DNA from: Sideroxydans sp.
Lineage (GTDB): Bacteria > Pseudomonadota > Gammaproteobacteria > Burkholderiales > Gallionellaceae
Reading direction: 5' to 3'
Assembly (NCBI GenBank): GCA_027310665.1
Contig: DAIDAJ010000052.1
Location: 1 to 35,285 of the forward strand
Length of the DNA: 35,285 nucleotides
A program made the translations under genes and the position numbers. This document shows, piece by piece, positions 1 to 35,285 of this stretch. The notes below the pieces were generated by a model. That model had not been told where the DNA came from. It saw nothing but the letters and a program-made list of their open reading frames with translations, and searched no databases. Positions within the stretch are counted from its first letter, which is position 1. Every line of letters starts with the position of its first letter.

Positions 1-1
1 G

Positions 2-388
2 TACAACGTCGGCGCGCAGACGCGGCGCACCGAGAACGTGCGCTTCTATGAAGAGGACAGGCTTGAGGTCCATCCGCACGATGCAGAAGAACGCGGCATC
101 TCCGATGGCGACTGGGTAGGTATCCAGTCGCGAGCTGGCGACACGGTGCTGCGCGCGACGGTGACCGAGCGCGTGCAACCCGGCGTGGTCTACACCACGT
201 TCCACTTCCCCGAGTCCGGTGCCAATGTGATCACGACCGACAACTCCGACTGGGCCACCAACTGTCCCGAGTACAAGGTGACGGCGGTGGAACTGGTGCA
301 CGTCGACCAGCCGTCGGAATGGCAACTGCGGAATGCGCACGAAGACAAGGTACAGCGCCGCTTGCTGGCCGGCGCCACGGCAAAATGA
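2..388 (+). CDS. fdsA: NAD-dependent formate dehydrogenase, catalytic alpha subunit, C-terminal end (5' partial)
   Basis: The open frame enters from the left edge and gives about 128 residues of the C-terminal molybdopterin-dinucleotide-binding beta-barrel domain of a molybdopterin oxidoreductase. It includes the stretch TFHFPESGANVITTD followed by DWATNCPEYKVTAV, which is typical of formate dehydrogenase alpha subunits. The enzyme oxidises formate to CO2 and passes electrons to NAD+ through the FdsG/FdsB diaphorase subunits in the cytoplasm. The stop codon overlaps the start of fdhD by 4 bp (ATGA at 385-388), and fdsD follows, matching the tail of the fdsGBACD operon order known from Cupriavidus. 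The active-site cysteine or selenocysteine and the Fe-S motifs lie outside the window, so they cannot be checked. Confidence 0.9.
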   Translation, partial: YNVGAQTRRTENVRFYEEDRLEVHPHDAEERGISDGDWVGIQSRAGDTVLRATVTERVQPGVVYTTFHFPESGANVITTDNSDWATNCPEYKVTAVELVHVDQPSEWQLRNAHEDKVQRRLLAGATAK

Positions 389-1194
389 TCGTTCTGGATA
401 AAATGCACTCGAATCTGCAACTGACGGTGCAACGTCCGGGGTATGCGCCGCAGCTCGACACCGTCGCCGAGGAAGTGCCGGTCGCTTTCGAATACAACGG
501 CATCTCGCACACGGTGATGCTGGCCACGCCCGCCGACCTCGAGGATTTCGCACTCGGTTTCAGTTTGACCGAAGGCATCGTCGAACGGCGCAGCGAAGTG
601 TTCGACATCGAGGTCGAGGAAGCGGAAGAAGGGATCACCCTGCATCTGGAGATCGCGGGCGGCGCCTTCGCCCGTCTCAAGGAGCGCCGCCGCAGCCTGG
701 CCGGACGCACGGGTTGCGGCCTGTGCGGCGCGGAAAGCCTGACCCAGGTCATGCGCGACCTGCCGCCCGTCGCCGACGGTACGCCCTTCCCGCTCGCGGC
801 ACTGCATGAAGGCATGCACCGCTTGCCTACTTTGCAGGCCCTGCAGCAAACCACCGGCGCCGTGCATGCGGCCTGCCGCGTGACTGCCGATGGCGGCATC
901 AGCCATGTGCGCGAGGATGTCGGCCGCCACAACGCGCTGGACAAGACGCTGGGTGCACTGGCCGCTGTCGATGCAGCCCCCGAGGGAGCGCTGATCATCA
1001 CCAGCCGCGCCAGCTTCGAGATGGTGCAGAAGTCTGCCGCGATGGGCTATGGTGTCCTCGCCGCCGTTTCGGCGCCGACCGCCGCTGCGATACGCCTGGC
1101 AGACAGGCTCAATCTCACCCTGGTCGGCTTTTTGCGCGGCGCGAACTGCTCGATCTATACCCATGCGAAACGCCTTCAAGGAAGCACTACATGA
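385..1194 (+). CDS. fdhD: Formate dehydrogenase sulfurtransferase FdhD (FdsC)
   Basis: A 269-residue FdhD-family protein. In this family FdhD carries sulfur from IscS to the molybdenum cofactor, producing the sulfido ligand formate dehydrogenase needs. The sulfur-relay cysteines are visible as GRTGCGLCGAESL (C111 and C114), and the conserved EDVGRHNALDK motif follows in the second half. The ATG at 385 overlaps the fdsA stop codon; the frame is open further upstream but only inside fdsA, so the coupled start is chosen (ATG 403 is a possible alternative). The 3' end overlaps fdsD by 4 bp. Tight overlaps on both sides imply translational coupling in one fds operon, where the gene is called fdsC. 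Confidence 0.93.
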   Translation: MIVLDKMHSNLQLTVQRPGYAPQLDTVAEEVPVAFEYNGISHTVMLATPADLEDFALGFSLTEGIVERRSEVFDIEVEEAEEGITLHLEIAGGAFARLKERRRSLAGRTGCGLCGAESLTQVMRDLPPVADGTPFPLAALHEGMHRLPTLQALQQTTGAVHAACRVTADGGISHVREDVGRHNALDKTLGALAAVDAAPEGALIITSRASFEMVQKSAAMGYGVLAAVSAPTAAAIRLADRLNLTLVGFLRGANCSIYTHAKRLQGSTT

Positions 1195-1412
1195 ACATCC
1201 CCAACCTGATCAAGATGGCCAACCAGATTGGCGCCTTCTTCGAAGCCATGCCCAACCATGAACCGGCGGTGAAGGACATCGCCGGCCACATCCAGAGAAG
1301 CTGGGACCCTCGCATGCGCGCGGCACTGCTCCAGCATATCGGCGAAGCCGGCGATGTGGAGCTGTCGCCCATGGTGCGGGAAGCTTTCGTGCTGGTAAAA
1401 AAGGCCGGCTGA
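1191..1412 (+). CDS. fdsD: NAD-dependent formate dehydrogenase delta subunit
   Basis: A 73-residue protein matching the small FdsD family. It starts with the motif LIKMANQIGAFF and contains AGHIQRSWDPRMR, a hallmark of this subunit, followed by a short helical C-terminus. FdsD belongs to the soluble FdsABG(D) formate dehydrogenase; its role is thought to be in maturation or stability of the complex rather than electron transfer. Its ATG (1191) overlaps the fdhD stop (ATGA), so the last three genes of the operon are translationally coupled. The length is normal for the family. Confidence 0.9.
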   Translation: MNIPNLIKMANQIGAFFEAMPNHEPAVKDIAGHIQRSWDPRMRAALLQHIGEAGDVELSPMVREAFVLVKKAG

Positions 1413-1433
1413 CGTTCTGACTTAACTGGTGCA

Positions 1434-2426
1434 ATGGCCGTGAACGACATACAAGACACATTCGGCAGGAAAGTGAAATACCTGCGCCTGTCGGTGACAG
1501 ACCGCTGCGATTTCCGCTGCACGTATTGCATGTCCGAAAAAATGGAGTTCCTACCGCGCAGCGAGATACTCTCGCTGGAAGAGTGCCTGCAAGTCGCCAA
1601 GACTTTCGTCGGCTTGGGGGTCGACAAGATCCGCCTCACTGGCGGCGAGCCGCTGACGCGTAAAGACCTGCCATGGCTGGCCTCGCGCATACGCGAGCTT
1701 GCCGGGTTGCGCGAATTGACCATCACCACCAACGGTTCGCAGCTGGCGAAGTTTGCGCAACCGTTGGTGCAGGCCGGCGTGGATCGCGTCAATATCAGCC
1801 TGGACAGCCTGGAGCCGGACACCTTCCACCGCATCACGAGGACCGGGAACCTACCGCAGGTGCTGGCGGGAATCGACGCGGCGATAGAGGCATGGGGACC
1901 GCGTCGCGTCAAACTGAATACCGTGCTGATCCGCGGCATCAATCATCTCCAGGCAAACGACCTGGTCCGGTTCGCGTTGGCGCGCGGCATAGACATCAGC
2001 TTCATCGAACAGATGCCGCTGGGCGAGACCGGCTATCACCATGCCGACTCGTACTACAGCAACGCCGAGATGCTGGAGCAGGTGAAGCAGCATTTCGAGG
2101 TTCTCCCGAGCCTGGAAAGCACGGGTGGTCCGGCGCGCTATTGGCGTCTATCCGGTCACGAATCGCGCATCGGCTTCATCTCTCCCCACTCCCACAACTT
2201 CTGCGCGGACTGCAACCGGATGCGCGTGACTGCACGCGGAGAATTGTTTCCCTGCCTGGGCAATGAAGGCATGGTGGATTTGCTGCCTGCGGTGCGTGCG
2301 AGCGACGAAGACAGCGTGCGTGATCTGATCGCCCAGGCCGCCGGGCTCAAACCCAAGGCTCATACCTTCGATCTGACCCAATCCGGGTCAAGTATCGTGC
2401 GCTTCATGTCGCGTACCGGCGGGTGA
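1434..2426 (+). CDS. moaA: GTP 3',8-cyclase MoaA (molybdenum cofactor biosynthesis, radical SAM)
   Basis: A 330-residue radical-SAM enzyme carrying out the first step of molybdopterin synthesis, conversion of GTP to 3',8-cyclo-GTP. The N-terminal SAM-cluster motif is CDFRCTYC (C25, C29, C32). The second [4Fe-4S] site is in NFCADCNRMRVTARGELFPC (C257, C260, C274). The LTGGEPL motif and a C-terminal Gly-Gly end (RTGG), needed for activity in characterised MoaA proteins, are both present. It lies 21 bp after fdsD, so it is probably co-transcribed with the formate dehydrogenase that needs the cofactor. ATG 1434 gives the usual N-terminus (DTFGRKVKYLRLSVTDRC). Confidence 0.96.
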   Translation: MAVNDIQDTFGRKVKYLRLSVTDRCDFRCTYCMSEKMEFLPRSEILSLEECLQVAKTFVGLGVDKIRLTGGEPLTRKDLPWLASRIRELAGLRELTITTNGSQLAKFAQPLVQAGVDRVNISLDSLEPDTFHRITRTGNLPQVLAGIDAAIEAWGPRRVKLNTVLIRGINHLQANDLVRFALARGIDISFIEQMPLGETGYHHADSYYSNAEMLEQVKQHFEVLPSLESTGGPARYWRLSGHESRIGFISPHSHNFCADCNRMRVTARGELFPCLGNEGMVDLLPAVRASDEDSVRDLIAQAAGLKPKAHTFDLTQSGSSIVRFMSRTGG

Positions 2427-2610
2427 CACCCGGTCTGTATCGGTATCCACCAGTCCTTTCGGGCAAGTCGCCATTGTGTGCATCAGCGCACAGAGCATAT
2501 CCTGAGCAAGTGCGAATATCCTGCTTGTGGTACCGGCTAACAGGCCGTTCAGGCGCCGGTTCCGCCAGAGTATGAAATATCCGCAAGCACACATGCCAAC
2601 AGGAGTTTAT

Positions 2611-2817
2611 ATGAGCGACAAGAGATTATTTGTGGAACGCCGCCCCGAGGGTGACTATGCAGTCAGGAAATCAAATTCGGAACGGGCCAGCGATGTTTTG
2701 CCCACGCAGGCTGAAGCGATCAAACGTGCCAAGGAACTGAATCCCGGCGCTTCGCCTGTGGTTGAGCGCGTTCGCAATACGCCGGGCGGAAAACCGGACC
2801 AGTGGCGCAAGGTATAG
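2611..2817 (+). CDS. Small DUF2188-type protein
   Basis: A 68-residue protein beginning MSDKRLFVERRPEGDYAVRK and continuing with a Ser-rich stretch, an alpha-helix (QAEAIKRAKEL) and a basic tail. This resembles the DUF2188 family of small proteins whose function is not established. The start at 2611 is set by a clear AGGAG Shine-Dalgarno sequence at 2601-2605, 5 bp upstream; the open frame extends further 5' but those residues look non-coding. It lies 184 bp after moaA with no obvious link to molybdenum metabolism, so it is probably an independent gene. Confidence 0.75.
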   Translation: MSDKRLFVERRPEGDYAVRKSNSERASDVLPTQAEAIKRAKELNPGASPVVERVRNTPGGKPDQWRKV

Positions 2818-2926
2818 CATCGCCAGCTTGCATGCTGAAAAGACAGGCGCTGATCTGTTCTTCACATGCCGCGCAGTGAATTTGACTGGCTGATGTCGTT
2901 GACTTGAATGGATGCAGCCATGTTCG

Positions 2927-3550
2927 TTAGCTGTTGATCCGCCGGCAATAGCAGTAGACGAACTGCTGCACCTTGCCGGACGGCGTGTGATGTTCTTCTT
3001 TCTGGTGTTTCAGCAGGGTGAACGCGTCACCGAATTCGTCATGCAGTTGATCCGCACGGTAGCGCATCACCGGAAGACCGCTGCATTGCAGCGGACCGTC
3101 TTCGGCGAAAGTGGCGACGATGACATGCCCCCCGGGCTTGACCGCGTTGAACACCGTGCGCACGTAAGCATCGCGTTGTTGTGCTGTCGTCAGGAAGTGG
3201 AACACCGCGCGGTCATGCCAGACGTCGTAACGTTTGCCAGGCAGGTCGACTTCGGTGATGTCCGCCTCGATCCAGCGCACCATGCTTTCCTGCGCGCCCA
3301 GACGCCGGCGCGCCGCGTGCAGCGCGGCGGCGGAAAGATCGAGTACCGTCAGGTCGCGGTATCCCTCTGCCAGCAGGTCATCCACCAGCGTCGACGCACC
3401 ACCCCCGACATCGATGATGCCGGCATCCTGGTCGGCGGCAGCGGCCTTGATCAGATCCAGCGATAGCTGCGCATGGGGCTGGAACCAGCTCACCTCGTCG
3501 GTGGCTTTGGTTGTATAGACGGCTTCCCAATGTTCTTTGCCGGGTTGCAT
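2927..3550 (-). CDS. Class I SAM-dependent methyltransferase
   Basis: A 207-residue methyltransferase. The SAM-binding motif I is IIDVGGGASTLV (about residues 45-56) and the acidic motif II is LTVLDLS. The later ADITEVDL and NAVKPGGHVIVATFAEDGP fit Rossmann-fold class I enzymes. The substrate cannot be told from sequence. The ATG at 3550 is preferred because AGGAGG lies 5 bp upstream on this strand; the frame is open further 5' but only through a TTG codon inside a hairpin. It is the last gene of the leftward dusB-to-hemF run, separated from hemF by 60 bp with a 12-bp-stem hairpin, so it may be partly uncoupled. Confidence 0.87.
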   Translation of the reverse strand: MQPGKEHWEAVYTTKATDEVSWFQPHAQLSLDLIKAAAADQDAGIIDVGGGASTLVDDLLAEGYRDLTVLDLSAAALHAARRRLGAQESMVRWIEADITEVDLPGKRYDVWHDRAVFHFLTTAQQRDAYVRTVFNAVKPGGHVIVATFAEDGPLQCSGLPVMRYRADQLHDEFGDAFTLLKHQKEEHHTPSGKVQQFVYCYCRRINS

Positions 3551-3572
3551 AGCGACCTCCTGAATTTGGGGA

Positions 3573-3600
3573 GCCTCCAATAATCCAAATTATTGGAGGC
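3573..3600. repeat. Perfect 12-bp-stem hairpin between hemF and the methyltransferase gene
   Basis: GCCTCCAATAAT at 3573-3584 is exactly complementary to ATTATTGGAGGC at 3589-3600, with a CCAA loop. A short T-rich stretch (TTCTTTTA) follows it on the + strand. On the - strand, where hemF is read toward it, there is no U-run after the stem. It could therefore be an mRNA-end or processing structure for hemF, or an intrinsic terminator facing the other way. Its terminator function is not certain. Confidence 0.6.
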
Positions 3601-3610
3601 TTCTTTTACA

Positions 3611-4534
3611 TCACACCCAATCCTTGGGCACCAGATACTTGTCGTACAGCTCGGATTCCGGCGTGCCTTTTTCCGGGTGCCAGTCGTAGCGCCATTTCAC
3701 CAACGGCGGCATGGACAGCAGGATGGATTCGGTGCGCCCGTTCGATTGCAGGCCGAAGATCGTGCCGCGATCGATGACCAGGTTGAACTCGACATAGCGG
3801 CCGCGGCGATAGAGCTGGAAATCGCGCTCGCGTTCGCCGTAGGGCGTGTCCTTGCGCTTTTCGAGCAGCGGCACATAGGCCGACAGGTAGTGGTCGCCGA
3901 CGCTCTGCTGGATCGCGAAGCAGCTGTCGAAATCCGGTTCACTCAGGTCGTCGAAGAAGATGCCGCCAATGCCGCGCGGCTCACTGCGATGCTTGAGGTA
4001 AAAGTAATCGTCGCACCACTTCTTGAAGCGCGGATGCAGCGCGGGATCGAACGGCGCCAGCGAGTTCTTGCAGATCTGGTGGAAATGTTTCGCATCCTCC
4101 TCGAAACCGTAGTAAGGCGTGAGGTCCATGCCGCCGCCGAACCAGAACACTTTTTCGCCGTCTGGTTTGTGCGCCATGAACATGCGCACGTTGGCATGCG
4201 AAGTCGGTGCGTAGGGATTGCGCGGGTGCATCACCAACGACACTCCCATCGCCTCCCAGCTGCAGCCGGCCAGTTCGGGACGATGCGCCGTTGCGGAGGC
4301 AGGCATCTTGTCGCCCTGCACATGCGAGAACGCCACGCCGCCCCGCTCCAGCACGTTGCCCTCCTCGATGATGCAGCTGATGCCTTCGCCCTTGCCGATG
4401 CCGCCGCTGCCGCTGGCACGCTCCCATTTGTCGCGCAGGAACTTCTTGCCGTCCACTTGTTCCAGACGTTCGACGATGAGCTCCTGCAGTTCGAGCAGGT
4501 ATTCTTTTACGGCGGCGGAATTGACGTTGCTCAT
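3611..4534 (-). CDS. hemF: Oxygen-dependent coproporphyrinogen III oxidase
   Basis: A 307-residue cytoplasmic enzyme that oxidatively decarboxylates coproporphyrinogen III to protoporphyrinogen IX in haem synthesis, using O2. The family signature [19 protein letters not shown] is intact, as are [31 protein letters not shown] and the terminal WHPEKGTPE...YLVPKDW. The length is standard. ATG 4534 is preceded by GGGAGAGG on the coding strand; the frame is open upstream but that sequence belongs to the tsaC 3' end. Located 22 bp downstream of tsaC in the leftward operon. An oxygen-dependent HemF suggests that the host lives at least microaerobically. Confidence 0.96.
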
Positions 4535-4556
4535 GACCCTCTCCCTTGGTTCTGTT

Positions 4557-5114
4557 TTAGTTTCGGATGATTCTACCATCCATCCAGGTGCGTATCGTCG
4601 AAGGCCGCTTGCGCTTGCCCACCTTGCCGCGCAGCACCCAGACCTTCTTTCCGAACAGGCGCTGGCATTCCGCATAGGTCTTGACCGGGCGCCGTCCGCT
4701 CAGGTTGGCACTGGTTGAAACCAGAGCGCTACCCGCACTGCGACACAACTGCCTGGCCAGGGGGTGCGCGGTCAGACGCACCGCCAAAGTCTCATGCTCG
4801 CCGCGCAGCCAGCGCGGGCAGGAAGGCCGGACCGGCATCAGGTAGGTGATGGCCTGTGCACCATCGTGCTGCAGCTTGGCCTGTTCGGCAGGCGTGAGTG
4901 GCGCCAGATAGCGGGCCACCTGGCGATAGTGCGAAGCGATGAGGATCAGGCCCTTGCGTTGCGGGCGCTGCTTGAGTTTGAGAAGACGCAGCACCGCACG
5001 ACGGTTATCCGGATCGCAGCCGAAGCCGTAGCAGGATTCGGTGGGATAAGCGATGAGGCCACCGCGTCTGAGGTGGGCGTTAAGTCGACGCGCCGGGACA
5101 GCGATATTTGGCAA
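4557..5114 (-). CDS. tsaC: Threonylcarbamoyl-AMP synthase, YrdC/Sua5 family
   Basis: A TsaC-like enzyme that makes threonylcarbamoyl-AMP from threonine, bicarbonate and ATP for the t6A37 modification of ANN-reading tRNAs. The motifs [18 protein letters not shown], the KQRPQRKG basic loop and [10 protein letters not shown] are present. The start is uncertain. TTG 5114 has GGAGAG a few bases upstream on the coding strand and gives an N-terminus of family-typical length. An ATG at 5147 is also in frame, but its first eleven codons lie in a GC-rich intergenic repeat (MGGGAQFGEKC). The TTG is preferred. It sits between purD and hemF in the leftward operon. Confidence 0.88.
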
Positions 5115-5135
5115 GCACTTCTCTCCGAATTGAGC

Positions 5136-5199
5136 CCCTCCCCCCATCCCCTCTCCCGCCAGCGGGAGAGGGGTGCGCGGCAGCGCGGGAGAGGGAGAA
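5136..5199. repeat. GC-rich palindromic (REP-like) element between purD and tsaC
   Basis: CCCCTCTCCCGC at 5148-5159 is exactly complementary to GCGGGAGAGGGG at 5162-5173, and a related half-copy (GCGGGAGAGGGAG) follows at about 5184-5196. The element fills the gap between the purD stop and the tsaC start. Short GC-rich palindromes of this kind are commonly dispersed REP-like repeats that fold in mRNA and protect or attenuate operon transcripts. Genome-wide copy number cannot be judged from one window. Confidence 0.7.
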
Positions 5200-5200
5200 T

Positions 5201-6472
5201 TTATTTCCGGCCGATGGCGCGATAGCCGATATCCCGCCGCATCTGGCAGCCATCGAAGTGGATGGTGTCGGCGATGTCATACGCGTGTTTCTGCGCCATT
5301 TTCACCATATCCCCAAGTGCGACCACACACAGCACCCGCCCACCGCTGGTGACGACGTTGCCGTCTTGCATGGCCGTGCCGGCATGGAACACATGCGCAT
5401 CTTCCAGCGTCTTCGGCAAGCCCGTGATGATGTCGCCCTTGCGTGGCGTGTCGGGATAGTTGGCCGCGGCCATCACCACGCCCAGCGCGGTGCGTCGATC
5501 CCACTCGGCTTCCACCTTGTCCAGCGTGCCGTTGATGGCATGCTCGACGATGGCGGAGAAATCGCTCTTCAAGCGCAACATGATGGGTTGCGTTTCGGGA
5601 TCGCCCATGCGGCAGTTGAATTCCAGCACTTTGAGTCCGCCGTCCGGCGAGATCATCAGGCCCGCATACAGGAATCCGGTGTAGGTGATGCTTTCGCTTT
5701 CCATGCCGCGCACCACCGGCTGGATCACTTCGCGCAGCACCTTGGCATGGATCGTCGGCGTGACCACCGGCGCGGGAGAATAGGCACCCATGCCGCCGGT
5801 GTTCGGCCCTTGATCGTTGTCCAGCAGGCGCTTGTGGTCCTGGCTGGTCGCCATCGCCAGCACGTTCTTGCCGTCGACCATGACGATGAAGCTAGCCTCT
5901 TCGCCTTCCAGGAATTCTTCGATCACCACGCGCGCACCGGCGTCGCCGAGCTTGTTGTCGGATAGCATCATGTCGATGGCGTCGAACGCCTCGTCCTTGC
6001 TCATCGCCACCACCACGCCCTTGCCTGCGGCGAGGCCGTCCGCCTTGATGACGATGGGTGCGCCGTGCTTCTCGACGTAAGCCTTCGCCGCAGCGATGTC
6101 GCTGAAGGTCTCGAAGAATGCAGTGGGGATGTTGTGGCGCGTCATGAAGCGCTTGGCGAAATCCTTGGAGGATTCCAGTTGTGCTGCGGCCTTGGTCGGG
6201 CCGAATATCTTGAGCCCTGCCGCACGGAACGCATCCACGACACCGGCGGCAAGAGGCGCTTCGGGACCAACCACGGTGAGTTCGATGTTCTCGCGTTTAA
6301 CGAACTCGATGAGGTCCGGTATCGAAGAAATCGCGACGTTTTCCACGCCTTCTTCCAGAGCCGTACCCGCGTTGCCGGGTGCGACATAGACCTTCTGCAC
6401 CTTGGCTCCCTGCGCCAGACGCCAGGCCAAAGCGTGTTCGCGACCGCCGTTACCGATGACTAGAATTTTCAT
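5201..6472 (-). CDS. purD: Phosphoribosylamine-glycine ligase
   Basis: A 423-residue GAR synthetase, which joins phosphoribosylamine and glycine with ATP in the second step of purine synthesis. The N-terminal KILVIGNGGREHALAW motif, the VGPEAPLAAG motif, the ATP-grasp region IVIKADGLAAGKGVVVA, the QDHKRLLDNDQGPNTGGMGA segment and the LEFNCRMGDPETQ metal-binding motif are all intact. ATG 6472 gives the usual start and the length is normal. It follows purH after a 114-bp gap occupied by an imperfect inverted repeat, and a REP-like element lies just beyond its 3' end. Confidence 0.97.
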   Translation of the reverse strand: MKILVIGNGGREHALAWRLAQGAKVQKVYVAPGNAGTALEEGVENVAISSIPDLIEFVKRENIELTVVGPEAPLAAGVVDAFRAAGLKIFGPTKAAAQLESSKDFAKRFMTRHNIPTAFFETFSDIAAAKAYVEKHGAPIVIKADGLAAGKGVVVAMSKDEAFDAIDMMLSDNKLGDAGARVVIEEFLEGEEASFIVMVDGKNVLAMATSQDHKRLLDNDQGPNTGGMGAYSPAPVVTPTIHAKVLREVIQPVVRGMESESITYTGFLYAGLMISPDGGLKVLEFNCRMGDPETQPIMLRLKSDFSAIVEHAINGTLDKVEAEWDRRTALGVVMAAANYPDTPRKGDIITGLPKTLEDAHVFHAGTAMQDGNVVTSGGRVLCVVALGDMVKMAQKHAYDIADTIHFDGCQMRRDIGYRAIGRK

Positions 6473-6492
6473 GCCGATGCTCTCTCAAGAAA

Positions 6493-6579
6493 GAGAAGGG
6501 GGAAGAGGGAAGGGAGAAGGGTAAAACCACAGCGCTTCCTGCGGCCTCTACCCTTCCCCCTTCTCCCTTATCCCTTCTC
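6493..6579. repeat. Long imperfect inverted repeat between purH and purD
   Basis: A purine-rich arm at 6493-6522 and a pyrimidine-rich arm at 6550-6579 are complementary at 25 of 30 positions by hand alignment, with a 27-nt spacer. Both are built from GGGAGAAGGG-like units. The transcript would fold into a long stem between the purH stop and the purD start. It looks like a dispersed intergenic repeat and may influence purD expression relative to purH. Confidence 0.65.
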
Positions 6580-6586
6580 AAAGAAT

Positions 6587-8149
6587 TTAGTGGCGGAAAT
6601 GGCGGAAACCGGTGACCACCATCGCAATCCCGTGTTCATCTGCCGCAGCGATCACTTCCTCGTCGCGCATCGAACCACCGGGCTGGATGACCGCTTTCGC
6701 GCCCGCTGTCGCCAGCACGTCCAGACCATCGCGGAACGGGAAGAAAGCATCGGACGCGACGACTGAACCGGTCAGGCTCAGGCCTGCGTTCTGCGCCTTG
6801 ATGCTGGCGATGCGTGTGGAATCCACGCGGCTCATCTGCCCCGCACCGACACCCAGCGTCTGGCCGTCCTTGCAGAATACGATGGCGTTGGACTTGACGT
6901 ACTTCGCCACGCGCCACGCAAACAGCAGGTCAACCAATTGTTCCTTGGTGGGCTGCACCTTGGTGACGACCTTGAGCTGCGAGGCCTGCACGTTGAGCGC
7001 ATCCGGCGTTTGCACCAGCAGGCCGCCGCTCACGCGTTTGAAGTCGAACTGGTTGTGCGCGTTGGAGAGCGGCACGCTGAGCACGCGCACGTTCTGTTTG
7101 GCGGCGGTGACCTTCAGCGCGGCTTCGGTGGCGCTCGGCGCGATGATGACTTCGACGAACTGGTTGGTGGTGATCTGCGTAGCGGTCTCGGCATCCAGCT
7201 CGCGGTTGAAGGCGATGATGCCGCCGAACGCGGAGGTCGTGTCGGTTGCGTAGGCCAGTTTGTAAGCGTTCAGCGCGGTGTCGGCGATCGCGACACCGCA
7301 GGGGTTGGCGTGCTTGACGATGACGCAGGCCGGTTCGTCGAAGGTCTTCACCAGTTCCCATGCCGCATCGGAATCGCCGATGTTGTTGTAGCTGAGTTCC
7401 TTGCCCTGCAACTGGGTGTAGCCGGCGATACCGCCGGGCAGGGTGATGAGGTCGCGGTAGAACGCGGCCTTCTGGTGCGGGTTCTCGCCGTAGCGCATCT
7501 CCTGCACTTTGGCGAAATTGAAATTGATCTGCGCCGGAAACTCGCTCTTGCTGCCATCGCTGTTGATGGCGGTGAGGTAGTTGCTGATCATGCTGTCGTA
7601 GGCGGCGGTGTGCGAGAACGCCTTCTTCGCCAGGTCGAATTTGGTGGCTGCAGAGACTTCACCCTGGTTGGTCTGCATCTCGGCCAGCACGTCGGCGTAG
7701 TCGGCCGGGTCGGTGACGATGGCGACATGCGCGTGATTCTTGGCGGCGGAGCGCACCATGGCCGGCCCGCCGATATCGATGTTCTCGATGGCGTCTTCGA
7801 GCATGCAGCCGGGCTTGGCGATGGTCGCCGCGAACGGGTACAGGTTCACCACCACCAGGTCGATGGTCGGAATATCGTGCTTCTTCAGCGTGGAGACATG
7901 TTCGGGCAGGTCGCGGCGCGCCAGGATGCCGGCATGCACTTTCGGTTGCAGTGTCTTCACACGCCCGTCCAGCATTTCCGGGAATCCGGTGTAGTCGGCC
8001 ACTTCGGTGACCGGGACGCCGTTGTCGGCGAACAGCTTGGCGGTGCCCCCGGTGGACAAGATCTTGACGCCGAGCTGATGCAGTCCCTGGGCAAATTCGA
8101 GGACGCCGGACTTGTCCGACACGCTGATGAGTGCTTGTTTGATGGCCAT
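6587..8149 (-). CDS. purH: Bifunctional AICAR formyltransferase / IMP cyclohydrolase
   Basis: A 520-residue protein catalysing the last two steps of IMP synthesis. The N-terminal IMP cyclohydrolase (MGS-like) domain shows [44 protein letters not shown] and [10 protein letters not shown]. The C-terminal AICAR transformylase domain shows [41 protein letters not shown] and [11 protein letters not shown]. The length is standard and the ATG is at 8149. It lies between fis and purD; a repeat fills the fis-purH gap, so it may have its own promoter there. Confidence 0.97.
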
Positions 8150-8170
8150 CTGGATTCTTTCCTTAATTAG

Positions 8171-8300
8171 AGTATCTCTAAAAATTCAAGTTTCTAAGCT
8201 AGGCAAGGCGCGAACGAAAAATTGCGACGCAGCATATCGATGGAATATGTAAGGAGTAATTTTTTGTGAGTAACGCAGCATAGCGACGAAAATTGGATTT
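8171..8300. repeat. MITE-like intergenic repeat between fis and purH
   Basis: About 130 bp with diverged inverted ends (CTAAAAATTCAAGTTT at the left against AAAATTGGATTTTTA at the right) and an internal repeated unit (TTGCGACGCAGCAT and AGTAACGCAGCAT). It abuts the fis stop codon exactly. The short open frames inside it encode peptides like LLTYSIDMLRRNFSFAPCLA, a type of sequence often annotated as a spurious hypothetical protein in betaproteobacteria because this kind of repeat is multi-copy. No transposase is present, so if mobile it would be non-autonomous. Confidence 0.55.
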
Positions 8301-8555
8301 TTATTTGATTCGGTGGTCCTGCATCTTCTTGCGCAAGGTATTGCGATTGATGCCCAGCAATTCGGCGGCGCGCGTCTGGTTGCCGCCTGCATGGTGCAAC
8401 ACGGTCTCGATCAGCGGCTTTTCCGCGCAACAGATCACCATATCGTATATCCCGCAGGATGGTTCTTCGCCGTCGAGGTCCTTGAAATAGTCGTTCACCG
8501 CTTTGCGCACATGCCTGGCGATGTCGTTCTCGTTGATACTGCAATCTTCGGTCAT
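8301..8555 (-). CDS. fis: Fis-family nucleoid-associated DNA-binding protein
   Basis: An 84-residue Fis-like protein. The C-terminal helix-turn-helix is PLIETVLHHAGGNQTRAAELLGINRNTLRKKMQ, given here by its ends: PLIETVLHHAGG and RAAELLGINRNTLRKK. The N-terminal dimerisation part contains IARHVRKAVNDYF. Fis bends DNA and regulates growth-linked genes. The gene lies directly downstream of dusB (59-bp gap), the conserved dusB-fis operon arrangement. It is slightly shorter than the 98-residue E. coli protein, as is common in betaproteobacteria. The odd Cys pair in MVICCAEKPL is not usual but does not touch the helix-turn-helix. Confidence 0.92.
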   Translation of the reverse strand: MTEDCSINENDIARHVRKAVNDYFKDLDGEEPSCGIYDMVICCAEKPLIETVLHHAGGNQTRAAELLGINRNTLRKKMQDHRIK

Positions 8556-8614
8556 GCTGCCCCCTTGTTATTCACTGCGCCGGCCCCGCATGCAAGCTGC
8601 TATGCAGCCTGGTG

Positions 8615-9622
8615 TCATGCTGCCAGCTCCCCTTCGTAAAGCAGTCTTTCGCTGCTTGCCTTTTGTTCCTCGAAGAAATCCGTCACTGCCCGCATCTGTT
8701 CGTCCACGCTCTCCAGCTGGTTCATGCGGTGTCGAAACACAGCCGAACCCGGCAACCCCTTCGTATACCAGGAGATGTGCTTGCGCGCCACGCGCAGCCC
8801 GGTATGCTCCCCGTAAAAACCATAGAGCTCATCGAGATGGCCGATCAGCACGGCCTGTATTTCGCCGACTTGCGGCGACAGCAGGTGCTCACCTGTCTGC
8901 AGGAAATGCTCGATCTCGCGGAACAGCCAGGGACGGCCTTGTGCGGCACGGCCGATCATCACCGCATCCGCTCCCGTGTGTTGCAGCACGAAGCGGGCCT
9001 TTTCGGGCGTGGTGATGTCGCCATTGGCGATGACCGGGATATCCACTTCGGCTTTGACGGCGCGGATGGTGTCGTATTCGGCATCGCCGGTATAGGCGCA
9101 TGCCCGAGTCCTGCCATGAATGGCCAACGCGCGGATGCCGCTGGATTGGGCAATACGCGCGATATTGACCGCATTGCGGTTGGTCTTGTCCCAGCCGGTA
9201 CGTATCTTCAAGGTAACCGGCACATCCACGGAGCCGACGACGGCTTCCAGAATCTCCGACACCAGCTTCTCGTTCTGCATCAGGGCGGAACCCGCCATGA
9301 CGTTGCAGATCTTCTTCGCCGGACAGCCCATGTTGATGTCGATGATCTGCGCGCCGTGATCCACGTTGTAGCGCGCGGCCTGCGCCAGCATCTTGGGATC
9401 GGCACCAACGATCTGCACCGAAATCGGATCGACCTCGCCTTCATGGTTGGCGCGGCGCATGGTCTTTTCCGAGCCGTACAGCAGGGAATTGGAAGCCACC
9501 ATCTCGGACACCGCCATGCCCGCGCCCATACGTTTGCAAAGCATACGGAACGGCCTGTCCGTGACGCCAGCCATGGGTGCGACAATGAGGTTGTTCTTGA
9601 GCTTGTAGCGTCCGATTTGCAT
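8615..9622 (-). CDS. dusB: tRNA-dihydrouridine synthase B
   Basis: A 335-residue FMN-dependent enzyme that reduces uridine in the tRNA D-loop. Visible motifs are IVAPMAGVTDRPFRMLC, NMGCPAKKICNVMAGSALM (catalytic Cys in the NMGCP region), ALAIHGRTR, PVIANGDI and GADAVMIGRAAQGRPWLF. ATG 9622 (MQIGRYKLKN) is chosen over the in-frame TTG at 9634 because it matches the family N-terminus. It is the first gene of the leftward operon, followed by fis as in many proteobacteria, and diverges from the hydroxylase gene at 9715. Confidence 0.95.
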   Translation of the reverse strand: MQIGRYKLKNNLIVAPMAGVTDRPFRMLCKRMGAGMAVSEMVASNSLLYGSEKTMRRANHEGEVDPISVQIVGADPKMLAQAARYNVDHGAQIIDINMGCPAKKICNVMAGSALMQNEKLVSEILEAVVGSVDVPVTLKIRTGWDKTNRNAVNIARIAQSSGIRALAIHGRTRACAYTGDAEYDTIRAVKAEVDIPVIANGDITTPEKARFVLQHTGADAVMIGRAAQGRPWLFREIEHFLQTGEHLLSPQVGEIQAVLIGHLDELYGFYGEHTGLRVARKHISWYTKGLPGSAVFRHRMNQLESVDEQMRAVTDFFEEQKASSERLLYEGELAA

Positions 9623-9645
9623 GATGATTTCCAAAGGGGGCGGCG

Positions 9646-9678
9646 ATTATAAATTAATCAACCTGCCCATGCTATGAT
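9646..9678. promoter_or_regulatory. Divergent promoter region between dusB and the ubiquinone hydroxylase gene
   Basis: The 92-bp gap between dusB (leftward) and the hydroxylase (rightward) holds a consensus -10 TATAAT for dusB on the - strand at 9646-9651 and a TATGAT at 9673-9678 reading rightward. No good -35 hexamer is visible for either, so these are candidates only. Confidence 0.35.
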
Positions 9679-9714
9679 GCTCAAAGATTTTTCTGCAGGA
9701 TATGAAGTTTCGGC

Positions 9715-10869
9715 ATGGAATTCGATATCGTTATCATCGGCGGTGGATTGGTAGGCGCAAGCCTTGCTGCCGCGCTCAAAAACAGCGGACTGCGACTGGC
9801 ATTGATTGAAGGCCAGCCCTTGCCCGGGATCGATTCCGGGTGGGATAGCCGCATATACGCTTTCACCCCCGGCAATGTGGGCTTTCTCAAGGAATGCGGC
9901 GCCTGGCAGCGACTGGATATGTCGCGCGTGCAACAGGTGGAAGAAATGCGCGTGTTCGGCGATACCGGCTCCAGGCTGAATTTCAGCGCCTATGAGATCG
10001 GCGCACCGGAACTGGCCTTCATCATGGAAAGCCGATTGTTACAGCATGCCCTCTGGGAAGATTTGAGTAAACAGGACAACCTGACCCTGCTGCAGCCCGC
10101 TCAATGCGCAGAAATGTCGTTGCTGGAAGAGGCCGCTCTTCTGAAATTGAAGGATGGCCGCGAAATTCGCGCCAAGCTCATCGTCGGTGCGGATGGTCGA
10201 GATTCCTGGGCGCGCCATCAGGCCGTCATGCCGGAAGTCGCCACGCCTTATCATCAGCACGGAGTGGTCGCCAACTTCAGTATCGGCAAAGCACATCGCG
10301 GTATTGCATATCAGTGGTTCAAGCCGGAAAGTATCCTTGCGCTGCTGCCCTTGCCGGGCAAGCGCATCTCCATCGTCTGGTCGGTCAGCCCGGAGCGATC
10401 TGCAGAACTGTTGGCACTCACTCACGAGAATTTCTCCGCTCAGGTATCCGCGGCGTCGGACCATACGCTGGGCGAATTGCAAGTCATCACTCCGCCCGCC
10501 GCCTTCCCCCTGCGCGTACTGAATCTGGCCCACCTCACCAAGCCGCGACTGGTCCTGGTCGGCGATGCCGCGCATAATGTGCACCCCCTCTCGGGACAAG
10601 GCGTTAATCTCGGCCTGCGCGATGTCCGCGAGTTGGTGAAGGTATTGTCGCAACGCGGCGCTCTGGACTGCGGAGACCTGGGCCTGTTGCGCCGCTACGA
10701 GAAGGCACGCCAAGGTGACATCATGTCCATGCAACTCACCACGGATGCGCTGAAAAATCTGTTCGTCAATGCCAACCCGCTGCTGCGCACTCTGCGCAAC
10801 GCCGGGCTCGCAGCGACCAACAAGTTCGTGCCGCTGAAGAAAATGCTGGTACGCCACGCCCTTAACTGA
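9715..10869 (+). CDS. FAD-dependent hydroxylase, UbiH/UbiF/VisC/COQ6 family (ubiquinone biosynthesis)
   Basis: A 384-residue flavoprotein monooxygenase. It has the N-terminal dinucleotide-binding motif DIVIIGGGLVGASLAAAL, the mid-protein VGADGRDSWAR motif, and the second FAD motif LVLVGDAAHNVHPLSGQGVNLGLRD. These define the UbiH/COQ6 group, which hydroxylates the quinone ring precursor using O2 and NAD(P)H. Which ring position it attacks (UbiI, UbiH, UbiF or a multi-position UbiM/UbiL type) cannot be told from sequence alone, so no symbol is given. It opens a rightward cluster with the DsbC-like gene 12 bp downstream. Confidence 0.9.
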   Translation: MEFDIVIIGGGLVGASLAAALKNSGLRLALIEGQPLPGIDSGWDSRIYAFTPGNVGFLKECGAWQRLDMSRVQQVEEMRVFGDTGSRLNFSAYEIGAPELAFIMESRLLQHALWEDLSKQDNLTLLQPAQCAEMSLLEEAALLKLKDGREIRAKLIVGADGRDSWARHQAVMPEVATPYHQHGVVANFSIGKAHRGIAYQWFKPESILALLPLPGKRISIVWSVSPERSAELLALTHENFSAQVSAASDHTLGELQVITPPAAFPLRVLNLAHLTKPRLVLVGDAAHNVHPLSGQGVNLGLRDVRELVKVLSQRGALDCGDLGLLRRYEKARQGDIMSMQLTTDALKNLFVNANPLLRTLRNAGLAATNKFVPLKKMLVRHALN

Positions 10870-10881
10870 TTTTTTGGAACC

Positions 10882-11601
10882 ATGAACATGTTCAAGACTC
10901 TGGCTTTGCTGTTGCTATCCATTTCCCTGGCGCATGCTGCCGAAACCGACAAGACGGCCGCCGCCATCAAGGACACCCTGCAAAAGAACTATGAGCAGCT
11001 GATCGGCCCGGTCAACCAGGTCAACAAATCGCCCATCTCCGGCCTGTATGAAGTGATCACCGGGGACCACATCTTCTATACGGACAAGACCGCGCAGTAC
11101 CTGATCGACGGCAGCATGTTCGACCTGAAAGCCCGGCGCAATCTGACCGAAGCGCGCGCGCGCGTCCTGTTCGCCGTGGACTTCAGCAAACTGCCGCCTG
11201 AACTCGCGGTAAAGAGAGTGAAAGGAAACGGCAGCCGCAAGATGGCCTATTTTGCCGATCCCAACTGCGGCTACTGCAAGAAGCTTGAGCATGAGCTGCA
11301 GAGCGTCAACGATGTCACGCTGTATCTGTTCCTTTATCCCATCTTCGACGGCTCTGCGGAGAAGGTCCAGAATATCTGGTGCAGCGCCGACAGGGCCAAG
11401 TCCTGGGAAGACCTGATGCTGAACGGGGTACAGCCTCCCACTGTGGCCAAGTGCGACACGCCCACCGACAAGGTCATGGCATTGGGCAGGCATCTCAAAG
11501 TGAACGGTACACCCGCCCTGATCTTCGCCAATGGCGTCGTCAATCCCGGCTATCTGCCCGCTGCCGAGCTGGAGAAAGCCCTGGATAGCAACAGCAAATG
11601 A
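10882..11601 (+). CDS. dsbC: Periplasmic thiol:disulfide isomerase, DsbC/DsbG family
   Basis: A 239-residue exported protein with a clear signal peptide (MNMFKTLALLLLSISLAHA, cleavage after AHA). Residues 25-105 form the N-terminal dimerisation domain (VNKSPISGLYEVITGD, YLIDGSMFDL). The thioredoxin domain has active site CGYC (C129, C132) in FADPNCGYCKKLEHEL and a cis-proline loop VNGTPALIFANG. The family shuffles wrong disulfides in the periplasm. CGYC is the DsbC-type active site. The stop overlaps the next gene's ATG by 4 bp. Confidence 0.92.
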   Translation: MNMFKTLALLLLSISLAHAAETDKTAAAIKDTLQKNYEQLIGPVNQVNKSPISGLYEVITGDHIFYTDKTAQYLIDGSMFDLKARRNLTEARARVLFAVDFSKLPPELAVKRVKGNGSRKMAYFADPNCGYCKKLEHELQSVNDVTLYLFLYPIFDGSAEKVQNIWCSADRAKSWEDLMLNGVQPPTVAKCDTPTDKVMALGRHLKVNGTPALIFANGVVNPGYLPAAELEKALDSNSK

Positions 11602-12059
11602 TCGTACGTCACCTGCCCCGATATCTTGCGTCGCTGTGTGTCGCTTTCTGGGTGGGCGGTACGTGGATGCTCGGCTACGTGGTCGTGCCTGCACTCTTCA
11701 GGATACTGCCCGATCGCCAGCTTGCGGGCATGCTGGCCGGCCAGTTGTTCACCTCGCTGGCTTACGTCGGCATCGCCTGCGCGCTGTATCTGCTCGCGTA
11801 TCAGTTAAAGCAGTTCGGACGCACCGCATGGCGTCGAGCCTCTTTCCGCATTGTCGCCGCGATGTTGTCATTCGTCCTGATCGGACAGTTCGTCCTGCAG
11901 CCCGTCCTCGCAGGCCTCAAGGCGCGGGCATTACCCCTGGACGTGATGAGCAGCGTTCTCGCATCCCAGTTCACAACCTGGCACGCCGTCTCCGGCATTC
12001 TCTATCTGATCCAGAGTTTGCTCGGCATAGCACTGGTGCTTGTTTCAAGGAACGAGTGA
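11598..12059 (+). CDS. DUF4149 (TMEM205-like) membrane protein
   Basis: A 153-residue membrane protein with four hydrophobic segments (about residues 8-34, 47-70, 84-106 and 128-150). The pattern FWVGGTWMLGYVVVPALF and TTWHAVSGILYLIQSLLG matches the DUF4149/TMEM205-like family, common in betaproteobacteria and of unknown function. The start at 11598 overlaps the dsbC stop (ATGA), implying co-translation with the DsbC-like isomerase. Confidence 0.82.
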   Translation: MIVRHLPRYLASLCVAFWVGGTWMLGYVVVPALFRILPDRQLAGMLAGQLFTSLAYVGIACALYLLAYQLKQFGRTAWRRASFRIVAAMLSFVLIGQFVLQPVLAGLKARALPLDVMSSVLASQFTTWHAVSGILYLIQSLLGIALVLVSRNE

Positions 12060-12145
12060 TCCTGTCGTCCGGCCGGCCATACCATTTGAATATTGACGCA
12101 GCTATCGTGCCCGCTTAGCTCGGGTGCAATTAAACGGGGAGCAGC

Positions 12146-13291
12146 ATGCTAAAGAACCTGCATCGTGAGACTTATCCTGCCGGCGAGATCATCTTCAGGG
12201 AAGGCGATTCGGGAGATGGTGCATATATCATCGAGGAGGGGTGTGTCGAGGTCAGCGTCAGCAGTACGCAGCGCACGCGCATCAACAAAGGCGAGCTGTT
12301 CGGCGAGATCGCGCTGATCGACCAACAACCGCGCACTGCCACCGTGCGCGCCGTCGAACACACGGTACTCATTCCCATCCCGCGCAAACTCGTGAAAGAG
12401 CTGCTGGAAAAAACCGACCCGGTGGTACGCCATTTGCTGCTGACCATTCTTGAGCGCTATCGCTCCACGCGCAATCAACCGGTTTTCGATCCATCGCGTT
12501 CCACCATTTTCAAGCGCGATACGACCCGCGGTGTCGCCACGCAGCAGTTGCGGCTCGCGCACGACATCGCCGAGGCATTGCGCGAAGGACAGTTCGAAAT
12601 GTTCTACCAGCCGATATGCGACCTCTCCAGCGGACGCATGGCCGGATTCGAGGCGCTGATCCGCTGGCACCATCCGGTCGACGGCCTGATCTCGCCGATG
12701 GATTTTTTGTGGGTGGCCGAACAGACCGGACAGATACGGGAGATCGGATTGTGGACGCTGGAGCAAGCCTGCCTCGATTGGCCCTCTTTGCGCCAGCGCA
12801 TCAATCGTCATACTCCCTTCGTCAGCGTCAACCTGTCTCCCTCGCAACTGACCGGGGACGGGTTCGTGGACGAGGTGAAGGCCGTCATCGACAGGCACCG
12901 GATGCCGGCATCGGAGCTCAAGCTGGAATTGACCGAAACCGTCATCATCAACAATCCCGAACTCGCACTGCAGCTCCTCGGCAGACTCACCGAATCCGGC
13001 AGCACCCTCGCACTGGATGACTTCGGTACCGGGCATTCCGGCCTGGATGCCCTGCACCGCTATCCCATCGGCACCATGAAAATCGACCGCGCCTTCGTCA
13101 GCCAGATGCTCTCCTCGCCGCAAAGCGCGAAAATCGTCCAGTCCTCGATCGAACTGGCGCACTCGCTCAAGATGGATGTGGTTGCGGAAGGCATAGAAAA
13201 CGAAGAAGAGCGCCTCGCCCTGCTGGAACTCGGTTGCGACTATGGTCAAGGATGGCTGTTCGGAAAACCGGCTTCGGTGAAACTCATCTAG
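12146..13291 (+). CDS. Cyclic-nucleotide-binding domain fused to EAL c-di-GMP phosphodiesterase
   Basis: A 381-residue cytoplasmic protein. Residues 1-120 form a Crp-like cyclic-nucleotide-binding domain, with the phosphate-binding-cassette-like segment GELFGEIALIDQQPRTATVRA seen as GEIAL and RTATVRA. Residues 133-378 form an EAL domain with its catalytic set in place: EALIRW (E169), VNLSP (N229), ELTET (E264), LDDFGTG (D291, D292), K312 in MKIDRAFV, VAEGIEN (E348) and GQGWLFGKP (Q368). It should hydrolyse c-di-GMP to pGpG, with activity probably set by a ligand in the N-terminal domain. ATG 12146 follows GGGGAGCAGC. It ends tail-to-tail with mltA. Confidence 0.93.
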   Translation: MLKNLHRETYPAGEIIFREGDSGDGAYIIEEGCVEVSVSSTQRTRINKGELFGEIALIDQQPRTATVRAVEHTVLIPIPRKLVKELLEKTDPVVRHLLLTILERYRSTRNQPVFDPSRSTIFKRDTTRGVATQQLRLAHDIAEALREGQFEMFYQPICDLSSGRMAGFEALIRWHHPVDGLISPMDFLWVAEQTGQIREIGLWTLEQACLDWPSLRQRINRHTPFVSVNLSPSQLTGDGFVDEVKAVIDRHRMPASELKLELTETVIINNPELALQLLGRLTESGSTLALDDFGTGHSGLDALHRYPIGTMKIDRAFVSQMLSSPQSAKIVQSSIELAHSLKMDVVAEGIENEEERLALLELGCDYGQGWLFGKPASVKLI

Positions 13292-13324
13292 CGCCGCCGG
13301 CGCACGTCGTTTCCGGTTCCGGCC

Positions 13325-14497
13325 TCAGTTCAGCGTCGGCTCTCCGCCTCTGGGAAACAGCACCCACATCTTCCCTGACTGTTTCATGCTCCCGGCGCGC
13401 ACCGCCGCAATTTCGCCAAATCCCCAGAAAAAGTCCGCCCGCACCGCACCTTTGATCGCGCCGCCCGTGTCCTGCGCGAACATCAGCCGGTTGAGCGGTT
13501 CCTGGCTGTTGGGTTGCGTGGTCGCAAGGAAAACAGGCATGCCAAGCGGAATGGTGCGCGGATCGACGGCGATGCTGTATTCGTTGGTAAGCGGCACGCC
13601 CAACGCGCCGAGCGGGGCGGAAAGCGTGTCCGGCAGTTCGCGGAAGAAGACATAACTCGGATTCTGCCCCAGCAGCGTGAACAGCCTTTCCGGGTTCTTC
13701 TCCGCCCAGTTCTTGATGCCTTGCATGGATGCTTCTTCCGGTTTCAGCTCGCCCATCTCGATGAGTTTTTTGCCGATGGAGGCATAGTTATGCCCATTCT
13801 GTTCTGCATAACCAATCTTCACGCGCTTGCCGTCTTCCAGTTCGATACGGCCGGAACCCTGTATCTGCAGGAAAAAGAGTTCGACGGGGTTTTCCACCCA
13901 GAAAAGTTCGTGCCCCTTCAGTGCCGGGTCCAGCCCCGCATCGATCTCGGCCCGGTTGAAATAAGGTACGACGCGCTTGCCGACCAGGCGTCCCCGCACG
14001 TGCTGGCCCCTGAACTGCGGAAACAGATCGCCCATGTCCACATCGAGCATGTCATCCGGCGGCCCGTAGATCGGGTAGGCAAAACGTTTGCTGCGCGTGC
14101 GGCTGCCCTTCAACAACGGTTCGTAATAGCCGGTGATGAGCCCGGTGTCGGTGCCATCCGGATTGAATACCTGGTAAGGCGTGAACCAGGTTTCGTAAAA
14201 GGCCCGCTGTGCCGCCACATCGTCGCTGCCCACTTTCGCGGCCGCGGCACAAATGGGCAACCACACCGGCTTGAATCTGAGCGCACGGCAACTTTGCTGC
14301 ATGGCGGGCCAAGACGAGGACAAGTCCTGTGTGAGCCAACCGGGCAACATCTCCCACTTGCTCACCATGAATTCAGGCGAAATTTTTCCGACCTGGGGAG
14401 GCGCTACGACTGGAGGTTGGGGTGGCGGCAGGGTCTTGCACGAAGCCAGTAGTACACTCAATATCAGTACCAGCCGAACAGATTTGCTCTTTAACAT
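13325..14497 (-). CDS. mltA: Membrane-bound lytic murein transglycosylase A (lipoprotein)
   Basis: A 390-residue outer-membrane lipoprotein that cleaves peptidoglycan glycan strands, forming 1,6-anhydro-muramyl ends. The signal peptide ends in the lipobox LLASC with C20 lipidated, followed by a Pro-rich linker. MltA motifs include TGYYEPLLKGS, YFNRAEID, LFFLQIQGSGRI and the C-terminal 3D domain (SIAVDPRTIPLGMPVF, MFAQDTGGAIKG with the catalytic-region Asp, GFG). It starts 6 bp after the apaG stop with AAGGA upstream, so the two genes form an operon. Confidence 0.95.
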   Translation of the reverse strand: MLKSKSVRLVLILSVLLASCKTLPPPQPPVVAPPQVGKISPEFMVSKWEMLPGWLTQDLSSSWPAMQQSCRALRFKPVWLPICAAAAKVGSDDVAAQRAFYETWFTPYQVFNPDGTDTGLITGYYEPLLKGSRTRSKRFAYPIYGPPDDMLDVDMGDLFPQFRGQHVRGRLVGKRVVPYFNRAEIDAGLDPALKGHELFWVENPVELFFLQIQGSGRIELEDGKRVKIGYAEQNGHNYASIGKKLIEMGELKPEEASMQGIKNWAEKNPERLFTLLGQNPSYVFFRELPDTLSAPLGALGVPLTNEYSIAVDPRTIPLGMPVFLATTQPNSQEPLNRLMFAQDTGGAIKGAVRADFFWGFGEIAAVRAGSMKQSGKMWVLFPRGGEPTLN

Positions 14498-14503
14498 TTT
14501 TCC

Positions 14504-14887
14504 TTAATGCAATACACGCGGCACGCTCAGCACGAATTGCGGGATAGGCACGGAGAATTCACCGCCGTCCACCACCTGCATCTGGTAACTGCCGGACATG
14601 GTGCCGACTTGCGTCGCCAACACCGTACCGCTGGTGTATTCAAAACTCTGGCCCGGCCTGATGACGGGTTGCTCACCCACCACGCCCTTGCCCCTCACTT
14701 CCTGCACGTGGTTGTTGGCATCGTTGATGATCCAGTGGCGGCTCAGCAATTGCACCGCGTGATCGCCTTCGTTGGCCAATGTGATGGTGTACGCGAAAAC
14801 GTGGCGGTTATCGGCTTCGTCGGACTGGTCGGCAAGGTAGCGAACTTGCACGGAAATCTTGATGCGATAGTGTGAGGGATCTTCCAT
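14504..14887 (-). CDS. apaG: ApaG protein
   Basis: A 127-residue single-domain protein of the ApaG/FBXO3 fold. The typical elements are ISVQVRYLADQSD, YTITLANEGDHAVQLLSRHW, VRGKGVVGEQPVIRPGQSFEY and GTMSGSYQMQ. E. coli ApaG has been linked to Co2+ resistance and Mg2+ efflux, and it binds nucleotides weakly; its precise role is unsettled. Full length. It precedes mltA in a two-gene operon and follows the kinase/REC gene by 64 bp. Confidence 0.95.
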   Translation of the reverse strand: MEDPSHYRIKISVQVRYLADQSDEADNRHVFAYTITLANEGDHAVQLLSRHWIINDANNHVQEVRGKGVVGEQPVIRPGQSFEYTSGTVLATQVGTMSGSYQMQVVDGGEFSVPIPQFVLSVPRVLH

Positions 14888-14951
14888 TGCCGCATTTCAC
14901 CGTATTTTGACCAAAGTGACAAGCGGCGTCTTACTTTCCGGTTCCTGCTGC

Positions 14952-16826
14952 CTAGCCGCGCAGCATCTCCAGCCCCTTCAGGATGTTCTTGGCAAATCTG
15001 GAAGTGTGGACTTTTTCGGGCGCCTCGACTTTATGCGCCTGAACCAGTTGCGGGGTCTGCTGATATAGCAGGAAACGTTGCAACGCAGCATGCACCTGCG
15101 CTTTCAAGGTCGCAAGGTTGATCGGCTTGTGAAGGATGCGGAACACCTGGGCCTGATTGATGAGTTCGATCGCCAGGTCGGCATCCTTGGCATTGGTTGC
15201 AATGATGGAAAGAATCTGCGGGTATTTCTGTTTCAGCAGCTTGAGCATCACGGTCAACTCTTCCAGCCTTGACTCCACATCGGCGATCACGACAGCGATC
15301 TCGTGTTTATTCAGCATGCCCAATGCCGACTCCGTATTTTCGGCATAATGCACCGGGCACAGGTCGCCGATGAGTTCCCTGACGACATTGAAGATTTCCT
15401 TGTCGATGTCGATCACCAGAATTCCTGCTTTGATTTTGTTCGGCAGTGCCACCGCCGCCGCCTTGGTGTCTGCAAGCTCCAGGCCGATCGTGGAGGCCTC
15501 GGCCACCACCGACTGCAATGCCTGGTTGTCCCATGGCTTGCTGATGAACCGGTACACTTCTCCGTCGTTGACCGAACCCACGATGGCGGCCAGATCCGAA
15601 TAGCCCGTCAACAGAATACGCACGCTGCGCGGAGAAATTTCGCGCGATCGTCTCAGAAGCTCGACTCCCAGCATGATGGGCATACGCTGATCGCTGATGA
15701 TGACATGCATATGGTACCGGGTGATGAAATCGAGCGCCTTGTTGCCGTCCGTGGTGGTGAAAACGTGATAGCGCTGCCTGAAGATCGATTTCAGCGCGGC
15801 AAGGATGCGTTCGTCGTCGTCGATGATCAGCAGGCGGGCCTGTTTGATCCCCGTATTGATCTGTATGGACCTGTCCTCTTCCGTTTTCGTCAGCGTACTT
15901 TCGATGCTTTCCTCGAGCATATCCCTCTGCAGCATGCGTGCCGCGTCCAGCAACTTGGCTGCGTCGGGCAGGGAGGCCGTTGCCCTGCGGTCGACAAGGC
16001 CAAGCGAAAGGCTGACCGCCCTCTTCAGGGCGTCTGAAAACTCGCTTGCCAACTGATATCGCTCGGCAGGGTCTTTTGCCATCGCCTTGAGCAAGACCTT
16101 GTCGATCTCGGGTGAAAGCTGGGGATTCAGCGAGGACGGCTTCTCCGGTGTCTCATACTGCACCTTCTGTATGAGTGTCGCCACATTCCCGAAAAACGGT
16201 TGCCTGCCCGTGAAAAGTTCGTAGGCAATCACGCCGATCGAATACAGGTCGGTTACCCCGCTGATTTCGCCCCCGGCAAACTGCTCTGGCGCCATATACG
16301 GGGTGCCGATCAAATCATCGACTTTCGTTATTGTCGGGGTTTCAATACGGGCGATCCCGAAAAAGTTGATCTTGATGCGTCCGTCATTATTAATAAGGAT
16401 GTTCGCCAGTTTCATGTCACGATGCACCACCCCCTGGGTATGCGCGTAACCGATCCCGTCCAGCGCCTGGGTGATGATCTGACCGACTTCCCACAGACCG
16501 TATTTTTCGTTGCCCTCCAGATACTTCGCCAGCGCCTTGCCATGCACCAGTTCCATGACAATGAAAGCGGACTGATCGTCTTCATAAAAGTCATAGATCT
16601 GGACAATCCGCGGATGGACCAACCGGCCGACTGCCTGTGCTTTCTGGCGAAAACGGTTGAGCAGGCTCTCCCTTTCGCCGACCGGATAAGCTGTCTTGTC
16701 GATTCCCTTGATGGCCACTTCCCGCTTGATGGCCGGATCCCAGCCTTTATAGACGACGCCCATGCTGCCCACGCCGAGTTCGCCCTGGATTTCGTATTTG
16801 CCGATTTTCTTGACTGGTGCATTCAT
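14952..16826 (-). CDS. Ser/Thr kinase-fold protein with two receiver domains; kinase domain likely inactive
   Basis: A 624-residue cytoplasmic protein. Residues 10-270 form a Hanks-type kinase fold: Gly-loop GVGSMGVVY, VAIK lysine K40, HRD motif VVHRDMKLANIL (D137, N142) and GTPYMAPEQF. Two key residues differ. The DFG motif reads NFFG (F155 in place of Asp, codon TTT), and the alphaC glutamate position holds K62 (RFRQKAQ, codon AAA). The fold may therefore act as a pseudokinase or use unusual chemistry. A linker leads to REC1 (about 330-445), with acidic IIDDDE, acceptor Asp in IISDQRMP and SKPWD lysine. REC2 (about 470-590) has an Asp in VVIADVES and HKP. No output domain follows. It lies 3 bp downstream of a histidine kinase gene, the likely phosphodonor. 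Confidence 0.9.
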   Translation of the reverse strand: MNAPVKKIGKYEIQGELGVGSMGVVYKGWDPAIKREVAIKGIDKTAYPVGERESLLNRFRQKAQAVGRLVHPRIVQIYDFYEDDQSAFIVMELVHGKALAKYLEGNEKYGLWEVGQIITQALDGIGYAHTQGVVHRDMKLANILINNDGRIKINFFGIARIETPTITKVDDLIGTPYMAPEQFAGGEISGVTDLYSIGVIAYELFTGRQPFFGNVATLIQKVQYETPEKPSSLNPQLSPEIDKVLLKAMAKDPAERYQLASEFSDALKRAVSLSLGLVDRRATASLPDAAKLLDAARMLQRDMLEESIESTLTKTEEDRSIQINTGIKQARLLIIDDDERILAALKSIFRQRYHVFTTTDGNKALDFITRYHMHVIISDQRMPIMLGVELLRRSREISPRSVRILLTGYSDLAAIVGSVNDGEVYRFISKPWDNQALQSVVAEASTIGLELADTKAAAVALPNKIKAGILVIDIDKEIFNVVRELIGDLCPVHYAENTESALGMLNKHEIAVVIADVESRLEELTVMLKLLKQKYPQILSIIATNAKDADLAIELINQAQVFRILHKPINLATLKAQVHAALQRFLLYQQTPQLVQAHKVEAPEKVHTSRFAKNILKGLEMLRG

Positions 16827-16829
16827 GGA

Positions 16830-18572
16830 CTAGCTCTCCAAAACAGCTTCAGCAGTGGGTGTAAGCGGAAGCCACACCTTGAATTTTGTACCATGACCGG
16901 GGCTGGATTCAACGCTGATCTTTCCGCCGTGCTCCTGGATTATCTTGTAGGAAATGGACAAACCCAAGCCCGTGCCCTTGCCGATCTCCTTGGTCGTGAA
17001 AAATGGATCGAAGATCCTGGACATAACTTCGGGCGGAATGCCTGACCCGTCATCCTCAACATCCACTGCCACTCCCTCGCCTTCTGTGCGCGATGTCAGC
17101 GTGATGGTTCCCCGCTCTTCCGGCATCGCCTGCACGGCGTTTGTGATGAGGTTCAGGAAGACCTGATTGATCTGGGAAGGCGCGCAGGTGATTTCAGGAA
17201 TGTCACCGAAATGCTTGTTCACGGTAACCGATTTGAGCAGGTGTTTTGCCAGCAACAGCGTATTGCTCAAACTCTCGTTCAGATTTGCGTGGGCAACCTT
17301 GCTGCGATCGAGCCGGCTGAAATTCTTCAGGTTGCCCACAATCTCGGACACCTGCCCGGTACCGAACAGCCCATCCTTGACCAGCGAACCCAGCTCCTGA
17401 ATGACATGTTGCTGTTTGAGCATACCGAGATGCTCTGCCGCTTTCTGGAATTCACGGGACAACCCTTCCGGGTCGTTTCCGGCCTCCAGAAGTTCCAGCA
17501 ATTTGTCGCAGTGATTCAGAGTGCTGCCGATAGCGGGCAGCTGTTCCGAAACCTGGCCCAAGCTGTTTTTCACATAGGCCAGCGGTGTGTTGATCTCATG
17601 CGCAACCCCGGCCACCATCTGTCCCAGCGAAGACATCTTTTCGGACTGGATCAACTGCAATTCCGATTCCTTGAGGTGTTTCAAGGCGGCCGACAATTCG
17701 CGGGTTCGCTCATCGACCCTGTGCTCCAGGGTCTGGTTGGCCGTTCTCAGTTTGACCCCGGAATACATCAGCAGGATCAGCAGGGCCGATGCGTAATAAA
17801 CCAGATATACGCGATAGCGCTCTTTTTCCTGGAGCATTTGCTCCAGTTCGTTGTTGAAAGACAACGTCAGGTTGATCAGGCGTGGCCCGGTGCTCAGCCT
17901 CTCAAGCTGTGCAAACTGGTCCAGCTCGACCGGCACGTTTTCCAGCAGGGTCTGCACGGATTTCTCTATCCTGCTCCGCTCCTCGTCTGTCATCTGCAGC
18001 GAGCCCAGTTGAGCAACCGTGTCCTGCAAGCTGGCCCGCTGGCCCGGCGTCCCATGCAAAAAATATTGCGGGGCAACCTCGTTCAGCTGACTCAACGCCA
18101 GCGTGCGATCCGGCGACGACTTTCTTCCCTGGATTTGAGAATTGATTTCTGTCGCTGTCTTGACCAGTTCCTGAAGTACAGCCTTATTGCTCCGGTTTTC
18201 GGCGATGAATTTCTGGACCAGGTCAGCCTTGAGTTGTATGGCATTCCTGAGTTCGGGCAATCCGGTCCTGAGCACTTTACTTGAGGTCAGCCCTGCAAAC
18301 CGGGTAATGTCGCGAAGCGCCTTATCGCCGGAATCGGCCCTGACAAACGGCGCTTCGCGAGAAGAAAGATCGATACGCGCGCGCTGGACTTCAGTGTCCC
18401 AGCGGCTGTCGATATCCTTCACCTGGTTCAACAGGCCCATCACTTCGTTCTGCTCGCTCAAGTCGACTGCCTGCGTTTTGTCGTAGAGAAACCAAAGGGC
18501 ACCCAACATGATCAAGACGACGAGTCCCATCAAAATATTCTGTTCCAACTCGGACCTGGTCATTTCAATCAT
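16830..18572 (-). CDS. Membrane sensor histidine kinase
   Basis: A 580-residue protein. One N-terminal membrane helix (about residues 13-31) and a second (about 265-287) enclose a roughly 230-residue, largely alpha-helical extracytoplasmic region, resembling the double all-alpha DAHL sensor type. The kinase core has H-box GVAHEINTPLAYVKN, N-box NQVFLNLITNAVQAM, G1 DDGSGIPPEV, F-box IFDPFFTTK and G2 GTGLGLS. The core is complete, but there is no HAMP or REC domain. The start is not certain: ATG 18572 and ATG 18563 are both possible, with no strong Shine-Dalgarno sequence. The kinase/REC/REC gene follows 3 bp downstream, so the two form a signalling pair. Confidence 0.92.
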   Translation of the reverse strand: MIEMTRSELEQNILMGLVVLIMLGALWFLYDKTQAVDLSEQNEVMGLLNQVKDIDSRWDTEVQRARIDLSSREAPFVRADSGDKALRDITRFAGLTSSKVLRTGLPELRNAIQLKADLVQKFIAENRSNKAVLQELVKTATEINSQIQGRKSSPDRTLALSQLNEVAPQYFLHGTPGQRASLQDTVAQLGSLQMTDEERSRIEKSVQTLLENVPVELDQFAQLERLSTGPRLINLTLSFNNELEQMLQEKERYRVYLVYYASALLILLMYSGVKLRTANQTLEHRVDERTRELSAALKHLKESELQLIQSEKMSSLGQMVAGVAHEINTPLAYVKNSLGQVSEQLPAIGSTLNHCDKLLELLEAGNDPEGLSREFQKAAEHLGMLKQQHVIQELGSLVKDGLFGTGQVSEIVGNLKNFSRLDRSKVAHANLNESLSNTLLLAKHLLKSVTVNKHFGDIPEITCAPSQINQVFLNLITNAVQAMPEERGTITLTSRTEGEGVAVDVEDDGSGIPPEVMSRIFDPFFTTKEIGKGTGLGLSISYKIIQEHGGKISVESSPGHGTKFKVWLPLTPTAEAVLES

Positions 18573-19096
18573 GTTATTTTTTTTGGATATTCTTGATTTG
18601 ATCTTATACAAACCGCAATTCAATTTACGCCTGTGCCCCAGGCACAATAAAACCGCTCCCCCATATTTTCTGGAAGCAGGTGCAAGCCTCGGTTTGTCCC
18701 CTTTATACGGAAAAATACCAGTCAGGAACCCGCACATTCAAGACCATTCCGGCGATCCGGTTCCCCTTTGACGACCATCTTATACCCAATGGCTGGTTAA
18801 TCACATATCCCATGATACCTATATAAGAGCCTAGTACTTAACGAGAATTAAACCTTTTAATTGTCATGGTTTTTTCTTTTCGATCGATGGCAATCTGCCC
18901 TTTGCGATACAACTTCATAACAGATTCGGAATTTCGAAATACTCTGCTGCCCAATGGCAAACACGCAGGCGGGAAATTGAACTCACTATTCCGTAGAAAA
19001 TTGCCGAGCTCATTGCCGATACAAGGTGTCCGATATGACCGGAACAGTTTCGGGTAAAATGACCGTCTCGAATTCAAATCATCCTGAGGACTTACC
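18573..19096. other. Intergenic region between the histidine kinase gene and rpe; no gene seen
   Basis: About 520 bp of more AT-rich sequence between divergent genes. A perfect short hairpin lies at 18632-18646 (TGTGCC/GGCACA, loop CCA). A candidate -10 TAAAAT for rpe lies at 19055-19060 without a clear -35. The open frames here (about 60-86 codons) show no protein-like pattern and no ribosome binding site. It probably carries both promoters. Confidence 0.5.
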
Positions 19097-19783
19097 ATGT
19101 ATCAGATCGCACCCAGTATCCTTTCCGCCAATTTCGCCAGGCTAGGCGAGGAGGTTGACAACGTGCTCGCCTCCGGCGCGGACATCGTGCACTTCGACGT
19201 GATGGACAACCATTACGTGCCCAACCTGACCATCGGTCCGCTGGTATGCGAAGCGTTGCGCAAACATGGCGTGACCGCACCGATCGACGTGCACTTGATG
19301 GTCAAGCCGGTGGATCGCATCATCCCCGACTTCGCCAAGGCCGGTGCGACCTACATCACCTTCCATCCTGAAGCTTCGGAGCACATCGACCGCACCATCG
19401 GCCTGATCAAGGAAAGCGGCTGCAAGGCCGGGCTGGTATTCAACCCCGCCACCCCGCTGGACGTGCTGGAATACACGCTGCCCAAGCTCGACATGGTATT
19501 GCTGATGTCGGTCAACCCCGGCTTCGGCGGCCAGAAGTTCATTCCCTACGTGCTGGACAAGGCTCGCGCGGTGCGCAAGTTGATAGCTGCTGGAAATCAT
19601 AATTGCCGCCTGGAGACCGACGGCGGCGTCGGCCCTGCCAACATCAGGGAAGTGGCGGAGGCGGGCGTGGACACTTTCGTGGCCGGCTCGGCCGTTTTCG
19701 GCAAACGCAACGAACAGGACAAGAACCGCTACGACACCATCATCGGCGAACTGCGCGCCGAGCTGGCGAAAGCAAAGAAATAA
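19097..19783 (+). CDS. rpe: Ribulose-phosphate 3-epimerase
   Basis: A 228-residue TIM-barrel enzyme interconverting ribulose-5-P and xylulose-5-P (pentose phosphate and Calvin cycles). Visible motifs are [69 protein letters not shown] and the phosphate-binding GGVGPANI...VAGSAVFG. The metal-binding His and Asp residues sit in these motifs. A GAGGA Shine-Dalgarno sequence lies 6 bp before ATG 19097. The stop overlaps the gph start by one base (TAATG). Confidence 0.97.
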
Positions 19784-20469
19784 TGGGTTTCAATAATTTC
19801 CCCCTGCCCATCTCGGCCATCGTCATCGATCTCGACGGAACGCTTTTACATACCGCACCGGAACTGGCAGAAGCAGCCAATCGAATGCTGCGCGACATGG
19901 GACGTCCGCCCGTGTCGCAGGACCTGCTGATGAGCTATATCGGCAACGGCATCTCGTGGCTGGTGAAGCGTGCGCTGACCGGCGACATGCATGCCGAGCC
20001 GGATGCCGCGCTGTTCGATAAGGCCATGCCGGTCTTCGAGAAGCATTACACCGATCTGCTGCTGCAAAGCAAACCCTTCGCCGGCGTGGTGCAAGGACTG
20101 GATGCGATGAAGGCGGCCGGCTTCAGGCTGGGCTGCGTCACCAACAAGCTGGCGCGCTACACCGAACCGCTGCTGAAAGGGATCGGCCTGTCGCATTACT
20201 TCGACATCGTGCTGTCCGGCGATACGCTGCCGGAGAAGAAGCCTCACCCGATGCCGTTGCTGCACAGCGCCAAGTTCTTCGGCGTGCCCGTCGAGCACTT
20301 GCTGCTGATCGGCGATTCATTGAACGATGCCTTGGCTGCACGCGCTGCAGGCTGCCCGGTCTTCTGCGTGCCGTATGGTTATAATCACGGCGAGCCGGTA
20401 GATGGATTGGACCTGGATGCAGTGATCGCCGATCTGCCCGGCACATTGAAACTGATCGAACGCGCTTGA
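19783..20469 (+). CDS. gph: Phosphoglycolate phosphatase (HAD family)
   Basis: A 228-residue HAD phosphatase that removes phosphate from 2-phosphoglycolate, a product of Rubisco oxygenation and DNA-end repair. Motif I is IDLDGTLLHT (nucleophile Asp and second Asp), motif II is in LGCVTNK, motif III lysine is in EKKPHP, and motif IV is LIGDSLNDALAA. The alpha-helical cap domain lies between motifs I and II. The start ATG 19783 shares a base with the rpe stop, so the two are translationally coupled in the conserved rpe-gph-trpE arrangement. It ends 3 bp before the Trp leader peptide. Confidence 0.94.
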   Translation: MGFNNFPLPISAIVIDLDGTLLHTAPELAEAANRMLRDMGRPPVSQDLLMSYIGNGISWLVKRALTGDMHAEPDAALFDKAMPVFEKHYTDLLLQSKPFAGVVQGLDAMKAAGFRLGCVTNKLARYTEPLLKGIGLSHYFDIVLSGDTLPEKKPHPMPLLHSAKFFGVPVEHLLLIGDSLNDALAARAAGCPVFCVPYGYNHGEPVDGLDLDAVIADLPGTLKLIERA

Positions 20470-20472
20470 CCG

Positions 20473-20520
20473 ATGACACATAACGACCTCTCCGCGAAGA
20501 CGACTGTTTGGCGATGGTGA
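20473..20520 (+). CDS. trpL: trp leader peptide (attenuation peptide) upstream of trpE
   Basis: A 15-codon open frame, MTHNDLSAKTTVWRW then TGA, sits 60 bp before trpE and 3 bp after the gph stop. Two Trp codons separated by one Arg codon, placed at the very end of a mini-gene before trpE, are the hallmark of a tryptophan-sensing leader in ribosome-mediated attenuation. No strong Shine-Dalgarno sequence is seen, so it may be translated by coupling to gph. The peptide itself was recognised by pattern; its translation is an inference. Confidence 0.72.
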   Translation: MTHNDLSAKTTVWRW

Positions 20521-20553
20521 CTCCGCATCATCGGATGCTGCGCCCACCCATCG
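20512..20553 (+). promoter_or_regulatory. Candidate trp leader RNA fold
   Basis: The Trp-codon segment CGATGGTG (20512-20519) can pair with CA(C)CCATCG at 20545-20553, leaving one bulged C. It encloses a perfect small hairpin GCATC-ATCG-GATGC at 20524-20537. A ribosome stalled on the Trp codons would block the outer stem. No U-run follows, so a classical intrinsic terminator is not evident and control could instead act on trpE translation. Hand-folded only. Confidence 0.4.
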
Positions 20554-20580
20554 TCATCGAAATCCTTTAGAGAGGTTCCC

Positions 20581-22068
20581 ATGTTGTCCCCTGTTACCGA
20601 ACAAGAATTCCACGCACTCGCCAGGCAAGGCTACAACCGCATTCCGCTGGTTGCGGAAACCTTCGCCGACCTCGATACCCCGCTGTCGCTGTATCTCAAG
20701 CTTGCCAACCGTCCTTTTTCTTATCTGCTGGAGTCGGTGCAGGGCGGCGAGCGCTTCGGACGCTACTCCTTCATCGGCCTGCCTGCCGACACGCGTATCA
20801 CCGTGCGCGGCAAACGGGTCACGCTGACCACCCCCGCCGGCGAGACCACTCAGGAAGTCGCCGATCCGCTCGCCTATATCGAGGAATACCGGGCGCGCTT
20901 CAAGGTCGCGCCGCTGTCCGGCCTGCCGCGCTTCACCGGCGGCCTGGCCGGCTACTTCGGCTACGACACGGTACGCTATATCGAGCACAAGCTGGCCGGC
21001 ACGCAAAAGCCGGACGTGCTCGGCACACCCGACATCCTGCTGATGCTCACCGAGCAGCTCGCGGTGATCGACAACCTTTCCGGCAAGCTGATCTTTATCG
21101 TGTACGCCGACCCGGCGCATGCTGATGCCTACCGAAATGCGCTGCAACGCCTGGACGAATTGCAGCGCGCCCTGCGCCAGCCGGTGCAGATCCCCGACGC
21201 GCCGCAGATGCGCCGCTACGAGGCGAAGTCCGAGTTCGGCGAGGCGGCATTCAAGGCCGCAGTGGAAAGATCCAAGCGCTACATCTTCGACGGCGACATC
21301 ATGCAGGTGGTGCTGTCGCAACGCATGTCGCAGCACTTTCCGGCTTCGCCGTTGTCTTTGTATCGGGCGCTGCGCAGCATCAACCCGTCGCCTTACATGT
21401 TCTACTACGACATGGGCGACCACCATGTGGTCGGTTCCTCGCCGGAGATCCTGGCACGCCTCGAAGGCGACACCGTCACCGTGCGTCCCATCGCCGGCAC
21501 GCGACCGCGCGGCAAGACGCCGCAGAAGGATGCCGAACTGGCGGAAGAGCTGCTGGCCGACCCGAAGGAACTGGCCGAACATCTGATGCTGATTGACCTC
21601 GGCCGCAACGACATCGGTCGCGTGGCGCAGAACGGCACGGTCAAGCTCACCGACAAGATGGTGATCGAGCGTTATTCGCACGTGATGCACATCGTCTCCA
21701 ACGTCGAGGCAAAACTCAAGCAGGGCCTGGGCGCGATGGACGTGCTCAAGGCCACCTTCCCCGCCGGCACCGTATCCGGCGCCGCCAAGGTGCGCGCGAT
21801 GGAGATCATCGACGAGTTGGAGCCCAGCAAGCGCGGCATCTATGCGGGGGCGGTCGGCTATCTCGCATTCAACGGCGACATGGATGTCGCCATCGCACTG
21901 CGCACCGCCGTGGTGAAGGACGACACGCTCTACGTGCAGGCAGGGGCAGGCATCGTCGCCGACTCCGTGCCCGACAGCGAGTGGCTGGAGACGCAGAACA
22001 AGGCACGCGCGGTGCTGCGCGCGGCCGAGATGGTGCTGGACGGGCTCGATGCCCGGACGCACCGCTAG
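20581..22068 (+). CDS. trpE: Anthranilate synthase component I
   Basis: A 495-residue chorismate-utilising enzyme that, with TrpG, makes anthranilate in the first step of tryptophan synthesis. The N-terminal regulatory LLESVQGG motif (Trp feedback site) is intact. Catalytic-domain motifs are [19 protein letters not shown]-like [71 protein letters not shown] and [15 protein letters not shown]. The length is normal. The Shine-Dalgarno sequence GAGAGG (20570-20575) precedes ATG 20581, and a Trp leader peptide lies just upstream. trpG follows after 12 bp. Confidence 0.97.
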
Positions 22069-22080
22069 GGAGAAGCAGAC

Positions 22081-22650
22081 ATGTTACTGATGATCGACAA
22101 CTACGACTCCTTCACCTATAACCTGGTGCAGTATTTCGCCGAGCTCGGCGCGGACGTGCTGGTCTACCGCAACGACGAGATCACGGTGGAGCAGATCGAG
22201 AAATTGAACCCGCAACACCTGGTCGTGTCGCCGGGCCCGTGCACGCCGAACGAAGCGGGCATCTCGGTCGCCGCAATCAAACATTTTGCAGGCAAGATCC
22301 CGCTGCTCGGCGTGTGCCTCGGCCACCAGAGCATAGGCCAGGCCTTCGGCGGCAGGATCATCCACGCGAAGACGCTGATGCATGGCAAGACCTCGCTGAT
22401 CCGCCATAACGGCAACAGCGTGTTCACCGGATTGCCCAACCCGTTCACCGCGACACGCTACCATTCGCTGGTGATCGAGCGTGAGACCCTTCCGGACTGC
22501 CTGGAGATCACCGCCTGGACCGACGACGGCGAGATCATGGGCGTGCGCCACAAGACGCTGGCGGTGCACGGCGTGCAGTTCCATCCCGAGTCCATCCTGA
22601 CCGAGCACGGGCATGACATGCTGAGGAATTTTCTGGAAGGGAAGCGATAG
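22081..22650 (+). CDS. trpG: Anthranilate synthase component II (glutamine amidotransferase)
   Basis: A 189-residue class I glutamine amidotransferase supplying ammonia to TrpE. It shows [26 protein letters not shown], the nucleophile motif [15 protein letters not shown] and the catalytic His-Glu in [13 protein letters not shown]. TrpG and PabA are very similar and in many bacteria one protein serves both tryptophan and folate synthesis; position between trpE and trpD favours TrpG. The trpD ATG starts 3 bases after the trpG stop. Confidence 0.95.
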
Positions 22651-22652
22651 CC

Positions 22653-23672
22653 ATGATCACTCCACAACAAGCGCTGGTACGCCTGATCGAGCAGCGCGAG
22701 ATCTTTTACGACGAGATGCTGTCGCTGATGCGGCAGATCATGGGCGGCGAAGTCTCGCCGGTGCAGATCGCCGGCATCCTGATCGGCTTGCGCGTCAAGA
22801 AGGAGACCATAGGCGAGATCTCCGCCGCCGCGTTCGTGATGCGCGAGTTTGCCACCCAGGTTCCGGTCACGCAGCGCGAGCACCTGGTGGACACCTGCGG
22901 CACCGGCGGCGATGCCGCACACACGTTCAACATCTCGACGGCCAGCGCATTCGTCGCGGCAGCGGCAGGCGCACGGGTCGCCAAGCACGGCGGACGTTCG
23001 GTGTCTTCCACCTGCGGCTCAGCGGACGTGCTGGAGGCGCTGGGCGTCAACCTCAACCTGACGCCGGAACAGGTGGGACGCAGCATCGACCAGATCGGCA
23101 TCGGCTTCATGTTCGCACCCAATTTCCACGGCGCGATGAAACATGCAGCGCCGGTGCGCAGGGAACTGGGCGTGCGCACGCTGTTCAACGTCCTCGGCCC
23201 GCTGACCAACCCCGCCGGCGCGGACAACCAGGTGCTGGGCGTGTTCCATCCCGACCTCGTCGGCATCCAGGCGCGCGTGCTGCAGCGCCTGGGCAGCCGT
23301 CATGTGCTGGTGGTGAACGGCGCGGATGGCCTGGACGAGATCACGATCAGCGGGCCGACGTCCGTCGCGGAACTGAAGGACGGCCAGGTAAACGAATATA
23401 CCGTCACGCCGGAATCGTTCGGCCTGAGGTCGGCGCCGCTGGACGATATTCGCGTCAGCGATATCGACCAGGCCAAGGCCATGTTGCTGGGCGTGCTGGA
23501 CAACCGGCCGGGCGCGGCGCGCGACATCGTCCTGCTCAACGCCGGGGCCGCGATCTACGCAGCCGGCCTGAGCGTCACGCTGGCAGAGGGCGTGAAGCAG
23601 GCGGCCGGGGCGATCGCCTCCGGTGCAGCCAAGACCAAGCTGGCGCAGCTGATCCAGGTCAGCCACAGCTAA
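22653..23672 (+). CDS. trpD: Anthranilate phosphoribosyltransferase
   Basis: A 339-residue enzyme that attaches phosphoribose from PRPP to anthranilate. The diagnostic motifs are [18 protein letters not shown] (PRPP-binding), [47 protein letters not shown] (seen as [16 protein letters not shown]) and [15 protein letters not shown]. The length is standard. It is the last trp gene here: trpC, which often follows in betaproteobacteria, is absent and relA comes next after 16 bp. Confidence 0.96.
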
Positions 23673-23688
23673 TCGTTCCACCGCATAC

Positions 23689-25644
23689 GTGGTTTCCATC
23701 CAGCATCAGTTTCCTCCGCTCGCCGGACAGGACAGCGCCGACATCCAGGACTGGCTGAGCGCGTTGTCCGAGGTCTTTGCGCCCGCCGAGATGGAGGTGA
23801 TCCGCCGCGCGTGCGAGTTCGCAGCGCCGCTGTATCACGACAAGCATGAGATCACCGGCACGCCGCTGTTGCAGCATGCGCTCGGCTCGGCCTCCATCCT
23901 GATCGGTCTGCACATGGATCACGAGACCATCGCGGCAGCCGCGCTGCACGCCGTACCCGAGTATCTCGACGACTGGACCAAAGTCCTGGGCGAGCGTTTC
24001 GGGCGCAATATCACCGTGCTGGTCGAAGGTATCTCCCGGATGGAACATATCCGCCAGTTCAGCGAGATACGCAACCCGAACGCGAAGGACAAGGACGATA
24101 CCGCCGAGCAGATCGAAAGCCTGCGCAAGATGCTATTGGCGATGGTGGAAGACATCCGCGTGGTGCTCATCAAGCTGGCGGAGCGCACCCAGACGCTGCG
24201 CAACCTTTCCGGCGCGACGCCCGAACAGCAGAAGCAGATCGCGCAGGAGACCCAAAGCATCTTCGCGCCGCTGGCGAACCGGCTTGGCGTATGGCAGATC
24301 AAATGGGAACTGGAAGACCTGTCGACGCGCTACCTGGAGCCCGCGCTCTACAAGCAGGTCGCCAAACTGCTCGACGAGCGGCGCGTGGACCGGGAACGCT
24401 ACATCGCCGATGTCATCGGGCGGTTGCAGCAGGCACTGGCGCGGGCCGACATCAAGGCCGAAGTGAGCGGACGCCCGAAGCACATCTACAGCATCATCAA
24501 CAAGATGAAGCGCAAGCATCTCGATTTCGACCAGCTGTACGATGTGCGCGCAGTGCGGGTATTGGTGGACGACCTTGAGCAATGCTACGCGGCGCTCTCC
24601 ATCGTGCACGAACTGTGGCAGCCGATCCAGAGCGAATTCGACGATTACATCGCCCGTCCCAAACCCAACGGCTATCGCTCGCTGCACACGGCCGTGCTCG
24701 GCCCCCGCAACCTCCCGGTCGAGGTGCAGATACGCACCCGGCAGATGCATCACGATTCCGAACTCGGCGTGGCCGCGCACTGGCGCTACAAGGAAAACAG
24801 GAAATCCGAGAGCGGAGTGGACGAGAAGATATCCTGGCTGCGCCAGATCCTGGCATGGAAGGAAGAGTTGGCCGACAGCGGAGAGCTGCAGGCCCAATTC
24901 AAGAACGAGCTGCTGCAAGACCGCGTGTATGTGCTGACGCCGCAAGGCAAGGTGATCGACCTGCCGAAAGGTGCGACGCCGGTGGATTTCGCCTATGTGG
25001 TGCACACCGATCTCGGCCACCGCACGCGCGGCGCCAAGATCGACGGCAGCATCGTGCCGCTCAACACCAAATTGCAGACAGGCCAGCGCGTGGAGATCCT
25101 CGCCGCCAAGCAGGGCGGGCCCAGCCGCGACTGGCTCAGTCCGAGGCTCGGCTTCCTGCAGAGTGCGCGGTCGCGCGCCAAGGTGCGCCACTGGTTCTCC
25201 GAACAGAACATCGACGACAGCGTCGCACAGGGGCGCACCCTGCTCGACCGTGAGCTGCACCGCGTCGGCGTGACCGACATCAACCAGGAGAAGCTCGCGC
25301 AGAAACTGCGTTTCAACAAGCTGGACGAGCTGCTCGCCGCCTTGGGCCGCGGCGACATCACGCCGCGCCGCGTCAGCCTTGCCATCGCTCAGGACACGCC
25401 ACCGGTGCCGCGCAGCACTGCCAGCCAGGCACTGCCGACGGCGAGTGGGAACGTGCTGATCGAAGGCGTGGGCAACCTGATGATCCGCACCGCCCGATGC
25501 TGCCATCCGGTCAAGCCGGACGCCATCATCGGTTACGTCACACGCGACCGCGGCATCACCATCCACCGCCGCGATTGCCCGTTCATGCAGCGGGTGCCGG
25601 AAGAACGCGAGGACAGGTTGCTGGAAGCACGCTGGGCAACGTGA
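23689..25644 (+). CDS. relA: RelA-type (p)ppGpp synthetase lacking the C-terminal ACT/RRM domain
   Basis: A 651-residue Rel/Spo protein, shorter than the 744-residue E. coli RelA. The N-terminal HD-type domain is degenerate: the catalytic HD is replaced by ALHAVPEYLDD, so hydrolase activity is probably absent. The synthetase domain has GRPKHIYSIINKMK and EFDDYIARPKPNGYRSLHT, whose acidic ExDD signature marks RelA rather than SpoT. A TGS domain (RVYVLTPQGKVIDLPKGATP) and the conserved-Cys region (ARCCHPVKPDAIIGY, HRRDCPF) follow. The protein then stops at EARWAT, just where the ACT/RRM domain normally starts. No ACT sequence is found in any frame downstream. GTG 23689 is used as start; no clear Shine-Dalgarno sequence is seen. 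Confidence 0.88.
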   Translation: MVSIQHQFPPLAGQDSADIQDWLSALSEVFAPAEMEVIRRACEFAAPLYHDKHEITGTPLLQHALGSASILIGLHMDHETIAAAALHAVPEYLDDWTKVLGERFGRNITVLVEGISRMEHIRQFSEIRNPNAKDKDDTAEQIESLRKMLLAMVEDIRVVLIKLAERTQTLRNLSGATPEQQKQIAQETQSIFAPLANRLGVWQIKWELEDLSTRYLEPALYKQVAKLLDERRVDRERYIADVIGRLQQALARADIKAEVSGRPKHIYSIINKMKRKHLDFDQLYDVRAVRVLVDDLEQCYAALSIVHELWQPIQSEFDDYIARPKPNGYRSLHTAVLGPRNLPVEVQIRTRQMHHDSELGVAAHWRYKENRKSESGVDEKISWLRQILAWKEELADSGELQAQFKNELLQDRVYVLTPQGKVIDLPKGATPVDFAYVVHTDLGHRTRGAKIDGSIVPLNTKLQTGQRVEILAAKQGGPSRDWLSPRLGFLQSARSRAKVRHWFSEQNIDDSVAQGRTLLDRELHRVGVTDINQEKLAQKLRFNKLDELLAALGRGDITPRRVSLAIAQDTPPVPRSTASQALPTASGNVLIEGVGNLMIRTARCCHPVKPDAIIGYVTRDRGITIHRRDCPFMQRVPEEREDRLLEARWAT

Positions 25645-25921
25645 AAGGCTGAGGAGGCGCTGACTTATTTGGTGATGAGCGGCTCAAATCGCCCCATAGT
25701 CGGCCACCAAGAAAATTTCATTAGGGGCACACTTCTCGGCCGCAGCAGTCATTTATAACTAAAGGGTGTTACTTCCGCTTTTGACACAAAACCGTCGTTC
25801 AAATATGTTCTGCCTAACGCCTGATCTTCGATGCGAATGGTCGTAGGCGATCAGCTTCCGTAGGCAACAAGCGTCTGCTTCTTGGGTGTATCGAACAAGT
25901 TGTGTCCAGTTAATTTACAAC
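25645..25921. other. Gene-free, degenerate sequence at the island boundary after relA
   Basis: No coding frame is supported here. At 25768-25807 lies a roughly 40-bp sequence whose reverse complement matches 28953-28993 (shared GAACGAC and GCGGAAGTAAC blocks with a diverged centre). The stretch looks like decayed mobile or intergenic repeat DNA and begins exactly where the relA ACT domain is missing. Confidence 0.5.
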
Positions 25922-26620
25922 TTAGCTACGTGCATGAACAGCATCAGCAGCCAGTGCATTCCAACGCAGTGAACGCGAACGCCAATGCTCGCCGATGCTC
26001 TGTGTAAAATCGGGGTGAACCAACTTGGCGCGGGCAATCAACCAGTCTTTGTCTTCATATCTGAGATAGATGCCCTCGCACCCTCCCTCGCGATAGGCGC
26101 TTGGTGTCGTTGCAATCATCTGCTTGAGCGCACTCAGCCGGTAATGTCCCATTCCTATCTGATGAACGGAGCGCAAGCCAAGCTGGGATGCCAACGCATT
26201 ACGCCGGGTAGTACTCCAGAAGCGCCGAGCATTTCGATCATATACATCGAATACCAAAAAATAATCTGGCAAGCCGGGATACTCCAAACTATGCACGGCG
26301 GCGGCCCATTCACCGAACAACATCAGGGATTCGCCCAGCTTTTCGAATAGGACTTCTTCGTGAATCGCCAGCCATTCATTCAGGCGAGTAAACTGACCTG
26401 TAAAGGGGTGTGAAAGGTACTGTCCACGGTTTTGCGCCCTGACTTCGCCACTTCCCACTGAAAATCCCAGATTGGCACCATCGACTTTTTCTTCGAGTAT
26501 TACGGCGTGCGTCAAAAATGCTTCAGCCTCGAATGCGGTCAGTACCTTGTCATCGCGCGGCGTACCGTCTCCGAGCCAGGCAACATGGGGGGTGTGCGGA
26601 AATCTAAAGAACTCGCTCAT
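25922..26620 (-). CDS. RNA ligase family protein (ATP-dependent nucleotidyltransferase fold)
   Basis: A 232-residue protein with the ordered motifs of the covalent nucleotidyltransferase superfamily: motif I EEKVDGANLGF (AMP-accepting K45 in KVDG), motif Ia RAQNRGQYL, motif III LFGEWAA (E104), IIIa YFLVFDVYD, IV EGIYLRYED (E182, G183) and V ARAKLV (K199). These fit the RNA_ligase (Rnl2-like) family rather than DNA ligases; no OB-fold domain follows. It would seal RNA breaks with 3'-OH and 5'-phosphate ends. ATG 26620 overlaps the stop of the PIN gene by 4 bp, making it the third gene of a coupled operon. Confidence 0.85.
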   Translation of the reverse strand: MSEFFRFPHTPHVAWLGDGTPRDDKVLTAFEAEAFLTHAVILEEKVDGANLGFSVGSGEVRAQNRGQYLSHPFTGQFTRLNEWLAIHEEVLFEKLGESLMLFGEWAAAVHSLEYPGLPDYFLVFDVYDRNARRFWSTTRRNALASQLGLRSVHQIGMGHYRLSALKQMIATTPSAYREGGCEGIYLRYEDKDWLIARAKLVHPDFTQSIGEHWRSRSLRWNALAADAVHARS

Positions 26621-27126
26621 GCCCCGAACTTGTTCTCATGAAATCGTTGAATATCAGCTTTGCACAGGAAGTCCACTTCGATCCCGTTTCGCTGAAGTGC
26701 TGGAGCCCAATCCAACCATTTTGAATCTGCCGCTTGGGCGATATGTGGCTTATCCGGGTGCGCACCAGAAACAGCAACGAATTTTCGATCAGGGGCATCA
26801 AAGTTTGCCAACTCTGCGTCATCAGGAAACGACTCAAAAACGCGCTCGTCGTGTTCCAGCAAAGACACCTGATCCACCCACTTTGCATTACATCGGTTGT
26901 TCAGCGCCCATTTGACGAAGGCATCACCTGGCCGGTTGCCATTCTTGGGCTGGGTCTTGTTCTGATACTCAAGAAGAATCAGAAAACCATCATCGAGCGC
27001 CAATCGACCATTTTTCATGACGCTTGCCAAAATCAAGGCGCAGTTTTTAACACACTCTGGCGAAATATCCTGATGCTGGCCATTTGCCACCAGAACAACA
27101 TTGGTATCGACTACCGTAACGCTCAT
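26617..27126 (-). CDS. PIN-like domain protein (probable ribonuclease)
   Basis: A 169-residue protein. It opens with the PIN signature VTVVDTNVVLVAN (D7, N9) and has acidic candidates D46/E53 in LALDDGFLILLEYQ, D113 in APDRKFVAVSG and D134 in QAADSKWLDWA. This is the order and spacing expected of the Mg2+-binding acidic residues of PIN nucleases, which usually cut RNA single-strandedly. It is somewhat longer than VapC toxins (about 130 residues) and no small antitoxin gene is adjacent. It overlaps the ATPase gene by 4 bp upstream and the RNA ligase gene by 4 bp downstream. Confidence 0.78.
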   Translation of the reverse strand: MSVTVVDTNVVLVANGQHQDISPECVKNCALILASVMKNGRLALDDGFLILLEYQNKTQPKNGNRPGDAFVKWALNNRCNAKWVDQVSLLEHDERVFESFPDDAELANFDAPDRKFVAVSGAHPDKPHIAQAADSKWLDWAPALQRNGIEVDFLCKADIQRFHENKFGA

Positions 27127-28508
27127 TTGGTTTTTTCCCGCTGCTGCATATCCATGGCAGCAACCGTACGTGCGGTTAGATCGGCCATTTCATCACCAAA
27201 GAAATTTTCCGGCCAGTTCTTAATATCACCGTACAAATTAACTTCCAGTGGCTCCAGCTCAGTTGCACTACCAGCCCGCTTGCAGAAATAGATGGCGACA
27301 TCGTCTGGAGTGAGGTCGCCTTCCGCGATACGTCGTTGTAGGCGGTTTAGAAAGTGCTCGGAATGGCTCTCTACAATCAACTGTACGTTGCGTGCCTTGC
27401 CGTTCTCGCGCGAATGGATCGCGGAAATGAACACGTCGGCCAGTTCCGCCTGCACCTGCGGATGTAAGTGAATTTCCGGCTGCTCCATCCAGATGGTGGA
27501 ATTCGGTGGGCAGTAGAAAGCCTGAACCAGTACAGGCAAGACTTGCGAAACGCCGAAGCCAACGTCGGTGATTTTAACCTCCGGCGCCTTGGCATGGGTT
27601 TTCACCAGAACCTCATACTCCTTTCGCCCTTCGGCCACTGGCTTCACGACAAAGCTGTGGATCACGCCTAAATCCTTTAGCCAGCTGGCTACAAACTCGG
27701 CAAAAGACTGCAAGGGTTTTTTGGGTCCCCGATTAAGTTTTCGGCCTTCATTTTGTGCGGCTAGAATGGCCGCAATGGCGTTTTCACCCATCTGTCCGAC
27801 CCCCTCCGGCGTATCGCCCGACCACTGATATGTGCGTTGAGGATGCTTGCGCAAGGGGCCGAGATAACTCAAGCTGCCGAGCATGGTTTCTGTAGCCAGC
27901 GCAAAGTCAGTCAGAAATCCCGCATTCTTGAAGCGTGCCATACTGATGTCCGACATACGATAAAACTTTTCCGGCTCTTCGAGCGGCCACTTGCGTCCGT
28001 CCGCCATCACGAACCGATAGTGCTCTGAATCAAGAGAAAATTTGCGGTTCTCCCCACGAGAGAGGTCTACATCGAGCACAACTCCGTCTTTATTGGAAAG
28101 GTCGTAACGGAGAGATTGAACCTCAGGCTGCCCTGACTTGCCAGCGACAATAGAGACATCCAGTCCAAGATTGTCACCCTGGTAACGTTTGGCAGGCTGA
28201 AGCGGATCGCGCACTTCCAGCGGCTTCGGCAGAGCCCACCTTAAACCGAAGTCGAGCGAATTCGTAAGATCATGCCCATGCATGCAGTCAGCGAAAGTAC
28301 CAAGATCAATCAAGCTGCTGGTATCGCCCAGATGCAGGGCACGCTTGCGGTCAGTGGATAATGCTGTCTGTTTGAGCGCCAGCAGCAGATGACCGAGACT
28401 GCTCTTACCGGCACTATTGGCACCAAAAATCACAGTAAGCGGTGCCAGGCGGATTGAGCCGGTATCTTTCCAGGCCTTGAAGTTTTTCAGGTGCAATTTG
28501 GTCAGCAT
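27123..28508 (-). CDS. AAA/ABC-type ATPase, DUF3696 family
   Basis: A 461-residue ATPase. Walker A is GANSAGKSSL (G29-S37) close to the N-terminus (LHLKNFKAWKD, RecF/OLD-like). A signature-like segment is VGFGVSQVLPVL (about 316-327), Walker B IWMEQPEIHLHPQ (about 339-351), and an H-loop-like VESHSEHFLNRLQRRI (about 379-394). The C-terminal FFGDEMADL matches DUF3696. The catalytic Glu of DEPE-type Walker B motifs is Gln in EQPE, as I recall for this family. There is no TOPRIM or nuclease domain, so partners probably act as effectors. AGGGAGA lies upstream of ATG 28508. First gene of the ATPase-PIN-RNA ligase operon, 9 bp after the hsdS remnant's stop. Confidence 0.9.
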   Translation of the reverse strand: MLTKLHLKNFKAWKDTGSIRLAPLTVIFGANSAGKSSLGHLLLALKQTALSTDRKRALHLGDTSSLIDLGTFADCMHGHDLTNSLDFGLRWALPKPLEVRDPLQPAKRYQGDNLGLDVSIVAGKSGQPEVQSLRYDLSNKDGVVLDVDLSRGENRKFSLDSEHYRFVMADGRKWPLEEPEKFYRMSDISMARFKNAGFLTDFALATETMLGSLSYLGPLRKHPQRTYQWSGDTPEGVGQMGENAIAAILAAQNEGRKLNRGPKKPLQSFAEFVASWLKDLGVIHSFVVKPVAEGRKEYEVLVKTHAKAPEVKITDVGFGVSQVLPVLVQAFYCPPNSTIWMEQPEIHLHPQVQAELADVFISAIHSRENGKARNVQLIVESHSEHFLNRLQRRIAEGDLTPDDVAIYFCKRAGSATELEPLEVNLYGDIKNWPENFFGDEMADLTARTVAAMDMQQREKTK

Positions 28509-28517
28509 GAATTCTCC

Positions 28518-28790
28518 CTACGCTATCATTTTTGTTTGCAGGCTTTGTCTCTCCCGCTTGGGTTTATTTGCAGATTGGTCATTATGCTTGGTACAGATGC
28601 GTTCCAGCAACACACTGGCCGGTTCGTCGTTAGGGTCTTGCGGCACCAGTTCACCGCGAAAGGCTTTGGTGAGGGTGGCCGGGGTGAGTTTTTCGACTTG
28701 GGCGCGGGCGGCTTGATGGCGGTCGGCAAAGGCGAACAGGGCTTCGACGAACCAGCTCTTTTATCGCTCCAGGAATCCCGGGGGCAGGTC
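28518..28790 (-). pseudogene. hsdS: Remnant of type I restriction specificity subunit (3' end of hsdS, frameshifted)
   Basis: On the - strand, 28748-28518 encodes VEALFAFADRHQAARAQVEK then LTKAFRGELVPQDPNDEPAS and VLLERI before a TAG stop. This is the highly recognisable C-terminal coiled-coil end of HsdS. Immediately upstream the frame breaks: IKELVRR is readable one frame away (28790-28749), where intact HsdS proteins have EQKEIVRRVEALF-like sequence. The gap fits loss of one 5-bp CGTCG unit. The DNA-recognition domains are missing. The remnant lies just before the ATPase gene, as if the three-gene cassette once sat behind hsdS in a type I restriction locus. Confidence 0.82.
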
Positions 28791-28800
28791 TAGCAAAGTA

Positions 28801-29077
28801 GCATTCACATCCACGCATATCACCCCCTCCCCGAAAGTTATTCCGCCGCCGCGAAGTGTACCTCAATATATTCGGTATATTTATGAGCAATAGTTTGTTT
28901 GAGCATATTGCGATAACCGCAGAAGTGGCGGGCGAACGATCATTATCGGTAGCATTCTCGAACGACCGCTATTTGGCACACAGCGGAAGTAACGACCTCA
29001 AGTCCTCAATGACCGCTACGGCCGAGGATACGACGGACAATAATTCGGCCTTAGTGGAAATTCAGGTTGGCAATAAA
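28801..29077. other. Gene-free stretch between the hsdS remnant and the HNH gene
   Basis: No gene is seen. 28953-28993 carries the second, inverted copy of the 40-bp diverged repeat found at 25768-25807. The 60-90 codon open frames here have no ribosome binding site or family resemblance. Confidence 0.45.
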
Positions 29078-29689
29078 TCACGAAATACGCCTCATCCAGC
29101 AGAAGCAATTTGTTCCTAATCCAAAGCCACTCTCACGCCGCCACTCGACCCAATTAAACTGCTCTTGTGCACTGTTACATTGTCGGCATAGGGGTTGGAT
29201 ATTGTCGATCGCGTCAGACCCACCCCGCGCTATTATTTTAATATGATCCTTGGTCAGACCGTCCTCTGGGACGTTTCCGCACCTGAGGCATCGATGCTCG
29301 AATTCTTCAACGAGCGCCATCCACTCTTTCTTTGTATGCGTGCCCTTGGCTCTTGCTTCCTTCATCTTGGAAGCTCTAGCCTTGCTCATTGCAGCAAATC
29401 GCTTCTTGTCGAGTTTCTTCTGGAATTCAGGAGAGTGGTACTCATCGTAAGTCATCTTGACTCCGTCGATGATGCAGAACTTCCTGTCGAAATACTGCCC
29501 CTCGATCTCGCCGCTGAGCAATTTTCTAATCTTCTCTTCTTGCTCCGCTTGTTTTTGCTCGGGAGTCTTGGGCTTCTTCTTGCTATTGTATGCGCCGCAG
29601 TTAGGGCACCACTCTGTAATGGTAGGATGAACTGTTTCTTTGCATCTCCAGCAGGCTTTCTCAGAGATGAGTTGTTGTTCTGTGCTCAT
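29078..29689 (-). CDS. HNH endonuclease with N-terminal zinc ribbon
   Basis: A 203-residue protein. Residues 13-31 form a zinc-ribbon-like element (CWRC...CPNC). A Lys-rich helical linker (about 35-125) follows. Residues 130-175 form the HNH core with two Cys pairs: HRCLRCGN (C134, C137), LTKDHIKIIARGG (D148, H149), N163, and LCRQCNSAQ (C168, C171). HNH proteins of this kind are single- or double-strand DNases found in phages, group I introns and restriction systems. The last 25 residues (WRRESGFGLGTN...) do not look family-like and may be read-through into foreign sequence. It stands alone with no clear partner gene and a weak ribosome binding site. Confidence 0.83.
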   Translation of the reverse strand: MSTEQQLISEKACWRCKETVHPTITEWCPNCGAYNSKKKPKTPEQKQAEQEEKIRKLLSGEIEGQYFDRKFCIIDGVKMTYDEYHSPEFQKKLDKKRFAAMSKARASKMKEARAKGTHTKKEWMALVEEFEHRCLRCGNVPEDGLTKDHIKIIARGGSDAIDNIQPLCRQCNSAQEQFNWVEWRRESGFGLGTNCFCWMRRIS

Positions 29690-30432
29690 GGCAACACTCT
29701 ATCATCGCCATGATTGAGCCGCTACGGCAGAATTAAACCTTAGCCAGTTTCTGTACTGTCCCCACTGCAATCACAATCGTGGCGACCTCTGCGGTCTTGG
29801 AAATGTGTACGACCGACATGAGTACGCCAGATGGTTTCTATCGCGTTGAAGATAAGCAGATTAAGTCGGAGCCGCTCAGACCTGATCTCGGTCAGCGAGT
29901 GATGATTGAGTCTCTCTCAAGGATACCCAGATCCCTTAGTTTGAGACAGCCCTGCGGGAGACTTTCAAGTCAGATGTCCCGGGGAAAGACTGAAGAGCAG
30001 ATCAATTTGATTCGAAGATGTCCGGAATTATGTGCAAGGCAGTCATCGCCATCAAATACTTGGAAGGACTGCAAAGGCCGAGAACCTGGCGGTCACAGCG
30101 ATCCAATTGGTGGTGTGTTCATGGCACAACTGAAACATTCACAGTCATAGCAAATCAACACGAATGCAAATTGCCATGTAAAACGGCTATGGCCTGAATC
30201 AACCACAGATTGCGGATACCCGATAAATGAGCTGTATATGACGCAGGTTCCCATGTCATTCGCTTTGCGTTCGGGGTCCATACCCAGCGTCTGTTCAAGA
30301 TAACTGATTTCCCAATGGCCGGGACAGAGGCTGCTGCCGCTTGCAGTCCAGTGCACTGAAATGGATTAGCCAAGATATCCAGAGCGACTTCCTTCGATCG
30401 TATTTCCTGGTGAACGTTGGATTTCGATCCCT
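29690..30432. other. Long gene-free region
   Basis: About 740 bp without a supportable gene. The longest + frame (29779-30150) starts at a GTG, has no ribosome binding site and gives a low-complexity basic protein with no recognisable motif; the overlapping - frames are equally unconvincing. The composition is lower in GC than the flanking housekeeping genes. It is probably decayed mobile DNA. Confidence 0.45.
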
Positions 30433-30870
30433 CTATGCCAGTTTCAAAGCATGGCAAACGGCTCTCGATGCAAAGGTCAATCCATGATGGGCAGGGATCA
30501 CAACCGGATTGTCGCCTGACTGAAAGATGAGCATACCCACGATAAAACTGAGCGCCGCGATGAAGATGCTCGCAAAAAAAGCCGTCCAGAATCCGGATAT
30601 CCTGAAGCCGGGTACGGCCGACGCCACCAGCAGCATCATCAAGGCATTGATCACCAGCAGGAAGAACCCGAAAGTAAAGATCGTCAGCGGGATGGTCAGG
30701 AAGATGACGACAGGCCTGATGACCGCATTGGCCAGCCCCAGCAAGAGCGCCGACATGAGCAGGGACTGCCTGTTGCTGAACGAGATGCCGTGGAATATGA
30801 AACTGGCAATCCAAAGCGATATTGCCGTGATTCCCCAATGAAGCAGAAATTCGATGATGTCGTTCGTCAT
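30433..30870 (-). CDS. Small YvlD/phage-holin-IV-like membrane protein
   Basis: A 145-residue protein with four hydrophobic helices. The sequence LLHWGITAISLWIASFIFHGI, then LGLANAVIRPVVIFLTIPLTIFTFGFFLLVINALMMLL (seen as NAVIRPVV and LTIFTFGFFLLVINA), matches the family of small four-helix membrane proteins called YvlD or 'phage holin family 4', whose role is unclear. ATG 30870 (MTNDIIEFLL) is chosen over an upstream GTG. The tail after about residue 115 (QSGDNPVVIPAHHG...) is hydrophilic and unusual for the family, so the true 3' end may have been altered at the island edge. Confidence 0.72.
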   Translation of the reverse strand: MTNDIIEFLLHWGITAISLWIASFIFHGISFSNRQSLLMSALLLGLANAVIRPVVIFLTIPLTIFTFGFFLLVINALMMLLVASAVPGFRISGFWTAFFASIFIAALSFIVGMLIFQSGDNPVVIPAHHGLTFASRAVCHALKLA

Positions 30871-30967
30871 GTAAGCGCGTCCGGAATCCACTTTGATTTT
30901 ATATATTGCCACTCGGTGACCCCGGTGAGAAGGTCATCATCACGATCGCGCCTGATCCAAGGCCGGA

Positions 30968-31732
30968 CTAAGGTTTGACGAAGCGCAATGCAAAGCTGTC
31001 TGTGGGCATCTTCATATGGAAGAACGGCTGTTCTCGCGGATCCGACGGGTTATGCAGAAAATCACCTTCTTGTTCGAGCGTGAAACCGGCTTGCTGCAAC
31101 TCGTCCAGGACGACCGCTTCGTCGATGCGATGGAGCGTCTTCGCAACCGTAATGCCCTCGCCCTTCTTCGCCGAATGATCGATAACGACCAGGTGGCCGC
31201 CGGATTTCAGCGCACCGAACAATCGCTGATTCATCCTGACACGATCAACCGGCATATAGGCGATATCATGGTAATTCAGAACAATGGTGATCAAGTCCAG
31301 CTTGGGCACATCGCCCGGAACCGGGTCGTCATAAGGCCTCACTACCGGGATGATGTTCGGCTGCGGATGGTCTGCCAGCCGTTCGCCCAATTCGGTTCGT
31401 GGCTTGTCCGCTTGCGCCCATACCGTTCCCTTGCTTCCCACTGCCAAGGCCAGCAGTTGCGTGGTATATCCCCTGCCAGTGGCGACGTCCAGCACCATCA
31501 TGCCCGGACGGACGTTTGCAAACCGCAGGAATTCCACCGGCTTGCGCGCTGCGTCCGCCAGTCGATCGTCTTCCGTTCGTATCGGACTCACAGCCACCTG
31601 CCGGTAAAGCGCGTCCAGATCCTGCGATTCACCCGAAGGCGTCGCGGCATTCCCGTTCACGCTCCAGACCAGCCCGGTGAAGGCCAGCACGACGGTCAAT
31701 TTGGCCAGGTTGGATAAATATTGTGCAGACAT
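30968..31732 (-). CDS. Exported class I SAM-dependent methyltransferase
   Basis: A 254-residue protein with an N-terminal signal peptide (hydrophobic core LAKLTVVLAFTGLVWSV, cleavage near NAA). The Rossmann domain has motif I VLDVATGRGYTTQLLA, then VRPYDDPVPG, ITIVLNYHDIAY and the post-motif GALKSGGHLVVIDHSAKKGEG. ATG 31732 is set by AAGGAGAG upstream. Exported methyltransferases with this layout are widespread in proteobacteria, but how they would get SAM in the periplasm is not settled. Its start lies 11 bp after the stop of the phytochelatin-synthase-like gene, so the two form an operon. Confidence 0.82.
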   Translation of the reverse strand: MSAQYLSNLAKLTVVLAFTGLVWSVNGNAATPSGESQDLDALYRQVAVSPIRTEDDRLADAARKPVEFLRFANVRPGMMVLDVATGRGYTTQLLALAVGSKGTVWAQADKPRTELGERLADHPQPNIIPVVRPYDDPVPGDVPKLDLITIVLNYHDIAYMPVDRVRMNQRLFGALKSGGHLVVIDHSAKKGEGITVAKTLHRIDEAVVLDELQQAGFTLEQEGDFLHNPSDPREQPFFHMKMPTDSFALRFVKP

Positions 31733-31743
31733 GGATCTCTCCT

Positions 31744-32442
31744 TCATTCCGAAACCACAACCAACCCTCTCGACTTGTTGCTGGTTGTATCAATGGTCGC
31801 GATCGCTTTTTGCAGTGTGTCGATCCCGACCCACGCCGGGGCATACATATACTTGGCCACATCGAGAATCAGCACGCGGTCGGACTGTGCGTCATAGGCT
31901 GCCAGCACCGACCAGTGTCCGCCGCCTTCCTGCCCCACAGCGGTACGCAGATAGTTTACCAGCACGAACTGTCCGTCATCGCCCAGTGCCTTCTGCAACA
32001 AAGTGCGCAGCCCCTTGTCATCGATGGAATCGCCGGCGATGGATACAGCCTTGACCCCTTGGCGCACCAGGGTCTGCACCATTTCATCCCTTGTCATGCC
32101 CTGGGCCAGCACGGTCTGCGGACTGATCACTTTGGCGACGTCCGGGGTGAAATAGTTGCTCTGGGTGAAGTAGGCGTTGGGAGCGTAGATCGGATCGACC
32201 GGTTTCTTGATCGGCAACGCGTTGAGTACCGTGATGGCGCTCGCAACGGAGCAATAGGTCTGGTTGATCTGCTCGGCAAACCAGGGACTCAGTTGCCAGT
32301 AATCCGCATCGGCCGGAATGCGGGCACGCAATACCTTGCCCGCATCCGAGTTCCAATAGATGAGCGCGGGCTCTGCAGCCATCAAGGAAAGCGGCGTCGA
32401 TATGAGAATGGCCAGAAAGATGATACGAGCAAGTTTATTCAT
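31744..32442 (-). CDS. Exported phytochelatin-synthase-family cysteine peptidase
   Basis: A 232-residue protein with a signal peptide (MNKLARIIFLAILISTPLSLMAA). The papain-like catalytic triad of the phytochelatin synthase family is visible: C64 in NQTYCSVASAITVLNAL, H176 in GGGHWSVLAAYD and D194 in VLILDVAKY. The C-H and H-D spacings (112 and 18) match the half-length bacterial enzymes such as Nostoc PCS. Those bacterial forms mainly act as glutathione gamma-Glu-Cys peptidases and make little phytochelatin. A GGAGAG sequence precedes ATG 32442. It is followed by the exported methyltransferase gene. Confidence 0.88.
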   Translation of the reverse strand: MNKLARIIFLAILISTPLSLMAAEPALIYWNSDAGKVLRARIPADADYWQLSPWFAEQINQTYCSVASAITVLNALPIKKPVDPIYAPNAYFTQSNYFTPDVAKVISPQTVLAQGMTRDEMVQTLVRQGVKAVSIAGDSIDDKGLRTLLQKALGDDGQFVLVNYLRTAVGQEGGGHWSVLAAYDAQSDRVLILDVAKYMYAPAWVGIDTLQKAIATIDTTSNKSRGLVVVSE

Positions 32443-32752
32443 GATGAACTCTCCAACTCAGGTCGTAGCAAGGAAAAACGTACCGCGATCACCTGCGGGT
32501 GGTGCTGAATTACTGCCTTCTTATAGCATTGGCAGTCGTTATCTGCTCGGACGGGATTGTGTATATGGCGGCGGCTTGAGTAGTGAACACCAAGGAGGCG
32601 GGCTCGATAGTTCGTGGCCCACCAATGCCGCTTTTAATACCGGACTATACAGATGCTCGGGAGAGGAAGGTAAGCGCCGCTCTCAATCTTCTCTTCGAAA
32701 TTTTGTATAACCCGGTCCCGAATAAAATCATCTCGATGGTTCGTGCAAGACC
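32443..32752. other. Intergenic region upstream of the phytochelatin-synthase-like gene; no gene seen
   Basis: About 310 bp between the hemerythrin stop and the start of the phytochelatin-synthase-like gene, both read leftward. No coding frame is supported. It probably holds the terminator of the upstream gene and the promoter of the two-gene operon, but no clear elements were recognised. Confidence 0.4.
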
Positions 32753-33142
32753 TTATACCTTCACTCCACCCAGGCGGATGTAGTCTTTTATCTGGTTGTC
32801 TGCGTACTGGATATGCGCGAGCACCCTCGCGAACGGCCAGTGGGTGAACCAGTCGGTGAACATCTCTCCACCGACATAATCCAGCTTTTCCTTGAGGTGG
32901 AGCGCTTCCTGGATCAGCTGCCTGTGCTTGTCCTTATGCGCCTCGATCTCGGGATACCCTGCTTCAGCCATCAGTTGCTCTTCGATCTCGAAATGCAGAC
33001 GCGTATACGCGATCACATCGTCGATGATCCGGTAAATGTCGATCCGTGATTCCTTGTTCTTCACGGCCTCATTCAGTTCATTTAGCATGCCGACAAGCTT
33101 CTGATGCTGCTGTTCGATCTCTGGCACATCATGCATTCTCAC
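32753..33142 (-). CDS. Bacteriohemerythrin
   Basis: A 129-residue four-helix-bundle protein with the full diiron ligand set of bacterial hemerythrins: H13 (EQQHQKL), H50 and E54 (RLHFEIEEQLM), H69 and H73 (EAHKDKHRQL), H110 and D115 (VLAHIQYADNQ). It would bind O2 reversibly at a non-haem diiron site, as an oxygen store, sensor or carrier. The N-terminus is slightly shorter than typical (starts MRMHDVPEIE), but AGGAGG just upstream of ATG 33142 supports this start. It stands alone between the MFS transporter gene and the phytochelatin-synthase-like gene. Confidence 0.92.
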   Translation of the reverse strand: MRMHDVPEIEQQHQKLVGMLNELNEAVKNKESRIDIYRIIDDVIAYTRLHFEIEEQLMAEAGYPEIEAHKDKHRQLIQEALHLKEKLDYVGGEMFTDWFTHWPFARVLAHIQYADNQIKDYIRLGGVKV

Positions 33143-33269
33143 TCCTCCTGTGCTGGTTGGTTTTCCCTCTGCTTTATTTTTGAGACGCGCTCATTCTACA
33201 GCGCTTGCGCATTTCCGGTCGCATGCTCCGGATGTCTCATCCTTACAGTCAGTAAGGGCTGAGCGGACT

Positions 33270-34472
33270 TTACAGAAGCTGCTGTGCCATGAAGGTTTTG
33301 TCGCTTTCGCGTTTCTCCACAGTCCTGAGTAGCAGGAGGATCAAGGCGCCCGCGAACATCGCCCCGCCCGCCAGATAGAGCCCGTCTGCATAGCTGCCCG
33401 CGCGGGTTGCCAGCCAGCCGGTGACGGCGGGGGCGATGATCTGGGCAGCTCCATACGAGAGCGTCATCTTGCCCATCATCTTGGCAGGGCGGGTCGGATA
33501 GTATTGACCGGCCATGGTCAGCACCAGGCTTACGATACCCATGACGGTACCGCCGAAAAGAATCGCCCCGGCAAGTGCCGCAAACAATCCGTCCGCGAGA
33601 ACCGGAAGCATGATTCCGACGATCTGCAGGACTGATGCAGCGATCAGGGCATTGAGTTTTCCGATGCGGCGTGCGATCAGGTCCCAGGCGATGCACGAAG
33701 GTGCAGCGGCGATCCCGATCACGAAGAATACGAGAGTTCCCTTTCCCGCCATGCCGGGCATATGGTCGATGATGGCGACAATAAAAGTTGCGCTGACCAC
33801 ATAGCCGATACCCGCACAGAAATAGGCGGACATCAGAAGACCCATGAAGAAAGCGCTGGGCGGGGCATCTTCCATCTTCTGGCCGGTCTTGGTTACGGCG
33901 CTGCGGTCCGGAGGAGGCAGCCAACCCAGTGCGGGAACAAGAAGCAGGCACCCCAGCGCCGTGAGAGCGAACCATTGCTGATCCCAGCTTAGCCACTGGT
34001 TCATCAGAAATACCGCGGCAGCGGCAGATGCTATCCCGAGGCCGATACCCGCAAAGTGGATGCCCAGCTCGCTATGGTGGTTGTGGCGGATCAGCCAGTT
34101 GAGGATCAGCCCGCTTCCCAAGAGCAGGCCCGCAGCACTGCTCAGCCCGGCGACAAAACGGGATATCGCCCAGACGGTGAAATCCGTGGTCATGCCCATC
34201 ATGACGGTGCTCACGATCGCAAGGATCATGCCGATGCGGTACAGGCGATCCTTGAGTACCATGTCGCTGATCAATGATGCGATGAGGGCACCGCTCAGGT
34301 ATCCGGCATAATTGATCGCCGCCAGCCAGCCGGCGGCGGCAACGCCCAGCCCCGCCTGATGCTGCATCAGCGGCAGCAGGGGCGTGTAGGCAAATCGCGC
34401 TATCCCCATCACGAGTATCAGGCTGAAGATGCCCGCGCTTAATACCTTGATCCTTTGCCGTTGTTCACTCAT
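33270..34472 (-). CDS. MFS transporter, YbfB/YjiJ type
   Basis: A 400-residue integral membrane protein with twelve hydrophobic segments. The N-terminus FSLILVMGIARFAYTPLLPLM and the following GLGVAAAGWLAAINYAGYLSGAL are typical of the YbfB/YjiJ family of major facilitator transporters; the substrate is unknown. The family usually has this length. It starts 68 bp after the stop of the short-chain dehydrogenase gene on the same strand, so the two may be co-transcribed. Confidence 0.87.
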   Translation of the reverse strand: MSEQRQRIKVLSAGIFSLILVMGIARFAYTPLLPLMQHQAGLGVAAAGWLAAINYAGYLSGALIASLISDMVLKDRLYRIGMILAIVSTVMMGMTTDFTVWAISRFVAGLSSAAGLLLGSGLILNWLIRHNHHSELGIHFAGIGLGIASAAAAVFLMNQWLSWDQQWFALTALGCLLLVPALGWLPPPDRSAVTKTGQKMEDAPPSAFFMGLLMSAYFCAGIGYVVSATFIVAIIDHMPGMAGKGTLVFFVIGIAAAPSCIAWDLIARRIGKLNALIAASVLQIVGIMLPVLADGLFAALAGAILFGGTVMGIVSLVLTMAGQYYPTRPAKMMGKMTLSYGAAQIIAPAVTGWLATRAGSYADGLYLAGGAMFAGALILLLLRTVEKRESDKTFMAQQLL

Positions 34473-34540
34473 CCAGACGAGCCCTCATATGGTCATTGAT
34501 TTCAGCAGAGAGATGTCCCGGCCGCCGCTCCCTGAGCAGG

Positions 34541-35284
34541 TCAGGGATAATCCTGCCGCGTTGGACGGACCATGATGTCGCTGATATGGACATGGGGCGG
34601 TTGAGCCACGATGTAGTGGATCGCATTCGCGACATCGTCACCGTGCAACAACGGACCGAACTTGTCCTCGAAGTGATGCACCAGGTCGTCCGTGTAGCCG
34701 GCGGCATCCTGAAACCCGCTGACCACGATGCCTGGTTCGACCAGCGAGACCCGAACGCCTTTCGGCCCCACTTCGCGCCGCAGCCCTTCTGCGAGTGAAT
34801 GCACGGCAAACTTGGTCGCGCCATAGACCGCGCTGAACGGCGATATGTGCCGTCCCACCACCGAGCCGATGATCACGATGTCTGCGGCACTTTTGGGGTA
34901 GCCCGATTGTTGCTCATCAACCATTTTCCGGGCGGCTTTCTGCAGCAAGGACAGAGTGCCCGTTACGTTGATCTTGAGCATGTCTTCGAACTTGGATAGA
35001 TCGGCATCCTTGACCGATCCGCCCAGGCCCCGGCCGGCGTTCGCGACCACGATGTCGGCTGGTTTCCCAAAGCGTTCGCTCGCCGACACAAAGAGCCGTT
35101 CCAGCACGGCGCTATCGGAAGCATCACCTGCTACGCCGATAAAGGCCGCCCCCAACTCCTGTTCAAGCGCACGAAGTTTTTCAATGTTGCGGCCATTGCC
35201 TGCCACGCCATAGCCGCTCGCAACAAATTTTCTAGCTGTCGCTTCCCCGATACCGGAAGTGGCACCGGTAACGATTGCGATACG
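34541..35284 (-). CDS. Short-chain dehydrogenase/reductase (5' partial)
   Basis: An SDR running off the right edge, so the first few residues are missing; about 247 residues are visible. The cofactor motif TGATSGIGEATARKF is at the open end, followed by VVANAGRG, the catalytic Ser in IIGSVVGR, and YGATKFAVHSLAEGLR (Tyr and Lys of YxxxK). LVEPGIVVSGF is the usual PG motif. It is probably NADP(H)-dependent; the substrate is unknown. Located upstream of the MFS transporter on the same strand. Confidence 0.9.
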   Translation of the reverse strand, partial: RIAIVTGATSGIGEATARKFVASGYGVAGNGRNIEKLRALEQELGAAFIGVAGDASDSAVLERLFVSASERFGKPADIVVANAGRGLGGSVKDADLSKFEDMLKINVTGTLSLLQKAARKMVDEQQSGYPKSAADIVIIGSVVGRHISPFSAVYGATKFAVHSLAEGLRREVGPKGVRVSLVEPGIVVSGFQDAAGYTDDLVHHFEDKFGPLLHGDDVANAIHYIVAQPPHVHISDIMVRPTRQDYP

Positions 35285-35285
35285 C

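Follow-up and report, generated by a model that had tools for sequence, protein, structure and literature searches.

The locus analyzed here raises the question of whether an ATPase, a PIN-like protein and an RNA ligase that are encoded side by side act together, and what such a combination might serve. The window, by which we denote the whole stretch of 35,285 nucleotides under study, holds the three as consecutive genes on the minus strand (Table 1), and the coordinates confirm the earlier reading that each of the two junctions is an overlap of 4 bp.

Table 1. Position of the three genes and of flanking features in the window.
Feature	Position	Strand	Evidence
AAA_15/DUF3696 ATPase (ABC-type), DUF3696 C-terminus, 461 aa (PADLOC HEC-03B)	27123..28508	-	profile matches
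PIN-like nuclease (predicted), 169 aa (PADLOC HEC-03A)	26617..27126	-	PADLOC match, predicted fold
ATP-dependent RNA ligase (predicted), nucleotidyltransferase domain only, 232 aa	25922..26620	-	PF09414, predicted fold
hsdS C-terminus-like remnant (type I specificity subunit)	28518..28780	-	reading frame; just upstream of ATPase
Inverted repeat, left arm, 45 nt	25735..25779		80% complementary to right arm
Inverted repeat, right arm, 45 nt	28982..29026		80% complementary to left arm
HNH protein, 203 aa, zinc-ribbon-like cysteines	29078..29689	-	HNH 1.8e-10

The ATPase matches AAA_15/DUF3696 in Pfam and, in PADLOC, the HEC-03B model at 3.3e-129, followed by NsnB as second choice (1.3e-59) and AriA (1.1e-25); PtuA chains are similar too. 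Residues G29, N31, G34, K35, E342, E345 and H382 are invariant across 27 homologues, and we take the first four to be the Walker A motif. We propose that this protein is the sensor and the gate of the nuclease. For the small protein encoded next to it, assigned to the PIN nucleases in the earlier note, the evidence is divided. PADLOC matches it to HEC-03A (2.4e-20) and the predicted structure has a PIN-like fold with the cluster of acidic residues that a member of this group would carry, but the Pfam search up to E = 1 returned no family, and hence no profile of the PIN clan. The structural scores behind the predicted fold are modest: the best Foldseek match has an E value of 0.019 and a TM-score to the query of 0.46. 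PIN or toxin-antitoxin appears in the titles of several top-ranking entries, and the VIA list includes the non-nuclease titles Cas9-PcrIIC1 complex, cyclodehydratase RohQ and RuvB-like helicase. A sequence search of the PDB with the PIN profile gave just two chance-like matches, and phage records yielded none at E 0.001.

That the third gene encodes a member of the RNA ligase family with intact motifs, as claimed from the outset, is borne out by a score of 106.8 bits against PF09414 (RNA_ligase, cut-off 27), by a predicted fold that agrees, and by residues K45, D47, G48, E104, E182, G183 and K199, which are invariant in 49 aligned rows and likewise in a second alignment of 53 rows. In this field RNA ligases are chiefly known as the means by which phages undo the action of host RNases, and 198 phage records hold distant relatives of the operon ligase. 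A closer, lone copy with 43% identity to the operon ligases lies on a viral contig (L097:5998-6663), PIN and ATPase being absent from the stretch examined, and this single case hints that phages may carry the ligase as a cure or counter-measure. Both observations would also suit a reading in which the ligase adenylylates the 5'-phosphate ends made by PIN and thereby stops repair by a phage ligase, as would the architecture of the protein, a bare catalytic domain of 232 aa with no appended domain, in which it differs from Naegleria RNA ligase and T4 Rnl2. Against such end-blocking stands the invariance of the motif residues in 49/49 and 53/53 rows, where nothing suggests a partial enzyme, and we regard it as very improbable.

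The trio is a real unit, as evidenced by three samples. In a phylum sample of 398 genomes PIN is present in 15, of which 11 hold ATPase, PIN and ligase together and four ATPase and PIN only. The ligase profile finds 17 of the 398, and the 11 that score at least 240 bits are exactly the 11 trio genomes; the other six comprise a fragment in G007 (180 bits) and five genomes at 135 bits or below, two of which (G224 and G482) have the ligase beside a 381-aa gene that is HD-like by eye, while a third (G457) shows no clear frames. A class sample of 274 genomes contains HEC-03A in five; the ligase accompanies it in three of these and is missing in two. For the third sample, genome contigs were scanned by PIN alignment alone and the best 80 of 329 relatives were taken; counts from these loci lean towards the window's own type because they are the nearest relatives only. 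The same gene order is found in 60 of the 80, one duplicate and one broken PIN frame included. When the duplicate is left out (L054, identical to L010 and carrying all three genes), 59 of the remaining 79 loci from this best-scoring set have the whole trio, among them a Polaromonas locus with the PIN frame in two pieces and the ATPase and ligase frames whole (L034:7001-7509). The other 20 divide into 13 PIN-ligase loci without ATPase, four ATPase-PIN loci without ligase and three that are undecided at contig ends. Co-occurrence in this order elsewhere, which the earlier note had put forward for checking, is thus found in 60 of the 80 loci of best PIN similarity and in 11 of the 15 sampled PIN genomes, and the same figures refute a chance meeting of neighbours in one genome, to which we assign next to no probability.

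The operon is also mobile. The titles of the records in which it occurs span seven phyla and name several proteobacterial groups, Verrucomicrobia, Myxococcales/Polyangiaceae/Sorangium, Planctomycetota, Acidobacteria, Desulfobulbaceae and Rhodococcus, although many of these records are MAGs whose taxa may be misassigned by binning. PIN is found in 12 plasmid records, eight of them with an adjacent ligase match that covers at least 95% of the query; the other four are an Aeromonas caviae plasmid in which an IS256-type element splits the ligase and leaves the ATPase and PIN frames whole (L014:8499-10594), and three Acinetobacter soli records, the one inspected having no ligase. Among viral contigs, 46 loci hold a ligase relative, the complete trio being present in three (L096, L098, L099). 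E. coli genomes searched by blastn with the Aeromonas operon DNA gave no match.

In the window a RelA/SpoT gene lies on the opposite strand past the end of the ligase, and the same-genus genome G623 matches neither PIN nor ligase and has another frame past its RelA/SpoT gene, so that the trio cassette looks like an accessory insertion. A 45-nt inverted repeat flanks the operon on both sides, together with the upstream frame that reads as hsdS-like. The repeat has three copies in the genome, the third on contig C38; as a shared mobile end it was unmatched in the other loci compared, and its tie to the operon is conjectural. Ten window neighbours scanned with profiles belong to RelA/SpoT, HNH, kinase and metabolic families. 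Note that the HNH protein weakly resembles the IscB profile (4.8e-8, 32.5 bits against a cut-off of 175), and that a phytochelatin synthase-like protein (31744-32442, 1.7e-46) lies near hemerythrin-like and holin-4-2 family proteins (30433-33142, minus strand). The window contains no tRNA gene, no Rfam match at 25500-30200 reaches the gathering score, and promoter and terminator scans yield no more than shuffled sequence.

Comparison with known systems leaves the ligase as the novel part, since ATPase and PIN are already listed as a candidate anti-phage pair. In PADLOC-DB 2.0.0 this pair is HEC-03 (HEC for Hma-embedded candidate), the adjacent ATPase and PIN genes of the window corresponding to HEC-03B and HEC-03A. 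The earlier proposal of a candidate undescribed system therefore stands for the ligase, which is outside that listing and has no counterpart among the PADLOC models at E values up to 1, and falls for the other two genes. According to PMC12988326, embedding in Hma (helicase-methylase-ATPase) is the way in which such HEC candidates were found; it is no part of the models. PMC13356809 names HEC-03 just as one of the subtypes found. Helicase and methylase are absent among the ten scanned window neighbours (the stretch 18738-23688 lying outside the scan); the Acinetobacter soli relative L013 has both, its HEC-03 pair lying beside helicase-related and N-6 methylase genes. The open-licence literature searched, which covers the field in part, yielded no description of the ligase-bearing trio.

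Kinship with Menshen had also been suggested. We take this system to comprise NsnA, NsnB and NsnC; the ATPase fits NsnB second-best, there is no Nsn match for PIN or ligase, and neither NsnA nor NsnC stands beside the NsnB-like ATPase (PADLOC, up to E = 1), so the suggestion has to be abandoned. The PtuA ATPases of Septu and retron type and AriA of PARIS, to which the window ATPase shows profile similarity, work with a separate nuclease partner that is an HNH protein (PtuB) or a Toprim protein (AriB) and not a PIN, and no ligase is known to be involved in either. VapBC is ruled out by the place of PIN between ATPase and ligase, joined by 4-bp overlaps, with no small DNA-binding antitoxin gene adjoining. 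The parallel drawn earlier with PrrC and RloC is useful as an analogy, in that an RNase would likewise be coupled to an ABC-type ATPase with an RNA ligase as the remedy, but it does not extend to membership: in PMC3710099 a HEPN nuclease is fused to the ATPase and the ligase is the remedy of the phage, whereas here a PIN-like protein, encoded separately from the ATPase, would be the nuclease, and the ligase is part of the operon. Pnkp1-Rnl-Hen1, in which a bacterial Rnl ligase repairs ribotoxin-cleaved RNA with Pnkp1 and Hen1 (PMC4411300, whose abstract names no nuclease), is ruled out as the other two operon genes encode ATPase and PIN and not Pnkp or Hen1.

The best explanation, to which we give a probability of about 0.47, is a reversible attack on a cellular RNA, in which an RNase gated by the ATPase makes the cuts during infection and a ligase dedicated to the task closes them again. 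The ATPase would keep the PIN ribonuclease inactive and release it upon an infection signal; freed PIN would cut structured cellular RNA, most likely tRNA, and thus stop phage growth; and the ligase of the same operon would reseal the cut, so that the leak is kept below harm or the cell recovers. Directly seen are the genes and their linkage, active sites with intact residues, the predicted folds, partner-loss patterns and part of the defence context; the gating, the RNase activity with its tRNA target and the repair we infer. Among roles for the ligase, the repair of self-damage put forward in the earlier note would fit this evidence best. One reason to suppose that the ligase acts on PIN products lies in end chemistry: the ends left by metal-dependent PIN nucleases are 3'-OH and 5'-phosphate, although this is not undisputed, and such ends are what Rnl-type ligases join. 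No end-healing enzyme would then be needed, and the three-gene operon contains none. PMC9931718 describes such ligases as joining 5'-PO4 and 3'-OH, and PMC9503650 describes metal-independent RNases as leaving a cyclic phosphate that requires healing. Against resealing counts that PMC7790460 places VapC and colicin D together in a group of toxins whose tRNA fragments are consistent with a cyclic-phosphate end, to which an Rnl-type ligase would be ill suited.

The claimed link to defence is supported by the HEC-03 match and by defence-type methylases near a minority of loci. A large methylase is the most recurrent neighbour cluster (10 of the 90 loci with neighbours), and a profile built from four members matches 10 of 109 loci, those four included; nine have the ligase and one, from Acinetobacter, does not, the match at L080 being weak (52 bits) and at a contig end. 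Of six large upstream genes that were scanned, four gave partial-length matches to DISARM DrmMI and type IIG models and two had no match at 1e-10; the nearby methylase is of DISARM/Hma type. At L023 a gap of 13 bp separates the large methylase from the start of the ATPase, and two Aeromonas plasmid loci adjoin AbiEii and Hok/Gef genes. A PADLOC scan used 120 of 316 neighbours, the 196 left out including all above 1200 aa. These 120 match 128 families, with at most three members each among the 25 families listed. In the control, which consists of 80 neighbours of ATPase-less loci and is dominated by T2SS, ABC transporter and metabolic genes, mad3 is matched by seven members and AriA by five, of which at least one is an ABC transporter, and one helicase occurs. 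For these scans unrelated neighbours were pooled in a single alignment that served purely as a container. Because the control is no lower, the raw PADLOC counts show no enrichment; this, and the fact that recognised defence genes make up a minority of the sampled neighbours, speaks against the main reading. The methylase profile is firmer evidence, and it places a clear defence neighbour at about a tenth of loci, with many copies elsewhere.

Each of ATPase and ligase can be dispensed with beside PIN, which also counts against the main reading: the ligase is not required in four of the 15 PIN genomes of the phylum sample, where none is adjacent, nor in the IS256-interrupted Aeromonas caviae copy, and the ATPase is not required in the 13 PIN-ligase loci. 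Ligase-less pairs lie deep in the tree and at scattered tips, and by eye no shared third gene replaces the ligase in 11 such loci, one ending at a contig edge. Their presence in the phylum sample and elsewhere also argues against a cut-and-join effector, in which PIN and ligase would remodel RNA by circularizing it or joining fragments and the joined product would be the weapon; we consider this quite improbable. Tree distances correlate at 0.771 for PIN-ATPase, 0.475 for PIN-ligase and 0.421 for ligase-ATPase, all above the maxima over 200 shuffles (0.296, 0.284 and 0.265, respectively), values that shared host ancestry also raises; the trees left out sequences under 140, 200 or 380 aa. The agreement of ligase and PIN trees is thus moderate when set against that of PIN and ATPase, a further point against the main reading, as are the modest structural scores of PIN and three ligases beside very divergent PINs. 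The main ligase clade, in which several supports are low, includes these three (L173, L174 and L176) even though their PINs score just 60-83 bits, which suggests exchange of the ligase between ATPase-PIN pairs.

The 13 ATPase-less loci (L036-L040, L044, L046, L048, L051, L055, L063, L074 and L078) bear on a role outside defence, in which PIN and ligase would mend RNA that is damaged or misprocessed, by trimming and resealing it, with the ATPase as an optional regulator. Twelve of them share one chromosomal site near gspA- and gspB-like genes (the gspA name being ours), one with an intervening frame, and T2SSB matched eight members among their neighbours. The ATPase profile finds nothing at E <= 1e-10 in 12 of the genomes, many of them MAGs and perhaps incomplete, and in the 13th it weakly matches, at 70 bits, a frame of 561 aa. 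With pairs at dS of 1.5 or more dropped, the median dN/dS is 0.25 for PIN (54/78 pairs) and 0.12 for the ligase (63/78 pairs), so that both look to be under purifying selection, and the pair is apparently a chromosomal, vertically kept form. In the PIN tree, on the other hand, the 13 loci are a single clade nested among ATPase-bearing loci, and because of this nesting the pair looks like a later domestication; in the ligase tree the clade stands beside that of the window (joint group support 0.94). The ATPase-bearing form, moreover, is on plasmids in several records and near the defence-type methylases in a minority of loci. We therefore hold non-defence repair to be unlikely, and with the PIN-ligase-only clade nested we set aside a housekeeping role for the whole trio as the main reading.

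Returning to reversible attack on cellular RNA, we tentatively extend it, at rather less than even chances, to a self-curing defence: the gated PIN would break cellular RNA and the operon ligase would remake it, giving reversible dormancy and not death, and one lineage would have lost the ATPase and kept PIN and ligase as a fixed chromosomal cut-and-reseal pair. PIN is without both partners in none of 105 tabulated loci (three undecided on one side, and some perhaps sharing species), which would be explained if either restraint, the hold by the ATPase or the undoing by the ligase, sufficed for cells to retain the nuclease. If this is true, a host operon with nuclease and ligase would represent immunity based on reversible RNA damage, would make recovery from abortive defence directly testable, and would provide a compact RNA ligase working beside a defined cutter. 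The PADLOC candidate pair gains a third gene that is outside the PADLOC models used.

As a separate observation, two genomes (L178:5858-8024 and L199:5343-7417) encode an RNA ligase of a different family (about 310 aa) and after it a 381-aa protein that looks HD-like on inspection by eye, a candidate for a different RNA repair pair.
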